Positions 1 to 64,000 of a stretch of 64,000 nucleotides of DNA are shown piece after piece; positions within the stretch are counted from its first letter, which is position 1, and each line of letters begins with the position of its first letter. Origin of the DNA: Frigoribacterium sp. PhB24 (lineage in GTDB: Bacteria > Actinomycetota > Actinomycetes > Actinomycetales > Microbacteriaceae); assembly GCF_003755185.1 (NCBI RefSeq), contig NZ_RKIC01000013.1, positions 186,001-250,000 on the forward strand. The letters run 5' to 3'. A program made the position numbers and the translations under genes. The notes under the pieces were generated by a model that saw nothing but the letters and a program-made list of their open reading frames with translations, searched no databases and was not told the DNA's origin.

Positions 1-18
1 CGACGGCCGCGGCGCGGG

Positions 19-696
19 TCACGCGGCGCCGCGCAGCAACGAGACGCCCAGGAGCGCGGCCACCTCGTCGACGTCCGCCGCGACGGCGACCGCGCCGACG
101 TACTCGTCGGGCTCGCCGTAGCCCCAGCCGACCAGGATCGTGGGCACGCCGTGCACGGCCGCGCCCTCGACGTCGTGGTGGCGGTCGCCGAGCAGGACGG
201 GACGCGAGAGGTCGGCGCCGCGAGCACGCAGGCGCCTCAGGGCCTCTTCGACGACGTCGGCCTTGGTGTTGCGCACCTCGTCGTCGGAGGCGCCGGTGAT
301 GACGTCGAGGTAGCGGTCGAGTCCGTGCGCCCGCAGGATGGCCGTGGCCGGGGTCTCGGGCTTGGAGGTCGCGGTCGACGTGGGGATGCCGGCCGCGTGG
401 ACGGCCGCCATGAGGTCGGGTACGCCCGGGAAGACCTCGCCCTCGAGGGCGCCGTTCGCCAGGTAGTGGGCACGATAGAGCCGCATGGCGTCCACGAGGC
501 GCTCGCCGTCGAGCCCGAGCCGCACCTCGAAGCTCTGCGGCAGCGGCGGTCCGACCCAGGCCATGAGTTCGGCGGCGGAGGGCACCGGCAAGCCGAGTTC
601 GCCGATGGTGTGGGCGAGGCTGGCGGTGATCGCGGGAGCCGAGTCGGCGATGGTGCCGTCGAGGTCGTAGAGCACGGCCGTGTAGGGGAGAGTCAT
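19..696 (-). CDS. HAD-family hydrolase, phosphoglycolate phosphatase-like
   Basis: The 225-residue protein has the HAD signature DLDGT at residues 11-15 (nucleophile Asp11, acid/base Asp13), an SKPE segment with Lys112 (motif II/III region) and a GDRHHD motif at about 170-175 for Mg binding, with a helical cap between motifs I and II. This is the Gph/PGP-like subfamily, soluble phosphatases of small phosphate monoesters; the substrate cannot be read from sequence. A TAAGCT -10 box at 704-709 lies 7 nt before the ATG, so the mRNA is probably leaderless. It faces the same way as nucS, but a separate -10 suggests its own transcription. Length is normal for the family. Confidence 0.85.
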   Translation of the reverse strand: MTLPYTAVLYDLDGTIADSAPAITASLAHTIGELGLPVPSAAELMAWVGPPLPQSFEVRLGLDGERLVDAMRLYRAHYLANGALEGEVFPGVPDLMAAVHAAGIPTSTATSKPETPATAILRAHGLDRYLDVITGASDDEVRNTKADVVEEALRRLRARGADLSRPVLLGDRHHDVEGAAVHGVPTILVGWGYGEPDEYVGAVAVAADVDEVAALLGVSLLRGAA

Positions 697-745
697 CGCC
701 CCCAGCTTAGGGACGAGACGGGCGGGCGGTCGCGTGCGACGAGGG

Positions 746-1441
746 TCAGAACAGACGCGAGTGGGAGTCGTCCAGTCCGCGCATCGCGTCGTAGTCGAGC
801 AGCAGCGTGCGGATGCCCCGGTCGTGGGCCAGCGTGCGGGCCTGCGGCTTGATCTCTTGCGCGGCGAACACCCCGGTCACGGGCGCGAGGTGCGGGTCGC
901 GGTTCATCAGTTCGAGGTACCGGGTGAGCTGCTCGACCCCGTCGATGTCGCCCCGGCGCTTCAGTTCGACGGCCACGGCGGCGCCCTTGGCGTCCCGGGC
1001 CAGGATGTCGACCGGCCCGATGGCGGTCATGTACTCGCGGCGGACGAGGGTGTGGCCCTCGCCGAGCAGGTCGATCTGCTCGGCCAGCAGCTTCTGCAGG
1101 TCGGCCTCGACGCCGTCCTTCGTCAGGCCCGGATCGACGCCCATCTCGTGGGACGAGTCGTGCAGCACCTCGTGGATCGAGACCATCAGGATGTCGGCGG
1201 TCTTCGCCTGCGTGACCTTCCACAGCTCGACGACACCGGCCTCGCGTTGGTCGTCGTCGGGTTCGACCGTGCGGATCGTGCACGGAGGGCTCATCCAGTT
1301 CAGCGGCTTGTAGCTGCCGCCGTCGGAGTGCACGAGCAGGCTGCCGTCGCTCTTGACCATCAGGAGGCGCGTGGCGAGGGGGAGGTGGGCGGACAGTCGA
1401 CCGGCGTAGTCGACCGAGCAGCGGGCAATGACGAGACGCAC
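746..1441 (-). CDS. nucS: Mismatch-specific endonuclease NucS (EndoMS)
   Basis: The 231-residue protein begins [20 protein letters not shown] and carries [10 protein letters not shown], both typical of actinobacterial NucS. The C-terminal nuclease domain shows the PD-(D/E)XK pattern: Asp in GPVDILA followed by the ELK triad. NucS cuts both strands at mismatches and is the non-canonical mismatch repair enzyme of Actinobacteria that lack MutS/MutL, acting with the beta clamp. The start is GTG; TAGGAT at 1448-1453 ends 6 nt before it, so translation is probably leaderless. The promoter is back-to-back with that of the LacI-type gene. Confidence 0.95.
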
Positions 1442-1447
1442 CCGACG

Positions 1448-1485
1448 ATCCTACGGGGCGACGCGGGCACCCCGTCGGCTAGGCT
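1448..1485. promoter_or_regulatory. Divergent leaderless promoter pair (nucS / LacI gene)
   Basis: On the minus strand TAGGAT (1448-1453) lies 6 nt before the nucS GTG. On the plus strand TAGGCT (1480-1485) lies 8 nt before the ATG at 1494. The two -10 boxes are only 26 bp apart, so the -35 regions of each promoter overlap the other. Confidence 0.65.
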
Positions 1486-1493
1486 GCGGCAGC

Positions 1494-2573
1494 ATGAGCC
1501 GGGCAGAGGGCGACGTCGCCGCGAGGCCGACCCTCGCGTCGGTGGCGCGGGTCGCCGGGGTCAGCGCGAGCACCGCCTCCCTGGCCTTCAGCGGCACCGG
1601 TCCCGTGTCGGACGAGACCCGCACACGGGTGCTCGCCGCCGCCGACGAGCTGGGTTACGCCGGGCCCGACCCCCGGGCGCGGTCGCTGCGCCGCGGGCGC
1701 TCCGGCATCGTCGGGGCCGTCCTCGAGTCCACCCTCAGCACGGCCTTCCGCGACCCCGTCAACGTCGCGATGCTCGACGGCATCGCCGACGTCACGGGCC
1801 CGGCCGACAACTCCCTGCTCCTGCTCACCGAGACCGCGGGCGAGCGCTCCCGGCTGCTCGACGCGCCGGTCGACGCCGTCGTGCTGTTCGGCTGCAGCAC
1901 CCGCCTCGACGAGTCCGTGTCGATCATGCGTCGACGTGGCATCCCCGTGGTCTCGATCGAGGCCCCGCCGACCGAGGGAGTGCTCGACATCGCCGAGGAC
2001 AACGTCGGCTCGTCCCGGCTGCTGGCACGGCACCTGCACGACCTCGGCCATCGACGGGTCGCCGTCGTCGCCCTCGAACTCGGCCCCGGGCGCTCGACCG
2101 GCGGGCAGGACGACGAGCTGACCGACGCGCGCGTCGCCCGCGGAACATCGTGGCCGACCCTCGAGCGGCTGCGCGGTACCCGTGAGGTCTTCCCCGACGT
2201 CCGGGGTCTGACCACCCGGGGCAGTTGGACGAGCGAGGGCCACCGTGCCGGACTGCGCCTGCTCGACGTGCCCGAGTCGGAGCGTCCGACGGCGATCGTC
2301 GCGCAGAGCGACCTGCTCGCGTCGGGCGTCATCGCGGCGGCGGACGACCTGGGCCTGTCGGTGCCGGGCGACCTGAGCGTCGTCGGCTACGACGGTGTGC
2401 GGCTCGACGACCCGCGGGCCGCCGACCTCACGACGGTCGTGCAACCCGCCGTCGAGAAGGGCCGTGCGGCCGGTCGTGCGGTGCTCGCCCTGCTGGCCGG
2501 CGAGCCCGTCGAGGGCGCGACCTTCACGAGCGTCTTCCGACCCGGCTCGACGACGGCGCCGCCGCGCCGCTGA
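1494..2573 (+). CDS. LacI-family transcriptional regulator
   Basis: From the ATG at 1494 the protein has 359 residues. An N-terminal LacI helix-turn-helix is clear (TLASVARVAGVSASTASLAF at about residues 12-31), followed by the hinge and a periplasmic-binding-protein-like sensor domain with the DDLGLSVPGDLSVVGYD segment near the C-terminus. It should act as a sugar- or nucleoside-responsive repressor, but the ligand is unknown. ATG 1494 is chosen over the longer upstream reading frame because the HTH follows directly and TAGGCT sits 8 nt upstream. No sugar transport genes lie next to it, so its target is probably elsewhere or is its own promoter. Confidence 0.88.
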   Translation: MSRAEGDVAARPTLASVARVAGVSASTASLAFSGTGPVSDETRTRVLAAADELGYAGPDPRARSLRRGRSGIVGAVLESTLSTAFRDPVNVAMLDGIADVTGPADNSLLLLTETAGERSRLLDAPVDAVVLFGCSTRLDESVSIMRRRGIPVVSIEAPPTEGVLDIAEDNVGSSRLLARHLHDLGHRRVAVVALELGPGRSTGGQDDELTDARVARGTSWPTLERLRGTREVFPDVRGLTTRGSWTSEGHRAGLRLLDVPESERPTAIVAQSDLLASGVIAAADDLGLSVPGDLSVVGYDGVRLDDPRAADLTTVVQPAVEKGRAAGRAVLALLAGEPVEGATFTSVFRPGSTTAPPRR

Positions 2574-2594
2574 CGCGCCGACCCGCCACGGGGT

Positions 2595-3959
2595 TCACCC
2601 GGCTCCGACCACCATCCAGCGGTCGGTGCGCGCGCGGAGGCCGAGCGTCACCGCGCGGATGCCGATGTAGCCGAGACCGAAGGCCAGCCACAGGGCCACC
2701 GTGCCCTGGGCCCCCGGCTCGACCCGCGCCTCCAGCGGGATCAGGATCACGAGGTACACGACCGTGTTGAGCACACCGGCGAGGGCGAGGTAGCGGGCGT
2801 CGCCGGCTCCGAGCAGGACTCCGTCGAGCACGAACACGAACCCGGCCAGCGGGATGCCCACGGCCATCGCCAGCACGACCCCCGGCAGCTGGTCGCGCAC
2901 CGCGTCGTCACCGCTGAACACGGGCGCGAGCAGCGGGGACACCGCGGCCAGCAGCACGGCGAGCAGCAGGCCGCCCCCGACTCCGAACAGCATGAGTCGC
3001 CGGGTGATCGCCCGAACCGCCTCGCGGTCGCCCTGCCCGAGCGAATGACCGACGAGCGCCTGGCCGGCGACGGCCAACGCGTCGAGGGCGAACGCCAGCG
3101 TGCTGAACAGCGTGAGCGCGACCTGGATCGTCGCGAGCCCGGTCACCCCCGAGGAGGCGGCGGCCCAGACGGTCGCGATCATCGCGACGCGCAGGGACGC
3201 GTTCCGCACGAGCAGCCACGCGCCCGAGCGTGCCGTGCGGCCGACGCCGGCCAGCCCGGGGCGCAGCGGAGCGCCGACGGCTCGAGCGGCACGGACGGCG
3301 ATCACCAGGTAGACGGCCGCCATGCCCCACTGCGCGACGACGGTGCCCGCGGCCGAGCCGGCGATACCCCAGCCGAAGGCGTAGAGGAACAGCGCGTTGA
3401 GACCCGCGTTCGCGGCGAAGCCGACCGTGGCGACGACCAGCGGCGTCCTCGTGTCCTGCAGGCCGCGCAGCAGACCGGTCGCCGCGATCACGAGCAGCAT
3501 GCCCGGCAGGCCGATCATCGACACGGTCAGGTAGGTCGTGGCGGCGTCGACGACCGCGGGATCGGTGCCGAACAGGCCGACGAGGGGGCGGGCGGTGAGC
3601 GCGCCGACACCGGCGAGCACGACGCCGATCAGCAGCGCGAACCAGAGCCCGTCGACGCCGGCGCGGATCGCCCCGGGCCGATCGCCCGCCCCGAGCCGAC
3701 GGGCCACGGTCGGCGTCGTCGCGTAGGCCAGGAAGATCAGCAGCCCGAGGGCGGTCTGCAGCACGACGCTCGCGATGCCCAGACCGGCGAGGGGCACCGT
3801 TCCGAGGTGCCCGATCATGGCCGTGTCGGTCAGCAGGAACAGCGGCTCCGCGATCAGCGCGCCCAACGCCGGCCCGGCGAGGGCGACGATGCGGCGGTCC
3901 CAGGGCGAACGGAGGCGCGAGGTCGTCGCCGAGGACGGCCCGCCGGTGCTGCGTCCCAC
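2595..3959 (-). CDS. MATE-family multidrug exporter (DinF-like)
   Basis: The 454-residue, strongly hydrophobic protein starts at a GTG (3957-3959) two bases after the stop of the upstream permease, so the two are probably co-translated. The first MATE repeat begins near residue 25 (LAGPALGALIAEPLFLLTDT) with TAMIGHLGT shortly after, typical of the DinF-like branch, and about 12 membrane helices are visible. MATE proteins export cationic or metabolic compounds using a Na+ or H+ gradient; the substrate is unknown. The reading frame stays open far upstream, but that part overlaps the permease gene out of frame and is not coding. Confidence 0.85.
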   Translation of the reverse strand: MGRSTGGPSSATTSRLRSPWDRRIVALAGPALGALIAEPLFLLTDTAMIGHLGTVPLAGLGIASVVLQTALGLLIFLAYATTPTVARRLGAGDRPGAIRAGVDGLWFALLIGVVLAGVGALTARPLVGLFGTDPAVVDAATTYLTVSMIGLPGMLLVIAATGLLRGLQDTRTPLVVATVGFAANAGLNALFLYAFGWGIAGSAAGTVVAQWGMAAVYLVIAVRAARAVGAPLRPGLAGVGRTARSGAWLLVRNASLRVAMIATVWAAASSGVTGLATIQVALTLFSTLAFALDALAVAGQALVGHSLGQGDREAVRAITRRLMLFGVGGGLLLAVLLAAVSPLLAPVFSGDDAVRDQLPGVVLAMAVGIPLAGFVFVLDGVLLGAGDARYLALAGVLNTVVYLVILIPLEARVEPGAQGTVALWLAFGLGYIGIRAVTLGLRARTDRWMVVGAG

Positions 3960-3961
3960 CC

Positions 3962-5227
3962 TCAGTCGGTACCCCGGGCCCGACCCACGGCCGACATGAG
4001 GTGGTAGACGACGATGGCCGCGACGGTGCCCAGGATGATGCCGCCGAAGGTGGCGCCGCCGAGCGCGAGCGTGAAGTCGGCGATGCCCATGATGAGCGCG
4101 ATGCCGGCGGTCAACTGGTTCTTCGGGCGGCTGAAGTCGACCTTGTTCTCGACCCAGATGCGGATGCCGATGACGCCGATGAGGCCGTAGAGCGCGGTCG
4201 TGACGCCGCCCAGCACCCCGGGCGGGATCGTGAAGATCACGGCACCGATCTTCGGCGACAGGCCGAGCAGGATCGCCACGACGCCGGCGACCCAGTAGGC
4301 CGCGGTCGAGAAGACGCGGGTGGCGCTCATCACGCCGATGTTCTCGCCGTACGTGGTCGTCGCCGAGCCTCCGCCGAGGCCTGCCAGCACCGTGCTGAGG
4401 CCGTCGGCGAAGAGCGCCCGGCCGGTCAGCGGGTCGAGGTTGCGCTTGGTCAGTTGGCCGACGCCCTTGACGTGGCCGACGTTCTCGGCGATCAGCGCCA
4501 GCACGACGGGCAGGAACCCGAGGTAGACCGGCAGGGCGCTCGCGTCGAAGGCCGGGGCCGTGAAGGTGGGCAGGCCCACCCAGGCGGCGTCGCCGACCGC
4601 ACCGAAGTCGACCTCGCCGAGCAGCAGGGCCGCGACGTACCCGACGACGACGCCCACGAAGATCGACAGCCGGCCGAGCAGGCCGCGGAACAGCACGGCG
4701 CTCAGCACGACGGCGGCGAGCGTGATGACCGCGGTGAGCGGGGCCTTCGCGAAGTTGTCGCGGGCGGCCGGAGCGAGGTTGAAGCCGATCAACGCGACGA
4801 TGGCACCGCTGACGACGGGCGGCAGCAGGACGTCGATCCACCGCGTGCCGGCGAGGTTGACGATCACGCCGACGATCGCGAGCAACACCCCCACCACGAC
4901 GATGCCGCTGAGCGCGAGGGGCATGCCCCCGACCTCCTGGGCGGCGGCGATCGGCGCCAGGAAGGCGAACGACGAACCCAGGTAGCTCGGCAGCCGGTTC
5001 TTCGTGATGATCAGGAAGAGCAGCGTGCCGATGCCCGAGAACAGCAGGGTCGTGCTCGGCGGGAACCCGGTGATGATCGGCACCAGGAAGGTCGCGCCGA
5101 ACATCGCGACGACGTGCTGGCCACCCAACCCGATGGTGCGCGGCCAGGTGAGTCGTTCTTCGGGGGCGACGATCTCGGTGGAGTCGACCGTGCGTCCGTC
5201 GCCGTGCAGCGACCAGGGAAGTGCCAT
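3962..5227 (-). CDS. uraA: Uracil permease, NCS2 family
   Basis: The 421-residue membrane protein carries NCS2 hallmarks: GLGGQHVVAMFGATFLVP near the N-terminus, AENVGHVKGVG in the middle and TTTYGENIGVMSATRV, the substrate-site segment typical of uracil transporters such as UraA/PyrP. About 14 helices would import uracil (or a related base) by proton symport. The ATG at 5227 is supported by TACAGT (5235-5240) 7 nt upstream, giving a leaderless mRNA. It is followed after 2 bp by the MATE gene. Confidence 0.88.
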   Translation of the reverse strand: MALPWSLHGDGRTVDSTEIVAPEERLTWPRTIGLGGQHVVAMFGATFLVPIITGFPPSTTLLFSGIGTLLFLIITKNRLPSYLGSSFAFLAPIAAAQEVGGMPLALSGIVVVGVLLAIVGVIVNLAGTRWIDVLLPPVVSGAIVALIGFNLAPAARDNFAKAPLTAVITLAAVVLSAVLFRGLLGRLSIFVGVVVGYVAALLLGEVDFGAVGDAAWVGLPTFTAPAFDASALPVYLGFLPVVLALIAENVGHVKGVGQLTKRNLDPLTGRALFADGLSTVLAGLGGGSATTTYGENIGVMSATRVFSTAAYWVAGVVAILLGLSPKIGAVIFTIPPGVLGGVTTALYGLIGVIGIRIWVENKVDFSRPKNQLTAGIALIMGIADFTLALGGATFGGIILGTVAAIVVYHLMSAVGRARGTD

Positions 5228-5234
5228 GCCCAGA

Positions 5235-5261
5235 ACTGTAGCGGCGGGGCCGCCGTAGGCT
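5235..5261. promoter_or_regulatory. Divergent leaderless promoter pair (uraA / M13 peptidase)
   Basis: Minus strand TACAGT (5235-5240) lies 7 nt before the uraA ATG. Plus strand TAGGCT (5256-5261) lies 7 nt before the ATG at 5269. Only 15 bp separate the two boxes, so the two RNA polymerases should compete for this site. Confidence 0.65.
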
Positions 5262-5268
5262 GGCGGGC

Positions 5269-7233
5269 ATGACGAGCGACGCACTGAGCAGCGGAATCCA
5301 GACCGACGAACTCGACCCGGCGGTGCGCCCCCAGGACGACCTCTTCCGGCACGTCAACGGCAGATGGATCGACCGCACCGAGATCCCCGAGGACAAGGCG
5401 CGGTACGGCTCCTTCTACCTCCTGGCCGAGGAGGCCGAGAAGGCCGTCCGCGAGATCGTGATCGAGTCGCAGTCCGCCGAGCCCGGCACCGAGGCCCGCA
5501 AGGTCGGCGACCTCTTCACCAGCTTCACCGACGAGGAGCGCATCGAGGCGCTCGGCGCCGCGCCCCTCGAACCGCTCCTGGCCGAGGTCGAGAAGGTGAC
5601 CGACGTGACCTCGTTCACGCGCCTCCTGGGCTCGCTCGAGAAGCAGGGCGTGCCCAGCGTCGTCCAGCTCTTCGTCGACAACGACCCCGGCGACCCCGAG
5701 CGCTACGTCGTGTTCGCCGAGCAGGGCGGGCTCGGCCTGCCCGACGAGTCGTACTACCGCGAAGAGCGGTTCGAGTCCGTGCGCACCGCCTACCGCGCGT
5801 TCGTCGAGCAGCTGCTCGACCTGGCCGGCCTCGACGACGCCTCGGCCCGCGCCGACCGCGTGGTCGCGCTCGAGACCGACCTCGCCTCGCACCACTGGAG
5901 CAACGTGGCCACGCGCGACAGCGACAAGACCTACAACCTGCTGCCCTGGGCCGAGTTCGACGCGCTCGCCGAGGGAGTCGACCTGACCTCGTGGCGCGAC
6001 GCCGTGGGCGGGCCGGCCGGGGTCTTCGACGAGGTCGTCGTGCGCGAGCCCTCGTTCGTGACCGGCCTGGCCACGCTGTTGACCGACGACCGCGTCGACG
6101 CGTGGCGCGACTGGCTGCGCTGGCAGATCGTCCGCTCGACGGCCGCCTACCTGTCGACTCCCTTCGTCGAGGCGAACTTCGGCTTCTACGGTCGCACCCT
6201 GACCGGCACCCCCGTCCAGCGCGCCCGCTGGAAGCGCGGCGTCTCGCTCGTCGAGGGCGCGCTCGGCGAGGCCGTGGGTCGCATCTACGTCGAGCGCCAC
6301 TTCGCGCCCGAGGCCAAGACCGCGATGGACGTGCTCGTCGCCCACCTCGTCGAGGCCTACCGTCAGAGCATCTCGGGGCTCGAGTGGATGACCGGCGAGA
6401 CCCGTGCCCGAGCCCTCGACAAGCTCGACAAGTTCACGCCCAAGATCGGTTTCCCGGCGACCTGGCGCGACTACTCGGCCCTGTCGATCGACCCCGCCGA
6501 CCTGGTCGGCAACGTTCGGGCCACGGCGGCGTTCGGCTTCGACCGCGAGCTGGGCAAGATCGGCAAGCCGCTCGATCGCGACGAGTGGTTCATGACGCCG
6601 CAGACGATCAACGCCTACTACAACCCCGGCATGAACGAGATCGTGTTCCCGGCGGCGATCCTGCAGTTCCCGTTCTTCGACGAGACGCGCGACGCCGCGG
6701 CCAACTACGGCGCGATCGGTGCCGTCATCGGCCACGAGATCGGCCACGGCTTCGACGACCAGGGCTCGAAGTACGACGGTGACGGCAAGCTGACCGACTG
6801 GTGGACCCCGGCCGACCGCGAGGCCTTCGAGGAGCTCACCTCGTCGCTGATCGCGCAGTACGACGCGCTCGCCCCGAAGCAGGTGCCCGACCACCACGTC
6901 AACGGCGCCCTGACGATCGGCGAGAACATCGGCGACCTCGGCGGCCTCTCGATCGCCTGGAAGGCCTACCTCATCTCGCTCGACGGCGACGAGCCGCCCG
7001 TGATCGATGGCCTGACCGGTGCCGAGCGGTTCTTCCTCAGCTGGGCCCAGGCCTGGCAGATCAAGCTTCGCGACGAAGAGGCCATCCGTCTGATCTCGAT
7101 CGACCCGCACTCGCCCAACGAGTTCCGCTGCAACCAGATCGTGCGCAACATCGGCGAGTTCTACGAGACGTTCAACGTCACCGAGAGCGACGCGCTGTGG
7201 CTGCCGGTCGAGGAGCGCGTCACGATTTGGTAG
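5269..7233 (+). CDS. pepO: M13-family zinc metallopeptidase (PepO/neprilysin-like)
   Basis: The 654-residue protein has the M13 zinc motif HEIGH at residues 489-493 and the third-ligand region ENIGDLGG about 60 residues later. The usual M13 N-terminal domain is present from DDLFRHVNGRW, and the C-terminus keeps the RCNQIVRN stretch (Arg near the substrate carboxylate). No signal peptide is visible, so this looks like a cytosolic oligopeptidase as in other actinobacterial PepO proteins. Its mRNA is probably leaderless (TAGGCT, 7 nt). The stop codon overlaps the proposed TTG start of the next gene, which suggests translational coupling. Confidence 0.93.
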   Translation: MTSDALSSGIQTDELDPAVRPQDDLFRHVNGRWIDRTEIPEDKARYGSFYLLAEEAEKAVREIVIESQSAEPGTEARKVGDLFTSFTDEERIEALGAAPLEPLLAEVEKVTDVTSFTRLLGSLEKQGVPSVVQLFVDNDPGDPERYVVFAEQGGLGLPDESYYREERFESVRTAYRAFVEQLLDLAGLDDASARADRVVALETDLASHHWSNVATRDSDKTYNLLPWAEFDALAEGVDLTSWRDAVGGPAGVFDEVVVREPSFVTGLATLLTDDRVDAWRDWLRWQIVRSTAAYLSTPFVEANFGFYGRTLTGTPVQRARWKRGVSLVEGALGEAVGRIYVERHFAPEAKTAMDVLVAHLVEAYRQSISGLEWMTGETRARALDKLDKFTPKIGFPATWRDYSALSIDPADLVGNVRATAAFGFDRELGKIGKPLDRDEWFMTPQTINAYYNPGMNEIVFPAAILQFPFFDETRDAAANYGAIGAVIGHEIGHGFDDQGSKYDGDGKLTDWWTPADREAFEELTSSLIAQYDALAPKQVPDHHVNGALTIGENIGDLGGLSIAWKAYLISLDGDEPPVIDGLTGAERFFLSWAQAWQIKLRDEEAIRLISIDPHSPNEFRCNQIVRNIGEFYETFNVTESDALWLPVEERVTIW

Positions 7234-8144
7234 GTCCGGGGCCCGGCCGCCGCGCCCGACGGGAGAACGCCGACGGCGCCGATCACGAGCCGCGCCACGG
7301 TGGCGGTCGTGCGCTCGAGTCGTTCTCGGCGTCGTTCGCGGCGCTGGGCGACCTGGCGCTCGCGGGTGGTCAGGTCTCGGCCTCGGTCAGCGACCTCGAC
7401 TCGGGTGACGACCTGCTGAGCGTCGACGAGCACCTGGCGCTGCCGATCGGCCAGCTCGGGGCCGTCCTGCTGTTGATCGAGGTGTCGGCCCGGATCGAGG
7501 ACGGCACCCTGCGGCCGCTCGACGAACTCGACCGCCCGGGCGTCCCGGGTGACCAGGGGCCCGGCGGCATCTGGCCCTACCTGCGCCGGACGAGCCTGCC
7601 GCTGACCGACGCGGCGGCGCTCGTCGGGGCCTTCCGTGACGCGGCCGCGATCGACGCGCTCATCGGCCGGGTCGGCCTCGCGGCGGTGCGGGCACGGGCC
7701 GAGTCGCTCGGTCTCACGAAGACGGCCCTGTTGGACGTCACGCGATCGTCGCGCGGACCCGACGACGCGCCCGCCCTCGCCGTCGGCACGTCCCACGAAC
7801 TCGCCGGGTTGATGGTGTCGCTCGCCCGGGGCGAGGTCGTCGACCGGGCCGTGTCGAACCGGGTGCTCGGTTGGCTGTCGCTCGGAGCCGACACGTCGCT
7901 CGTCGCCGCACCGTTCGGCCTCGACCCGCTCGGGCACCGACGGCTCGACCACGACCTGCAGATCGTCCACACGACGGGTGGCGATGCGGGCGTTCGATCC
8001 GAGCTCGGGGTGCTGCGCGGACCGCGCCGCAGCGTGGCCTACTGCGTGATCGTCACGTTCGACGACCTGACGCTGGCCCACCGCCTCCGCGCGCTCGAGG
8101 CCCTGCGGGCCGTGGGCACGGACGCGCTCGAGTACGTGCACTGA
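7227..8144 (+). CDS. Class A beta-lactamase-like protein lacking the catalytic motifs
   Basis: The 305-residue protein has the length and layout of actinobacterial class A beta-lactamase-like serine hydrolases (PF13354 type), but the expected catalytic motifs are replaced. SxxK is read as Q76-L-G-A79, SDN as R137-D-A, and KTG as T249-T-G, while the surrounding residues (LLLIEV, IGRVG, GVRSELGVLRGP) still fit the fold. It is therefore probably a non-hydrolytic relative, perhaps binding peptidoglycan or another ligand. The start is uncertain: no ATG or GTG exists in the 5' part, and TTG 7227 overlaps the stop of the peptidase gene with GAGGAG 11 nt upstream. There is no signal peptide. Confidence 0.7.
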   Translation: MVGPGPGRRARRENADGADHEPRHGGGRALESFSASFAALGDLALAGGQVSASVSDLDSGDDLLSVDEHLALPIGQLGAVLLLIEVSARIEDGTLRPLDELDRPGVPGDQGPGGIWPYLRRTSLPLTDAAALVGAFRDAAAIDALIGRVGLAAVRARAESLGLTKTALLDVTRSSRGPDDAPALAVGTSHELAGLMVSLARGEVVDRAVSNRVLGWLSLGADTSLVAAPFGLDPLGHRRLDHDLQIVHTTGGDAGVRSELGVLRGPRRSVAYCVIVTFDDLTLAHRLRALEALRAVGTDALEYVH

Positions 8145-8174
8145 GCGGCGACACGCGCTGTGCGGCGCGTCGCC

Positions 8175-8582
8175 TCAGTCGACCAGGTCGAGCCCGTGCA
8201 GGCGTTCGAGCGTCGCGACCCCCGCCGGAGGGCACCGGTCGGCGTCGACCGAGGTCACCCAGTGCACCGCGCCGACCTCGGCCGCAGGAGCCGGCTCCGG
8301 GCTCGTCCCGGCGAGCTCGGCGGCGAAGACCGTCATGGCGACCTGCCGGCCCTCGGGCTCGCCGTGCGCCTGCGTCACGACCGTGAACAGCTCGGCCACG
8401 GTCGTGGGGTCGAGTTCGACGCCGACCTCTTCACGCGACTCGCGGACCAGTGCCTCGGCCGCGGTCTCGCCGGGTTCGAGCTTGCCGCCCGGCAGGTAGA
8501 GCACGTCACGATCGCGCGCGGTGACCATCAGCATCCGTCGGTCACGGACGAGGGCGAGTGCGCTGACGACGATGGTGTCCAT
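8175..8582 (-). CDS. Nudix hydrolase
   Basis: The Nudix box GGKLEPGETAAEALVRESRE and the following EVGVEL segment fit the consensus Gx5Ex7REUxEExGU, which binds the divalent metals needed to cleave nucleoside-diphosphate-X compounds. From ATG 8582 the protein has 135 residues; an in-frame GTG at 8600 is an alternative start. The gene follows hemA by about 55 bp on the same strand and shows no -10 box of its own, so it is likely in the hemA transcript. The substrate cannot be told from sequence. Confidence 0.88.
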   Translation of the reverse strand: MDTIVVSALALVRDRRMLMVTARDRDVLYLPGGKLEPGETAAEALVRESREEVGVELDPTTVAELFTVVTQAHGEPEGRQVAMTVFAAELAGTSPEPAPAAEVGAVHWVTSVDADRCPPAGVATLERLHGLDLVD

Positions 8583-8637
8583 CAGGCCATCTTCGGGCAC
8601 GGTGCCGTCGGGGGCGTTCGTCGACGACAGGACGCGG

Positions 8638-9924
8638 TCAGCTCGCCGAGGCCTGACGATCGTCGTCGACCGCGCGCAGCGACGAGGACGAGGAGGCGCG
8701 GCGCGCGTCGGTCACGCCGAACAGCGCCTCGAGCCCGTCGCGGAACTCGTCACCGCGGCCCTCACGGGCCAGCTCACGTGCTCGGACGGACGGGGTGTGC
8801 AGCAGGACGCCGGCCAGGTGGCGCAGGGCCGACTCGGTGCGCTCGGACGAGTCGCCGCGCGACCTGGCGCGCTCGATCTCGGCGTCGAGCAGATCGAAGA
8901 CGTGCTTGCGCAGGGCGACGACCGACGGGGTGAGCGACTGCTCGGCGGCGACGGCCTGGAATTCGGCGGCCGCCGACGAGACGAGTGCCCGGGCGTCGTC
9001 GGCCGCGCTGAGCTGGGGTAGCGGGGCGTGCAGGCTGATGGTCTCGAGGTCGAGCAGCTCGACGCCCTCGACGCCCGAGACGAGCGGGTCGACGTTGCGC
9101 GGCAGGCCGAGGTCGATGACGAGGCGGCGCCCGCCGGGTCGCACGACGTCGCGGGTGACGACCGGCTCGGTGGTCGAGGTGCAGGTGATCAGCACGTCGC
9201 TCCAGGCGACGGCGGTCGCGAGGTCGTCGTAGGGGGTCGCGGCGTGCTTGAGGCCGAACCACTCGGCGCGGCCGGAGCCCGAGTAGACGGCGAGCTGGTC
9301 GGCGCCGCGGTCGCGGAGCGCGGCCACGGTGGTGGCCGCGTACTGGCCGGTGCCCACGATGAGGACGCGCGCCTCGGACCAGTCGGTCACGCGTGAGGAC
9401 GCCAGTTCGAGGGCGAGGCGCACGAGCGAACGACCCGCGCCTCCGACGTTCGTGCGGTTCTTGATGCCACGCGAGGTCTGCGACGCCTTCTGGAAGAGAC
9501 GTTCGAGGTCGCGCGAGGTGGTGCCGTCGCGACGGGCGCGCTCGAGCGAGCGGCGCACCTGGCCCGAGATCTCGTCCTCGCCGACGACGACCGACTCGAG
9601 GCCCGAGCTGACGGCGAACAGGTGCTCGACGACCTCGTCGCCGGTGATGACCCGCACGCTGTCGCGCAGGTCGTCGGGCTCGACACCGCTGGCGGTGCTC
9701 ATGGTCTCGATCGTGGCCTCGACCGCCAGGGCACTGCCCGCGGTGAGGGGCTCGTCGACGTCGAGGTAGGCCTCGAAGCGGTTGCAGGTCGCGAGCACGA
9801 CCGCACCGCTCACGAAGTCGCTGCCGTCGACCAGCGTGCCCGCCGCCGAGGGCGCGCCGATGCTCAGCCTCTCGAGGAGGTCGAAGCTGGCGTTCTGGTG
9901 GGACGCCGTGAGGCAGATGAGCAC
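8638..9924 (-). CDS. hemA: Glutamyl-tRNA reductase
   Basis: The 428-residue enzyme carries the reactive Cys47 in [11 protein letters not shown] and the NADPH-binding [10 protein letters not shown] segment near the middle. It reduces glutamyl-tRNA(Glu) to glutamate-1-semialdehyde, the first committed step of the C5 route to haem; HemL, at the end of the rightward cluster, does the next step. The GTG at 9922-9924 lies 6 nt after TAGGAT (9931-9936), so the mRNA is leaderless. It is transcribed away from the other haem genes, with a Nudix gene downstream. The disordered C-terminal tail contains one copy of the dispersed GGAGGCGCG motif. Confidence 0.96.
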
Positions 9925-9930
9925 TGGGAG

Positions 9931-9936
9931 ATCCTA
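9931..9936 (-). promoter_or_regulatory. hemA -10 box, leaderless
   Basis: TAGGAT on the minus strand ends 6 nt before the GTG start of hemA, so transcription should begin at or next to the start codon. No good -35 box is visible. Confidence 0.6.
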
Positions 9937-9963
9937 ACTCTGATCGGCGTTTTCGGCTGGGCG

Positions 9964-10016
9964 TTGACTCGATGTCGAGCGGCCGGGAATGCCGCAAGAA
10001 GGTTGCAGCTTGCAAC
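9964..10016 (+). promoter_or_regulatory. Candidate promoter and MarR-like operator of the oxidoreductase
   Basis: TTGACT (9964-9969) resembles a good -35 box, but the -10 at 17 bp spacing (GAATGC) is poor. Just downstream, around the expected start site, is a perfect inverted repeat GTTGCA-GCT-TGCAAC (10002-10016). TTGCAA-type half sites are typical of MarR-family repressors, so this may be an operator for stress-inducible control of the gene at 10077. No regulator gene lies next to it. Confidence 0.45.
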
Positions 10017-10076
10017 AACGGTGCCCGCGTCCGCATTCCGGTCGCGGGCCCGCACCGCATCGACGAAGGAGACACC

Positions 10077-11090
10077 ATGACCTCGACCACCAGCATCCAG
10101 TGGCAACTCGTCGCCCGCCCGCACGGCGAGCCCACCCCCGACGACGTCGCCCGCGTCGAGGTGACCCTGTCCGAGCTCGCCGACGGCGAGGTGCGCGTGC
10201 AGAACGAGTTCCTCTCGGTCGACCCCTACATGCGCGGTCGCATGAACGACGTGAAGTCGTACGTCCCGCCCTTCGCGCTCGGCGAGACCATGACCGGCGG
10301 TGCCGTCGGTCGCGTCGTCGAGTCGCGCTCGGACGACCTGCCGGTCGGCACCGTCGTGCTCCACGACCAGGGTTGGCGCGACGTGGCCCAGGGAGGCGCG
10401 GCCGCGTTCCGGCCCGTCCGGCCCGTCGACGGCGTGCCCCTGTCGGCATACCTGGGCGTCCTCGGTCTCACCGGGCTCACCGCGTACGTCGGCCTGACCG
10501 AGATCGCCGGCATCCGCGAGGGCGACGTCGTCTTCGTCTCGGGCGCCGCCGGGGCCGTCGGCACCATGGTCGGCCAGATCGCCCGCCTCAAGGGAGCCTC
10601 GCGCGTGATCGGCAGCGCGGGATCGGCGGAGAAGGTCGAGCTGCTGACCTCGAAATACGGCTTCGACGCCGCGTTCGACTACAAGGACGGCGACGTCTCG
10701 GAGCTGCTCGCCGAGGCCGCGCCCGACGGCATCGACGTCTACTTCGACAACGTCGGCGGCGACCACCTGTCCGCCGCCCTCGCCTCGTTCCGCACGGGCG
10801 GCCGCGCGGCGCTCTGCGGCTCGATCGCGAACTACAACTCCACCGGAGCCCCCGTCGGCATCACCGGCATGACGAAGATGGTCACGCGGGGCCTGACGAT
10901 GAAGGGCTTCACCCTGGGCGACTACCGCCACCTCGCACCGGCGTTCCAGGCCGAGATGGGTCCCTGGCTCGCCGCCGGCGACGTCGTGTACGACGAGACG
11001 GTCGTCGACGGGATCGACTCGGCGTTCGACGCCTTCACCGGGCTGATGCGGGGCGACAACGTCGGCAAGATGGTCGTCGCGGTCTCCTGA
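10077..11090 (+). CDS. NADP-dependent oxidoreductase, zinc-free MDR type (CurA/leukotriene B4 dehydrogenase-like)
   Basis: The 337-residue protein belongs to the zinc-independent medium-chain reductases: [12 protein letters not shown] near residue 50 and the nucleotide-binding [20 protein letters not shown] segment near 155-175 are diagnostic, with [10 protein letters not shown] downstream. Such enzymes reduce alpha,beta-unsaturated ketones or quinones with NADPH. ATG 10077 is preceded by AAGGAG 6 nt upstream. A palindromic operator lies in its leader. It sits alone between hemA and hemE, ends in a stem-loop at 11134-11175, and has no obvious haem role. Confidence 0.9.
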
Positions 11091-11133
11091 CCCGCGCCTC
11101 CTCGGCTCGTCGGCCCCTCGCGACGGCGAGCGG

Positions 11134-11175
11134 ACCCGACGGGGTGGCCCCGGCGTCCCCGGGCCCCCGTCGGGT
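11134..11175 (+). terminator. Stem-loop after the oxidoreductase gene
   Basis: ACCCGACGGGG (11134-11144) pairs with CCCCGTCGGGT (11165-11175). There is no U tract, as is usual in high-GC actinobacteria. It sits just before hemE and may separate the two transcription units. Confidence 0.45.
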
Positions 11176-11218
11176 CGCCTCGACGCGACGTCCAGCGGGC
11201 GATGGGACAATCGAGCAC

Positions 11219-12286
11219 GTGACCCAGACCTCCGCCCTGCCCGAGCAGCACCCCCTGGCCGCCGGCCTCACGACGCGTTCGCCGCTGGTCCGCGCGTTGC
11301 GAGGCGACCGGCCCGAGACCCTGCCGGTGTGGTTCATGCGACAGGCGGGTCGCTCGCTGCCCGAGTACCGCGAGCTGCGCGTCGGCACCAAGATGCTCGA
11401 CGCCTGCCTCACGCCCGACCTGGCGAGCGAGATCACCCTGCAGCCCGTGCGTCGTCACGGCGTCGACGCGGGCATCTTCTTCAGCGACATCGTCGTGCCG
11501 ATCAAGCTCGCCGGCGTCGCGGTCGACATCGTCCCGGGTCGTGGGCCGGTGCTCGAGACGCCGATCCGCACGGCCGCCGACGTGGCGGCCCTGCGGCCGA
11601 TCGACCCGGAGGCGCTGGCCCCGATCGCCGCGGGCGTCGCCCAGACCGTCGCCCAGCTCGGCGGCACGCCGCTGATCGGGTTCGCCGGCGCGCCGTTCAC
11701 CCTCGCCGCCTACCTCGTCGAGGGCGGACCGTCGAAGGACCACATCCGTGCCAGGGCCCTGATGCACAGTGATCCCGAGACCTGGGACGCCCTGCTCACC
11801 TGGGCCGCCGACGTGACCGGCGCCTTCCTCCGGGCCCAGGTGCTCGCCGGGGCGAGCGCCGCCCAGTTGTTCGACTCGTGGGTCGGCTCGCTGTCGCTCG
11901 CCGACTACACGGCGCACGTGGCCCGCCACTCGGCGCGTGCCCTCTCGCACGTCGCCGACCTCGACGTGCCGCGCATCCACTTCGGCGTCGGCAGTGGCGA
12001 GGTGCTCGCCGCCATGCGCGACGTCGGCACCGACGCCGTGGGCGTCGACTGGCGCGTCCCGCTCGACGAGGCCTCGCGCCGGCTCGGCGGGTCGACCCCG
12101 GTGCAGGGCAACATCGACCCGGCCATGCTCCAGGCGCCCTGGGCCGTCCTCGACGCGCACGTCCGTGACGTGGTCGAGCGTGGCCGAGCGGCCCCCGCCC
12201 ACGTGCTCAACCTCGGTCACGGCGTCAGCCCCGACACCGACCCCGACGTGTTGACCCGCATCGTCGAGCTCGCCCACACGCTGTGA
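11219..12286 (+). CDS. hemE: Uroporphyrinogen decarboxylase
   Basis: The 355-residue enzyme has the N-terminal signature [19 protein letters not shown] with the conserved Arg pair, plus [17 protein letters not shown] and the late VQGNIDPA and LGHGV segments. It decarboxylates uroporphyrinogen III to coproporphyrinogen III in the cytosol. The GTG at 11219 lies 7 nt after GACAAT (11206-11211), a possible leaderless -10. The stop overlaps the hemY start by 4 bp (GTGA), so the two are translationally coupled. Confidence 0.96.
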
Positions 12287-13647
12287 CCCCGCCCGTCGTC
12301 ACCCCGGGCGGCGCCGTCGACGTCGCCGTGGTGGGCGGCGGCATGGGCGGCATCGTGCTCGCCCGCGACCTGGCCGCCGCGGGGCTGCACGTCGTCCTGT
12401 TCGAGGCGTCCGACCGGCTCGGGGGCGAGGTCTCACGACACGTGGTCGCCGACATCGCGCTCGATGCCGGGGCCGAGAGCTTCGCGACCCGGGGTGGCAC
12501 GGTCGCCGGGTTCGCCACCGAGCTCGGCCTCGGCGACGACATCGTCCTGCCCGACCCGCGGGGCGCCTGGCTGCACGAGGCCGACGGAGAATCTCTCCCG
12601 ATCCCGCGCACCGGGTTGCTCGGAATCCCCGGTGATCCCTCCGCCGCCGACGTCCGGGCCGTCGTCGGCGCGGACGGGGTACGGCGCGCGCTCGCCGACG
12701 CCGAGCTGGCGGCCGACGTCGGAAGCGACGAAACCACCCTGGGCGGTCTCGTCCGGGCGCGCATGGGCGACGCGGTCGTCGACCGGCTCGTCAGCCCCAT
12801 CGTCTCGGGCGTCCACTCCCTCCACCCCGACCTGCTCGCGGTCGACCGCGTCGCTCCCGGATTGCGCTCCGCCCTGCGACGCGAGGGCAGCCTCGCCGGT
12901 GCCGTGCTCGGACTGCGCGCCCTGGCTCCGGCCGGCTCGGCGGTGGCCGGCATCCGGGGTGGTCTCGCCCGCCTCGTCGACCCGATCGTCGCCGATCTCG
13001 ACCGGCACGGCGTCGACGTCCGGCTCGGCACGCGCGTCCGCTCGATCGACGAGTCGGGCGTCGAGACCGCCGGCGGCGAGCACGTGCGCGCGCGACAGGT
13101 CGTGCTGGCCGTCGGGGACCACGACGCGGTGGCGCTGACGACCCGCGCCTCCTCGGTACCGCCCGGGGCGATCACGCTCGCGACCCTGGTCGTCGACCGG
13201 CCCGAGCTCGACGCGGCTCCCCGGGGCACGGGAGTGCTCGTCGCACCCGGCTCGACCGGGCTGCGAGCCAAGGCCCTCACTCACGCGACCGTCAAGTGGA
13301 GCTGGCTGGCCGACCTCGCCGGGGGACGCCACGTGCTGCGGCTCAGCTTCGACTCGCCCGTCGTCGATCGCGGCACGTCCGACGCCGAGGTGCGCGACGC
13401 GGCGCTCGCCGACGCCTCGACCCTGCTCGGCGTCGACCTCGCCGAGCGCCACCTGGTCGGCTTCGGGCGGGCGACCTGGGACGCCCCGCGTCGGGCCGAG
13501 GCCGTGGCGGTCACCGAGCCCGTGGTCGAGGTCGTGCAGGCAGGAGGCGCGGTGGCGGGACGCGGGCTCGCCGCGATCGTCGCCCACTCGCGTCGTCAGG
13601 CGGCCACCCTCGTGGCGGCGCTCTCGTCGCCCTCATCCCGCGACTGA
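12283..13647 (+). CDS. hemY: Coproporphyrinogen III oxidase / protoporphyrinogen oxidase (FAD)
   Basis: The 454-residue flavoprotein opens with a dinucleotide-binding motif ([19 protein letters not shown]) and the FEASDRLGG segment that contacts FAD ribose. In Gram-positive and actinobacterial genomes with hemQ, this enzyme (also called CgoX) oxidises coproporphyrinogen III to coproporphyrin III. It overlaps hemE by 4 bp. The later genes hemQ and hemH in the same region complete the coproporphyrin-dependent branch. The C-terminal half is less conserved and includes AGRG-type and HSRRQ residues near the end. Confidence 0.92.
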
Positions 13648-13763
13648 GCGCACGGGGTCGGCCGCGTTCGGTCCGGCGCGGGCGACGGGCAGCCGGCTCG
13701 GGCTACATTGGAGGGACGTGTGCGGCACATGCCGTGACGCGTACGACCACGAATGGAGTCCTC

Positions 13764-14012
13764 GTGCGAGGCAAACTGATCTTCGTCGCCGGAGCCGCTG
13801 TCGGATTCGTGCTCGGCGCCCGCGCCGGCCACGACCGGTACGAGCAGATCACCGAGAGGGCGTCCAAGGTCTGGAACAGCCGGGCCGTCCAGCGCCAGGT
13901 CGCCAAGGGCCAGGACTTCGCCGGTGCCAAGACGGCCGACGGGGTCGACGCCCTCGTCACGGGCATCACCCGCGGCATCGCCAAGCTCTTCGGTGGCGGC
14001 CGCAAGAAATGA
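13764..14012 (+). CDS. Small membrane protein, YtxH-like
   Basis: This 82-residue protein starts at GTG 13764 with GGAG 6 nt upstream. One N-terminal hydrophobic helix with small residues (FVAGAAVGFVLGARAG) is followed by a basic amphipathic region and a Lys/Arg-rich tail, the layout of YtxH-like or general-stress membrane proteins of Microbacteriaceae. A TACATT -10 candidate lies at 13704-13709. Its stop overlaps the next start by 4 bp (ATGA), so it is co-translated with the holin-X gene. Function unknown; it is inserted inside the haem region. Confidence 0.75.
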   Translation: MRGKLIFVAGAAVGFVLGARAGHDRYEQITERASKVWNSRAVQRQVAKGQDFAGAKTADGVDALVTGITRGIAKLFGGGRKK

Positions 14013-14458
14013 CCGACTCGACGCGCAGCGACAAGGTGCGGCACAAGACGAGGCCGCGGTCGCTCTTCGCCCTCGTGCAGGACGTGCCGACGCTGGTCAC
14101 CGACCTCGTCAAGGGCGAGCTGGCCCTCCTCAAGTACGAGGTCATCGGCACGCTCAAGGCGTTCGGCATCGGCGCCGGGTTCCTGGTCGGGGCGCTCGTC
14201 TTCGTCTTCGCCATGCTCGGCGTCCTGCTGACCGGCATCGTCCTGCTGCTCGCCATCTGGCTGCCCGGTTGGGCATCGGCACTCATCGTCGCCGGCGTCC
14301 TGCTGCTCGTGGCCGCCCTGCTGGCGTTCCTCGGGTACAAGGCGATCAAGAAGGGGCTCCCGGCGGTCCCCGAGAAGACCATCGCCAGCCTCAAGGCCGA
14401 CCTCAAGGCCGTCAAGGGCGTGGGTTCGATCCCCGGCGCCCGCCTCGACGAGCGCTGA
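14009..14458 (+). CDS. Phage-holin-family (holin-X, PF07332-type) membrane protein
   Basis: The 149-residue protein has a soluble N-terminal stretch (LFALVQDVPTLVTDLVKGEL), then two long hydrophobic segments at about residues 50-80 and 85-110, and a basic C-terminus. This is the actinobacterial holin-X layout. Despite the name the family is chromosomal and is not evidence for a prophage. It overlaps the preceding gene by 4 bp and is followed 49 bp later by a DUF3618 gene, a trio often found together in actinobacteria. Its role is unknown, probably in the cell envelope. Confidence 0.8.
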   Translation: MTDSTRSDKVRHKTRPRSLFALVQDVPTLVTDLVKGELALLKYEVIGTLKAFGIGAGFLVGALVFVFAMLGVLLTGIVLLLAIWLPGWASALIVAGVLLLVAALLAFLGYKAIKKGLPAVPEKTIASLKADLKAVKGVGSIPGARLDER

Positions 14459-14507
14459 CGCGCCTCCTCGACACCCCCATCCTTCCCCCGTTCCCGACAG
14501 GAGCACC

Positions 14508-14735
14508 GTGAGCGACAGCAGCGACATCCAGGCCCACATCGACCGCACGCGCGCCGAGCTCGCCGCGACCCTCAACGAGCTCGAGGACAAACTGAACGTA
14601 CCCAAGCAGTTGGGCGTCGCGGGGCACCGCGCCAAGGCGTCGTTCGACCGCGACAAGACCCCGTGGCTCGCCGCCGCCGGGGCGGGCGCGCTGGCCGTGG
14701 CGGGCGTCGTCGTCGCGGTCGTCAAGCGCCGCTGA
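14508..14735 (+). CDS. DUF3618-domain membrane protein
   Basis: The 75-residue protein shows the DUF3618 N-terminus (IQAHIDRTRAELAATLNELE), a short amphipathic helix, followed by a single C-terminal hydrophobic helix (WLAAAGAGALAVAGVVVAVV) and a basic end. It starts at GTG 14508 with CAGGAG just upstream. It is the third gene of the small-membrane-protein module between hemY and hemQ. Function unknown. Confidence 0.85.
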   Translation: MSDSSDIQAHIDRTRAELAATLNELEDKLNVPKQLGVAGHRAKASFDRDKTPWLAAAGAGALAVAGVVVAVVKRR

Positions 14736-14835
14736 CCGGTCGCTCGGCTCGTCCCCCGGTGGGCCGGAGCGCCCGTTCGCTCGACCGGGAGCAACCTGGT
14801 TGGGCTCCCAGCGTGCCGAGAGAGAGAATGGATCC

Positions 14836-15609
14836 ATGAGTTCCAGCGCCGACGCGGCAGCGCCCGTACTGCCGACGTCCGATTCACCCGCAGCAGACGC
14901 TCCCACCCAGCCCGGTGACGCCGCGGCGAGCACGCCCGCACCCGCCGAACGCCTCGGCTACACGCTCTGGGCCGTCCTGCGCCGCGACCCCCAGAACCCC
15001 TACGCCCCAGAGCTCGACGACGTCCCCCAGCTGGACGCGGTCGTCGACGCCCTGGCCGGTCTCGGCGTGACCGTGCGGGGCTTCTACGACGTCAGCGCCC
15101 TGCGCGCCGACGCCGACATCATGATCTGGCTGCACGGCGAGGTGCCCGAGACCGTCCAGTCCGCCTATCGACAGCTGCTGCGCACCGACGTCCTCGGCGG
15201 CCTGCTGCCGACCTGGAACGCCATGGGCATGCACCGCGACGCCGAGTTCTCGCGCAACCACAGCCCGGCCTTCATGCGTGGCAAGGCACCCGAGACCTGG
15301 CTCACGGTGTACCCGTTCGTGCGCAGCTACGAGTGGTACCTGCTGCCCGAGGCCGAGCGCCGCCAGATGCTGGCCGACCACGGCAAGCAGGGCTCCGAGC
15401 ACCGCGCCGTGCTGACCAACACGGTCGCCAGCTTCTCGCTCGGCGACTACGAGTGGATCCTCGCCCTCGAGGCACCCGAGCTCGTCCAGCTCGTCGACCT
15501 CATGCGCGACCTCCGGTACACCGAGGCGCGCCGCCACGTCCGCGAAGAGATCCCGTTCTACACGGGCCGACGCATCCCCACCACCGACATCATCGAGGTC
15601 TTGTCGTGA
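14836..15609 (+). CDS. hemQ: Coproheme decarboxylase (chlorite dismutase family)
   Basis: The 257-residue protein has a low-complexity Ala/Pro-rich N-terminus of about 35 residues, then the ChdC core from LGYTLWAVLRR, with MIWLHGE, the ETWLTVYPFVRSYEWYLLP segment and the conserved PFYTGRRI near the end. It decarboxylates iron-coproporphyrin III to haem b, using peroxide. The start at 14836 is chosen over an in-frame ATG at 14800, because GAGAAT ends 6 nt upstream and an AGAGAG stretch could also serve as ribosome site. It overlaps hemH by 4 bp (GTGA). Confidence 0.93.
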   Translation: MSSSADAAAPVLPTSDSPAADAPTQPGDAAASTPAPAERLGYTLWAVLRRDPQNPYAPELDDVPQLDAVVDALAGLGVTVRGFYDVSALRADADIMIWLHGEVPETVQSAYRQLLRTDVLGGLLPTWNAMGMHRDAEFSRNHSPAFMRGKAPETWLTVYPFVRSYEWYLLPEAERRQMLADHGKQGSEHRAVLTNTVASFSLGDYEWILALEAPELVQLVDLMRDLRYTEARRHVREEIPFYTGRRIPTTDIIEVLS

Positions 15610-16829
15610 CCGACACCAGCCACATCTCCAACGGGCAGTTCGTCCGCAACGCGACCCCCGCAGCGGCCTCGGGGCCAGAGCACGTCTCCGAGCCCACGGA
15701 CTACGACGCCATCCTGCTGGCGGGCTTCGGCGGGCCCGAGGGGCAGGACGACGTCATCCCCTTCCTGCGCAACGTCACGCGGGGGCGCGGCATCCCCGAA
15801 GAACGCCTCGAAGAGGTCGCGACCCACTACCGCCACTTCGGCGGCGTCAGCCCGATCAACGAGCACAACCGCGAGCTCAAGGCCGCCCTCGAGGCCGAAC
15901 TCGAACGCCGCGGCATCGACCTGCCCGTCATCTGGGGCAACCGCAACTGGCAGCCCTACATGGCCGACGCCGTGCGCGAGGCCGACGAGCGCGGGTTCCG
16001 CAAGCTCATCGCCGTCGCGACCAGCGCCTACTCGTCGTACAGCTCCTGCCGCCAGTACCGCGAGGACTTCGCGATGGCTCTCGACGCCACCGGGCTCGGC
16101 GACACCATGCAGATCGACAAGGTGCGCCAGTTCTTCGACCACCCCGGGTTCGTGCAGCCCTTCATCGACGGCGTGCGCGACGCCCTCGTCAAGGCTCGTG
16201 CCGAGAACGAGGGCCTCGACCTCGCCACCCAGGTGCAGGTGCTCTTCGCGACGCACTCGATCCCGTCGACGGACGCGGCCAAGAGCGGGCCCGAGGCACG
16301 CGGCTTCGACGCCGACGGTGCCTACGCCGCCCAGCACAAGGCCGTGGCCGAGGTCGTCATGGCCGCCGCCGAGGCAGCACTCGGGCTCGACGTGCCCGAC
16401 GGGGGCGGCACGACCGTCCCCTGGCAGCTCGTCTACCAGTCGCGCAGCGGCCCCCCCTCGATGCCGTGGCTCGAACCCGACATCAACGACGCCATCGACG
16501 ACCTGGCCGGCGGTCCGACCCGTGCCGTCGTCATCGTGCCGCTCGGCTTCGTCAGCGACCACATGGAGGTCATGTGGGACCTCGACAACGAGGCGATGGA
16601 GACCAGCGAGAAGAACGGCTTCTGGGCCACGCGCACCCCGACCCCTGGCATCGACCCCGTCTACGTCACCGGGCTCGTCGACCTCGTGCTCGAGCGTCGT
16701 GACGGCGTGCCGGTCGAGGACCGTCCGCACGTGACCGACCTCGGTCCCTGGTACGACGTCTGTCGCCCCGGCTGCTGCGAGAACGTGAGGCTCGGTTTCA
16801 AACCCGCCCTGTCCGGCCTGGTGCCCTGA
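15606..16829 (+). CDS. hemH: Coproporphyrin ferrochelatase
   Basis: The 407-residue enzyme has the ferrochelatase signature LLAGFGGPEGQDDVIPFL near residue 38, HFGGVSPINEHN, the SAYSSYSSCRQYREDF segment, and the iron-site region LGFVSDHMEVMWDLDNE with conserved His and Glu. In an organism with HemQ it inserts iron into coproporphyrin III. A C-terminal CRPGCCEN stretch recalls the cysteine ligands of [2Fe-2S] actinobacterial ferrochelatases, which are made of one internal and three C-terminal cysteines. It overlaps hemQ by 4 bp and hemC follows after 4 bp. Confidence 0.93.
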   Translation: MTDTSHISNGQFVRNATPAAASGPEHVSEPTDYDAILLAGFGGPEGQDDVIPFLRNVTRGRGIPEERLEEVATHYRHFGGVSPINEHNRELKAALEAELERRGIDLPVIWGNRNWQPYMADAVREADERGFRKLIAVATSAYSSYSSCRQYREDFAMALDATGLGDTMQIDKVRQFFDHPGFVQPFIDGVRDALVKARAENEGLDLATQVQVLFATHSIPSTDAAKSGPEARGFDADGAYAAQHKAVAEVVMAAAEAALGLDVPDGGGTTVPWQLVYQSRSGPPSMPWLEPDINDAIDDLAGGPTRAVVIVPLGFVSDHMEVMWDLDNEAMETSEKNGFWATRTPTPGIDPVYVTGLVDLVLERRDGVPVEDRPHVTDLGPWYDVCRPGCCENVRLGFKPALSGLVP

Positions 16830-16833
16830 CCCC

Positions 16834-17820
16834 GTGGCGACCATCCGCATCGGCACCCGGGGCAGCGCGCTGGCCGTCGCCCAGTCGACCACCGTCGCCG
16901 AACGCATCGCGACCGCGACCGGTCACGACGTCGAGCTCGTCCGCATCAAGACCGAGGGCGATCGTTCGCAGGGCACGGGCGAGTCCCTCGCCTCGCTCGG
17001 TGGCACGGGCGTCTTCGCCAGCGCCCTGCGCGAGGCGTTGCTCGCCGACGAGTGCGACGCGCTGGTGCACTCGCTCAAGGACCTCCCCACCGCCACGCAC
17101 CCCGGCCTCGTCATCGGCGCCACGCCCGGCCGGGCGGACGCCCGCGACGCCCTCTGCGCCCGCGACGGGTTGACCCTCGAAGGGCTGCCCGCGGGGGCAC
17201 GCGTCGGCACGGGCTCCCCGCGCCGTGCCGCCCAGCTGCTCTCGCGACGCCCCGACCTCGAGGTCGTCGACATCCGCGGCAACGTCGACACGCGGCTCGG
17301 TCGCGTCGGCGACGACCTCGACGCCGTGTTGCTGAGCGCCGCCGGCCTCGGACGTCTCGGGCGGCTCGACGCCGCGACCGAACTGCTCGGGCTCGGCTTC
17401 TGGCCCAGCGCGCCGGGTCAGGGTTCGCTGGCCGTCGAGGTCCGCGAGGACGACCCGGACGAGGCGCTCGCCCGGGGGCTGGCCGCCATCGAAGACGACG
17501 AGACCCGCCTCGTGGTCACGGCCGAGCGTGCCGTGCTGGCCGGTCTCGAGGCCGGTTGCGCGGCGCCCGTGGGCGCGAGCGCGGTCGTCGACGCCGGATT
17601 GCTGTTGCTCAGCGCGACGGTCTACAGCCCCGACGGCAGCCGACGCCTCAGCTCGTCGCACGCCGTCTCGCTCGACGACGGCCCGCTCGTCGCGCGACTC
17701 GCCGACGTCCACGAGGTCGCCGGTCGGGTGGTCGACGAACTGCTCGACTCGGGCGCGGCCGAGTTCGCCCCGTTGGGTGGCGGACCCTCCGGCGGTGACC
17801 CCCTGGGCAGCGCCTCGTGA
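16834..17820 (+). CDS. hemC: Porphobilinogen deaminase (hydroxymethylbilane synthase)
   Basis: The 328-residue enzyme begins IRIGTRGSALAVAQ, carries HSLKDLPT, the arginine-rich GTGSPRRAAQL segment and the cofactor-attachment Cys242 in EAGCAAPVG. It assembles four porphobilinogens into hydroxymethylbilane on a covalently bound dipyrromethane cofactor. The start is GTG 16834, 4 bp after hemH. It overlaps hemD by 4 bp (GTGA). Confidence 0.96.
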   Translation: MATIRIGTRGSALAVAQSTTVAERIATATGHDVELVRIKTEGDRSQGTGESLASLGGTGVFASALREALLADECDALVHSLKDLPTATHPGLVIGATPGRADARDALCARDGLTLEGLPAGARVGTGSPRRAAQLLSRRPDLEVVDIRGNVDTRLGRVGDDLDAVLLSAAGLGRLGRLDAATELLGLGFWPSAPGQGSLAVEVREDDPDEALARGLAAIEDDETRLVVTAERAVLAGLEAGCAAPVGASAVVDAGLLLLSATVYSPDGSRRLSSSHAVSLDDGPLVARLADVHEVAGRVVDELLDSGAAEFAPLGGGPSGGDPLGSAS

Positions 17821-18608
17821 CGGCCGACAAGCCGCTCAAGGGCGTCCGAGTCCTCGTTCCGCGAGGCGGGAAATGGGGGGACGGCGTCGCGGCCTCGCTG
17901 CGGTCGCACGGTGCGGCACCCGTGATCGCGCCCCTGATCAACTTCGCCCCGGCCGAGACGCCCGAGCTGCTCGCCGCGGCGCTCGCCCGCCTCGAGTCCG
18001 GGGTCTACGAGTGGCTCGTCGTCACCAGCGCCACGACGGTCGACGTGCTGGTCGGCAACGGCATCCGCCCTCCCGCGTCCACCCGGGTCGCCGCGGTCGG
18101 CGAGACCACCGCGGCAGCCCTGGGCCTGGCGGGCATCCGCGTCGACTTCGTACCCGAGGGTGACAACTCCGCCCGCGGACTCGTCAAAGAGTGGCCGGCC
18201 GACGAGGTCACCGGCCGTGTGCTCGTGCCCCAGTCCGACCTCGCCGAGCCGACCCTCGTCGCCGGGCTGTCGACCCGAGGCTTCGACGCCGAGTTCGTCT
18301 CGGCCTACCGGACGGTCGGCGTGCCCGTGTCGGACGAGGTGCGCCACGGCGTCGCCGACGGCTCGATCGGCGTTCTGCTCGTCACCTCGGGCAGCGTGGC
18401 CCGTCAGATCGCCGCCCAGCTGGCACCCCTGCCCGTGGCGACCCTCGTCGCGTGCATCGGCCCGCGCACCGCCTTCGACGCCCGTGCCGCGGGACTCCCC
18501 GTGCACCTGATCGCCGAGACCCGATCGGCGGCGGCCCTCGTCGAGGCCGTGGTGGACCACGCCCTCGACGGTCCGTCCGCCGGAACACCCCCCACCGAGA
18601 AGGACTGA
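17817..18608 (+). CDS. hemD: Uroporphyrinogen-III synthase
   Basis: The 263-residue protein has the poorly conserved two-lobed HemD fold: an N-terminal [17 protein letters not shown], a middle [11 protein letters not shown] and a late [11 protein letters not shown] segment with the Thr/Ser residues that mark the family. It closes and inverts ring D of hydroxymethylbilane. Identity rests partly on position: it overlaps hemC by 4 bp and its stop overlaps the hemB ATG by one base (TGATG). Confidence 0.9.
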
Positions 18609-19597
18609 TGTCCGATTTCCCCCGCGTGCGGCCTCGCCGCCTGCGCGCCACCCCCGCCCTGCGCCGCCTGACCGCCGAGACCCGCCTGCACCCGGCCGAC
18701 CTCGTCCTGCCGATGTTCGTCCGCGAGGGCATCGACGAACCGGCCCCGATCTCGTCCATGCCGGGAGTGGTGCACCACAGCCTGTCGAGCCTGCCCCGGG
18801 CGATCGAGCAGGCGGCCGAAGCCGGCGTCGGCGGCGTCATGCTGTTCGGTGTCCCGCTCGAGAAGGACGCCGTCGGTTCGGGCGCGACCGATCCCGAGGG
18901 CATCCTCAACGTCGCCACCCGCGTGGCCGTCGACGCCGCGCAGGGCGCGCTCGTCGTGCAGACCGACCTCTGCCTCGACGAGTTCACCGACCACGGCCAC
19001 TGCGGCGTACTCGCCGCCGACGGCTCCGTCGACAACGACGCCACCCTCGTGCGCTACGACGAGATGGCGGTCGTCCAGGCCGAGGCCGGCTCGCAGCTCA
19101 TCGGTATGAGCGGCATGATGGACGGTCAGATCGGCTCGGCACGCGACGCCCTCGACGAGGCCGGCTTCGGCGGCACGGCACTGCTCGCCTACGCCGCCAA
19201 GTACGCGTCGGCCTTCTACGGGCCTTTCCGCGAGGCCGTCCGGTCGACACTCGTCGGCGACCGCCGCACCTACCAGATGGACGCGGCCAACGGACGCGAG
19301 GGCCTCCGCGAGGTCGACCTCGACATCGCCGAGGGTGCCGACGTCGTCATGGTCAAGCCGGCCATGAGCTATCTCGACGTCCTCGCCGAGACCGCCGCGA
19401 CCAGCACGGTGCCGGTCTGGGCGTACCAGATCAGCGGTGAGTACGCGATGATCCAGGCGGCCGCGGCGAACGGATGGATCGACCTCGACGCCGCGTCCTA
19501 CGAGAGCGTCCTGTCGATCAAGCGCGCGGGAGCCGACGCCATCTTGACGTACTGGGCCACCGAACTGGCCACGCGCCTCCAGAGAGAGCGGTTCTGA
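18608..19597 (+). CDS. hemB: Delta-aminolevulinic acid dehydratase (porphobilinogen synthase)
   Basis: The 329-residue enzyme has the expected active-site lysines in [14 protein letters not shown] and [10 protein letters not shown]. The metal loop reads [14 protein letters not shown]: two of the three zinc cysteines of the animal/yeast type are present, while one position is Asp, as in Mg-type enzymes, so the metal set looks mixed. It condenses two 5-aminolevulinates to porphobilinogen. It overlaps hemD and hemL by single bases, giving tight coupling. Confidence 0.95.
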
Positions 19598-20940
19598 TGA
19601 CCGAGCAGAGCAACGACACCTACTTCACCCGGGCCAAGCGGTCGATCCCGGGTGGCGTCAACTCGCCGGTCCGAGCGTACGGCTCGGTCGGTGGGACGCC
19701 GCGGTTCCTGGTGGGGGCCAAGGGCGCCTACGTCACGGACGCCGAGGGTCGTGACTACGTCGACCTCGTCGCCTCGTGGGGGCCGGCGATCCTCGGACAC
19801 ACGCACCCCGAGGTGCTCGAGGCGGTGCAGCAGGCGGCCGCCCGCGGTCTCTCGTTCGGCGCCTCGACGCCCGCCGAGACCGAGCTCGCCGAGCTGGTCC
19901 GCGAACGCGTCGCCGTCGGCGACCAGCGCCCCATCGGCAAGATCCGCATGGTCTCGACCGGCACCGAGGCCACCATGACGGCCATCCGCCTGGCCCGCGG
20001 CTACACCGGTCGCGACCTTCTCGTGAAGTTCGCCGGGCACTACCACGGGCACTCCGACTCACTGCTGGCCGAGGCCGGCTCGGGCGTCGCCACCCTGTCG
20101 ATGCCCGGCTCGGCCGGCATCACCGCCGAGACCGCGGCCCAGACCCTCGTGCTGCCGTACAACGACCTCGACGCCGTGCGGGCGGCGTTCGACGAGCACG
20201 GCCCCCGCATCGCGGCGGTCATCGTCGAGGCGGCGGCCGCCAACATGGGGGTGCTCGCCCCGCAACGCGGCTTCAACCGCAGCCTCTCCGAGATCACGCG
20301 ACGCCACGGCTCGCTCCTGATCGTCGACGAGGTGCTCACCGGCTTCCGGGTCGGCCGTGCCGGTTGGTGGGGCCTCGAGGCGTCGCAGGTGGTGCCCGAC
20401 GGTGCCGGGTGGGAACCCGACCTGATCACCTTCGGCAAGGTCATCGGCGGGGGCATGCCACTGGCGGCCCTGGGTGGCCGCGCCGAGGTGATGGACTTCC
20501 TCGCCCCCCTGGGGCCGGTCTACCAGGCGGGAACTCTGAGCGGCAACCCCGTGGCCGTCGCCGCCGGCATCGCCACGCTCCGTCTCGCGACGCCAGAGGT
20601 CTACGCCCGGCTCGACACCGTGGCGGACCAGCTGTCGACCGGGGTCTCGGCTGCCCTGTCGGCCGAAGGGGTCGAGCACAGCGTCCAGCGGGCCGGCTCC
20701 CTCTTCTCGTTCGCGTTCGCGCCGACGGCCCCGATCGACTACGACGACGTCCGGGCACAGCAGGCCTGGCGTTACCCGCCGTTCTTCCACGCCATGCTCG
20801 ACGCCGGCGTCAACCTGCCACCGTCGGTGTTCGAGGCGTGGTTCGTCACGGCCGCCCACGACGACGACGTGGTGTCACGCATCCTCGACGCCGTGCCGGC
20901 CGCGGCGAAGGCCGCCGCGGCCGCCGAGACGCCGCACTAG
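19597..20940 (+). CDS. hemL: Glutamate-1-semialdehyde 2,1-aminomutase
   Basis: The 447-residue PLP enzyme carries the Schiff-base lysine in [19 protein letters not shown], the [16 protein letters not shown] phosphate-binding stretch and VDEVLTGFR. It converts the product of HemA to 5-aminolevulinate. ATG 19597 overlaps the hemB stop (TGATG). It is the last gene of the rightward haem operon; a short CCGGG-CGTGA-CCCGG repeat at about 20966-20980 lies in the 55-bp spacer before the convergent ABC gene. The C-terminus is Ala-rich. Confidence 0.96.
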
Positions 20941-20995
20941 GCGGCCTCTGCCGCCGACGCACGACCGGGCGTGACCCGGCGTGCCGGGCCCCCGG

Positions 20996-21811
20996 TCAGC
21001 GTCGGCGGGCCCGGGCGGTCCAGCGACCTTCGACGCGGTCGATGACGAGCGGGTGGTCGAAAGCACCCGACACGAGGTCGGACGTCAGCACCTCGTCGGC
21101 CGTGCCGGTCGCGACGACCTCGCCGTCGCGGAGCAGCAGGGCGTGCGACGTGCTGCTCGGCAGGTCCTCGAGGTGGTGGGTCACGGTCACCGAGGCCATC
21201 TCGGGGTGGGCCGTCCGCAGGTCGTCGACCGTGTCGAGCAGATGCTCCCGGGCCGCGACGTCGAGACCGGTCGCCGGTTCGTCGAGCAGCAGCAGCGCGG
21301 GCTGCGCGACGAGGGCGCGGGCGATCAGGACCCGCCCTCGTTCGCCCTGGGACAGCACGCTCCACCGTGCCGAGAGACGGGACGAGAGGCCGACGCCGGC
21401 GACAAGGTCGACGACCCGCGCCTCCTGCTCGTCGGTGGGTGACCAGCGGGGCACCGGGTCGCTGCTGCCCGTCAGCCCGGTGAGCACGACCTCGCGCACG
21501 CTGTTGTCGCCGGCCATGCGGTGACGCGGGTCCACGTGGCCGATCTGACGCCGCAGCTCGCTCAGCTCGACGCGTCCCAGTCGGCGGCCGAGCACCTCGA
21601 CCGTGCCCGCGGTCGGGTGGCCGAGCGCACCGCACAGCGTGAGCAGGGTGGTCTTACCGGCTCCGTTCGGGCCGATCAGCGCCCAGTGCTCACCGGCGCC
21701 GACCCTCAGGGACACGTCGTGCACCAGGTCGCGACCGCCCCGGGTCACCCGTGCACCGACCACGTCGAGCACGGGCGGCACCGGGGCGGCCGCCGGGGGA
21801 GCAGAGGTCAC
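20996..21811 (-). CDS. ABC transporter ATP-binding protein without partner permease
   Basis: The 271-residue ATPase has Walker A GPNGAGKTT near residue 48, the signature LSQGERGRVLIARAL, Walker B LLLLDEP, a D-loop and the switch His in VTHHLEDLP. It resembles stand-alone ATPases of the iron-siderophore/molybdate-type branch, but no permease or binding protein is adjacent, so the transported or regulated process is unknown. Its GTG start overlaps the stop of the upstream GntR gene by 4 bp, so it is probably translated from the same message and under that regulator. Confidence 0.85.
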   Translation of the reverse strand: MTSAPPAAAPVPPVLDVVGARVTRGGRDLVHDVSLRVGAGEHWALIGPNGAGKTTLLTLCGALGHPTAGTVEVLGRRLGRVELSELRRQIGHVDPRHRMAGDNSVREVVLTGLTGSSDPVPRWSPTDEQEARVVDLVAGVGLSSRLSARWSVLSQGERGRVLIARALVAQPALLLLDEPATGLDVAAREHLLDTVDDLRTAHPEMASVTVTHHLEDLPSSTSHALLLRDGEVVATGTADEVLTSDLVSGAFDHPLVIDRVEGRWTARARRR

Positions 21812-22497
21812 GCGCGGTAGATGCCCGCCTCGCGCACCCGGTCGAACAGGCCCTGAAGGCGTTCGGGTTGCTCACGCACGGCTGCGGCGGCCGCCTTGGC
21901 GTCGTCGGCCTTGACCGCGTCGCGGAACGCCACGGAGAAGGCGTGCGCCTGCTCGTTGTCGACGATGCCGTTGGCCGTGGGGCGGCGCAGCACCAGCAGC
22001 AGGCGCGGGCCCGTGTTCGACCACAGCCGCGTCAGGGACTCGCTGTCGGCCGCGGCCAGCAGGATCTCGTTGGCCCGCACGAGACCACTGACGTCCTCCT
22101 CTTTCTTGGCCTTGTACGCCTTGGCGCGTGCGTCGAGCAGCCCGACGACCTCGGCGCGCTGCGCCTTGTCGAGCTTGGGCACGGCACGCTCGACGAAGAG
22201 CGACCAGACGGCGTAACCGACGTCGACGGTGTCGACGAACTCGTCGTACGACGGGTCGACGATGCGCGTGTAGCGGTTGGCCTCGATGTCGACCAACGCC
22301 TGGTCGGCGAGTTTGGCGATGGCTTCGCGGACGGGCGTGCGAGAGACACCGAGCCAGGCGACGAGCTGGTCGTCGTTCAGGCGCTCACCGAACTCGAGAG
22401 TGCCGTCGAGGATGGCGGCGAACATCTTGTCGTAGACGACGTCGCGCAACAGGCGGCGGGGTGCGGGCGTCTGGTCGTCGTTCTGGGGGATCGGCAT
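21808..22497 (-). CDS. GntR-family (FadR-like) transcriptional regulator
   Basis: The 229-residue protein has a winged helix at about residues 20-80 (AAILDGTLEFGERL ... AWLGVSRTPVREAIAKL) and an all-helical C-terminal effector domain, fitting FadR/VanR-like regulators. GGAGG stands 5 nt before the ATG. The stop overlaps the ABC ATPase start by 4 bp. Its HTH shares AWLGVSRTP with both DNA-binding domains of the tandem GntR protein at 29118, so they are probably paralogues. The ligand is unknown. Confidence 0.88.
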   Translation of the reverse strand: MPIPQNDDQTPAPRRLLRDVVYDKMFAAILDGTLEFGERLNDDQLVAWLGVSRTPVREAIAKLADQALVDIEANRYTRIVDPSYDEFVDTVDVGYAVWSLFVERAVPKLDKAQRAEVVGLLDARAKAYKAKKEEDVSGLVRANEILLAAADSESLTRLWSNTGPRLLLVLRRPTANGIVDNEQAHAFSVAFRDAVKADDAKAAAAAVREQPERLQGLFDRVREAGIYRA

Positions 22498-22594
22498 CGG
22501 GGGCCTCCGTCGTGTGTGCGGTCAGGTGCCGACGGTCGACGGCGCGCAGCACCGTGGTCGGTCGGGTTCGTCGACCCGGGCCTGAACCGGTCGC

Positions 22595-22631
22595 CGACAT
22601 GTCGAGCATAAACCTGAGGGCTGAGTACGTA
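22595..22631 (-). promoter_or_regulatory. Candidate promoter and operators of the GntR gene
   Basis: On the minus strand TATGCT (revcomp of 22605-22610) is a reasonable -10 box. A 10-bp palindrome CGACATGTCG (22595-22604) covers the expected start site, and a TACGTA core (22626-22631) lies near the -35 position. Either could be an autoregulatory GntR site. No clear -35 hexamer is seen. Confidence 0.35.
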
Positions 22632-22647
22632 TGAGTGATCCGGAGTT

Positions 22648-23628
22648 CTAGATTCGCGGCGCGGCGACCCGTACGACCGTTCGGCCACGAGTCCGGCCCG
22701 CCAGGATCGCCTCGCCGGCACCGACGACGTCGGCCAGCGCGACCTCGTCGGTCATCGAATCGAGCAGGTCGAGGTCGAGGTCTCGCGCCAGCCGGTCCCA
22801 GGCACGCTCACGCAGCTCGAGAGGCGCTTCGACCGAGTTGACGCCGGCCAGGGTCACCCCCCGCAGGATGAACGGCAGCACGGTGGTCGGCAGGTCGGCG
22901 CCCTGGGCGAGCCCGCAGGCCGTCACCGTGCCGCCCCAGCGGGTCTGCGCCAGGACCGTGCCGAGGGTGTGGCTGCCGACCGAGTCGACGCCGCCGGCCC
23001 AGCGGGCTCGCTGCATCGGCTTGCCTTCGCCGGACAGCTCGTCGCGGTCGATGAGCTCGGATGCCCCGAGCGAGCGCAGGTAGTCGCCCTGCTCGGCGAT
23101 GCGACCCGAGGAGGCGCTGACCGAGTACCCGAGACCGCTCAAGAGCGCGATCGCCACCGATCCGACGCCTCCGGCCGCCCCGGTCACCACGACGTCGCCG
23201 TCGTCGGGGCGGACGTCGCGTTCGAGCCGGAGGACGCTGAGCATGGCCGTGAAACCCGCCGTGCCGATGGCGGCGGCACGCCGCCCGTCGATGCCCCGGG
23301 GAAGCGACACGGCGCTGCCGGGATCGACCACGACGCGTTCGGCGAAGCCACCGGGCCTCGTCTCGCCGTGACCGGCACCGTTGACGAGCACCTCGTCACC
23401 CGGCGCGAAGCGCGACGACCCCGAGGACGCCACGACACCGACCAGGTCGATGCCGGGCACGAGAGGGTCGACCCGGGCGACCCCAGGGTCGCCGCGCAGG
23501 GCGAGGCCGTCTTTGTAGTTGACGCCGGACCAGGTGACGTCGACGACGACGTCATCTGGCCCGGCGACCGGCTCGTCGAGCTCTCTCAGCTCGGCGGCCC
23601 TGTCTTTCTCGACCACGATCGCACGCAT
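22648..23628 (-). CDS. acuI: Acryloyl-CoA reductase-like quinone oxidoreductase (YhdH/AcuI type)
   Basis: The 326-residue medium-chain reductase has WSGVNYKDGLALRG near residue 33, the GIDLVGVV turn, and the NADPH-binding VVVTGAAGGVGSVAIALL at about 145-162, the pattern of YhdH/AcuI. This family reduces acryloyl-CoA to propionyl-CoA, or related enoyl compounds, with NADPH. TAGCCT (revcomp of 23636-23641) lies 7 nt before the ATG, so the mRNA is leaderless. It is the first gene on this strand before the GntR gene, with a 150-bp gap that contains the GntR promoter. Confidence 0.85.
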   Translation of the reverse strand: MRAIVVEKDRAAELRELDEPVAGPDDVVVDVTWSGVNYKDGLALRGDPGVARVDPLVPGIDLVGVVASSGSSRFAPGDEVLVNGAGHGETRPGGFAERVVVDPGSAVSLPRGIDGRRAAAIGTAGFTAMLSVLRLERDVRPDDGDVVVTGAAGGVGSVAIALLSGLGYSVSASSGRIAEQGDYLRSLGASELIDRDELSGEGKPMQRARWAGGVDSVGSHTLGTVLAQTRWGGTVTACGLAQGADLPTTVLPFILRGVTLAGVNSVEAPLELRERAWDRLARDLDLDLLDSMTDEVALADVVGAGEAILAGRTRGRTVVRVAAPRI

Positions 23629-23652
23629 GCGACCGAGGCTACGCGGGGTCGG

Positions 23653-25050
23653 TCAGGCGCGATCGCCGGGGCCGGTCGCCCCGGCCTTGCCCCCGAGGAA
23701 ACCGCCCAGCGCGCTGACGAGGTCGAGCCCCGTCGTGGCCTTCACGACGTCCTGCAGTTGCGTCATGTTGTTGGCGACGGACTTGGTCAGCTCGTTGGCG
23801 CCATCGGTCGAGACCACCGTCAGGGCATCGATGTTGCCCATCGGGGCCGCCATCTCGCGGGCGATCTCGGGCAGGCGGGAGATCACCTGCGACGCGAGCG
23901 CCGCCTGACCGAACTTGCCCTGTGCCTCGGCCAGGGCGTCGACCGCCTCGGCCTCGGCGAGACCCTTGGCCTTGATCGCCGCGGCCTCGGCCCGACCGGC
24001 GGCCTCGACCGCCGCAGCCTCGTTCTCGGCCGCGTTGCGGGCCGCGTCGGCGAGCTGAGTGCGTCGGAACGCCTCGGCCTCGACGGCGGCGTTCGCGGCG
24101 TCGCGCTCGGCCTCGGCGTTCTGCACGGACGCGTAGGCCGCGGCCTCGGCGGGCTGACGCACCTCGATGTTGAGTCGCTCCTGGTTGACCTTGGCCTGCT
24201 CGGCGACGGCGATGCTCTCTTGTTCGGCGACGAGCTTGTCTTGCATGGCCCGGGCGAGCTCACCGGCGGCCGCGGCCTCTGCCTGTGCCCGGTCCGTCTC
24301 GGCCTTGATCTGCGCCTGGCGCACGTCGAGCTGCAGCTGGCGCTCGGCCGTCTGCTGGGTGTTGCCGATGCGGGCCAGGGCGGCGATGCGCTCGGCCTCG
24401 GCCTCGGCGACGTCGGCGTTCTGCTTGGCGACGGCTGCCTCGGCGCGTCCGCGGTCGGCGAGGTAGGTGCTGCCCGGGGTCTCGATCTCGCGGATGTTCA
24501 TCGTCTCGATCTGCAGGCCGAGCTCGGCGAGCTCGCCCTTCGTCTCGTTCACGGCGTCGGCGGCGAGGCGCGAGAAGTTCTTGACCAGGTCGTCGACCGG
24601 TTGGCCACCGATGAGACCGCGGATCGAGCCCTCGAGCGACTGCTGCACGATGACGGGGAGCTGCTGCTGCTGCAGCAGGTAGCGCTGGGCGGCGCGACGC
24701 ACGCCGTCCTCGGTGCCGGTCACCTTGAAGTTGACCGTCGCCTTCACGGCGGTGCGGATGTAGTTGGCGTCGATCGCCTGCACCTCGACCGGGGTCTGGT
24801 ACTGCTCGAGCGACAGCTTGAAGCCCTCTTGGAAGATCGGCCAGACGAACGTGCGACCGCCGATGATGACCTTCTGCGGGCTCGAGATGCCCCCGCCCTC
24901 GGAACGCTCGGCGCCACGGCCGACCACGATCAGCGCCTCGTTCGGCGGGACGCGACGGACGCGGCTGGCGACGAACGACAGCAGGGCGAGCACGATGACG
25001 ACGGCGACGACGATGGCGACGACGCTGACGTTGGATGAGATGAAGTCCAC
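23653..25050 (-). CDS. Flotillin-like SPFH/band 7 membrane scaffold protein
   Basis: The 465-residue protein has one N-terminal hydrophobic helix (residues 8-29), an SPFH domain to about 190, and a long Ala/Glu/Gln-rich coiled-coil region with repeated AEAEA patterns, ending in a Gly-rich tail. This is the flotillin layout; such proteins oligomerise at the inner membrane and organise membrane microdomains. GTG 25050 is preceded by AAGGAAG. It follows the NfeD-like gene by 11 bp, the usual NfeD-flotillin pairing, which supports a joint function. Confidence 0.92.
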   Translation of the reverse strand: MDFISSNVSVVAIVVAVVIVLALLSFVASRVRRVPPNEALIVVGRGAERSEGGGISSPQKVIIGGRTFVWPIFQEGFKLSLEQYQTPVEVQAIDANYIRTAVKATVNFKVTGTEDGVRRAAQRYLLQQQQLPVIVQQSLEGSIRGLIGGQPVDDLVKNFSRLAADAVNETKGELAELGLQIETMNIREIETPGSTYLADRGRAEAAVAKQNADVAEAEAERIAALARIGNTQQTAERQLQLDVRQAQIKAETDRAQAEAAAAGELARAMQDKLVAEQESIAVAEQAKVNQERLNIEVRQPAEAAAYASVQNAEAERDAANAAVEAEAFRRTQLADAARNAAENEAAAVEAAGRAEAAAIKAKGLAEAEAVDALAEAQGKFGQAALASQVISRLPEIAREMAAPMGNIDALTVVSTDGANELTKSVANNMTQLQDVVKATTGLDLVSALGGFLGGKAGATGPGDRA

Positions 25051-25061
25051 GGGGCTTCCTT

Positions 25062-25571
25062 TCAGTTGGTCTGGGGATCACGTGACGCGGGGGCGTCGCC
25101 GGCGTCGAGTGCCTCGACCTGCACGCGGGGGCCGTTCTCGGCCACGACGCGGACGCGGACGCCGCGTTCGATGCGCGCGGCACTGGTCGCGAGTCGCCGC
25201 TCGAGCTCACGGACGTCGTCGAGCCGCACCTCGCCGCCGGCCGGGCCGGTGGCCTCGGTCGTGACGCCGATGAACCCGACGGGCGACCAGTGGCCGCCGC
25301 TCTCGCGGCGCGTCACGCGGCGGACGACGAGCTGGATCAGCACGAGCGCGACGAGAGCCATGCCGACGGCGACGGCGTACGTCCACCCCGGGGCGAGGTC
25401 GGTCTGCGACGTGACGATCCCGGCGAGCCCGAAGATGGCCAGCGCGGCGCCCAGGGCGACACCCGAGACGAGCCCGTCGCCGACGTCGAAGACGTCGAGC
25501 AGGTCGCCCACGACGATGCTGACGAGCAGGAGCAGGAGCCCGATCGCCCCCACCACGATGAACGTGATCAT
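25062..25571 (-). CDS. NfeD-like membrane protein
   Basis: From ATG 25571 the protein has 169 residues: several N-terminal membrane helices (ITFIVVGAIGLLLLLVSIVV and others) and a C-terminal OB-fold-like domain with GFIGVTTEATGPAGG and a closing VRVRVVAENGPRVQVEAL segment, the NfeD pattern. NfeD proteins partner with flotillin/SPFH proteins, here encoded directly downstream. A longer frame upstream exists, but CAGGCT (revcomp of 25578-25583) stands 6 nt before this ATG, in line with the leaderless starts of the region. Confidence 0.87.
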   Translation of the reverse strand: MITFIVVGAIGLLLLLVSIVVGDLLDVFDVGDGLVSGVALGAALAIFGLAGIVTSQTDLAPGWTYAVAVGMALVALVLIQLVVRRVTRRESGGHWSPVGFIGVTTEATGPAGGEVRLDDVRELERRLATSAARIERGVRVRVVAENGPRVQVEALDAGDAPASRDPQTN

Positions 25572-25714
25572 GTGTCGAGCCTGGCAGAGTCCGGCTGGAT
25601 GCACATCGCCTGCGCGACGGACCCGGGGCGCCTTCGGGGCGGTCACGCCTGGGGAGGAGCCGTCGACGGTGACCCGACCCGGTCAGGACCGGAGACGCGT
25701 CCGCGGCCCCCACC

Positions 25715-26740
25715 TCACCCGAAGAGGATCGCGGCCTCGTCGTACCGGTTCTGCGGGACGACCTTGAGGCTGTCGAGGGCCTCCTCGAACGACACGTGCA
25801 CGATCTCGGTGCCGCGCAGGGCGACCATGCGGCCCCAGCGTCCCTCGACGACCGCGTCGCTCGCCGCCATGCCGAGGCGCGTCGCGAGCACGCGGTCGTA
25901 CGAGGTGGGCGTGCCGCCGCGCTGGATGTGGCCCAGCGTCGTCGCGCGGGTCTCGATGCCCGTGCGCTCCTCGATGACGGGAGCGAGGCGCTCGCCGATG
26001 CCGCCGAGTCGGGGACGGCCGAAGGCGTCGAGGCCGCGTTCCGAGTGGACGTCGCTCTCGTGGTCGGGCACGAAGCCCTCGGCGACGACGACCAACGGTG
26101 CGCGCCCCCGGTCGTAGGCGGACTGCACCCACTCGACGATCTGGTCCATGCTCGTCGCCTGCTCGGGGATGAGGATCGCGTGCGCACCCGCGGCCATGCC
26201 CGAGTGCAGGGCGATCCACCCCACGTGCCGACCCATGACCTCGGCGACCATGCAGCGGCTGTGGGAGTCGCCCGTGGTGCGGAGGCGGTCCATCGCGTCG
26301 GTGGCGATCTGCACGGCGGTGTCGAAGCCGAAGGTGTAGTCGGTCGCCCCGAGGTCGTTGTCGACGGTCTTGGGCACGCCGACGATCTTCAGCCCCGCGT
26401 CGGTCAGTCGCTTGGCCGCGGCCAAGGTGCCCTCGCCGCCGATGGCGATCATGGCGTCGATGCCGAAGCGTTCCATGTTCTCGGCGATGCGGTCGACACC
26501 GCCGTCGCCCTCGAACGGGTTGGTGCGGCTCGTGCCGAGGATCGTGCCGCCCTGCTTCGCGATGCCCTGGATCTCTTTCCGCGTGAGCGGCATCACGTCG
26601 CCGTCGACGACGCCTCGCCACCCGTCACGGAACCCGACGAACTCCTGCCCGTGGATCTGCGTGCCCTTGAGCACTGCTCCGCGGATGACCGCGTTGAGAC
26701 CGGGGCAGTCGCCGCCGCTGGTGAGGATACCGATTCGCAT
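25715..26740 (-). CDS. pfkA: 6-phosphofructokinase (group III, ATP/PPi type)
   Basis: The 341-residue enzyme begins RIGILTSGGDCPGLNAVIRG and carries the catalytic VPKTVDNDL, the GGEGT phosphoryl-donor loop and the MGRHVGWIA substrate segment. The glycine after the acidic residue in GGEGT is typical of ATP users, while Lys in PKT is shared with PPi-dependent enzymes. This mix marks the actinobacterial subgroup, where donor choice varies. The start at 26740 has GGAG 7 nt upstream. A direct repeat of TCGCATCGAGGGGC-like sequence (about 26735-26767) duplicates the start region and creates a second in-frame ATG at 26758. Confidence 0.93.
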   Translation of the reverse strand: MRIGILTSGGDCPGLNAVIRGAVLKGTQIHGQEFVGFRDGWRGVVDGDVMPLTRKEIQGIAKQGGTILGTSRTNPFEGDGGVDRIAENMERFGIDAMIAIGGEGTLAAAKRLTDAGLKIVGVPKTVDNDLGATDYTFGFDTAVQIATDAMDRLRTTGDSHSRCMVAEVMGRHVGWIALHSGMAAGAHAILIPEQATSMDQIVEWVQSAYDRGRAPLVVVAEGFVPDHESDVHSERGLDAFGRPRLGGIGERLAPVIEERTGIETRATTLGHIQRGGTPTSYDRVLATRLGMAASDAVVEGRWGRMVALRGTEIVHVSFEEALDSLKVVPQNRYDEAAILFG

Positions 26741-26883
26741 CGAGGGGCTCCATCGCATCGAGGGGCCCGATCGACGGGCCGAGGTCGAGACCCATCATGG
26801 ACCACGAGGAGGCGCGGCACCTGTCCGCGACGCCGGTCGCCGCCCGGCCAGGTCGCGCAGGCGGCCGTACTACCCTCGCCTGC

Positions 26884-27552
26884 ATGAGCAACGAGCAGTC
26901 GGGGCGCCCGCCGTCGCCGTGGGCACGCTTCACCCGGCCCGCGCCGACCGAGCCCGATCGGGGCGAGTTCCCGTTCGGTCCGCCGCGGCCGGTGCGCCCC
27001 GAGACGGTCACGGCCGACCACGGCTGGCCGCTCGATCCGTCCGGCGCCTCGCAGCAGCCCGTCGTGCGGCGACCGTCCGTCCCGCAGACCTCCGAGCAGC
27101 CGCCCGCCGCGCCCGCCTGGGACTCCGACGGTCGCCAGGTCTGGGCGCCGGTGCCCGAGGCCCTGTCCGACGACGGGGCCTCGACCGTCGCCCGCCCCGA
27201 GAACGCGGGCCTCGGCTCGTACTTCTTCCCCGCAGACGACGACTGGTCGTCCGCGCCGCCGCGCACGGACGACGAGGGACGCGGCCTGGCGATCGCCTCG
27301 ATCGTCTTCGGTCTCTTCTTCGCGCCCCTGGGACTGGTCTTCGGCATCGTCGCCGCCCGCCGGGCACGTGCCGCCGGCCGACCGGCCACCCTCGCCCTGA
27401 CCGGCATGATCGTCGCCTCGATCGTCATCGTCCTGAGCCTCGTGTACGCGATCGCGGCCTTCGACTACTTCTCACAACTGGCGACGGCGTGCGCCCAGCT
27501 CGGTCCGGGCGACTACGTGAACGGCGACGGCCAGACCGTCAGCTGCGGGTGA
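26884..27552 (+). CDS. DUF4190-type membrane protein with Pro-rich N-terminus
   Basis: This 222-residue protein has about 130 hydrophilic, Pro-rich and probably disordered residues, then two membrane helices (LAIASIVFGLFFAPLGLVFG and LALTGMIVASIVIVLSLVYA) joined by a short basic loop, the DUF4190 layout, and a short Cys-containing outer tail. ATG 26884 is 7 nt after TACCCT (26871-26876), giving a leaderless mRNA. The function is unknown. A stem-loop follows at 27582-27604. Confidence 0.8.
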   Translation: MSNEQSGRPPSPWARFTRPAPTEPDRGEFPFGPPRPVRPETVTADHGWPLDPSGASQQPVVRRPSVPQTSEQPPAAPAWDSDGRQVWAPVPEALSDDGASTVARPENAGLGSYFFPADDDWSSAPPRTDDEGRGLAIASIVFGLFFAPLGLVFGIVAARRARAAGRPATLALTGMIVASIVIVLSLVYAIAAFDYFSQLATACAQLGPGDYVNGDGQTVSCG

Positions 27553-27581
27553 CCCCGGCGACGACCGGCGTCGCCCGGGAC

Positions 27582-27604
27582 GCGGGTCGCCGCGCACGAC
27601 CCGC
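27582..27604. terminator. Stem-loop between convergent genes
   Basis: GCGGGTCG (27582-27589) pairs with CGACCCGC (27597-27604) around a 7-nt loop. It lies between the DUF4190 gene and the PPOX-fold gene and may stop transcription from both sides. No U tract is present. Confidence 0.4.
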
Positions 27605-27619
27605 GCCGCGCCTCCTCGG

Positions 27620-28105
27620 CTAGAGCGAGACGGTGCCGGTGTCGGCGACGTTCTTCGGGTGCCCGCCGGTCACGGCCGCCTTGGCGTACTTGAAGAGGGT
27701 GACGGCCTTGGGCTCGTTGCTGACCCAGTACTCGGCCGTGTCGACGTCCACCTCGAGCAGGGCCACGCTCGGGTCGTCGCGGCCCTGGTCGAACCAGGCC
27801 TCGGCGCCGGTGGTCCACAGGTCGTCGATGAGCGCGGAGTCCTTCACGACCGACGCCGTGCCCGCGAGCGACAGGTAGCCCTTGCCGGTCTCGACCGCGA
27901 CGTTCACCTGCGGGTGCGCCTTCACGTCGTCGACCTTGGGGGAGGGGTCGCGCGTGAAGAAGTACACCTTGCCGTCGAAGTCGCGGTCGACGAGCGCGAG
28001 GGGGCGGCTCACCAGGTGGCCGTGGCTGCTCTGCGTCGTGAGGATGCCGATGCGGCCCGCGTCGAGGACCTCGCCGATCTTGCTGCTGTCGTTGGTCTCA
28101 GTCAT
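27620..28105 (-). CDS. Pyridoxamine 5'-phosphate oxidase-fold protein (general stress protein 26-like)
   Basis: The 161-residue protein has the split-barrel flavin fold seen in general stress protein 26: GRIGILTTQSSHGHLVSRPL near residue 17, VYFFTRDPSPKVDDV and YWVSNEPKAVTLFKY. It probably binds FMN or F420 and acts in redox stress, but the substrate is unknown. TAGGGT (revcomp of 28113-28118) lies 7 nt before the ATG, giving a leaderless mRNA. The first three bases of this -10 box are the stop codon of the upstream trhO gene. Confidence 0.85.
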   Translation of the reverse strand: MTETNDSSKIGEVLDAGRIGILTTQSSHGHLVSRPLALVDRDFDGKVYFFTRDPSPKVDDVKAHPQVNVAVETGKGYLSLAGTASVVKDSALIDDLWTTGAEAWFDQGRDDPSVALLEVDVDTAEYWVSNEPKAVTLFKYAKAAVTGGHPKNVADTGTVSL

Positions 28106-28112
28106 GCCGGGG

Positions 28113-28118
28113 ACCCTA
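28113..28118 (-). promoter_or_regulatory. -10 box overlapping the trhO stop codon
   Basis: TAGGGT on the minus strand begins with the TAG stop codon (28116-28118) of trhO and ends 7 nt before the ATG of the PPOX-fold gene. The short spacer thus holds a new leaderless promoter rather than a ribosome binding site. Confidence 0.6.
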
Positions 28119-29021
28119 CGCCGGAGGCCCGACGACGGTCACAGCGCCGGAGGCGCGGTGCCGGTCGCAGGTCACGTCGCCTCGCGCACCGCACCCCTCG
28201 CAGGCGACCAGTTGCTCTCGGCACTGCACGTCGACGCAGTTCTGCATGCGACTGGTCGCGGTGCCGCAGGTCTCACAGCGGCCGATCACGGCCGCGTGGT
28301 CACTGAACTCGACCGAGCCGCGACCGTCGAAGACGTAGAGCGAACCGTCCCACAGGCCGTCGTCGCCGAAGCGCTCGCCGTACCGCACGACACCCCCGTC
28401 GAGTTGATAGACCCGCGAGAAGCCGCGTGCCGTCATGAGCGACGAGAGCACCTCGCAGCGCACACCACCCGTGCAATAGGTGACGACGGGCTCGTCCTTG
28501 AGGTGGTCGTAGCGGCCGCTGTCGAGTTCGGCCACGAAGTCGCGGGTGGTGGCCACGTCGGGCACGACGGCGCCCCGGAACCGGCCGATGCGTGACTCGT
28601 ATTCGTTGCGCCCGTCGAAGAAGGTGACCTGCTCGCGGTCGACGAGTTCGTGCAGCTCGTCGGGGGAGAGCCGCACGCCCGTGCCCACCACGCCGGACCC
28701 GTCGACCTCGAGCTCGTCGGGGGCGCCGAACGTCACGATCTCGTCGCGCACCCTGACCGACAACCGGGGGAAGTCGCTGCCGGTGCCCTCGCTCCACTTC
28801 ACGTCGAGCTGCGCGAACGCGGGGTGCTGCCGAGTCTTCTTGAGCCAGCGTTTGACGTCGGGCAGGTCGCCACCGAGCGTGCCGTTGACGCCGTGGCGCG
28901 AGACGAGCACGCGGCCCGTCAGGTCGAGCGACTCGGCCAGGTCGCGCTGCCACAGGCGGACGGCGTCGGGATCGGCCAGGGGCGTGAACGCGTAGAAGAG
29001 CACGATCTTCGGGGTGGCCAT
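28116..29021 (-). CDS. trhO: tRNA uridine(34) hydroxylase, rhodanese domain
   Basis: The 301-residue protein has the TrhO N-terminal acylphosphatase-like domain ([25 protein letters not shown]), a rhodanese domain with active Cys in [12 protein letters not shown], and a C-terminal Cys-rich end (CETCG, CEGCG). TrhO forms 5-hydroxyuridine at position 34 of some tRNAs using prephenate-independent oxygen chemistry. TAGACT (revcomp of 29028-29033) is 6 nt before the ATG, a leaderless start. The next gene uses its stop codon as part of a promoter. Confidence 0.92.
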
Positions 29022-29061
29022 CCACGGAGTCTAGTTTCTCGGGCCACTACTCGACGCACAG

Positions 29062-29080
29062 GGCATGAATGCCTTATGAT
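29062..29080 (+). promoter_or_regulatory. Promoter and palindromic operator of the tandem GntR gene
   Basis: TATGAT (29075-29080) is a near-perfect -10 box. Directly upstream is a 12-bp palindrome GGCAT-GA-ATGCC (29062-29073) within the -10/-35 interval, a fitting place for autorepression. The leader to ATG 29118 is about 30 nt and contains AGAGAGG. Confidence 0.55.
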
Positions 29081-29117
29081 CACGACCGGAATACCTGACA
29101 TCAGCAGAGAGGCGTCG

Positions 29118-30515
29118 ATGCCCGTCCCGTCCCCCACCCGTCCGGCCATCCCTCGCCGTCTGCACAAGGACGCCGTGTTCGACCACCTCGTCGCTGCCAT
29201 CCTCGACGGCACCCTGCAGCCGGGCGAACGCCTCCGCGACGCCGACTGCGAAGCGTGGCTGGGTGTCTCGCGCACGCCGATCCGGGTCGCCGTCGCGAAG
29301 CTCGGACACGTCGGTCTCGTCGACTCGACGACGCATCGGGCGGCCTGTGTGGTCGTCCCGTGCCGTGCGGCCGCCATCGACCTGCTCGGGGCCGCGTGCG
29401 CCCTGCTGTGCGCGGTGGCCACGTCGACGCTCCCCGGGCGGGACGACGAAGAACGCGCCGAGATCGACCGACGACTCGGCGTCCTGGCCGGGGCCTGCGC
29501 CACGGCGTCACGGTCGCCGCGAGCACCCGTCGACGAGATCGTCGACGCGGCTCGGGCGGTATGGACGACACTGACCGCACGCGCCCGGGACGGACTCGCC
29601 GTCCGGTTCGCCGAGCGTGTGGCGCTGCCCCTGCGACATCACTTGCGTGACGTCTCGACGGCCGATCTCGGCATCGTCGCCGACGTGACGGACGAGGTGC
29701 GTCGGTGGTTCGCCCTCGAGCCCGACGGCGAAGGACGTGCGCTCGAGGACGTGCTGGCGCGGGGCCTCCGTCGGCTGGGTCCCGGTGACCCCGTCGGGGT
29801 CGGGTCGACCGTCGGGGTCGGCCGCGGGCCCGTCCCCGGCCGACCCGGCTCGGCCGTCGGGGCGCGGCACGGCACCCAGGCCCCTCTCGTCCGCCGACGT
29901 CTGAGCGACGACGTCCACGACCTCGTCCTCGCGGCGGTCCTCGACGGCACGCTGGCCCCCGACGAACGTCTCGTCGACGACGAGCTCATCGCGTGGCTCG
30001 GGGTGTCGCGTACTCCGATCCGCTCCGCGCTGGAGCGACTCGACGAGGCCGGGCTCGTCGACCTGGCACCGAACCGCCACACGCGGGTGACGCGTCCCCG
30101 GCCGGCCGACGTCGTCGGCGCCCGCGACCTGTACGCGGCGCTCGTGTCGTGGTCGGCCGATCGTGTCGAGGCACCGAGCGCCGGCCGGGGCGACGAGCTC
30201 GTGGCGATGCTCGTGCGGCTCGATCCGATCATGCGGCGTGCCGAGGGGCGGACGTCGACCCTGGCGACCCTCTCGTGCGTCCGTCCACTGTTGCGTCGGC
30301 TCGCGTCCGCCGAGGAGTCGCCGTCGCTCGCGCGCGAGCTCGACCTGCTCGAGCCCCGGCTCGCTCACGGCCTCGTCGCCTGCGGCTTCTCGCTGCCGAG
30401 GGGGGCGTGGCGCTCGTTCTCGTCCGCCGTCACCGCGTCGATCCGAGAGGCGGGCGGGGGGCTCGGGCCGGTCGCCGCCGATTTGGTGCGCTCGCTCAGC
30501 GACTCGCCCGACTGA
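29118..30515 (+). CDS. Regulator with two GntR winged-helix domains in one chain
   Basis: The 465-residue protein is a head-to-tail duplication: winged helix 1 at about residues 16-76 (EAWLGVSRTPIR at 45-56), a first helical effector-like domain, a Gly/Pro/Val-rich linker near 225-255, winged helix 2 at about 262-322 (IAWLGVSRTPIR from 291) and a second, shorter helical domain. GntR proteins normally have one DNA-binding domain and dimerise; this chain could form an intramolecular pair. The start 29118 has AGAGAGG 6 nt upstream; an in-frame ATG at 29076 lies inside the -10 box and is rejected. Codon use is like the neighbours. The ligand and targets are unknown. Confidence 0.85.
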   Translation: MPVPSPTRPAIPRRLHKDAVFDHLVAAILDGTLQPGERLRDADCEAWLGVSRTPIRVAVAKLGHVGLVDSTTHRAACVVVPCRAAAIDLLGAACALLCAVATSTLPGRDDEERAEIDRRLGVLAGACATASRSPRAPVDEIVDAARAVWTTLTARARDGLAVRFAERVALPLRHHLRDVSTADLGIVADVTDEVRRWFALEPDGEGRALEDVLARGLRRLGPGDPVGVGSTVGVGRGPVPGRPGSAVGARHGTQAPLVRRRLSDDVHDLVLAAVLDGTLAPDERLVDDELIAWLGVSRTPIRSALERLDEAGLVDLAPNRHTRVTRPRPADVVGARDLYAALVSWSADRVEAPSAGRGDELVAMLVRLDPIMRRAEGRTSTLATLSCVRPLLRRLASAEESPSLARELDLLEPRLAHGLVACGFSLPRGAWRSFSSAVTASIREAGGGLGPVAADLVRSLSDSPD

Positions 30516-30589
30516 TCGCCTCGAGGTCCTTGCTGCCGACGTGGGTGGGAGTCGGTCATCGGGGCTCCGCATCGTGGTCGTGAGCGGGC

Positions 30590-31327
30590 TCAGTACGCAC
30601 CGGCCGGCTTGAGGACCGCACCGACCGTCTTGACGAGCAGCCGCCCGTCGGTCGCCGGGGTCCACGAGTGGACGTAATGCAGGTCGAGGTCGAGCCCGGC
30701 GCCCCAGTCGAGGTCGGAGCGTCCGCCGACCTGCCACGGGCCGGTCAGCCCCGGCAGCACCCGCAGCCGCTCGTGGGCGCGGCCGCAGTACTGCGCGACC
30801 TCGTTCGGGAGGGCCGGGCGCGGCCCGACCAGGCTCATCTCGCCCCGCAGGACGTTGACCAGTTGTGGCAGCTCGTCGAGCGAGTGCCTGCGGAGCACGC
30901 GACCGACCCGGGTCACCCGAGGGTCGACGCGGAGCTTGAAGAGCGGCCCGTCGGCATCGTTCGCCTCGGGGAGGATCGTGGCCTCGCGACCGCGGTCGTG
31001 CATCGACCGGAACTTGAGCATCTCGAAGGTCCGGCCGTCGAGACCGCAGCGCACCTGGCGGTAGAGGACCGGGCCCGGGCTGTCGAGTCGGACGGCCAGG
31101 GCGACCAGGACGAGGGCGGGAGCAAGGACGGTCAGGGCGGTGAGGGCGCCGACGACGTCGATCGCCCGCTTCGTGCGACGGGCGGCGACCCGTCGGACCG
31201 GGGGAACCAGCGAGGTGACGCCCGGACCGTGGGTGTCGCGCCCGTGGTGGCGGTTCGGTCTGCCGCGCCCGGAGGAGGGGCTCCACGTGCTCGCGGGTGC
31301 GGACACGGGTCTCGTGGTGATCGTCAT
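30590..31327 (-). CDS. Bacterial sugar transferase (polyprenyl-phosphate glycosyl-1-phosphate transferase)
   Basis: The 245-residue protein carries PF02397 hallmarks: basic KRAIDVVGA before a membrane helix, FEMLKFRSMHD, the DELPQLVNVLRGEMSLVGPRP block and GLTGPWQVGGRSDL. Such enzymes load the first sugar phosphate onto undecaprenyl phosphate for exopolysaccharide synthesis. The long N-terminus (about 50 residues) is basic and disordered; the multi-pass N-terminal part of WbaP/CpsE is missing, so this is the short form. No other polysaccharide genes are near, which makes it an orphan. The upstream spacer is AT-rich (GATATTTTCATGAT on the minus strand) and probably holds the promoter. Confidence 0.9.
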   Translation of the reverse strand: MTITTRPVSAPASTWSPSSGRGRPNRHHGRDTHGPGVTSLVPPVRRVAARRTKRAIDVVGALTALTVLAPALVLVALAVRLDSPGPVLYRQVRCGLDGRTFEMLKFRSMHDRGREATILPEANDADGPLFKLRVDPRVTRVGRVLRRHSLDELPQLVNVLRGEMSLVGPRPALPNEVAQYCGRAHERLRVLPGLTGPWQVGGRSDLDWGAGLDLDLHYVHSWTPATDGRLLVKTVGAVLKPAGAY

Positions 31328-31444
31328 CGGTGTGCTCGGCGTCTTTCGTCTCGTCCACGGTCGGCCAAGGGGCGATCATGAAAATATCACATCGAAATGA
31401 GCCATGACGGTAAAGCTGTCGGCGGTAGCGTCTACCATCGCGAC

Positions 31445-32407
31445 ATGGACCAGCTCGAGGACGCCGGCGCCGCTGCTGAGGGGGGCGCCCGCCACCTCGG
31501 CACCGTCTACTCGTCGGTGCACCCGGTCGACGTCCGGGCCACGCTGCGGCCCCTGAGCCGCGGCTCCGGCGATCCCTCGTTCCGTGTCGTCGGCGACCGG
31601 ATCTGGCTCGCCCTGCGCACGCCGGCGGGCGAGGCGACGCTGTGCGTGTCGGCGAGCCGCGCCTCCTCGTCCGTCCGCGCGGACGCGTGGGGGCCGGGTG
31701 CGGACTGGGCGATCGAGCACGTGCCCGAACTGCTCGGTCGGGGCGACGACTGGTCGGGGCTCGACGTCACGGCGAACGCGTTCCTCGCCGACGCCCACCG
31801 GCGTCAACCGGGGCTACGCCTCACCCGCACCAACCTCGTGCTGCAGGCCGTCGTCCCGGCGATCCTCGAGCAGAAGGTGACGAGCGTCGAGGCCTGGCGC
31901 GCGTGGCGGCAGCTCGTGCGTCGTCACGGCACGCCGGCGCCCGGTCCGGCACCCGAGGGGCTCGTCGTGCCGCCCGACGCCCAGGGCTGGCGTCGCGTCC
32001 CGAGCTGGGAGTGGCACCGGGCGGGCGTCGGGCCGCAGCGGTCGGCGACCGTCATGCGGGTCTGTGCCGTGGCGCCGGCTCTCGAGCGCACCCTGTCCGT
32101 CGGTCGCGGCGGCGACGAGGTGGCGCGGCGTCTGCGATCGATCCCCGGTGTGGGCGTCTGGACCGCCGCAGAGACGACCCAACGGGCGCACGGCGACCCC
32201 GACAGTCCCAGCGTGGGTGACTACCACCTGCCCGCCGTCGTCGGGTGGGCGCTCGTCGGCCGGCCCGTCGACGACGACGGCATGCTCGAACTGCTCGAGC
32301 CGTGGCGTGGCCATCGCGAACGCGTCATGCGGCTGATCACCGGAAGCGGGTTCTCGAAGCCGAGGTTCGGCCCGCGCATGACCATCCAGGACCACCGCTT
32401 CCACTGA
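31445..32407 (+). CDS. DNA-3-methyladenine glycosylase, AlkA-type HhH-GPD
   Basis: The 320-residue protein has the HhH-GPD core: AILEQKV near the centre, a helix-hairpin-helix with IPGVGVWTA and the catalytic Asp in SVGDYHLP. The family removes alkylated bases from DNA by flipping and hydrolysis. ATG 31445 is chosen because TACCAT (31433-31438) lies 6 nt upstream, a leaderless start; the longer frame upstream lacks support. It is convergent with the MarR gene. Confidence 0.88.
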   Translation: MDQLEDAGAAAEGGARHLGTVYSSVHPVDVRATLRPLSRGSGDPSFRVVGDRIWLALRTPAGEATLCVSASRASSSVRADAWGPGADWAIEHVPELLGRGDDWSGLDVTANAFLADAHRRQPGLRLTRTNLVLQAVVPAILEQKVTSVEAWRAWRQLVRRHGTPAPGPAPEGLVVPPDAQGWRRVPSWEWHRAGVGPQRSATVMRVCAVAPALERTLSVGRGGDEVARRLRSIPGVGVWTAAETTQRAHGDPDSPSVGDYHLPAVVGWALVGRPVDDDGMLELLEPWRGHRERVMRLITGSGFSKPRFGPRMTIQDHRFH

Positions 32408-32461
32408 GGTGTCCGCCGATCGGGTTCTCCCGTCCGCCCCGGCTCGACGAGGAGGCGCGGG

Positions 32462-32932
32462 TCAGCTGTGGACGTCGGGTGACGCGTCCGTGCCGATCGC
32501 CTCGAGCACGCGACCCGAGAAGGCCTGGACGACCTCGGCGTCCGCGCCGAGGACGTCGGCGAAGTACTTCTTGATCGCGGCCGTGTGCCCGCGGGTCGCG
32601 GCGAGCATGGCCCGACGTCCGTCCGGGGTCAGCTCGACCCAGGTACCGCGTGCGTCCGACGCGCACTCGGTGCGACGGACCAACCCCCGACGCTCCATGC
32701 GGGTGACCTGGTGGCTGACCCGGCTCTTCTCCCAGCCAATCTGCTCGGCGATGTCGCGGACGCGCGAGCGTCGGTCGCTGCTCCGGCCCAGGCCGACGAG
32801 GATCTCGTACTCGGGGGCGGAGACGCCCGAGTCGCTCTGCAGGCGGAGCTCGAGGGCACGGTCGAGGCGACGTCTCATGACGTAGAAGGAGTCCCAGACG
32901 ACCCACTCCTCGTCGGTGAGTTCGTCGGCCAT
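32462..32932 (-). CDS. MarR-family transcriptional regulator
   Basis: The 156-residue protein shows the MarR winged helix with SAPEYEILVGLG, VRDIAEQIGWEKSRVSHQVT (recognition helix) and RRGLVRRTECASDARGTWVE, which includes the wing. It should bind DNA as a dimer. ATG 32932 lies 6 nt after TACACT (revcomp of 32939-32944), so the mRNA is leaderless. It is divergent from the PutA-like gene, with only 41 bp between the two starts, so it very likely regulates both. A copy of GGAGGCGCG lies at its 3' end. Confidence 0.9.
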   Translation of the reverse strand: MADELTDEEWVVWDSFYVMRRRLDRALELRLQSDSGVSAPEYEILVGLGRSSDRRSRVRDIAEQIGWEKSRVSHQVTRMERRGLVRRTECASDARGTWVELTPDGRRAMLAATRGHTAAIKKYFADVLGADAEVVQAFSGRVLEAIGTDASPDVHS

Positions 32933-32938
32933 TCGCCC

Positions 32939-32967
32939 AGTGTAGGGACGGTGGCGCAGCATATCCT
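32939..32967. promoter_or_regulatory. Divergent leaderless promoters (marR / PutA-like gene)
   Basis: Minus strand TACACT (32939-32944) lies 6 nt before the MarR ATG; plus strand TATCCT (32962-32967) lies 6 nt before ATG 32974. One MarR dimer bound in the 17-bp space between the boxes could block both. No clean palindrome was seen there. Confidence 0.6.
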
Positions 32968-32973
32968 CGACCC

Positions 32974-35900
32974 ATGTCCGATGTGCACGCCGACGAAGTC
33001 ACGCAGCAGACCATCGAGACAGCCCGCCGCTGGTGGGATGCCGCGCGTGCCGCCCCGGTGCAGGGTCCGGCCGCTCGTCTGGCCGAGGTGCTGCGCGACC
33101 CCCGAGGGCTCGAGTTCGCCCGTGACTTCGCCGATCGCGTCGTCCGGCCCGAAGACGACAGGGCGGCGGCGTCCGCGCTCGACGCGCTCAGCCGACGGAC
33201 GCCGGCCCTGCTGCCCTGGCACCTCCGGGCGGCGATCTCGTTCGGCGGGGGCTTCGGCCCGCTCGCACCCAAGCCGATCATGCCGGTCGCCAGGCGGACG
33301 CTACGGCACATGGTCGGGCACCTGCTCGTCGACGCTCCACCCGAGAAGCTCGCGCAGGCCCTCACGGGTCTCCGCGGCGACGGCATCCGGCTCGACCTGA
33401 CGGCCTGGGGGCCGACGGTGTCGGGTCCGACACGGGCCGAGCGGCGAGTCGCCGCGGTCCGGGCGCTGATCGAGCGGCCCGATGTCGAGCGCGTCACGAC
33501 CACCGTGCGCGAGCTCGTCGGCCCGACCTCGCCGTGGGCCTTCGACGAGACGAGCGATCTGGCCGTGTCGCGGCTCGGGCCCCTGTTCGAGCTCGCGGCG
33601 TCGTCGGGCACCCTCCTCACCCTCGGCGTCGACCGGCACGCCGACGTCGACCTCACGATCGACGTCTTCACGCGACTGCTCGACCGGCCCGGGCTCGAGT
33701 CGGCCACGGCGGGCATCGTCGTCCAGTCGTACGTCCCCGAGGCGCTCGACTCGCTGCGACTGCTCACCGACTGGGCCCGGGCCCGGGTCGACCGGGGCGG
33801 CGCTCCGATATCGGTCAGGCTGGTGAAGGGCGGGTCGCGTCGTGACGAGATCGTCGACGCACGGCTCCACGACTGGCCAGTCGTCACGTTCGAGGCGAAG
33901 CACGAGACCGACGCGAGCCACCTCCGGTTGGTCGACTTCGCCCTGCGGCCCGAGAACGCCGCGGTCGTCCGGGTCGGATTCGCGGGGCACGACGTCTTCG
34001 ACCTGGCCCGAGCCGTCACGGTCGCCCGCCGACACGGCACCGACCACCTGCTCGACGTCGAGATGTGGCTGGGGTCGGCGCCCGGTCTGGCCGAGGTCGT
34101 CCGCTCCGAGCTCGGTTCCCTCGTCCTCCAGGTGCCGGTGATCGACCCCGGCGAGTTCGACTCCGCCGTGCGACACCTGGTGGGCCGGCTCGACGCGCTC
34201 GCCGACCCCGAAGGGTTCCTCTCCAGCACCCTCGACGTCGACCACGAGGCGGCCTTCGCCCGAGAGGCCCGCCGACACGACCGAGCCGTCGCGACCGTGG
34301 GCGAGCTGCCCTCCGCGCCTCGCCGTCGACGAGACCGGTCGGGCCCGCTCGACGAGGGCCCCGACCACGTCGTCGACTTCGTGGCCGAAGCCGACACCGA
34401 TCCCTCACTCGACGGCAACCGGAGGTGGGCTCGGGGTGTGCTCGGGCGCGCCCGACGGTCGGTCGCGGGCGTCGAGACCGCCGACGCGGCACCCTCCCTC
34501 GGGGCCGGCGCACTCGAGGACGGAGCCCTCGAGGCGATGTTGACCCGCGCCTCCGCTGCAGGGGTGGCGTGGGCCGGGCAAGATCCCGAGACCCGTGCCG
34601 AACTGCTCGACCTCGCGGGTCGCGAGCTCGCCCTGCGGCGCTCGCGACTCGTCGAGGTGTCGATCAGCGAGTACCGCTCGACCCTGTCCGAGGCCGACCA
34701 CGAGGTCGGTGCGGCCGTCGACTCGGCGCACCGGCTGGCGGCCCTGACCCGAGACCTCGCGACCGTCGAGACGGCCGAACACCGGCCCGCGCGACTCACG
34801 GTCGTCGTGCCCGACCTCGTCACTCCCGTCGCCAGCACGGTCGAGGGGGTGCTCGCGGCATTCGGCGCCGGCAGCGCGGTCCTCGTCCACCTGCCGCGCA
34901 GTCGGCGGCGGGCGGTCGCCGTCGTCGCAGAGGCACTCTGGGCGGTCGGCGTGCCCGAATCGCTCCTGGCCCTGGTCGTCGCCGACGACCCCGACCACGA
35001 ACGGGCCCTGCTGACGCACCCCAGGGTCGACCGGGTCGTCGCCCACGGCTCGATCGAGACGGTCGTCGGCCTCCGTGACGTGCGCCCCGACCTCGACCTC
35101 GCCGTGCGTACCCCCGGGGTCACCTCGCTCGTCGTCACCCCCTCGGCCGATCTCGAGCTCGCGGCCGCGGACGTCGTGGCGAGCGTCGTCGACCACGCCG
35201 GCCGGGGTCACGGCGCCCTCGACCTCGTGCTGGCCGTCGGCTCCGTCGGTCACGGTGAGACGTTCCGGCGCCTGCTGCGCGAAGCCTTCGACGCGGTCGT
35301 CGTCGGCCCGGCCGACGCCGTCACCACCGTGATGGGGCCGCTCGACGGGCCTCCGACCGGGTCCGAGCTCGACGTCCTGACCGTGCTGGGTCCCGGCGAG
35401 TCCTGGCTGGTCGAGCCACGCCCCCTCGACGAGACCGGGGCCCTCTGCTCGCCGGGCGTGCGCGACGGCGTCGACCCGCGGGGTGCCTTCGCCTCCGGTC
35501 CGCACGCGGTTCCCGTCGTCGGCCTCGTCGTCGTCGAGACCCTCGCCGACGCCGTCGCGGTGCAGAACGCAGAGAGCGGTGGTGACGTCGCCGGGCTGCA
35601 CTCCCTCGACGTCGACGAGATCGACGAGTGGCTGCACACCGTGCGGGCGGGCGACCTCGTCGTCGGTGGGCCGACGACCGGGGCGCGCGTGCGGCGAAGG
35701 CCCACCGGCGGGTGGGGACGACGGGCCGTCGGCCGTGGCCTCAAACCCGGCGGGCCGAACGCGCTGGTCGGGCAGGGGGCCTGGCGCCACCGGCCCCACG
35801 ACCCGCGCCCCTCCCTGCGTCTGCACGACGTGTCCGAGGGGGTCACCCGCCTGGTCGACGCGGCCCGACCGACCCTCTCGTTCGAGCAGTTCGACTCGCT

Positions 35901-36579
35901 GCGCACGGCGGTCGAGAGCGATCAGCGCGCCTGGCAGTCCGAGTTCGGCCTGGCCCGGGACGTCACCGCCCTCGTGGTCGAACGCAACGTGCTGCGCTAC
36001 CGCCCGCACCCGGTCACGATCCGGCTCTCCTCGGGGGCCGACCCGGCGGCGCTCGTCCGACTCGTCGCCGCCGGCGCACGGGCCGGGTCGACCCTGACCG
36101 TCAGCTCGGCCGTCCCGTTGCCGGCCGGTCTCGTGAACCTGTGGCGCGCCTCCTCGTCCCCGGTGCGTGTGCGCGACGTCGTCGTCGAGAGCGACGAGGC
36201 CTTCGTCGCACGGGCCGCCGCGGGGGTGCTGCAGCGTGACACGACCGAGGCGGAGGGTCCGGACGTGCTCGACCTGCTCGCCGAGGCGGCCGGGGGCGCG
36301 CGCGCGTCCGACGACGCCGGACGGGTCGACGACTCGAGACCCGACCCGTCGCCCGAGGCCGTCGGCGCCTACCGCGGCCTGCGGGTCCGACTCATCGGCG
36401 GAGATCCCGCGGCCCTGGCCCGGGCGGTGCAGGGCAGCCCCGACGTGACGATCGTCGCGGGCGAGGTGACCGAAGAGGGGCGCGTCGAACTGTTGACGTT
36501 CGTGCGCGAGCAGTCGGTCTCGCTGACGGCGCACCGGTACGGTCGCCTCGACCCGGCACTGGCCGACCTGCGGCTCTGA
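32974..36579 (+). CDS. PutA-like bifunctional proline dehydrogenase / P5C dehydrogenase homologue with degenerate active sites
   Basis: The 1201-residue chain follows the actinobacterial PutA layout: helical N-terminus, proline dehydrogenase barrel (about 60-445), aldehyde dehydrogenase (about 520-960) and C-terminal region. Fold landmarks persist (DLTIDVFTRLLDRP, VRLVKGG at 281-287, GPTTGARV, GWGRRAVGRGLKPGGPN), but key residues differ from the family pattern. The YLVRR segment that binds the proline carboxylate reads HLVGR (Gly404). The P5CDH Cys motif (AG-Q-R/K-C-S) reads AGRGHG with His746. The ETSGKN/ETGGKN loop reads RTPGVT (Arg712), and the ECFGP Glu is lost. The frame is intact and codon use normal, so it is probably a selected, non-enzymatic or altered protein. 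Divergent MarR gene; leaderless start. Confidence 0.85.
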   Translation: MSDVHADEVTQQTIETARRWWDAARAAPVQGPAARLAEVLRDPRGLEFARDFADRVVRPEDDRAAASALDALSRRTPALLPWHLRAAISFGGGFGPLAPKPIMPVARRTLRHMVGHLLVDAPPEKLAQALTGLRGDGIRLDLTAWGPTVSGPTRAERRVAAVRALIERPDVERVTTTVRELVGPTSPWAFDETSDLAVSRLGPLFELAASSGTLLTLGVDRHADVDLTIDVFTRLLDRPGLESATAGIVVQSYVPEALDSLRLLTDWARARVDRGGAPISVRLVKGGSRRDEIVDARLHDWPVVTFEAKHETDASHLRLVDFALRPENAAVVRVGFAGHDVFDLARAVTVARRHGTDHLLDVEMWLGSAPGLAEVVRSELGSLVLQVPVIDPGEFDSAVRHLVGRLDALADPEGFLSSTLDVDHEAAFAREARRHDRAVATVGELPSAPRRRRDRSGPLDEGPDHVVDFVAEADTDPSLDGNRRWARGVLGRARRSVAGVETADAAPSLGAGALEDGALEAMLTRASAAGVAWAGQDPETRAELLDLAGRELALRRSRLVEVSISEYRSTLSEADHEVGAAVDSAHRLAALTRDLATVETAEHRPARLTVVVPDLVTPVASTVEGVLAAFGAGSAVLVHLPRSRRRAVAVVAEALWAVGVPESLLALVVADDPDHERALLTHPRVDRVVAHGSIETVVGLRDVRPDLDLAVRTPGVTSLVVTPSADLELAAADVVASVVDHAGRGHGALDLVLAVGSVGHGETFRRLLREAFDAVVVGPADAVTTVMGPLDGPPTGSELDVLTVLGPGESWLVEPRPLDETGALCSPGVRDGVDPRGAFASGPHAVPVVGLVVVETLADAVAVQNAESGGDVAGLHSLDVDEIDEWLHTVRAGDLVVGGPTTGARVRRRPTGGWGRRAVGRGLKPGGPNALVGQGAWRHRPHDPRPSLRLHDVSEGVTRLVDAARPTLSFEQFDSLRTAVESDQRAWQSEFGLARDVTALVVERNVLRYRPHPVTIRLSSGADPAALVRLVAAGARAGSTLTVSSAVPLPAGLVNLWRASSSPVRVRDVVVESDEAFVARAAAGVLQRDTTEAEGPDVLDLLAEAAGGARASDDAGRVDDSRPDPSPEAVGAYRGLRVRLIGGDPAALARAVQGSPDVTIVAGEVTEEGRVELLTFVREQSVSLTAHRYGRLDPALADLRL

Positions 36580-36618
36580 CCGCCCTGCGGCTCTGACCGC
36601 CCTGCGGCTCTGACCGCG
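36568..36618 (+). repeat. Three tandem 17-bp repeats across the stop codon of the PutA-like gene
   Basis: The unit CTGCGGCTCTGACCGCC occurs at 36568-36584, 36585-36601 and 36602-36618 (last copy ends in G). The first copy contains the natural stop TGA (36577-36579). As 17 is not a multiple of three, each copy puts TGA in a new frame. It looks like a slippage-prone minisatellite. Confidence 0.85.
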
Positions 36619-36629
36619 CAGGGGTGCCG

Positions 36630-37067
36630 TCAGGCCGAGCGCCGGCTGATCAGCTTCGACAGGACGATGGCGCTGCGGGTGTGGTCGACGTTCGGGGCGT
36701 TGCGCACGCGTTCGAGCGCCTCTTCGAGCGAGGGGATGTCGCGGCTGCGCATGTGGACGATGGCGTCGGCGCTGCCGGTCACCGTGCCGGCGTCGACGAC
36801 CTCGGGCACCGTGCCGAGGATTCGTTGCAGTTCTTGGGGTGAGACGGTGCCGCGGCAGAACAGCTCGACGTAGGCCTCGGTGCCGAGCCCGTCGACGGCC
36901 GGGTCGACCTGCACCGTGAACCCCTTGATGACCCCGTCCGCCACGAGACGGTCGACGCGGCGCTTCACCGCCGAGGCGCTGAGCCCGACCGAGGCGCCGA
37001 TGTCGCCGTACCCGGCGCGGGCGTTCTGCCGCAGGAGGTCGATGATGCCGTAGTCGAGATTGTCCAC
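36630..37067 (-). CDS. Lrp/AsnC-family transcriptional regulator
   Basis: The 145-residue protein has the Lrp N-terminal HTH (LDYGIIDLLRQNARAGYGDI, then GLSASAVKRRVDRL) and the C-terminal RAM/ligand domain with VTGSADAIVHMRSRD. Such proteins form octamers and sense amino acids. GTG 37065-37067 is 6 nt after TAAGGT (revcomp of 37074-37079). It is divergent from dimethylargininase with two matching inverted repeats between them, so it probably controls that gene and itself in response to an arginine-related amino acid. Confidence 0.92.
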   Translation of the reverse strand: MDNLDYGIIDLLRQNARAGYGDIGASVGLSASAVKRRVDRLVADGVIKGFTVQVDPAVDGLGTEAYVELFCRGTVSPQELQRILGTVPEVVDAGTVTGSADAIVHMRSRDIPSLEEALERVRNAPNVDHTRSAIVLSKLISRRSA

Positions 37068-37073
37068 GGCCTG

Positions 37074-37163
37074 ACCTTACGCTATTAAACTGCGTTACAG
37101 CTGATAAATACGCAAGAAAAGTGCGTGAGAGCCCCGCCTCGTGCGCGGCGGCGATGTGACACT
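37074..37163. promoter_or_regulatory. Lrp-dimethylargininase intergenic region with two phased operators
   Basis: Two copies of ACGC-N9-GCGT with AT-rich centres lie at 37079-37095 and 37110-37126, 31 bp apart (about three helical turns, same DNA face). The first touches the TAAGGT -10 of the Lrp gene (37074-37079). GACACT (37158-37163) is the probable -10 of the rightward gene. The pattern fits cooperative binding by an Lrp/AsnC protein. Confidence 0.6.
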
Positions 37164-37169
37164 GTTCCG

Positions 37170-38048
37170 GTGAGCCTGACGATCGAACCTTCCGACCTGC
37201 CCGACACGACCACCCGACGGGACTCCGCACGTGTGGCGAGCCACCGCACCATCTTGATGTGCCGACCCGAACACTTCACCGTCAGCTACAAGATCAACCC
37301 GTGGATGGACCCCGCCAAACCGACCGACACCTCGTTGGCGCTGGCCCAGTGGCAGACCCTGTACGACACCTACGTCGGCCTGGGATTCGACGTCGAGCTT
37401 ATCGACCCCGAGGCGGGCCTACCCGACATGGTCTACGCGGCCAACGGCGGCTTCGTCCTCGACGGCATCGCCTACGGTGCCCGCTTCACCTACCCCGAGC
37501 GCCAGGCCGAGGGCCCGGCCTACATGCGCTGGTTCGCCTCGGCCGGCTTCGAGGTCGCCGAGCCCGTCGAGACGAACGAGGGCGAGGGCGACTTCCTGCT
37601 GGTCGGCGACGTCATCCTCGCCGGGACGGGTTTCCGCACCGACTCTAGCTCGCACGACGAGGTCGCCCGGGTCTTCGGCCGGGAGGTCGTCAGCCTCACC
37701 CTGGTGAACCCCAGCTTCTACCACCTCGACACGGCCATCGCCGTCCTCGACCCCGAGCCTGTGGACGGCCGTCACACCATCGCGTACCTCGAGAGCGCCT
37801 TCGACGACGCCTCGCTCGCGATCCTGCGGCAGCGTTTCCCCGACGCGATCCTCGTCAGCGAAGAGGACGCGGCCATCCTCGGCCTCAACTCGTACTCGGA
37901 CGGCTACAACGTCGTCATCGCCGCCCGGGCGACCGGATTCGAGCGGCAGCTGCGCGAGCGCGGTTACAACCCCGTCGGCGTCGACCTCTCGGAGCTGCTG
38001 CTCGGCGGTGGCGGCGTCAAGTGCTGCACCCTCGAGTTGCGTCGCTGA
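37170..38048 (+). CDS. ddaH: Dimethylargininase (N(G),N(G)-dimethylarginine dimethylaminohydrolase family)
   Basis: The 292-residue guanidino-group-modifying enzyme has the first catalytic motif near LPDMVYAANGGFVL, the His in SFYHLDTAIAVL and the nucleophilic Cys near the C-terminus (GGGGVKCCTLELRR). The family hydrolyses methylated arginines or related guanidines to citrulline and amines; in actinobacteria some members pair with ornithine aminotransferase, which is not found here. GTG 37170 lies 6 nt after GACACT. Control by the divergent Lrp gene is likely. Confidence 0.85.
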   Translation: MSLTIEPSDLPDTTTRRDSARVASHRTILMCRPEHFTVSYKINPWMDPAKPTDTSLALAQWQTLYDTYVGLGFDVELIDPEAGLPDMVYAANGGFVLDGIAYGARFTYPERQAEGPAYMRWFASAGFEVAEPVETNEGEGDFLLVGDVILAGTGFRTDSSSHDEVARVFGREVVSLTLVNPSFYHLDTAIAVLDPEPVDGRHTIAYLESAFDDASLAILRQRFPDAILVSEEDAAILGLNSYSDGYNVVIAARATGFERQLRERGYNPVGVDLSELLLGGGGVKCCTLELRR

Positions 38049-38051
38049 GCG

Positions 38052-39569
38052 TCAGGCCGGCGGCCGCGCGAAGAGGTAGACGACGCTGCGACCGGTGCGG
38101 TGCTCCTGCCGGATCACGTACCCCTGGTCGCGCAGCTGGCGCAGGTCGGCCTCGCTGAGCACGTCGACCGAGAGGCGGGCGATCCACACGCGGTCGACCG
38201 ACGCCAGTCGGTCGGCCAGCTCGACGGCGTCGTCCTCGTCGTCGAGCCGCAGGGTCACGTCCGAGTACGAGCCCGAGGGCAGTCCCGATCGCACGAACGC
38301 GACGTCGTCGAGCTCGGCGAAGCGCTCGGGGTACGCGTAGATCGCCTGGCGGGGGCGTGTCGACACGGTACCGGTCGCATCGAGCAGGAACGCGTCGCCG
38401 GGGCGGGCCTGGCTCTCGATGTAGCTCGAGAGCTGCGAGAGGTCGCTGCCGCCCCCCTTGCCGGTCGGCAGTCGCTGCAGCACGTAGGTCGGGACCGAGC
38501 CCGCGACCAGGAGGGCGACGAGGGCGATGCTGATCCAGCGCCTCCTGAAGCCGGTGACGGCCACGGCCAGCAGCAGGCACATGCCCGGGGCCGAGAAGGT
38601 CACCAGCCTCGACGTGTACACCGGCGACAGCACGAGTCCCAGCACGAGCAGCAACCCCGCGGGTGCCGCGACCCAGAGCGCGCCGAGCAACACGACGCTG
38701 CCCGGCGTGCGTGACCGGTCGCGCAGGCGCGTCCCGAGCAGGATCAGCAGGATCGCCGAGATCACGGCGAATGCCAGCCCCGTGACGAACCACGGTTCGA
38801 CCAGGACCGTCCACCAGGTGACGTCGGCCCCCGTCGACGGATCGGCCACCCCGAGGAGGCGCGAGCGCTCGGCGAGGACCGTCCCGATGACCGGGGCGGT
38901 CGCGAACAGCGCGGCCCCGGTCGAGACGGACCAGCCGAGGAGGCGGTGGCGGGCTCCACGACGTCGGCGCTGTGCCGGCGCCAGGAGCAGGAACACGCCG
39001 TGGACGACGATGATCAGGCCGAGGGGGACGAAGGTCGCGATCGACCCGGCGAGGACCGCGCCGTACCCGATCCACCAGCGTCGGCGGTGACGTCGGGACG
39101 CCACGAGGAGCAGGACGGTCACCCAGACGGCCAGCGCGGCCGACAGCGCGTAGGGGCGGGCCTCGGCGGCCTCGAGGGTGAAGCGGGGCAACACCGCGTA
39201 GAGCGCGGCGGCCAGCAGGGCCGTGCGACGGGTCGTCAGCATGCGCGTGAGGACGAGCACCCCTGCGGCCCCGGCCCCTACGAACACGGCCGAGGGGAAC
39301 CTCGTGGCCACCTCGGCGTCGCCGAAGGCTCCGACCCAGACATGCATGAGGAGGTAGTAGACCGTGTGCACCGCGTCGCGCTGGTCGACGAAGGCCAGCA
39401 ACTGACCGAGGGGCAGGCGTGCCACCTGCAGCGTCGTCGCCTCGTCGCTCCAGTACGAGGGCACCCAGCTGAAGGCCGCCCCGACCAGCAGGGCCGCGAG
39501 TCCGGCGACGAGCGGGTCGAGCCAACGGCTGCGGAGGGGGACGACGGCGGGGTCGTGGCCGATGCTCAC
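38052..39569 (-). CDS. Membrane glycosyltransferase, GT39/ArnT-like
   Basis: The 505-residue protein has about 11 membrane helices with the conserved acidic residues of the first outer loop (SYWSDEATT), as in lipid-linked mannosyl- or arabinosyltransferases of the GT-C fold, and a C-terminal soluble domain of about 130 residues. It probably uses a polyprenyl-phosphate sugar to glycosylate a surface polymer or lipid. The start is GTG 39569. The gene ends 3 bp from the stop of the convergent dimethylargininase gene. The donor and acceptor are unknown. Confidence 0.8.
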   Translation of the reverse strand: MSIGHDPAVVPLRSRWLDPLVAGLAALLVGAAFSWVPSYWSDEATTLQVARLPLGQLLAFVDQRDAVHTVYYLLMHVWVGAFGDAEVATRFPSAVFVGAGAAGVLVLTRMLTTRRTALLAAALYAVLPRFTLEAAEARPYALSAALAVWVTVLLLVASRRHRRRWWIGYGAVLAGSIATFVPLGLIIVVHGVFLLLAPAQRRRRGARHRLLGWSVSTGAALFATAPVIGTVLAERSRLLGVADPSTGADVTWWTVLVEPWFVTGLAFAVISAILLILLGTRLRDRSRTPGSVVLLGALWVAAPAGLLLVLGLVLSPVYTSRLVTFSAPGMCLLLAVAVTGFRRRWISIALVALLVAGSVPTYVLQRLPTGKGGGSDLSQLSSYIESQARPGDAFLLDATGTVSTRPRQAIYAYPERFAELDDVAFVRSGLPSGSYSDVTLRLDDEDDAVELADRLASVDRVWIARLSVDVLSEADLRQLRDQGYVIRQEHRTGRSVVYLFARPPA

Positions 39570-39616
39570 GAGGGCGACCCGCAGTGCCCGTGCGCGGGCC
39601 GGCCGTTAAACGAGTC

Positions 39617-39638
39617 AGGCCCCGCCTGAGCGGGGCCT
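39617..39638 (-). terminator. Terminator of the tRNA operon
   Basis: AGGCCCCGC (39617-39625) and GCGGGGCCT (39630-39638) pair around a CTGA loop. On the minus strand it directly follows tRNA-Phe, the last gene of the tRNA operon. Confidence 0.8.
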
Positions 39639-39642
39639 TCTG

Positions 39643-39715
39643 TGGCTGGACACGGCATCGATCCGTGGACCTTTCGATTTTCAGTCGAACGCTCTACCAA
39701 CTGAGCTACCCAGCC
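39643..39715 (-). tRNA. tRNA-Phe (GAA)
   Basis: A 73-nt cloverleaf on the minus strand starts GGCTGGGTAGCTCAG and has the anticodon loop CTGAAAATC, anticodon GAA, and T loop GATCGATGC. The acceptor stem GGCTGGG pairs with the 3' part before discriminator A. The CCA end is not encoded. It is the last tRNA of a Glu-Asp-Phe operon. Confidence 0.97.
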
Positions 39716-39751
39716 GTGAGGGCCCGAAGCCCCCAGGCGATGAACTCGCCT

Positions 39752-39828
39752 TGGCGACCCTGACCGGACTTGAACCGGCGACCTCCGCCGTGACAGGGCG
39801 GCGCGCTAACCAACTGCGCTACAGGGCC
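39752..39828 (-). tRNA. tRNA-Asp (GTC)
   Basis: A 77-nt tRNA on the minus strand, starting GGCCCTGTAGCGCAG, with anticodon loop CTGTCAC (GTC), T arm GGTTCAAGTCC and discriminator G. The CCA end is encoded (39752-39754). It is the second tRNA of the operon, 36 bp before tRNA-Phe. Confidence 0.97.
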
Positions 39829-39908
39829 AAACTTGCTGCTGTGACACAGCGTACTCGATGTTCTGTTGTGGTTGGTGCAGGTGATGCCTCGGAGCGGTCT
39901 TGCCGTGG

Positions 39909-39987
<79 letters not shown>

Positions 39988-40019
39988 GTGTCCGAGGACG
40001 TCATAGCAACCGATCACAG

Positions 40020-40048
40020 AGCATACGGATGATCGCGGGCAAAAGCAA
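40020..40048 (-). promoter_or_regulatory. Promoter of the tRNA operon
   Basis: On the minus strand TTGCTT (revcomp of 40043-40048), a 17-bp spacer and TATGCT (revcomp of 40020-40025) form a strong sigma-70-type promoter, 33 bp before tRNA-Glu. It is the best canonical promoter of the window. The remaining stretch 40049-40320 holds no gene that I can support; TAGTTT near 40155 and TACCGT near 40252 are weak -10 candidates for the M23 gene. Confidence 0.75.
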
Positions 40049-40320
40049 AACGGGGGCGACGCGGATCGCCGCGCGCGCCTCCTCGTCCCCCGTTCCGGTC
40101 ACGCGACTCACCCGCCACTCCGTCGCGATTGCCCGACGTTCGCCGGCGCGGAGGCTAGTTTCAAGTCGTTCTCGAGAGTTCGGGCCCGCCCCCGGGGCGG
40201 CCCGCCCGTCGTCGCCGCCCCGCGGCGCTGTACGGGACGGCCCGCCGGGGTTACCGTGTCCATCACGGCGACCACCGGCCCCACGGACTCGACGCCGTCA
40301 CGACGAATCGGACCCATTCG

Positions 40321-41607
40321 ATGACCCCCACCCGCCGACCCGGTCGAGCCCGCCTGGCGAGCCTCACGTCGGGTCCCCTCGCGCCGTCGTCGCGACTCAC
40401 CCGCGTCGTCGTCTCGATCGCCGCCGCGACCCTGCTGCTCACCGCGGGTGTCGTCGGACTGCCCGCCTCGTCGGCGACAGCCGCGTCCTACCCGTCGTGG
40501 GAGGACGTCCAGAAGGCCCGGGGCGACGAGACCGCGAAGCAGGCCGAGATCACCAACCTCGAGGGCATCCTCACCCAGATGCAGGCGGACCTCGACGCCA
40601 AGAACGCCGAGGCCGAGAAACGCGGTGACGAGCTGCAGAAGGCCCAGTCCGCGTACGACGACGCCCAGTACAAGACCGCCCAACTGCAGTCGCAGGCCGA
40701 CTCGGCCGACAAGGTCGCCGCCGCCAGCGAGGAGCGCGCAGGCCAGCTCGCCGCGCAGCTCGGGCGGTCCGGTGGCACGAACGGTGTCAGCGGCAGCCTG
40801 ATCGCCGACCCGGGTGAGGCGGGGCAACTGCTCTACAAGCTCGGCGCGATGACCAAGCTCACCGAGCAGGCCGACGGCATCTACGCGCAGGCCACCCAGG
40901 ACCGCAACACCGCTCAGGGGCTCAGTGACCAGGCCGCGGTGGCCGAGGCGGCGTTGGCCGTGCTGGCCGACAAGGCCCAGCAGGCCCTGGCCGACGCGAA
41001 CGACGCGGCCCAGGCCGCGAGTGACGCGCTGGCCGCGCAGCAGGACAACCAGGCGCGGCTCCAGGCCCAGCTCGAGACCCTGAAGACCAACGTCGACCAC
41101 ACCGAGGCCGAGTACCAGAAGGGCGTCGAGGAGTCCCGCGCCGCCGCGGCCGCAGCGGCGGCGGCGACCAACGGCACGGCCCTCGGGGTCGTGTCGCCCC
41201 AGGGGTGGACGCGTCCCGCCGGCGGCAACGTCTCGAGTGGTTTCGGCATGCGCGTCAACCCGGTGACGCACGCGTACATCCTCCACGCGGGCACCGACCT
41301 CGCCGCAGGGTGCAACACGCCGATCTACGCCGCGACCGCGGGAGTCGTCACCTACGCCGGCTGGTACGGCGGCTACGGCAACTTCGTGCTGGTCGACCAC
41401 GGCAACGGCGTCACCACCGGGTACGGCCACCAGCCGAACGGCGGCATCATGGTCAGCGTCGGGCAGGCGGTCGGCACCGGTCAGCAGATCGGTCACGTCG
41501 GTTCGACCGGCAACTCGACCGGCTGCCACCTGCACTTCGAGACCCGCGTCGGCGGCGTCGCGCAGAACCCGCAGCCGTTCATGGCCGACCGCGGCATCCG
41601 CCTGTAG
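40321..41607 (+). CDS. Secreted M23 peptidase with coiled coil (LytM/EnvC-like)
   Basis: The 428-residue precursor has an N-terminal basic region, a hydrophobic signal helix (VVVSIAAATLLLTAGVVGL) and a likely cleavage after ATA near residue 55. A long coiled coil (about 60-285, rich in Ala, Gln, Glu) precedes the M23 peptidase domain, which keeps the zinc ligands in HAGTDLAAGC and HLHFETRVGG. It should cleave or help remodel peptidoglycan during growth or division, outside the membrane. The ATG has no strong ribosome site and the promoter is unclear. It ends at a strong palindrome. Confidence 0.9.
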   Translation: MTPTRRPGRARLASLTSGPLAPSSRLTRVVVSIAAATLLLTAGVVGLPASSATAASYPSWEDVQKARGDETAKQAEITNLEGILTQMQADLDAKNAEAEKRGDELQKAQSAYDDAQYKTAQLQSQADSADKVAAASEERAGQLAAQLGRSGGTNGVSGSLIADPGEAGQLLYKLGAMTKLTEQADGIYAQATQDRNTAQGLSDQAAVAEAALAVLADKAQQALADANDAAQAASDALAAQQDNQARLQAQLETLKTNVDHTEAEYQKGVEESRAAAAAAAAATNGTALGVVSPQGWTRPAGGNVSSGFGMRVNPVTHAYILHAGTDLAAGCNTPIYAATAGVVTYAGWYGGYGNFVLVDHGNGVTTGYGHQPNGGIMVSVGQAVGTGQQIGHVGSTGNSTGCHLHFETRVGGVAQNPQPFMADRGIRL

Positions 41608-41657
41608 GAGCCGCCCGCGGACGACGCGAGCCGACGCCGGACGCGCCCCCAGGAGCG

Positions 41658-41695
41658 ACGGAGGGCCCGACACCACGTGGTGTCGGGCCCTCCGT
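41658..41695. terminator. 38-bp perfect palindrome, bidirectional terminator
   Basis: From 41658 to 41695 the sequence equals its own reverse complement, with no mismatch and no loop beyond the central ACGT. It lies between the convergent M23 and ppa genes, and would form a long hairpin in either transcript. The stems contain GGAGGGCCCGACACCAC. Confidence 0.85.
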
Positions 41696-41715
41696 GTCGC
41701 AGGAGGTGCGAGAGG

Positions 41716-42207
41716 TCAGTGCCCCTCGTCCGCCAGCTTCTTGATGCCGGCCTCGACGATGGCCTCGGCCTCGGCGGCGTCGCCCCAGCCCTCGGTCTTG
41801 ACCCACTTGCCGGGCTCGAGGTCTTTGTAGTGCTCGAAGAAGTGCTCGATCTCTTTGCGGAGGTACTCGGGGACGTCGGTCACGTCCTGGATGTGCTGCC
41901 AGCGCGGGTCCTTCGCGGGGACGGCGATGACCTTGGCGTCGCTGCCGCCGTCGTCGGTCATGTTGAAGACGCCGACCGGGCGGACCTTCACGCCCACGCC
42001 CGGGAACAGCGGGTAGTCGAGCAGCACGAGCACGTCGACGGGGTCGCCGTCGAGGCCCAGCGTGTTCTCGAAGAAGCCGTAGTCGGTCGGGTAGACGAAC
42101 CCGGTGAACAGAACGCGGTCGAGGTAGACGCGACCGGTCTCGTGGTCGACCTCGTACTTGTTGCGGCTGCCTTTGGGGATCTCGATCACGGCGTCGTACG
42201 CGGCCAT
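41716..42207 (-). CDS. ppa: Inorganic pyrophosphatase (family I)
   Basis: The 163-residue enzyme carries the family I signature [11 protein letters not shown] with the metal-binding aspartates, YPTDYGFF and the Lys/Arg residues KGSRNKYE and AKDP. It hydrolyses PPi and drives biosynthetic reactions. ATG 42207 has AAGGAG 8 nt upstream, so unlike many genes here it has a true leader (about 55 nt with a CCGACCC-GAC-GGGTCGG stem). Its -10 box shares a palindrome with tilS. Confidence 0.95.
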
Positions 42208-42266
42208 GGGTGTGCTCCTTGCGATGCGTCGTTGGGGGGTCCGACCCGACGGGTCGGCGGTGTCGC

Positions 42267-42274
42267 TAACGTTA
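42267..42274. promoter_or_regulatory. Shared palindromic -10 box of tilS and ppa
   Basis: TAACGTTA reads the same on both strands and contains TAACGT in each direction. The plus copy (42267-42272) ends 6 nt before the tilS ATG; the minus copy would drive ppa. RNA polymerase can occupy only one direction at a time. Confidence 0.55.
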
Positions 42275-42278
42275 CAAG

Positions 42279-43271
42279 ATGCCCGACAGACCCCGCCTGA
42301 CCCCTGCGACGGCCGACGTCCGACGTGCCGTGCGCGCCTCCTTGCCCGGTCATGCCGAGGGCGACCTGGTGCTGGTCGCCCTGAGCGGCGGGGCCGATTC
42401 GCTCGCGCTCGCGGCGGGTGCCGCCTTCGAGGCACCGCGTGCGGGGTTGCGAGCCGGCGCGGTCGTCGTCGACCACGACCTGCAGGGCGACTCGCGCACC
42501 GTCGCGGCGCGCGCGGCCGACCAGGCACGCGGCCTCGGGCTCGACCCGGTCGTCGTCGTGAGGGTCTCGGTCGGCACCGAGGGGGGCCCCGAGGCCGCCG
42601 CACGCACCGCCCGCTACGACGCGTTGTCGTCCGTCGCCGCCGAGCACGGGGCCCGCACCGTGCTGCTCGGCCACACCCGCGACGACCAGGCCGAGACGGT
42701 GCTGCTCGGCCTCACCCGGGGCAGCGGTGCGACGAGCCTGAGCGGCATGGAGGCGCGCTCGGGTCTCTACGCCCGTCCCCTGTTGGCCGTCGGCCGCTCG
42801 ACCACGGCGGCGGCGTGCACCGACGCCGGCCTCGACGCGTGGGACGATCCGCACAACGACGACCCGACGTTCACGCGCGTGCGGCTGCGGCGGACCGTCC
42901 TGCCGATGCTCGAGCGCGAACTGGGGCCGGGGATCACCGAGGCGCTCGCGCGCACGGCCGACGCCCTGCGCGAGGACTCGGCGGCCCTCGACCACTTCGC
43001 CGACGAGATCGCCGAAGAGCTCGCGGACCACGCCGAGGCCGGCATCTCGCTCGACGTGCGCGGGCTCGCCGCCAACCCGGCGGCTCTGCGCCAGCGGCTC
43101 ATCCGGCTCGCGGTGCAGAGCGAGTTCGGCGTCTCGCTCAGCCGCGTCCAGACCCTCGAGGTCGCTCGGCTGGTGACCGACTGGCACGGGCAGGGGGCGG
43201 TGTCGCTGCCGGGCGTTACAGTGGAACGCACCGGAGGCGCGCTGCACTTCTCGGCGACCGGCGCCTCCTGA
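42279..43271 (+). CDS. tilS: tRNA(Ile)-lysidine synthetase
   Basis: The 330-residue protein has the PP-loop motif [15 protein letters not shown] near residue 27 and the [12 protein letters not shown] segment, followed by the substrate domain of the shorter actinobacterial TilS. It converts C34 of the tRNA that reads AUA to lysidine, using ATP. A leaderless start is supported by TAACGT 6 nt before ATG 42279. It is followed 45 bp later by hpt, the usual tilS-hpt-ftsH order. Confidence 0.93.
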
Positions 43272-43316
43272 GATCCCCCCCGCGGCACCCCACGACCCCA
43301 GGAGCACGACACCACC

Positions 43317-43868
43317 ATGGAACTCAGCGACATCGAGGCCGACCTGACCAGCGTGCTCTACACCGAAGAGCAGATCCACGCCAAGATCGCCGAGGTCGCG
43401 CGGCAGGTCGAGGTCGACTACGCGGGTCGCGAGCCGCTGCTGGTGGGCGTGCTCAAGGGCGCCGTCATGGTGATGGCCGACTTCTCGCGCGAGCTCAAGC
43501 TGGCCTCGGCGATGGACTGGATGGCCGTCTCGTCGTACGGCTCGGGTACCAAGTCGTCGGGCGTCGTGCGCATCCTCAAAGACCTCGACAGCGACCTGCA
43601 CGGCCGCGACGTCATCATCGTCGAGGACATCATCGACTCGGGCCTCACGCTGTCGTGGCTGCTCGAGAACCTGCAGAAGCGCGGCGCGGCGTCGGTCGAG
43701 ATCTTCGCGCTCTTCCGCAAGCCGGCCGCCGCCAAGGTCGCCGTCGATGTCAAGTACGTCGGCTTCGAGATCCCCAACGACTTCGTCATCGGCTACGGCC
43801 TCGACTACGACGAGAAGTACCGCAACCTGCGCGGTGTCGGGGTGCTGGCCCCGCACGTCTACAGCTAG
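43317..43868 (+). CDS. hpt: Hypoxanthine phosphoribosyltransferase
   Basis: The 183-residue enzyme has the PRPP-binding motif VIIVEDIIDSGLTLSWLLE near residue 100, and DMDWMAVSSYG-like residues for the flexible loop. It salvages hypoxanthine (and perhaps guanine) to nucleotides. AGGAG lies 12 nt before the ATG. The gene sits between tilS and ftsH, a conserved actinobacterial order. Confidence 0.95.
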   Translation: MELSDIEADLTSVLYTEEQIHAKIAEVARQVEVDYAGREPLLVGVLKGAVMVMADFSRELKLASAMDWMAVSSYGSGTKSSGVVRILKDLDSDLHGRDVIIVEDIIDSGLTLSWLLENLQKRGAASVEIFALFRKPAAAKVAVDVKYVGFEIPNDFVIGYGLDYDEKYRNLRGVGVLAPHVYS

Positions 43869-43937
43869 CGGCCCGCTCCCCGGCCGGGCGGATCAAGCCC
43901 TCGGCGAACACCCATCCGGGGCATAGCGGCCCCGATG

Positions 43938-43992
43938 TACCCTTTTGCTCACTTCTTCCTGCAGAAAGGTGTCGGGCGTCGCCCGTACTGAC
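43938..43992 (+). promoter_or_regulatory. ftsH promoter and leader with hairpin between ribosome site and start
   Basis: TACCCT (43938-43943) is the likely -10 box, preceded by a GGGGC-ATAGCG-GCCCC hairpin (43918-43933). The leader has AGAAAGG (43963-43969), which is 23 nt from ATG 43993, too far for normal use. A stem CGGGC-GTC-GCCCG (43973-43985) lies between; folding it brings the two to about 10 nt. Confidence 0.5.
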
Positions 43993-45984
<1,992 letters not shown>

Positions 45985-45997
45985 CGCACGATCGGCT

Positions 45998-46027
45998 CGA
46001 CCGGCTGCGCCCAGGCGCAGCCGGTCG
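45998..46027 (+). terminator. Strong stem-loop after ftsH
   Basis: CGACCGGCTGCGCC (45998-46011) and GGCGCAGCCGGTCG (46014-46027) form a 14-bp stem with only two bases between. It directly follows ftsH and directly precedes a -10 candidate TAGCCT (46029-46034) for folP, so the two units are probably separated here. Confidence 0.8.
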
Positions 46028-46072
46028 GTAGCCTGAGGGCTCGTCCCGAGCACCGAACGGAGGTACCGCTTC

Positions 46073-47554
46073 GTGACCGACCCGTCCCGCGGCACCCCCG
46101 CCGAGTCCGGTGACGACGCCCGCCCGACCGCCGAGGCCCGAGAGGGTGGTGTCGCACCGACGAAGCGTCCTCGCGGTCGAGAGCGTTACCCGGCCGACGT
46201 CGTGGTCGACGCACCCCCGGCGTCCGCGCGGGCGGCCGCCGACGTGCTCGCCGCAGGTCCGATCACGCAGGGGCGCCTCGTCCTGGCGCAGAACGAGACC
46301 GCGGCCGTTCGTCCGCCGGCCCAGTTGCCGCCCGTCACGCACACGCCGGCCACGACCCCCGCGACCAGCCTCCCCGCCGAGGCACCCGCCGCCACGCAGC
46401 CGCCCGTCGTGGCCGCCGCCGCCCGCCCGACGACCGGCGACCTCGCCCCCGCGGCGACCGCGGCCCCCGCTGTCCGTTCGGGCCGTCGGCTGGTGGCCGG
46501 CGGCCGGTTCGAGGGGCCGTTGCACGAGCGGTCGTTCGACGACGCCGGCCCCGCGGTCGAGGCCCGACCACGGCCCGAGCGGCAGCGCAGCGGGTCGCAC
46601 GCGGCACCCTCGGTGCGAGACCGGGTCGCGACCGGCCCGGGGTCGCAGGCCGCGCCTCCTGAGCCGGTTCTCCGACGGTCACGCGACCGTTCCGGCGCGC
46701 GTCGGCCGGGTCCGGCCGTCCTGGGCGTCCTCAACGTCACGCCCGACTCGTTCAGCGACGGCGGTCGCCACCTCGACCTCGACGCCGCCCTGGCCCACGC
46801 CCGCGCCCTCGTCGCGCAGGGGGCCGACGTCGTCGACGTCGGCGGCGAGTCGACCCGGCCCGGTGCCGCGCGCGTCGAGCCCTCCGACGAGCGGGGCCGG
46901 GTGCTGCCGGTCGTGCGCGAACTGGCGTCCGAGGGCATCCGCGTCAGCATCGACACGATGAACGCGTCGACCGCCGCCGCCGCGATCGAGGCCGGCGCCG
47001 AGATCGTCAACGACGTGTCGGGCGGTCTCGCCGACGTCGACATGGCCCGGGTCGCCGCCGAGAGCGGTCGCACCTTCGTGGTCATGCACTGGCGTGGTCG
47101 GCTCGACGGTTCGGGGCACGCGCCCGCCGCCTCGTCGCGAGACTACGACGGCGACGTCGTCGGCACCGTCGTCGACGAGCTCGCCCGGCGCGTGGACGAC
47201 CTCGTGGCCCGTGGTGTGGACCCGTCGACGATCGTGCTCGACCCCGGGCTCGGCTTCTCCAAGGACGCCACGCAGAACTGGCAGCTGCTCGGTCACCTCG
47301 ACGCGCTCGGCCGGCTCGGCCTGCCCGTGCTCGTCGCCGCGTCGCGCAAACGGTTCCTCGCGGACCTCCTGCCCGAGGGCGCGCCGCCCGTCGACCGCGA
47401 CCCCGCGACCGCCGTCGTCAGCGTGCTGGCCGCGCAGGCCGACGTCTGGGGCGTTCGTGTCCACGACGTCGCCGGCACCCGGCTCGCCCTCGACGTGCTG
47501 CAGGCGTGGACCGAGGCCGCGGCGGCTCCGCGGCGCCCGGCGAGGCACGCGTGA
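46073..47554 (+). CDS. folP: Dihydropteroate synthase with long N-terminal extension
   Basis: The enzyme core starts near residue 211 with VLGVLNVTPDSFSDGG, GGESTRPGA, NDVSGG, DPGLGFSKD and ASRKRF, so all pterin and pABA motifs are present. In front is a region of about 205 residues, rich in Pro, Ala and Arg, which looks disordered and has no recognised domain. The GTG at 46073 has GGAGG 9 nt upstream, which supports the long form (493 residues). It is the first gene of a folP-folB-folK operon; folE, often located between ftsH and folP, is absent here. It overlaps folB by 4 bp. Confidence 0.92.
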   Translation: MTDPSRGTPAESGDDARPTAEAREGGVAPTKRPRGRERYPADVVVDAPPASARAAADVLAAGPITQGRLVLAQNETAAVRPPAQLPPVTHTPATTPATSLPAEAPAATQPPVVAAAARPTTGDLAPAATAAPAVRSGRRLVAGGRFEGPLHERSFDDAGPAVEARPRPERQRSGSHAAPSVRDRVATGPGSQAAPPEPVLRRSRDRSGARRPGPAVLGVLNVTPDSFSDGGRHLDLDAALAHARALVAQGADVVDVGGESTRPGAARVEPSDERGRVLPVVRELASEGIRVSIDTMNASTAAAAIEAGAEIVNDVSGGLADVDMARVAAESGRTFVVMHWRGRLDGSGHAPAASSRDYDGDVVGTVVDELARRVDDLVARGVDPSTIVLDPGLGFSKDATQNWQLLGHLDALGRLGLPVLVAASRKRFLADLLPEGAPPVDRDPATAVVSVLAAQADVWGVRVHDVAGTRLALDVLQAWTEAAAAPRRPARHA

Positions 47555-48000
47555 GCGGCGTCGGCAGCGGGCCCGACGGCCTGCCCGAGAGCGAGCACGT
47601 ACCGGTCGGCGAGCCCGCGCCGGCCCTGCGCGCCCGCGGTCTCGACGTGCTGCGCCTGGCCGGTGTGCGGGCGACCGGCCACCACGGCGTCTTCGACCAC
47701 GAGCGCCGTGACGGCCAGGAGTTCGTCGTCGACGTCGTCGTGCACCTCGACACCACGCCCGCGGCGTCCGGCGACGACCTCGGCGAGACCGTGCACTACG
47801 GCGTGCTGGCCGAAGAGCTCGTGGCCGCCGTCGAGCGCGACCCGGTCGACCTGATCGAGACCCTCGCCGAGCGCCTCGCGGCCGTCGTGCTCGCCCATCG
47901 AGCGGCCGTCGCGACCGAGGTCACCGTGCACAAGCCGGGGGCCCCGATCACGGTCCCGTTCGGCGACGTGTCGATCACGATCAGCCGGGAGCGCGCGTGA
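47551..48000 (+). CDS. folB: Dihydroneopterin aldolase
   Basis: The 149-residue protein has an extra 30-40 residues in front of the core (VLRLAGVRATGHHGVFDHER), then the QEFVVDVVVHLD strand, the Glu in LIETLAERLAAVVL and VTVHKPGAPI. It splits dihydroneopterin to hydroxymethyl-dihydropterin. GTG 47551 overlaps the folP stop (GTGA); downstream starts would shorten the extension. Confidence 0.93.
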   Translation: MSGVGSGPDGLPESEHVPVGEPAPALRARGLDVLRLAGVRATGHHGVFDHERRDGQEFVVDVVVHLDTTPAASGDDLGETVHYGVLAEELVAAVERDPVDLIETLAERLAAVVLAHRAAVATEVTVHKPGAPITVPFGDVSITISRERA

Positions 48001-48551
48001 CCGGGCCGCGCGTCCGACGGGCGGTGATCGCCCTCGGTTCCAACCTCGGCGACCGCGACGGCCTGTTGCGCGAGGCCGTCCGGGCCGTCGACGCGACGCC
48101 CGGCATCACCGTCGTCGCCGCGTCGGCCCCCGTGTCGTCGACGGCCGTGACGCTCGACGGCCTCGATCCGAGCAAGCCGACCTACCTCAACGCCGTGCTG
48201 CTCGCCGACGTCACGCTCGACGACGACGCCCTGCTCGACGCGCTGCAGGCGATCGAGGCCACGCACGGGCGCACCCGTGACGTCCGCTGGGGCGACCGGA
48301 CCCTCGACCTCGACGTCGTCGCCCTCGACGACGAGCGCATCGACACCGAGCGCCTGCAGGTGCCGCATCCCCGCGCCGCCGAGCGGGCTTTCGTGCTCGA
48401 GCCCTGGCTCCAGCTGGACCCGGAGGCGCGGCTCGCCGGAGCAGGGCGGGTCGCCGACCTCGCATCCCGCCTCACGGAGCGGACCCGTCCCGTGCCGGGT
48501 GCGACCTCGCTGCTCGACCCCGCCCCCGAACCCAGCCCAGGAGCCCCGTGA
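47997..48551 (+). CDS. folK: HPPK, 2-amino-4-hydroxy-6-hydroxymethyldihydropteridine pyrophosphokinase
   Basis: The 184-residue enzyme has AVIALGSNLGDRDGLLREAV at the N-terminus, NAVLLADV, and the metal-binding WGDRTLDLDVV and VPHPRAAERAFVLEPW motifs. It transfers pyrophosphate from ATP to the pterin used by FolP. It overlaps folB and the DUF3180 gene by 4 bp at both ends, so folP, folB, folK and DUF3180 form a coupled operon. Confidence 0.95.
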   Translation: MTGPRVRRAVIALGSNLGDRDGLLREAVRAVDATPGITVVAASAPVSSTAVTLDGLDPSKPTYLNAVLLADVTLDDDALLDALQAIEATHGRTRDVRWGDRTLDLDVVALDDERIDTERLQVPHPRAAERAFVLEPWLQLDPEARLAGAGRVADLASRLTERTRPVPGATSLLDPAPEPSPGAP

Positions 48552-49024
48552 AGCACACCCGCCCCTCCACCCTGGTCGGCCTGATCATCGTGGCCGTGGC
48601 CGCCGGCTTCGTCCTCGACTCGGTCCTGGTGGCCATGCGTCAACCGTCGATCGTGCTGCCCGCGGCGCTCGGCCTCGTGCTGCTCGGCATCGGCGGAGTC
48701 GTCGTCTCGATGGCCGTGCCAGTCCGCCGTGTCGCGACCGGGTCGAGCAAGGAGCGCGTCGACCCCTACTACGCCACGCGCGTGCTGCTGCTGGCCAAGG
48801 CGAGCAGCCTGTCCGGTGCCCTGTTCGGCGGCTTCGCCGGGGGAGTGCTGCTGTTCGTCCTGTCCCGTGGCGTGGGGGTCGCTGTAGGCTCGCTCGTGCC
48901 CGCGATCGTCGCCGTCGTCGGCGGTGCGGGGTTGCTCGTGGCCGGCATCGTCGCCGAGCGCATGTGCACCGTCCCGCCCGCCGACGACGAGAACGGTCAG
49001 GGCCCGGGCACGCAGGCGGTCTGA
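48548..49024 (+). CDS. DUF3180 membrane protein
   Basis: The 158-residue protein has four hydrophobic segments (LVGLIIVAVAAGFVLDSVLV, VLPAALGLVLLGIGGVVVSM, FGGFAGGVLLFVLSRG, LVPAIVAVVGGAGLLVAGIV) with the PYYATRVLLLAKASS segment between the second and third. This is the DUF3180 family, found after folK in many actinobacteria. Its function is unknown. GTG 48548 overlaps the folK stop. Confidence 0.88.
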   Translation: MKHTRPSTLVGLIIVAVAAGFVLDSVLVAMRQPSIVLPAALGLVLLGIGGVVVSMAVPVRRVATGSSKERVDPYYATRVLLLAKASSLSGALFGGFAGGVLLFVLSRGVGVAVGSLVPAIVAVVGGAGLLVAGIVAERMCTVPPADDENGQGPGTQAV

Positions 49025-49066
49025 CCGCCCGCGGCCCGACCGCCGCCGACCGGAAGAGACGCCGAC

Positions 49067-49546
49067 ATGGACCGACTCGACATCCCCGACGCCGAGTGGA
49101 CGCGCGTCTCGCCCAAGTACGTCTGGCCCGAGTTGCTCGGCTACCTGGTCACCGGCTTGATCGTGGCCGCCGCCACCGTGCCGCTGTGGCTCATCGGCGA
49201 GTGGTGGGCGTATGCGATCACGGCCGTGGTGGTGGTGGTGACCGTCGTGGTCGTCGTCCTGACCCCGCGCCGCGTCCGCGCGATCGGCTATCAGCTGCGC
49301 GAGGACGACCTGCTGCTGCGGAAGGGCATCCTGTACCTCCGGGTCGTCGCCGTGCCCTACGGCCGCATGCAGCTGATCGACATCAACCGGGGCCCGGTCG
49401 TGCGGGCCCTCGGTCTCAGTGACCTCAAATTCGTCACCGCGGCCGCGGCGTCGGCCGTGACGATCCCGGGCGTCCCCGCCGACGAGGCCGAGCGGTTGCG
49501 CGACCGCCTCGTCGAGCTGGCCGAATCGCGTCGGGCCGGTCTGTGA
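49067..49546 (+). CDS. PH domain-containing membrane protein (YdbS-like)
   Basis: The 159-residue protein has two N-terminal membrane helices (WPELLGYLVTGLIVAAATVP and a Val-rich helix) and a bacterial PH (DUF304) domain with YQLREDDLLLRKGILYLRV and PYGRMQLIDINRGPV. GGAAGAG precedes the ATG. It overlaps the next, larger PH protein by 4 bp, the usual YdbS/YdbT pairing. The role is unknown, perhaps export or envelope stress. Confidence 0.88.
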   Translation: MDRLDIPDAEWTRVSPKYVWPELLGYLVTGLIVAAATVPLWLIGEWWAYAITAVVVVVTVVVVVLTPRRVRAIGYQLREDDLLLRKGILYLRVVAVPYGRMQLIDINRGPVVRALGLSDLKFVTAAAASAVTIPGVPADEAERLRDRLVELAESRRAGL

Positions 49547-51357
49547 GCGACCCCCGCGCCGAGGGGCACGGGGGCGGAGGCCGACCCGCGCCTCCGGACG
49601 TCGCCGCCCTCACCGACGGCGAGTGGCACCGCCTGCACCCGGCCACCCCGTTGCTCAAGGGGGGCATCGCGCTGGCCGCCGTGCTCGTGATCCTGTTCAA
49701 CAACGCGCGCGAGTACGTCGTCGAGCTGTTCGTGCCGGGCGGTAGGCGAGGGGACGAGGGCGACCCGTTCGGCTACGTCGTCGACCAGGGCTGGTTGGGC
49801 CTGCTGCTGCTCGCGGTGTTCGTGGTCATCGCGCTGTTCGTCGGTGGCTTCTGGTTGTCGTGGCGCATGCACACCTTCCGCGTCGGCGACGACGTGGTCG
49901 AGGTGCGGAGCGGCATCGTGTTCCGGACCAACCGACGGGCGCGGCTCGACCGCATCCAGGGCATCAACATCCAGCGCCCGCTGCTCGCCCGGGTCTTCGG
50001 CGCCGCCAAGCTCGAGGTCAACCAGGCCGGGCAGGACGCCAACGTCACCCTCGCCTACCTCCGCTCGGCGTCGGCGGACGACCTGCGCCGCGAGATCCTG
50101 CGGCGCGCGGGCGGGGCGCAGCAGCAGCACGCCCCTGCCGCCGACGCCGGCTCGCCGAGCGCCGACGCCGGCTCGCCAACCGACGCCGACGCGGCCGTGG
50201 CCGCGGGGCAGCCCGATGCGCACGCTCCGCACCGGCAGGGCTTCGGCGGTCTCGTCGAGCAGCGCGCGAACGAGTTCCTGGCGCCCGAGCTCGACCCCGA
50301 CGAGGCACCACCGCAGTCCGTCGTGGCCCTCTCGCCGGGTCGCCTGATCGGTTCGACCGTCTTGAGCGGTTACACGTTGTTCCTCGTCGCCGTCGTCGTC
50401 GCGATCGCGGTCAGCGTGATCACGACGGGCGAGTGGTTCCTGCTCTTCGTGCTGCTGCCGGCCGTGCTCGGCTCGGGCGGCTTCTACGTCAACCGCATCA
50501 CCAAGTCGCTGCGCTACACGATCGCCGGCACGCGCGACGGGGTCCGCATCGGGTACGGCCTGTTCTCGACCTCGAACGAGACGCTGCCGCCCGGTCGCAT
50601 CCACTCGGTCAAGGTCAGTCAGCCGCTGCTCTGGCGCCCGTTCGGCTGGTGGGACGTCAAGATCAACCGCGCCTCGCGCTCGAGCACCAAGGGTGCCGCG
50701 GGCCAGGAGAACACGACGATCCTGCCGGTCGGTGACGAGGACGACGTCCGCCGCGTCCTCGAACTCGTCCTGCCCGAGCTGGTGGGCGTGGCCGCCGTGG
50801 GCGTCGCCGCCGAGGAGGCGCGGGCCGGGTCCACCGCGCCGGCGCAGGCCCCCGAGACGGTCGCCCCCGAGACGGTCGCCTCCGCGGCGGTCGCCTCCGC
50901 GGCGGGGGAGGCCGCGCCTCCTGGCGTCCGCGACGCCGTCGAGGCGACGACCGAGCACACCCTCTCGCTCGTCGAGGGCGGGCTGAGGTCGAGCGGCACC
51001 GACGGCGGCTTCACCGTGTCGCCGCGCCGGGCCGCCGTGCTGCGCTGGTTCTCGTGGCGGCGCAACGGGTTCCGCTCGGCACCGGGCGCGTTGCTGCTGC
51101 GCAAGGGCGCGATCTGGCGTCAGCTCGTCATCGTGCCGCTGCCCCGGGTGCAGAGCGTCGGCCTCGTGCAGGGTCCGCTGCGGCGTCGCCTGCGACTCGC
51201 GACCGTGCACCTGCACACCGTCCAGGGGCCGATCGTGGCCGAGATCGGCGCGCTCGACCAGGACGACGCCCTCGACTTCTTCACCACCGCCGCTCGGGAG
51301 GCGGTCGTCGCCGCCCGCGCCGACCGCACCCACCGCTGGAGCGAGGAGACCTCGTGA
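49543..51357 (+). CDS. Multi-PH-domain membrane protein (YdbT-like)
   Basis: The 604-residue protein has several membrane-helix pairs, each followed by a PH/DUF304-like unit (RTNRRARLDRIQGINIQRPL, then TLPPGRIHSVKVSQPLLWRP, and VIVPLPRVQSVGLVQGPLRR). Between them are low-complexity parts with near-repeats such as DAGSPSADAGSP and ETVAPETVASAAVASAA. It is coupled to the smaller PH protein (GTGA overlap) and to the DUF2520 gene downstream. Confidence 0.86.
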   Translation: MSDPRAEGHGGGGRPAPPDVAALTDGEWHRLHPATPLLKGGIALAAVLVILFNNAREYVVELFVPGGRRGDEGDPFGYVVDQGWLGLLLLAVFVVIALFVGGFWLSWRMHTFRVGDDVVEVRSGIVFRTNRRARLDRIQGINIQRPLLARVFGAAKLEVNQAGQDANVTLAYLRSASADDLRREILRRAGGAQQQHAPAADAGSPSADAGSPTDADAAVAAGQPDAHAPHRQGFGGLVEQRANEFLAPELDPDEAPPQSVVALSPGRLIGSTVLSGYTLFLVAVVVAIAVSVITTGEWFLLFVLLPAVLGSGGFYVNRITKSLRYTIAGTRDGVRIGYGLFSTSNETLPPGRIHSVKVSQPLLWRPFGWWDVKINRASRSSTKGAAGQENTTILPVGDEDDVRRVLELVLPELVGVAAVGVAAEEARAGSTAPAQAPETVAPETVASAAVASAAGEAAPPGVRDAVEATTEHTLSLVEGGLRSSGTDGGFTVSPRRAAVLRWFSWRRNGFRSAPGALLLRKGAIWRQLVIVPLPRVQSVGLVQGPLRRRLRLATVHLHTVQGPIVAEIGALDQDDALDFFTTAAREAVVAARADRTHRWSEETS

Positions 51358-52151
51358 ACGACCCGTACGGCCCGCCCGCGAACGAGCGCGGTCCGGACCG
51401 TCGCAGCGGTCGTCTGGGCGTGGGCATCGTCGGTGCCGGCCGGGTCGGGCCCGTCCTCGGCGCCGCGCTCGCCGCCGCGGGCCACGCGATCGTCGGCATC
51501 TCGGCCGTGTCCGAGCGCAGCCGGGACCGGGCCGAGGCGATCCTGCCGGGCGTGCCCCTGCTGACCGTGCCCCAGATCGTCGAGCGCAGCGAGCTCGTGC
51601 TGCTCGCCGTCCCCGACGACCAGCTCGCCGACCTCGTCCAGGGCCTGGCCGCGACGGGCACCTGGCAGCCCGGACAGCTCGTCGTGCACACCTCGCCCCG
51701 GCACGGACTCGAGGTGCTGCGGCCCGCCCTCGCGTCGGGGGCGATCCCGCTGGCGATCCACCCGGCCCTCGCCTTCACGGGCACGACCATCGACCTCGTG
51801 CGGTTGCGCGACGCCTGGTGCGCCGTCACCGCACCGACGCCCGTGCAGCCGATCGGTCAGGCGCTCGTCGTCGAGATGGGCGCCGAGCCCGTCATCGTGG
51901 CCGAGGCCGACCGGGCCCGCTACGCCGAGGCGATCGCGACGGCCACCGAGTTCTCGGCCGCCATCGTCACGCAGTCGGTCGGGTTGCTGACCGAGCTGGG
52001 CCTGCCCGAGCCCGGCCGGCTGCTCGCGCCGCTCATGCGATCGGCGATGGACGCCGCCCTCGGCGAGGCCGGCGGCTCGGTCGGCCCCGGTACCATCGAC
52101 ATGGCCTCGTTCGACGACGGCCCCACCGCGTTCGGTGACCCGCGCGCCTGA
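51354..52151 (+). CDS. DUF2520 Rossmann-fold protein
   Basis: The 265-residue protein has an N-terminal dinucleotide-binding site (VGIVGAGRVGPVLGAALAAAG), the ERSELVLLAVPDDQLADLV stretch and a helical C-terminal domain (DUF2520), resembling ketopantoate-reductase-like proteins. In many actinobacteria it precedes panC and sometimes panD; here lysS follows directly. The GTG overlaps the preceding stop by 4 bp. Confidence 0.88.
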   Translation: MNDPYGPPANERGPDRRSGRLGVGIVGAGRVGPVLGAALAAAGHAIVGISAVSERSRDRAEAILPGVPLLTVPQIVERSELVLLAVPDDQLADLVQGLAATGTWQPGQLVVHTSPRHGLEVLRPALASGAIPLAIHPALAFTGTTIDLVRLRDAWCAVTAPTPVQPIGQALVVEMGAEPVIVAEADRARYAEAIATATEFSAAIVTQSVGLLTELGLPEPGRLLAPLMRSAMDAALGEAGGSVGPGTIDMASFDDGPTAFGDPRA

Positions 52152-52200
52152 CCCGGCCCGCGCCTCCCGCCCCCTCCACCACCCCAGGAGCACCTGACAC

Positions 52201-53721
52201 ATGACCGCCGCGCCCGACCCGACCACCACGACAGACGACGAGGTGGCCACCGCCGCACGCGAGGCGTCGGAGCAGAAGCAGGTGCGGCTCGACAAGCGCG
52301 CCCGTCTGCTCGAGGCCGGTGTCGAGGCGTACCCGGTCGGTGTGCCGATCACCGACACGATCGGTGCGGTCCGCGCCCGGTACGCCGAGCTCGAGACCGA
52401 CAGCCGATCGGGTGACGTCGTCGGGCTCGCCGGCCGTGTCGTGCACGCGCGCAACACCGGCAAGCTCTGCTTCGCCGCGCTGCAGGCGGGCGACGGCAGC
52501 CGCATCCAGGCCATGGTCTCGCTCGCCGAGGTGGGCGAGCAGCGCCTCGCTGACTGGAAAGACCTGGTCGACCTGGGCGACCACGTCTTCGTGAAGGGCG
52601 AGGTCATCTCGTCCCGTCGTGGCGAGCTGTCGATCATGGTCAGCGACTGGTCGATCGCCGCCAAGGCGATCCTGCCGCTGCCGAACCTGCACTCCGAGCT
52701 CAGCGAAGAGACGCGTGTGCGTCAGCGCTACCTCGACCTGATCGTGCGCGAGCAGGCCCGCGTCACCGTCCGGGCCCGGGCCGCCGCGGTCTCGTCGCTG
52801 CGTCGCACCTTCGACTCGTACGAGTACCTCGAGGTCGAGACGCCCATGCTGCAGACGATGCACGGCGGCGCGGCGGCCCGGCCGTTCCAGACGCACAGCA
52901 ACGCCTTCGACACCGAGCTGTACCTGCGCATCGCCCCCGAGCTGTTCCTCAAGCGGGCCGTCGTCGGTGGCATCGACCGGGTCTTCGAGATCAACCGCAA
53001 CTTCCGCAACGAGGGCGCCGACTCGACGCACTCGCCCGAGTTCGCGATGGTCGAGGCCTACCAGGCCTACGGCGACTACGACCAGATGGCCCGCCTGACG
53101 CAAGAGCTCGTGCAGAACGCCGCCCTGGCCGTCGCCGGCTCGCACCTCGTCACGCTCGCCGACGGCACCGAGTACGACCTCGGCGGCGAGTGGGCACGCG
53201 TGCCGATGTACGAGTCGCTCAGCGAGGCGTCGGGAGTCGACGTCACCCCGTCGACCTCGGTGGCCGACCTGCAGGCGCTCGCCGCGACGGTCGACCTGGT
53301 CGTGCCGCACGAGACCCACGGCAAGCTCGTCGAAGAGCTCTGGGAGCACTTCGTCAAGCCGTCGCTGGACCGCCCGACCTTCGTGGTCGACTTCCCGGTC
53401 GACACGAGCCCCCTCGTCCGCCAGCACCGCTCGAAGCCGGGCGTCGTCGAGAAGTGGGACTTGTACGTCCGCGGCTTCGAGCTCGCCACCGCGTACTCCG
53501 AGCTGGTCGACCCGGTCATCCAACGCGAGCGCTTCGTCGAGCAGGCCGCCCTGTCGGCCCGCGGCGACGCCGAGGCCATGCGCCTCGACGACGACTTCCT
53601 CACGGCGCTCGAACACGGCATGCCGCCGAGCGGCGGCATGGGCATGGGCATCGACCGCCTGCTCATGGCGATCACGGGGCTCGGCATCCGCGAGACGATC
53701 CTCTTCCCGCTCGTCAAGTAG
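52201..53721 (+). CDS. lysS: Lysyl-tRNA synthetase, class II
   Basis: The 506-residue enzyme has the OB-fold anticodon domain ([19 protein letters not shown]) and class II motifs: [43 protein letters not shown], and [17 protein letters not shown] at the end. AGGAG lies 10 nt before the ATG. A strong stem-loop made of the dispersed GGAGGCGCG motif follows. Confidence 0.97.
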
Positions 53722-53746
53722 GGCTCGCGCTCGCGTGTCGAGCGCA

Positions 53747-53779
53747 GGAGGCGCGGTGCCGGTCGGGCACCGCGCCTCC
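53747..53779 (+). terminator. Terminator after lysS, built from the dispersed motif
   Basis: GGAGGCGCGGTGCC (53747-53760) and GGCACCGCGCCTCC (53766-53779) form a perfect 14-bp stem with a 5-nt loop. The stem contains the dispersed GGAGGCGCG motif in both orientations. Confidence 0.75.
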
Positions 53780-53841
53780 GTCCGTCTCGGCGTCGAGAGG
53801 AGCACGTGGTTTTCCCCGGGAGGTCGACGTACCCTGGTCGG

Positions 53842-54114
53842 GTGCCTGAGTCCCTTGCCGGAGCCATCGTCTTCTCCGTGACGCCCACCATCGTCGTGGG
53901 CCTCATCTTCTGGTTCATCGTCCGGGCACTGCTGCGCTCCGACCGCACCGAGCGTGCCGTCTACGCCAAGGTCGAGGCCGAAGAGCGCGCCAAGGCCGAG
54001 GCCGAAGAGCGCGCCGAGTCGCGCGACCTCGCCGCCGCGGCCGATCGCGCCGACCTCGCGGGCCGCTCGGGCCGCTCGAGCCGCTCGGGCCGCACGGGCC
54101 ACGGCGCGGTCTAG
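53842..54114 (+). CDS. Small single-pass membrane protein with charged repeat tail
   Basis: The 90-residue protein starts at GTG 53842, 6 nt after TACCCT (53830-53835). One membrane helix (IVFSVTPTIVVGLIFWFIVR) is followed by a charged helical stretch with repeated KAEAEERAE units and a Ser/Gly/Arg tail (GRSGRSSRSGR). No known domain is visible; similar small proteins occur next to lysS in related genomes. Function unknown. Confidence 0.65.
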   Translation: MPESLAGAIVFSVTPTIVVGLIFWFIVRALLRSDRTERAVYAKVEAEERAKAEAEERAESRDLAAAADRADLAGRSGRSSRSGRTGHGAV

Positions 54115-54485
54115 CCCGGCTCCTCAGCCTCTCGGGGGCGTCGCCGACGGGCGCGTCCCCGGATCTCGGCACCGCGCCTCCTGGGTTCGCGGTGCCGTTC
54201 GTCGTACCCCGACAGATCCCGGGCCGAGTTTCCGGTGAACGAGCTGAGAATGTGTACCCCCGCCGTGCTAGCGGCCTCCTATACCTGATCGGGGCTGCTG
54301 TCAAACGTCGTTCGCCTTCGTACCCCGTCGTCGTCGAAACTCTGGATGTGCGCTCCGAGAAGTCCCGTGAGGGCCCGCGTCGGCTTTTGGCGGCCCTGCG
54401 GGACACGCCAGACTTTGGGTACGCCGACGAGCTTCACGAACTAATCGACGCGACACCAGGTCAGTACTCGAGCAGGGAGAGAACG
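54115..54485. other. 371-bp region upstream of the sigma factor gene, no gene supported
   Basis: A stem-loop GGCACCGCG ... CGCGGTGCC (54168-54196) with the dispersed motif probably ends the preceding gene. The reading frame of the sigma factor is open through most of the rest, but codon use there (CTA, TTT, AGA, AGG) is unlike coding DNA of this genome. GAGGGCC and GGCCCTG-type arms around 54371-54400 could form a leader hairpin. No convincing -10/-35 pair was found, so the long leader may be regulatory. Confidence 0.5.
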
Positions 54486-55511
<1,026 letters not shown>

Positions 55512-55550
55512 GCCGAAGGCGGCTCCGCCGCCGCACGCCGTACCACGTGA

Positions 55551-55587
55551 GGGCCGCCGCCCCGGGTCATCCCGGGTGGCGGCCCTT
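55551..55587 (+). terminator. Terminator after the sigma factor gene
   Basis: AGGGCCGCCGCCCCGGG (55551-55567) and CCCGGGTGGCGGCCCT (55572-55587) pair around TCAT with one internal mismatch. It lies 40 bp after the stop codon. Confidence 0.75.
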
Positions 55588-55771
55588 CGTCGTGCCCGGG
55601 CCTCTCGTGTCTCATCAGCCCGCTCACCGGTCGTATCAGCCGGAGGCCAGTCCTGCCGAGTGGGCGGATGGTGCTCTGCGTCGGGCAGGGATCAGCATCT
55701 TCTGCCCATCCGGGCGGCGGGACGTCTGGTCCCCAGGGCCGACGTGCACGCACTCGTCCCGAGGCGACGAC

Positions 55772-56794
55772 ATGAGGAGGCGCGGGCCACGTCCCAGCGG
55801 TCAGTCTCGACGGGTGCCGCGCATCGTCGTCCCCTCGCCGCTTTCCGATCGCCCCTTCGCCGTCGCCGAGGCCCACCGTGCAGGTCTCGGCGTCGGACGA
55901 CTCCGAGGCTCCGACCTCGAGGCGCCGCACCGTGGCGTCCGGCGCCTCGTCGGCCTGGGCCGTGACCCACACGGTCCCCCGCTCGACCTGATGCAGACGG
56001 CACGGTCGCTGCATCCGGTGATGCTGGACGACTGGCGTTTCTCCCACGTGACGGCCCTCGGTCTCTGGGGTCTCCCCGTCCCGTGGCGGGTCCGAGACGG
56101 CATGGAGCCTCTGCACGTCACCTCGATCGGCGGACGGGGCCCGCGACGGCCCGGTGTCGTGACGCACCGGGTCCGGTCGGTTCCCGACGTCGCGGTCATG
56201 ACCGACGTCGGTGCGGCACGGCCCGAGCCGGGTCGTCCGCAGCTGCTCGTCGAGGGTCTCCCGGTGGACGATCCTGTCACGGCGTGGGTGGAGAGCGGGT
56301 CCTTGCTGACGCTCGACGACCTCGTCCGTGCCGGCGACGCGATCGTAGGCTCCTGGTCCGAGTGCGGCACGGCGCGAGAGCGCAGCCTCGACGAGCTCGA
56401 ACGTGCAATTCGCTCTGCCCGGGGTCGGCGTGGTGTCAGTCGTGTCCGCGAAGCCTTCGCGTTGGTGCGACCCGGGGTCGAGTCGCCCAAGGAGACCGAG
56501 CTCCGACTGCTCCTCCTGCGGGCTGGTCTGCCCGAGCCCGAGATCAACGCCCGGACGTACGACGACAACGGGCGCTACCTCGGCAAGCCCGACCTGCGGT
56601 ACCTGTGGTGCAAGGTCGCCGTCGAGTACGAGGGTGACGAACACCGCCGCGACCCGTCGAGGTTCCGCACCGACATCCTGCGGCGAGAACGATTCGCCGA
56701 TGCCGGTTGGCGGACCGTCCGGTGCACGGACGACGACCTGCACGGGCGCCGGGCCGACGAACTCGTCGCCCGAGTGCGCCGACGCCTCGCGTGA
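55772..56794 (+). CDS. DUF559-type protein with Vsr-like nuclease domain
   Basis: From ATG 55772 the protein has 340 residues. The N-terminal half (RPFAVAEAHRAGLG, SHVTALGLWGLPVP) resembles the AbiEi-like/DUF559 family common in Microbacteriaceae. The C-terminal half (SPKETELRLLLLRAGLPEPE, KPDLRYLWCKVAVEYEGDEH) fits a Vsr/restriction-like nuclease fold with Asp and Glu residues. The role is unknown; such genes occur in several copies per genome. The start codon lies inside a copy of the dispersed motif (ATGAGGAGGCGCGG), and no ribosome site is seen, so the start is tentative. Confidence 0.75.
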   Translation: MRRRGPRPSGQSRRVPRIVVPSPLSDRPFAVAEAHRAGLGVGRLRGSDLEAPHRGVRRLVGLGRDPHGPPLDLMQTARSLHPVMLDDWRFSHVTALGLWGLPVPWRVRDGMEPLHVTSIGGRGPRRPGVVTHRVRSVPDVAVMTDVGAARPEPGRPQLLVEGLPVDDPVTAWVESGSLLTLDDLVRAGDAIVGSWSECGTARERSLDELERAIRSARGRRGVSRVREAFALVRPGVESPKETELRLLLLRAGLPEPEINARTYDDNGRYLGKPDLRYLWCKVAVEYEGDEHRRDPSRFRTDILRRERFADAGWRTVRCTDDDLHGRRADELVARVRRRLA

Positions 56795-56881
56795 AGCGCT
56801 CGAGCGGGCAAGAGATGCTTTTCCGGCCCGGCTCACGAGCATGTTCTGCCCACTCGCGCGCCGCGAGGCTGGAACCGGGCA

Positions 56882-56910
56882 TCGACAGGGGAGGCGCGGG
56901 GCGGTACGGT
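56882..56910 (+). promoter_or_regulatory. Promoter of the RIO kinase transcript
   Basis: TCGACA (56882-56887), 17-bp spacer and TACGGT (56905-56910) form a good promoter. The leader to the RIO kinase start is about 175 nt and holds a short open frame and a TGCCC-GCC-GGGCA hairpin (57055-57067). The spacer of this promoter contains the dispersed motif. Confidence 0.6.
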
Positions 56911-56965
56911 GGGCGGACCCTGGCCACGAGGTGGCCGGGCCACGAGAGGCTCCACGAGAGGGGTG

Positions 56966-57031
56966 ATGAGCATGACTGCCGTCAACGCACACCACGCGTA
57001 CCCCACTCACCCCGAGACCCTCCGCCCGTAG
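56966..57031 (+). CDS. Possible 21-residue leader peptide upstream of the RIO kinase
   Basis: ATG 56966 (a second ATG at 56972) opens 21 codons ending TAG at 57029-57031. GAGAGGGGTG stands just before it. The peptide is rich in His, Pro and Thr and ends in TLRP. It lies 63 bp before the RIO kinase start. It could be an upstream frame that tunes translation or mRNA folding of the kinase; chance occurrence cannot be excluded. Confidence 0.35.
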   Translation: MSMTAVNAHHAYPTHPETLRP

Positions 57032-57094
57032 CGACCGCCGCGCGACGCTCGTCGTGCCCGCCGGGCAGGTCTCACGCCTCCCCTGGAGCATCGC

Positions 57095-57946
57095 TTGACC
57101 TTCTCCGACGATTTCGTCGTACCCACCTTCTCCACCGCCGACCCCGACGTCGACGCCGACCAGCGCTGGTCCACCTGGCCGGCCGCCACCCCCACCGAAC
57201 GCGGGCCCCGGCCGTGGCCCGCCTGGGTGGTCACCTCGGCCGCCGCGATCGACACCGAGCTCGGCGTCGTCAAGACCGGCAAGGAGGCCGACGTCCACCT
57301 CGTCGATCGAGCCGTGCCGGCGGACGTCGTGCTCGGCGCCGGTGACGGAGCCCGCGCCTCCTTGCTCGCCGCCAAGCGGTACCGCGGACCCGAGCAGAGT
57401 GACTTCCACCGCTCCTCCGAGTACCGCGAAGGCCGGCGTGTGCGCAACACCCGCGACGGTCGGGCGATGGCCCGAGGGTCGCAGCACGGCCGTCGGGTGC
57501 AGGCGGGGCTCTGGGCCGCGGCCGAGTTCGACGCCCTCTGCCGCATGCACGCGCTCGGCGTCGCCGTCCCCTACCCGGTGCAGATCAGCGGCACCGAGAT
57601 CCTGATGGAGTTCGTCGGGCACGGGGTCGAAGCCGCCCCACGACTCGCCCAGGTCAAGGACGACGGCGCCACGCTGTGGCCGTTGTTCGAGCAGGTGCGC
57701 GAGATCGTGCTCGGCTTCGCCCGGGCCGGCTTCGCGCACGGGGACCTCTCGCCGTACAACCTGCTGGTCCACGACGGCCGGGTGGTCGCCATCGACGTGC
57801 CCCAGCTGGTCGACGTCGCGAGCAACCCGACCGGTGTCGACCTGCTCGAACGCGACTGCCGCAACGTCTGCGCCTGGTTCGCCCGTCGCGGGTTCGTGCG
57901 GGACCCCGAGCAGGTCTTCGCCGAGGCGCTCGGCGAGGTGTACTAG
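57095..57946 (+). CDS. RIO-family serine protein kinase
   Basis: The 283-residue protein has the RIO1-type nucleotide lobe (VVKTGKEADVHLV, then LAAKRYR with the ATP-binding Lys), GRRVQAGLWAAAEFDALCRM, the hinge ILMEFVG, the catalytic HGDLSPYN at 215-222 and the metal-binding IDVPQ. Bacterial RIO kinases are poorly studied. The start is TTG 57095 with TGGAG 6 nt upstream, a rare and probably weak start that fits tight control. It ends at a strong stem-loop. Confidence 0.88.
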   Translation: MTFSDDFVVPTFSTADPDVDADQRWSTWPAATPTERGPRPWPAWVVTSAAAIDTELGVVKTGKEADVHLVDRAVPADVVLGAGDGARASLLAAKRYRGPEQSDFHRSSEYREGRRVRNTRDGRAMARGSQHGRRVQAGLWAAAEFDALCRMHALGVAVPYPVQISGTEILMEFVGHGVEAAPRLAQVKDDGATLWPLFEQVREIVLGFARAGFAHGDLSPYNLLVHDGRVVAIDVPQLVDVASNPTGVDLLERDCRNVCAWFARRGFVRDPEQVFAEALGEVY

Positions 57947-57987
57947 CCGGGCCGGGCCGGGCCGGGCCGGCGACGGCGGCAGAGCGC

Positions 57988-58026
57988 AGGAGGCGCGGTG
58001 CGCGTCGACCGCACACCGCGCCTCCT
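57988..58026. terminator. Bidirectional stem-loop between RIO kinase and NAD kinase genes
   Basis: AGGAGGCGCGGTG (57988-58000) pairs with CACCGCGCCTCCT (58014-58026). Both arms are copies of the dispersed motif. It lies between convergent genes; upstream of it is a run of about four GGGCC units (57949-57969). Confidence 0.7.
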
Positions 58027-58040
58027 CGGGGGTGGTCGCG

Positions 58041-59039
58041 TCAGCGCACGGGGCTGATGCCGGTGACGGCGGTGTCGTCGTCGTGCACGACCCCGGCGAT
58101 GCCGCCGGCGCGTTCGGCGCGCTCACGGAACCGCGCCCGGACGTCGGTCGGGACGAGCTCGAGGAGCTGGTCCTCACGGAGCGGCAGGTCGAGCAGGCTG
58201 AGCTTGAGGCGACCCTTGCGGCCGTGCCGGTCGGCGTCGAGCCGGATGACCTGGCCCGCGTCACGCCGCAGCACGAGCCTGATGACGCACCCCTCGCTGA
58301 CGTCGGCGACCACGCGGCCGTCGACCTCGAGGGCCGCCGAATGGGTTCCGTCGCCGATCTCGAACCGCAGCTGCTCGCGCGGGCCCAGCACCACCGAGCG
58401 GTCGATGCCCGACATCGGTGCCACCGGGGTGACGACGACGGCGGCGATCGCGGGCGACAGGATCGGACCGCCCGCGGCGTAGTTGTAGGCGGTCGACCCG
58501 GCCGGTGTCGCCGCCACGATCGCGTCGGCCTTGTAGTAGCCGTAGGGCGTCTCGTCGAGCACGAGGTCGGCCGAGACGACGCCCTCGCCCGGGCGGCGGG
58601 CCACCGAGGCGTCGTTGAAGGCCAGGTAGGTGTTCTCGAAGCCGGTCGTCGAGTGCGTGACCTCGAGGGCGTGGTGCGGTTCGAGCGAGAACTGCTTCTG
58701 GCCGACGCGGTCGAGCGCCTCGGGCAGTTCGTGCGGCTCGACCTCGACGAGGAAGCCCACGTTGCCGTAGTTGACGCCGAGAACGGGCACGGGGCGCTCG
58801 GCCACGAGGCGCATGGCGCCCAGCATCGTGCCGTCGCCACCGAGGGCCACCACGACGGTGACGCGCTCGCGGAAGGCACGTTCGTCGACCAGCTCGACGC
58901 CGTCGCCGACCCGGGCGGCGTCAGAGGTCATGGCGACGAGGTGCGCCTGCGAGCGGGTCGTCCAACCCCGGATGATCTCGACGCTGTCGAGCACCGATTT
59001 GGTGGGGTGCGGAACGAGGCCGACCGTGAACTTGCCCAT
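58041..59039 (-). CDS. nadK: NAD kinase
   Basis: The 332-residue protein has the NAD kinase loop VVVALGGDGTMLGAMRLV, GVNYGNVGFL and the ATPAGSTAYNYAAGGPILSP block. The catalytic NE motif reads ND (FNDASVA) and the TPTGSTAY motif reads TPAGSTAY, so it is somewhat diverged, and a second kinase elsewhere is possible. It makes NADP from NAD. TAGCCT (revcomp of 59047-59052) lies 7 nt before the ATG, a leaderless start. Confidence 0.85.
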   Translation of the reverse strand: MGKFTVGLVPHPTKSVLDSVEIIRGWTTRSQAHLVAMTSDAARVGDGVELVDERAFRERVTVVVALGGDGTMLGAMRLVAERPVPVLGVNYGNVGFLVEVEPHELPEALDRVGQKQFSLEPHHALEVTHSTTGFENTYLAFNDASVARRPGEGVVSADLVLDETPYGYYKADAIVAATPAGSTAYNYAAGGPILSPAIAAVVVTPVAPMSGIDRSVVLGPREQLRFEIGDGTHSAALEVDGRVVADVSEGCVIRLVLRRDAGQVIRLDADRHGRKGRLKLSLLDLPLREDQLLELVPTDVRARFRERAERAGGIAGVVHDDDTAVTGISPVR

Positions 59040-59234
59040 GCACGCGAGGCTAGCTCTCGCCCCTGTCAGCGCGCCCTGTCAGCCCGCCTGCGCACTGCTC
59101 TATGCCCCCAGCGAACAGGGGCAGATTAAGCCCCGAGGCCTGGTTACTCTCTCTGTAAACCGGTGCCGAACCCTGCGGGCGCCAGATGCACATTCGGTGG
59201 CGACAACCACCCCGCCACCTAGGGAGCAAAGAAG

Positions 59235-61724
59235 ATGTTCGAGAGATTCACCGACCGTGCCCGTCGCGTCGTCGTCCTCGCCCAAGAAGAGGCGAAGATG
59301 CTGAACCACAACTACATCGGCACCGAGCACATCCTGCTCGGTCTGATCCACGAGGGCGAAGGCGTCGCCGCCAAGGCCCTCGAGTCGCTGGGCATCTCGC
59401 TCGACGCCGTGCGCGAGCAGGTGCAAGACATCATCGGCCAGGGCCAGCAGCAGCCGACCGGCCACATCCCCTTCACGCCCCGGGCGAAGAAGGTCCTCGA
59501 GTTGAGCCTGCGCGAGGCGCTGCAGCTCGGCCACAACTACATCGGCACCGAGCACATCCTGCTCGGCCTCATCCGCGAGGGTGAAGGAGTCGCCGCCCAG
59601 GTGCTCGTGAAGCTCGGCGCAGACCTCAACAGGGTGCGTCAGCAGGTCATCCAGCTCCTCTCCGGCTACCAGGGGAAAGAGGCGGTGGCCGTGGGCGGTG
59701 AGCAGACCCAGGGCGCGCAGGGCGGCAGCCAGGTGCTCGACCAGTTCGGTCGCAACCTGACGCAGGCCGCGCGCGACAACAAGCTCGACCCGGTCATCGG
59801 GCGCGAGAAAGAGATGGAGCGGGTCATGCAGATCCTCTCCCGTCGCTCGAAGAACAACCCCGTCCTGATCGGTGAGCCCGGGGTCGGCAAGACCGCCGTC
59901 GTCGAGGGCCTGGCCCAGGCGATCGTCAAGGGCGAGGTGCCCGAGACGCTGAAGGACAAGCAGCTCTACTCGCTCGACCTCGGTTCGCTCATCGCCGGAA
60001 GCCGCTACCGCGGTGACTTCGAGGAGCGCCTCAAGAAGGTCACCAAAGAGATCCGCACGCGCGGCGACATCATCGTCTTCATCGACGAGATCCACACCCT
60101 CGTGGGTGCGGGTGCCGCCGAGGGCGCCATCGACGCGGCGTCGATCCTCAAGCCGCTGCTCGCCCGCGGCGAGTTGCAGACCATCGGTGCGACCACGCTC
60201 GACGAGTACCGCAAGCACTTCGAGAAGGACGCCGCGCTCGAGCGCCGCTTCCAGCCCGTGCAGGTCAACGAGCCCTCGCTGCCCCACGCGATCAACATCC
60301 TCAAGGGGCTGCGCGACAAGTACGAGGCCTTCCACAAGGTGTCCATCACCGACGGCGCGATCGTCGCGGCGGCGAACCTCGCCGACCGCTACGTCAGCGA
60401 CCGCTTCCTGCCCGACAAGGCCATCGACCTGATCGACGAGGCCGGCGCCCGCCTGCGACTGTCGATCCTGTCCGCGCCGCCCGAGCTGCGCGAGTTCGAC
60501 GAGCGCATCGCCGGCGTCCGCGGCCAGAAAGAGGGCGCGATCGAAGATCAGGACTTCGAGAAGGCCGCCTCGCTGCGCGACGAAGAGAAGAAGCTGCTCG
60601 GTGAGCGGCTCCGTCTCGAGAAGCAGTGGCGTTCGGGCGAGGCCGGCGCCGGCGGAACCGTCGACGAGGGCATAATCGCCGAGGTGCTGGCCCAGGCCAC
60701 GGGCATCCCGGTCTTCAAGCTCACCGAAGAAGAGACCTCGCGTCTCGTCTTCATGGAGAAGGCCCTGCACCAGCGCGTCATCGGTCAGGAGCAGGCCATC
60801 GCGGCCCTCTCGAAGACCATCCGACGCACGCGTGCCGGCCTGAAGGACCCCAAGCGCCCCTCCGGCTCGTTCATCTTCGCCGGGCCCACGGGTGTCGGCA
60901 AGACCGAGCTGGCGAAGGCGCTCGCCGAGTTCCTCTTCGACGACGAGGGCGCTCTCATCTCGCTCGACATGTCCGAGTACGGCGAGAAGCACACCGTCTC
61001 GCGTCTGTTCGGTGCCCCTCCCGGGTTCGTCGGCTTCGAAGAGGGCGGCCAGCTGACCGAGAAGGTCCGCCGCAAGCCGTTCTCCGTCGTGCTGTTCGAC
61101 GAGATCGAGAAGGCCCACCCCGACATCTTCAACTCGCTGTTGCAGGTGCTCGAAGAGGGTCGACTCACCGACGGTCAGGGTCGCGTCGTCGACTTCAAGA
61201 ACACGGTCATCATCATGACGACCAACCTCGGGACGAAAGACATCACGGGCGGTCCCGTGGGCTTCCAGATCGAGGGCGACACGGCCACGTCGTACGACCG
61301 CATGCGCTCGAAGGTCACCGAAGAGCTCAAGAAGCACTTCAAGCCCGAGTTCTTGAACCGCGTCGACGAGACCATCGTGTTCCCGCAGCTCAACCAGGCC
61401 GAACTGCTGCAGATCGTCGACCTGTTCATCAAGCGCCTGTCCGACCGTCTGCTCGACCGCGACATGACGGCCGTGCTCTCGCAGTCCGCGAAAGAGAAGC
61501 TCATCGAGATCGGGTTCGACCCGTCGCTCGGTGCCCGTCCGCTGCGTCGTGCGATCCAGCACGAGGTCGAGGACCGCCTCTCCGAGCGCATCCTGCAGGG
61601 TGAGCTCAACGCGGGCGACCACGTCCAGGTCGACTTCGTCGACGGTGAGTTCACCTTCGCCACCTCGCGTCAGCCGGGTCGCGAAGAAGTCCTCGTGGGC
61701 GACGCCCCCGAGCTCGAGAGCTAG
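59235..61724 (+). CDS. clpC: ATP-dependent Clp protease ATP-binding subunit ClpC
   Basis: The 829-residue Hsp100 protein has two N-terminal repeats (each with [14 protein letters not shown]), AAA module 1 with GEPGVGKT, the UVR-like middle segment ([16 protein letters not shown]), and AAA module 2 with [14 protein letters not shown] and a ClpP-binding loop. It unfolds proteins for ClpP. GGGAG and AAAGAAG stand before the ATG. The 195-bp upstream spacer has GTTACTCTCTCTGTAAAC and a GGGGC-AGATTAA-GCCCC hairpin; the promoter type is not clear. Confidence 0.97.
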
Positions 61725-61781
61725 GCGCGACACCAGCACGACGGTCACACCGAAGGAGGCGCGGGTCGCCTTCGACGCCCG

Positions 61782-61809
61782 GGGCGGTCTCTCACGAGAG
61801 AGGCCGCCC
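61782..61809 (+). terminator. Terminator after clpC
   Basis: GGGCGGTCTCTC and GAGAGGCCGCCC pair around a short ACGA loop, 57 bp after the clpC stop. One G-T wobble is in the stem. Confidence 0.7.
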
Positions 61810-61860
61810 TTCGGCGTACCCGGGGACGGGTCGCGAACGCGTCGGTAGTGACCAGACGTC

Positions 61861-62160
61861 TCAGGCGGCAGAGCACCATGCAAAGTAGGTGTGCGCCTCC
61901 GTCGGGGAATCCAGAAGACGACGTGGGTGGCGGCGTAGGGCCGTGACGTGCTGCCACGCGTTCTGCGCGGTAAGCCGTCTACTTCGTACGGCGAGTCTCA
62001 AGAGCTGACAGGTCGAGTACGTGACCACCTCAAGGGTTCGTGCTAAGTCGCGGGCCGCTTGGTCATCGGTCACGAAGACATCACCGGAACTGCGATTGCT
62101 GATGATCGCCAAGGCTTCGGCCTCGCCAAGGTGCTTCTTCGGCGAATCGCCAGTCGGGTC
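61861..62160 (-). pseudogene. Truncated PIN-like domain remnant
   Basis: About 100 codons downstream of the XRE/ImmA gene encode a plausible C-terminal half of a PIN-type nuclease: LGEAEALAIISNRSSGDVFV with the Glu, then TDDQAARDLAR with the acidic pair, LEVVTYSTCQLLRLAV and a basic end. The N-terminal part with the first catalytic Asp is missing, and no ATG or GTG precedes it in frame except inside the ImmA gene, in the wrong frame. It is probably a gene that lost its 5' part. Codon use is less GC-biased than in the neighbours. Confidence 0.55.
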
Positions 62161-63295
62161 AGTCGTCCACGCCCAGCAGCCGGGCGAGATCGTCGAGGGA
62201 CCCAGCCGACGCCGGGGGCGGGGCGAGCTCTCGTGCCACCTCGTCCTCAACGTCCCCGAGCATCCAGGCGAGCGACGCAGCACGAAGTGCTCCCGCCTCC
62301 ACACCCTCTCGATGCGCAGTCACGAGGTGTGCCGGGAACCGCCGCGTAGACGCCTCTTGCATTCTTTCCGTGATCTCGTCGTGGGTACCCTGCTTGAGCG
62401 TCGGCGCGTGGGCCCGCAAGAACCTCTGCGTGGGCGACGACAGCAGCCGATCGAGCTCCGGGCGGAGGAGGCCGAGGCTCTCGAGTCGGGCCCTCAACGA
62501 TTTGGTGGACACACCCAGTTCCCAGACGAGGGTTGCCATGTGTGCCGTCGAGACACTGGTCCAATCGGTCTCATGCATGACGGCTGATGGCATGAGAAGT
62601 TCGGCTGCGAAAGCGTTCGCTGCGAGCTCGTGCTGGGTCGCGTGGGGATCGACGGCATCGATCGGGGACAGCGTGCCCTGGGCGATGTGTCCTAGCTCAT
62701 GAGCCATGGACCAGTTCTGGAAGAACCAGTTACTGGTGTTTCCGATGACTATCACGTGTCGTTCTCCGACGCCGAGGGAGTAACCGTTGCCAGCCCCCTC
62801 GACGCGAATCACGTCGATGCCGAAGGTGTCCTCTAGCGCCGGTGCCAGGACACGGACGAAGTCCGGCCCGGTCGACAGTGCTAAAGCCGATCGCGTCTGG
62901 ACTGCGGACAAGCCGGTGATGCTCGCACGGCCGTAGGTCGGTGGTGCTGTTCCCCTGCCCGCCACCTGTTCGTAGAGCAGAGCCACGTTCTCGATGGTCG
63001 GTCGCGCCTGCTGCCAGTCGGGGCTGTCGTGGGTTTTCGTCTCGTGATCGAAGGTGTGCCGTGCAGCCACGCGGACCTCGAAGGGATCAGGTTCCCCGGT
63101 GGCGAGCCAGTGCACCGACGTCCTGAGCTGAGCGGCGATGTCGACGAGTTCCCTGATGCCGAAGCCCCTCAGGTCGCTCAGAGAGCGCGACAATGCATCC
63201 GGTGTCATCCCGACGGATCGGGCGAGGTCGAGTTGTGTGCGGTTCGGCTGCGACGCGGCCAACATGGCGCGGATGCGGTCGCCGATCGTCTCCAT
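62159..63295 (-). CDS. XRE-family HTH / ImmA-IrrE metallopeptidase fusion
   Basis: The 378-residue protein has an N-terminal XRE helix-turn-helix (LDLARSVGMTPDALSRSLSD), a spacer, and an ImmA/IrrE-type zinc peptidase with HELGH at 199-203 and QHELAANAFAAELLMPS. Such proteins often act as antitoxins or as repressor-cleaving proteases of mobile elements. ATG 63295 is chosen as TAACGT ends 7 nt before it. An operator-like TTGG-N7-CCAA overlaps the -35 box. It lies in an insert between clpC and the N-acetyltransferase. Confidence 0.88.
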   Translation of the reverse strand: METIGDRIRAMLAASQPNRTQLDLARSVGMTPDALSRSLSDLRGFGIRELVDIAAQLRTSVHWLATGEPDPFEVRVAARHTFDHETKTHDSPDWQQARPTIENVALLYEQVAGRGTAPPTYGRASITGLSAVQTRSALALSTGPDFVRVLAPALEDTFGIDVIRVEGAGNGYSLGVGERHVIVIGNTSNWFFQNWSMAHELGHIAQGTLSPIDAVDPHATQHELAANAFAAELLMPSAVMHETDWTSVSTAHMATLVWELGVSTKSLRARLESLGLLRPELDRLLSSPTQRFLRAHAPTLKQGTHDEITERMQEASTRRFPAHLVTAHREGVEAGALRAASLAWMLGDVEDEVARELAPPPASAGSLDDLARLLGVDD

Positions 63296-63303
63296 GAGGA
63301 TCA

Positions 63304-63332
63304 CGTTAGACGAGAGTTGGTGATTTCCCAAT
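63304..63332 (-). promoter_or_regulatory. Promoter and operator of the XRE/ImmA gene
   Basis: On the minus strand TTGGGA (revcomp of 63327-63332), a 17-bp spacer and TAACGT (revcomp of 63304-63309) form a full promoter. The inverted repeat TTGG-TGATTTC-CCAA (63318-63332) overlaps the -35 box and is probably the autorepression site of the encoded HTH protein. Confidence 0.6.
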
Positions 63333-63502
63333 TGAACCTCCTGTGTGTTCGACGATTGTGGATCGAGAAGATCCGCTTTCATCTACGTGAGATGCCAATC
63401 CGTGGAGGAAGTGGCCAGTATCGGCTGCGGGGACGAGGCATCGGCGCGTCGGTAGGCTGGGCGGTGGCCCGCGCCTCCTCGGGTCGTCTTCGAGGGAGTC
63501 CC

Positions 63503-64000
63503 ATGTCAGACGCGGCAGACGCGCCCATCGGTGTCGGCGGGCTCGGCGGTGCCGGCGGGCTCGGCGGTGCCGACCGGCACGGCATCACGGTGCGCAACGC
63601 CGTCGTCAGCGATGTGCCGCACATCCAGCGGCTGTGCGAGCCGTTCGTGCAGAAGCGCATCCTGCTCGGCAAGGACCTCGTGACGCTGTACGGCGACGTC
63701 CAGGAGTTCCAGATCGCGGTCGGGCCCGACGGGGTGCCGATCGGCTGCGGCGCGCTGCACGTCATGTGGGACGACCTGGCCGAGGTGCGGACGCTCGCCC
63801 TCGACGCCGCGTGGATTCGCAAGGGGGTCGGCCACCGCCTCCTCGAGTCGCTCGAAGGGGCGGCCCGAAAGCTCGAGATCGGCCGGCTGTTCTGCCTGAC
63901 GTTCGAGGTCGACTTCTTCGAGAAGCACGGGTACCTCAACGTCGGCGACGAGGGGCTCGTCCCGCCGGACGTCTACGGCGAGCTCGTCCGCTCCACCGAC
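63503..64000 (+). CDS. GNAT-family amino-acid N-acetyltransferase, cut by the window end
   Basis: ATG 63503 (GAGGGAG 4 nt upstream) opens a frame of at least 166 codons running past the window edge. The GNAT core is clear: ITVRNAVVSDVPHIQRLC, DLAEVRTLALDAAWIRKGVG (acetyl-CoA loop) and LTFEVDFFEKHGYLNVGD. It resembles short ArgA-type N-acetylglutamate synthases of actinobacteria. The N-terminus has two GGLGGA units made by an 18-bp tandem repeat. TAGGCT (about 63455) with a 40-nt leader is the probable promoter. Confidence 0.85.
   Translation, partial: MSDAADAPIGVGGLGGAGGLGGADRHGITVRNAVVSDVPHIQRLCEPFVQKRILLGKDLVTLYGDVQEFQIAVGPDGVPIGCGALHVMWDDLAEVRTLALDAAWIRKGVGHRLLESLEGAARKLEIGRLFCLTFEVDFFEKHGYLNVGDEGLVPPDVYGELVRSTD

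Follow-up and report, generated by a model that had tools for sequence, protein, structure and literature searches.

The putA-2 locus

The window, a stretch of 64,000 nucleotides from a Frigoribacterium genome, carries at positions 32974..36579 (+ strand) a 1201-codon gene, putA-2, whose product was classed as a PutA-fold protein with degenerate proline dehydrogenase (PRODH) and P5CDH active sites on the basis of its open frame, Pfam, the PDB relative 5ux5 and residue tables. Divergent from it lies a gene for a MarR-family regulator (32462..32932, − strand; PF12802/PF01047), whose start codon was chosen from the sequence and for which a longer ORF, to 32962, is possible. The 41 bp divergent promoter stretch (32933..32973) holds two −10-like hexamers, TATCCT (32962-32967, + strand, for putA) and TACACT (32944-32939, − strand, for marR), which are probably the promoters of leaderless transcripts in both directions. 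Across the 43 nt that precede the putA-2 start codon, the window is identical at 37-41 positions to seven of eight other representatives, and at 29 to the remaining one (L018, genome G001). Within putA-2 itself, the share of identical codons is 0.68 in codons 1-20 and 0.46-0.61 further on, a mild excess. Beyond the gene, synteny marks two conserved neighbours: an Lrp/AsnC-family regulator (36630..37067, − strand; PF13404/PF01037) and a dimethylargininase (37125..38048, + strand; NF045659, 432 bits against a cut-off of 300).

The product has a PRODH domain at residues 130-391 (33361..34146, + strand; Pfam Pro_dh PF01619, 104 bits), a P5CDH/ALDH domain at residues 519-922 (34528..35739, + strand; Pfam Aldedh PF00171, 120 bits) and a C-terminal part at residues 936-1201 (35779..36576, + strand), which keeps near-invariant positions and is predicted to be folded. 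Among solved structures, its best relative was the PutA from Corynebacterium freiburgense (5ux5; E 1.4e-156 over residues 9-431 and 537-1041). The predicted structure is a confident PutA fold (pLDDT 86.4), for which structure comparison again ranked 5ux5 first (TM 0.90 by target length, 0.72 by query length), so that Pfam, 5ux5 and the predicted fold all describe a full-length PutA with both domains. Scores against the NCBIfam PutA models were 83.4 bits for NF008869 (cut-off 747) and 72.1 bits for NF008772 (cut-off 1750), cut-offs that may also miss intact actinobacterial PutAs. No Pfam match (E up to 1) to a ribbon-helix-helix or other DNA-binding domain, or to a known sensor domain, was found in the protein. 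The negative is no bar to DNA binding: for a Ralstonia PutA, binding to promoter DNA is reported in an article (PMC9132996) in whose text neither a ribbon-helix-helix nor another DNA-binding domain is mentioned.

Both active sites are altered

Alignment revealed that 12 of 19 key positions across both active sites are altered in the window copy (codon coordinates on the + strand). On the PRODH side, Thr177 (33502..33504) replaces the catalytic-base Lys (EcPutA Lys329) and Gly404 (34183..34185) the first proline-binding Arg (EcPutA Arg555), leaving Thr177 and Gly404-Arg405 where the catalytic Lys and the paired Arg for the proline carboxylate are expected. Gly218 (33625..33627) stands at the position of EcPutA Asp370; Gln386, His401 and Ala408 occupy the positions of EcPutA Tyr540, Tyr552 and Glu559. 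Gln251, Arg282, Lys285, Lys309, His339 and Glu363, presumably FAD contacts, are retained. On the P5CDH side, His746 (35209..35211) replaces the nucleophile Cys of GQKCS, Arg712 (35107..35109) the general-base Glu of ETSGKN, and Val616 (34819..34821) the oxyanion-hole Asn of PWNF; Val716 and Thr717 stand for the Lys and Asn of SGKN, and Pro843 (35500..35502) for the Glu of TEYFGP. Published work assigns the roles of catalytic base to EcPutA Lys329, of proline binding to Arg555 and of carboxylate recognition to the Arg pair (PMC10651016), and describes the functions of the ALDH catalytic Cys and Glu (PMC8160307, PMC10650815).

An earlier note on this DNA had described an intact PutA homologue, divergent from a MarR gene, that retains landmarks of the fold and seems to have lost both active sites, with Gly404, His746 and Arg712 in place of the first Arg, the Cys and the Glu, and with loss of the Lys/Asn of ETSGKN and the Glu of ECFGP. 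Each of these points is borne out by the frame, the domain matches, the alignment to 5ux5 and the residue tables. The changes at Thr177, Gly218, Gln386, His401, Ala408 and Val616 had escaped that note. Misalignment was excluded by comparing the protein with 5ux5 and with 15 canonical PutA sequences from the genus, in which no catalytic residue turned up at a shifted position. Assembly error was likewise excluded, as five close species share six key changes: Thr177, Gly218, Gly404, Val616, Arg712 and His746.

A degenerate paralogue beside a canonical PutA throughout the genus

The window gene is not the sole PutA of its genome: a second, canonical copy, for which the earlier note had advised a search, was found (PutA-1), with 19/19 active-site positions intact, and it is one of 134 among 160 aligned PutAs to keep all 19. 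All 16 Frigoribacterium species genomes examined hold a canonical PutA and a second, divergent full-length copy, whose active sites are altered in 16/16 and whose frame is open in 15; in the remaining genome (G006) two single-base deletions split it. This pairing of a normal PutA with a genus-wide twin whose active sites are destroyed suggests that the twin is kept for a non-enzymatic job.

PutA-2 diverges fast, and different clades of the genus have lost different residues. The window clade carries uniform replacements on the substrate side (Thr177, Gly218, His401, Gly404 and Ala408), and His746 is fixed in all six of its aligned copies. FAD-contact positions kept in this clade are changed in others, with Val, Ala or Thr at Lys434 and Asp, Ala or Arg at His487, which makes flavin binding unlikely as a common function of the PutA-2 copies of the genus.

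Across the Microbacteriaceae, the matches listed in our family search scored at least 1052 bits, a level at which weaker degenerate copies may be missed. A tree resolved the PutAs of the family into two clades and, among the matches listed, active-site losses occur only in the MarR-linked PutA-2, with which the window copy groups. Degenerate PutA-2 copies form a series, with 3 to 14 of the 19 positions lost, and the losses probably represent four independent events. Among the matches listed, the catalytic Lys is replaced in 20/20 degenerate copies; all 20 degenerate tree rows lie beside a second PutA, and in none of 38 genomes with PutA-2 as the only full-length PutA found is it degenerate. 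Loss is associated with a second PutA by Fisher's test (p = 1.6e-10, counting the split copy of G006 and ignoring relatedness), whilst an independent-pairs test, with too few pairs, gives the link no support; the association rests on few independent events.

PutA-2 is under purifying selection

Of 15 PutA-2 pairs tested, ten gave a dN/dS of 0.13-0.20 (0.06-0.12 for PutA-1 of the same pairs), all within clades already lacking the catalytic Lys, Cys and Asn, and two more gave 0.31 and 0.40. Neutral simulations returned mean values of 1.14-1.62. In three distant pairs of the genus, where synonymous change is compressed, PutA-2 reached 0.68-0.70 against 0.27-0.35 for PutA-1, indicating a much weaker constraint on PutA-2 than on PutA-1. 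All eight PutA-2 segments are constrained, with dN/dS of 0.12-0.29 in the window clade, and 0.10-0.23 and 0.16-0.42 in two other clades.

We also followed 250 positions that are near-invariant in 134 intact PutAs, counting a position as kept if 14 or more of 15 Frigoribacterium copies conserve it. By this measure, 26 of 34 positions survive in the N- and C-terminal parts (12 of 14 in the C-terminal part), as compared to 69 of 216 in the linker and catalytic regions. The genus has newly fixed five PutA-2 positions and no more, which hardly points to a well-delimited new site and weighs against the reading proposed below. Judged by these patterns, PutA-2 appears to be maintained by selection, more weakly in distant pairs and with one split copy, and not to be a pseudogene. 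The earlier note had favoured a new function over decay; the altered gene, present in 16/16 species, open in 15 and under purifying selection between close ones, is indeed not simply decaying, whilst flavin binding is improbable as the shared function.

The MarR neighbour predates catalytic loss

The MarR gene is divergent from putA-2 in 12/12 Frigoribacterium regions (L034-L045). Outside the genus, a relative of it lies near 24 of 54 PutA-2 loci; on the PutA-1 side, none of 91 loci has one in divergent orientation. A divergent MarR neighbour is a frequent trait of PutA-2, and not a universal one. Frondihabitans PutA-2 copies with all 19 positions intact are also MarR-linked, so the link is older than the loss of catalysis. 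Judging by the position of its gene, MarR may control putA-2.

Discussion

We propose, with a probability of about 0.8, that the window gene is a PutA-2 paralogue turned maintained double pseudoenzyme, an enzyme fold without its conserved catalytic motifs, rather than a pseudogene. We infer that PutA-2 would oxidise neither proline nor P5C. Stripped of the catalytic Lys of PRODH and of most of the two active sites, it would have been retained by purifying selection as a full-length, folded protein beside its old promoter stretch, whilst proline oxidation could fall to the intact PutA-1 encoded at another locus.

A slowly decaying relic, redundant beside PutA-1, stripped of catalysis by drift and on its way out, would account for the fast divergence, the clade-specific losses, the split copy in 1/16 genomes, the dN/dS of 0.68-0.70 in distant pairs and the restriction of loss, among the matches listed, to copies beside a second PutA. 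Such a relic is nevertheless quite improbable: 15 of 16 frames of ~3.6 kb are still open, the promoter stretch is conserved, and ten of 15 pairs give 0.13-0.20, inside clades already without catalytic Lys, Cys and Asn, where neutrality predicts values above 1. Equally hard to credit is an enzyme with new chemistry, its flavin barrel and ALDH fold re-tooled for other substrates. The window clade, with its six retained FAD-contact positions, uniformly replaced substrate side and His746 in 6/6 aligned copies, would suit it, but other clades of the genus lack FAD-contact residues and their altered catalytic positions vary, leaving no new site common to the genus.

Somewhat less unlikely, and overlapping with the pseudoenzyme reading, is a ligand or redox sensor that works with the divergent MarR by sequestering its inducer or the regulator itself. 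The conserved promoter stretch and the distribution of the MarR relative (divergent at 12/12 genus regions, near 24/54 other PutA-2 loci, divergent at 0/91 PutA-1-side loci) agree with this, but the same link at intact Frondihabitans PutA-2 predates the loss, and Pfam finds no DNA-binding or known sensor domain.

Within the pseudoenzyme reading, we tentatively suggest that PutA-2 may serve PutA-1 as a non-catalytic partner, or compete with it, in an amount set by the neighbouring MarR. It could act through its better-kept N- and C-terminal parts, by mixed oligomers or by sharing ligand, membrane or partner surfaces. More speculative still is the broader idea that, repeatedly in one family, a bifunctional enzyme has become a full-length non-catalytic regulator of its active paralogue, the MarR-set dose of dead PutA tuning proline oxidation, membrane association or channelling by live PutA through mixed assembly.

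In fold, order of PRODH and ALDH domains and length, the window protein resembles bifunctional PutAs, such as that of C. freiburgense (5ux5) and the type B PutAs, the latter having 1100-1200 residues (PMC5293562); it differs at both active sites, where other residues replace the catalytic Lys, Cys, Asn and Glu. Human ALDH16A1, a pseudoenzyme of the ALDH superfamily with a proposed binding role, likewise has an ALDH fold without catalytic residues (PMC8160307, PMC10650815), although it belongs to another ALDH family and has lost one activity, not two. In the trypanosome PRMT pair ENZ/PRO, an inactive paralogue supports the active one via a hetero-oligomer (PMC10211241); active and inactive paralogues again share one cell, but for PutA-2 a partner role would be a guess by analogy. 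Trifunctional PutA is a DNA-binding regulator (PMC5293562), and both it and the Ralstonia protein have a regulatory side yet are enzymes, which the window protein probably is not; it also has no ribbon-helix-helix Pfam match. Searches by title with general PutA and inactive-PutA terms found no description of an inactive PutA among the matches listed, and no paper on the C. freiburgense enzyme; no literature was found on proline dehydrogenase in Frigoribacterium or Microbacteriaceae, or on a PutA paralogue in actinobacteria, and looking for PutA as a pseudoenzyme led only to work on NQO2.

PutA is a well-studied bifunctional enzyme, and here both of its active sites die repeatedly whilst a protein of ~1200 residues is kept. 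Annotation by fold or neighbour may mislabel such proteins as proline dehydrogenases. The graded PutA-2 series provides a natural set for asking what non-catalytic uses a large metabolic enzyme can have, with the canonical copy in each Frigoribacterium genome examined as a built-in control. If regulation of the live paralogue by the dead one proved true, the pair would stand as a bacterial equivalent, with two domains, of enzyme/pseudoenzyme pairs described elsewhere.

The divergent PutA is altered at both active sites

The window gene putA-2 (32974-36579, + strand) encodes 1201 aa in a stop-free frame, with Pfam Pro_dh and Aldedh matched at the expected parts of the protein; its closest solved relative is the PutA of Corynebacterium freiburgense (5ux5), to which residues 9-431 and 537-1041 were aligned. 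AlphaFold2, run on residues 2-1201 using an alignment with 25 relatives, gave a confident PutA (mean pLDDT 86.4, pTM 0.87), and Foldseek returned 5ux5 as top match to this model (TM 0.90 when normalised to target length and 0.72 to query length, aligned parts not itemised), followed by Sinorhizobium and Bdellovibrio PutAs. The F. endophyticum copy (L084) was modelled with similar confidence (pLDDT 85.0, pTM 0.86); since intact PutAs were inside both alignments, both models are biased towards the PutA fold.

We compared 14 divergent with 15 canonical Frigoribacterium copies, and scored 19 key positions of both active sites over 160 PutA proteins. The window copy is altered at 12 of the 19. Its PRODH site carries Thr177 (for Lys329, EcPutA numbering), Gly218 (Asp370), Gln386 (Tyr540), His401 (Tyr552), Gly404 (Arg555) and Ala408 (Glu559), its P5CDH site Val616 (oxyanion Asn), His639 (cofactor Lys), Arg712 (base Glu) and His746 (Cys), plus Pro843 (Glu) and Ala845 (Phe) in TEYFGP. 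According to an excerpt of PMC10651016, Lys329 is the proposed base for proline deprotonation, and Arg555 and Arg556 are proposed to bind the proline carboxylate. An earlier note had read Gly404 at the first Arg, His746 at the Cys and Arg712 at the Glu; alignment to the canonical copies bore this out, and the motif contexts hold no shifted substitutes for catalytic residues. Six positions that we take to be FAD contacts are the same as in canonical copies.

A search for a second, canonical putA in the genome located one at G000:C3:68170-71382, 44% identical to the window protein, with a higher Pro_dh score (207.7 vs 108.6 bits) and 19/19 positions canonical; the window gene is therefore not necessarily required for proline oxidation.

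putA-2 is maintained by selection in Frigoribacterium

Both copies are present in all 16 Frigoribacterium genomes (the divergent one of G010 counted after reading as one frame), and the divergent frame is open in 15. In G006, two single-base deletions interrupt the divergent copy, whose sequence shares 98.8% identity with its G005 counterpart; the interruption may be recent or may stem from an assembly error, and the pieces carry the same altered motifs. Between clades, 14 divergent copies are 46-56% identical, as compared to 81-100% for 15 canonical copies. Residues lost vary with clade: 14/15 divergent copies have His, Pro or Arg in place of the nucleophile Cys, the F. endophyticum copy (row L018) has lost 14/19 positions, and several clades retain the base Glu or the Arg pair. 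Only the G010 copy (L034:8856-12554) keeps the Cys, together with the Arg pair; its catalytic Lys, its oxyanion Asn and its base Glu are gone, which makes it an intermediate state.

Conservation in relatives was assessed with the simple NG86 (Nei-Gojobori) estimator over 15 pairs. For the divergent copy, ten pairs gave a dN/dS of 0.13-0.20, two gave 0.31 and 0.40, and three distant ones 0.68-0.70 (corresponding PutA-1 pairs: 0.06-0.12, 0.17-0.19 and 0.27-0.35). Neutral simulations started from the window gene averaged 1.14-1.62 (lowest single run 0.92). These simulations accumulated 1.8-7.4 stops on average, and none in some runs. All eight segments are constrained, with dN/dS of 0.12-0.29 for the window clade and of 0.10-0.23 and 0.16-0.42 for two further clades. 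Among 250 positions near-invariant across 134 intact PutAs, those kept in at least 14/15 Frigoribacterium copies number 14/20 in the N-terminal part, 26/77 in PRODH, 6/24 in the linker, 16/49 and 21/66 in ALDH and 12/14 in the C-terminal part. The ends are thus better kept than the catalytic parts (26/34 vs 69/216 including the linker; Fisher p 1.6e-6).

The putA-2 locus is conserved together with a divergent MarR gene

In 12/12 Frigoribacterium regions (L034-L045), PutA-2 is preceded by an AlkA-like gene (matched weakly, at 22.6 of 229 bits) and then MarR, and followed by Lrp and then dimethylargininase, with MarR and Lrp on the opposite strand. Identity to the window's proteins is 77-96% for MarR, 94-99% for Lrp and 77-94% for dimethylargininase. 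PutA-2 is 45-51% identical outside the window clade, and the 43 nt upstream of its start match the window's at 37-41 positions in seven of eight representatives (29/43 in L018): a fast-changing protein behind an almost unchanging upstream stretch. A MarR related to the window's is divergent near 24/54 PutA-2 rows outside Frigoribacterium (13 of the 24 at most 700 nt from the aligned start) and near 0/91 PutA-1-side rows, where two matches are both on the same strand; as flanks span ~1.5 kb at most loci, these counts are lower bounds.

Lrp/AsnC and dimethylargininase (432 bits, cut-off 300) form a divergent pair in the window (36630-38048), which lies 3' of PutA-2 in regions from Frigoribacterium, Frondihabitans and genus g32; an arginine-to-glutamate link via P5C is conceivable. 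On the other side, the stretch from TrhO to the AlkA-like gene is variable. A single ORF at 28650-30515, poorly conserved between species, contains two GntR-type DNA-binding stretches (Pfam GntR), as either a tandem regulator or a fusion of two halves, and an exopolysaccharide-type sugar transferase (Bac_transf, 30590-31327) was not found in 5/12 of the regions.

Degeneration recurs across Microbacteriaceae

A profile of the 15 divergent copies was searched against 199 Microbacteriaceae genomes, and the resulting regions, further fetched regions and named loci gave a 160-protein FastTree tree (the second PutA of G135 lies outside it). It has two sides, PutA-1 (91 rows, ten from other families), with at most one of the 19 positions changed in each row, and PutA-2 (69 rows), with three or more changed in at least 20 rows among the matches listed: 15 Frigoribacterium, three of genus g32 (G046, G119, G176), G152 and G063. 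Among these matches, all 20 replace the catalytic Lys (by Thr, Ser, Pro, Ala or Arg), three retain the Cys (G010, G046, G152), and all lie in genomes with two full-length PutAs. Of 53 other PutA-2 genomes among the matches listed, 15 carry two and 38 a single one; six of the 53 genomes miss the 90% completeness or 5% contamination mark. Within this sample loss always coincides with a second PutA, but the link rests on few independent events, and an independent-pairs test has too few pairs to lend it support.

Frondihabitans (g5 and L076), sister of Frigoribacterium in PutA-2, keeps 19/19 in 4/4 rows, row L083 being left out as incomplete. Four state changes are needed on the FastTree tree, three forced by starred branches, and four are forced on a 42-row IQ-TREE tree (quick search). 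Both trees thus suggest at least four losses, or three were function regained in Frondihabitans; since the listed matches reach down to 1052 bits, this count of degenerate lineages is a minimum.

L083 (Frondihabitans sucicola), whose match spans residues 1-1191 with an open-frame piece of only 1056 aa, and L085 (a Homoserinimonas MAG), which yielded no row, are possibly further broken copies. At the presumed FAD-site His, five PutAs from Actinomycetaceae-type organisms (L087, L088, L090, L092, L098) carry Met and one Microbacteriaceae PutA-1 (L171, G097) carries Gln; apart from this, all six are intact over the 19 positions.

A possible role alongside the active enzyme

Window PutA-2 has lost the catalytic residues of both its sites; its frame and protein are kept by selection, and the upstream stretch and MarR neighbour are conserved as well. 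Judged from sequence, it very probably oxidises neither proline nor P5C. Loss of the Lys in every degenerate copy, with P5CDH residues left in some (G046, G152), suggests that PRODH fell before P5CDH, a guess from endpoints. Because the ends are better kept, PutA-1 is always present and enzyme/pseudoenzyme pairs are known (precedent in an excerpt of PMC10211241), we tentatively propose, at a probability of about 0.35, that PutA-2 would act via surfaces shared with the active PutA, as its partner or competitor.
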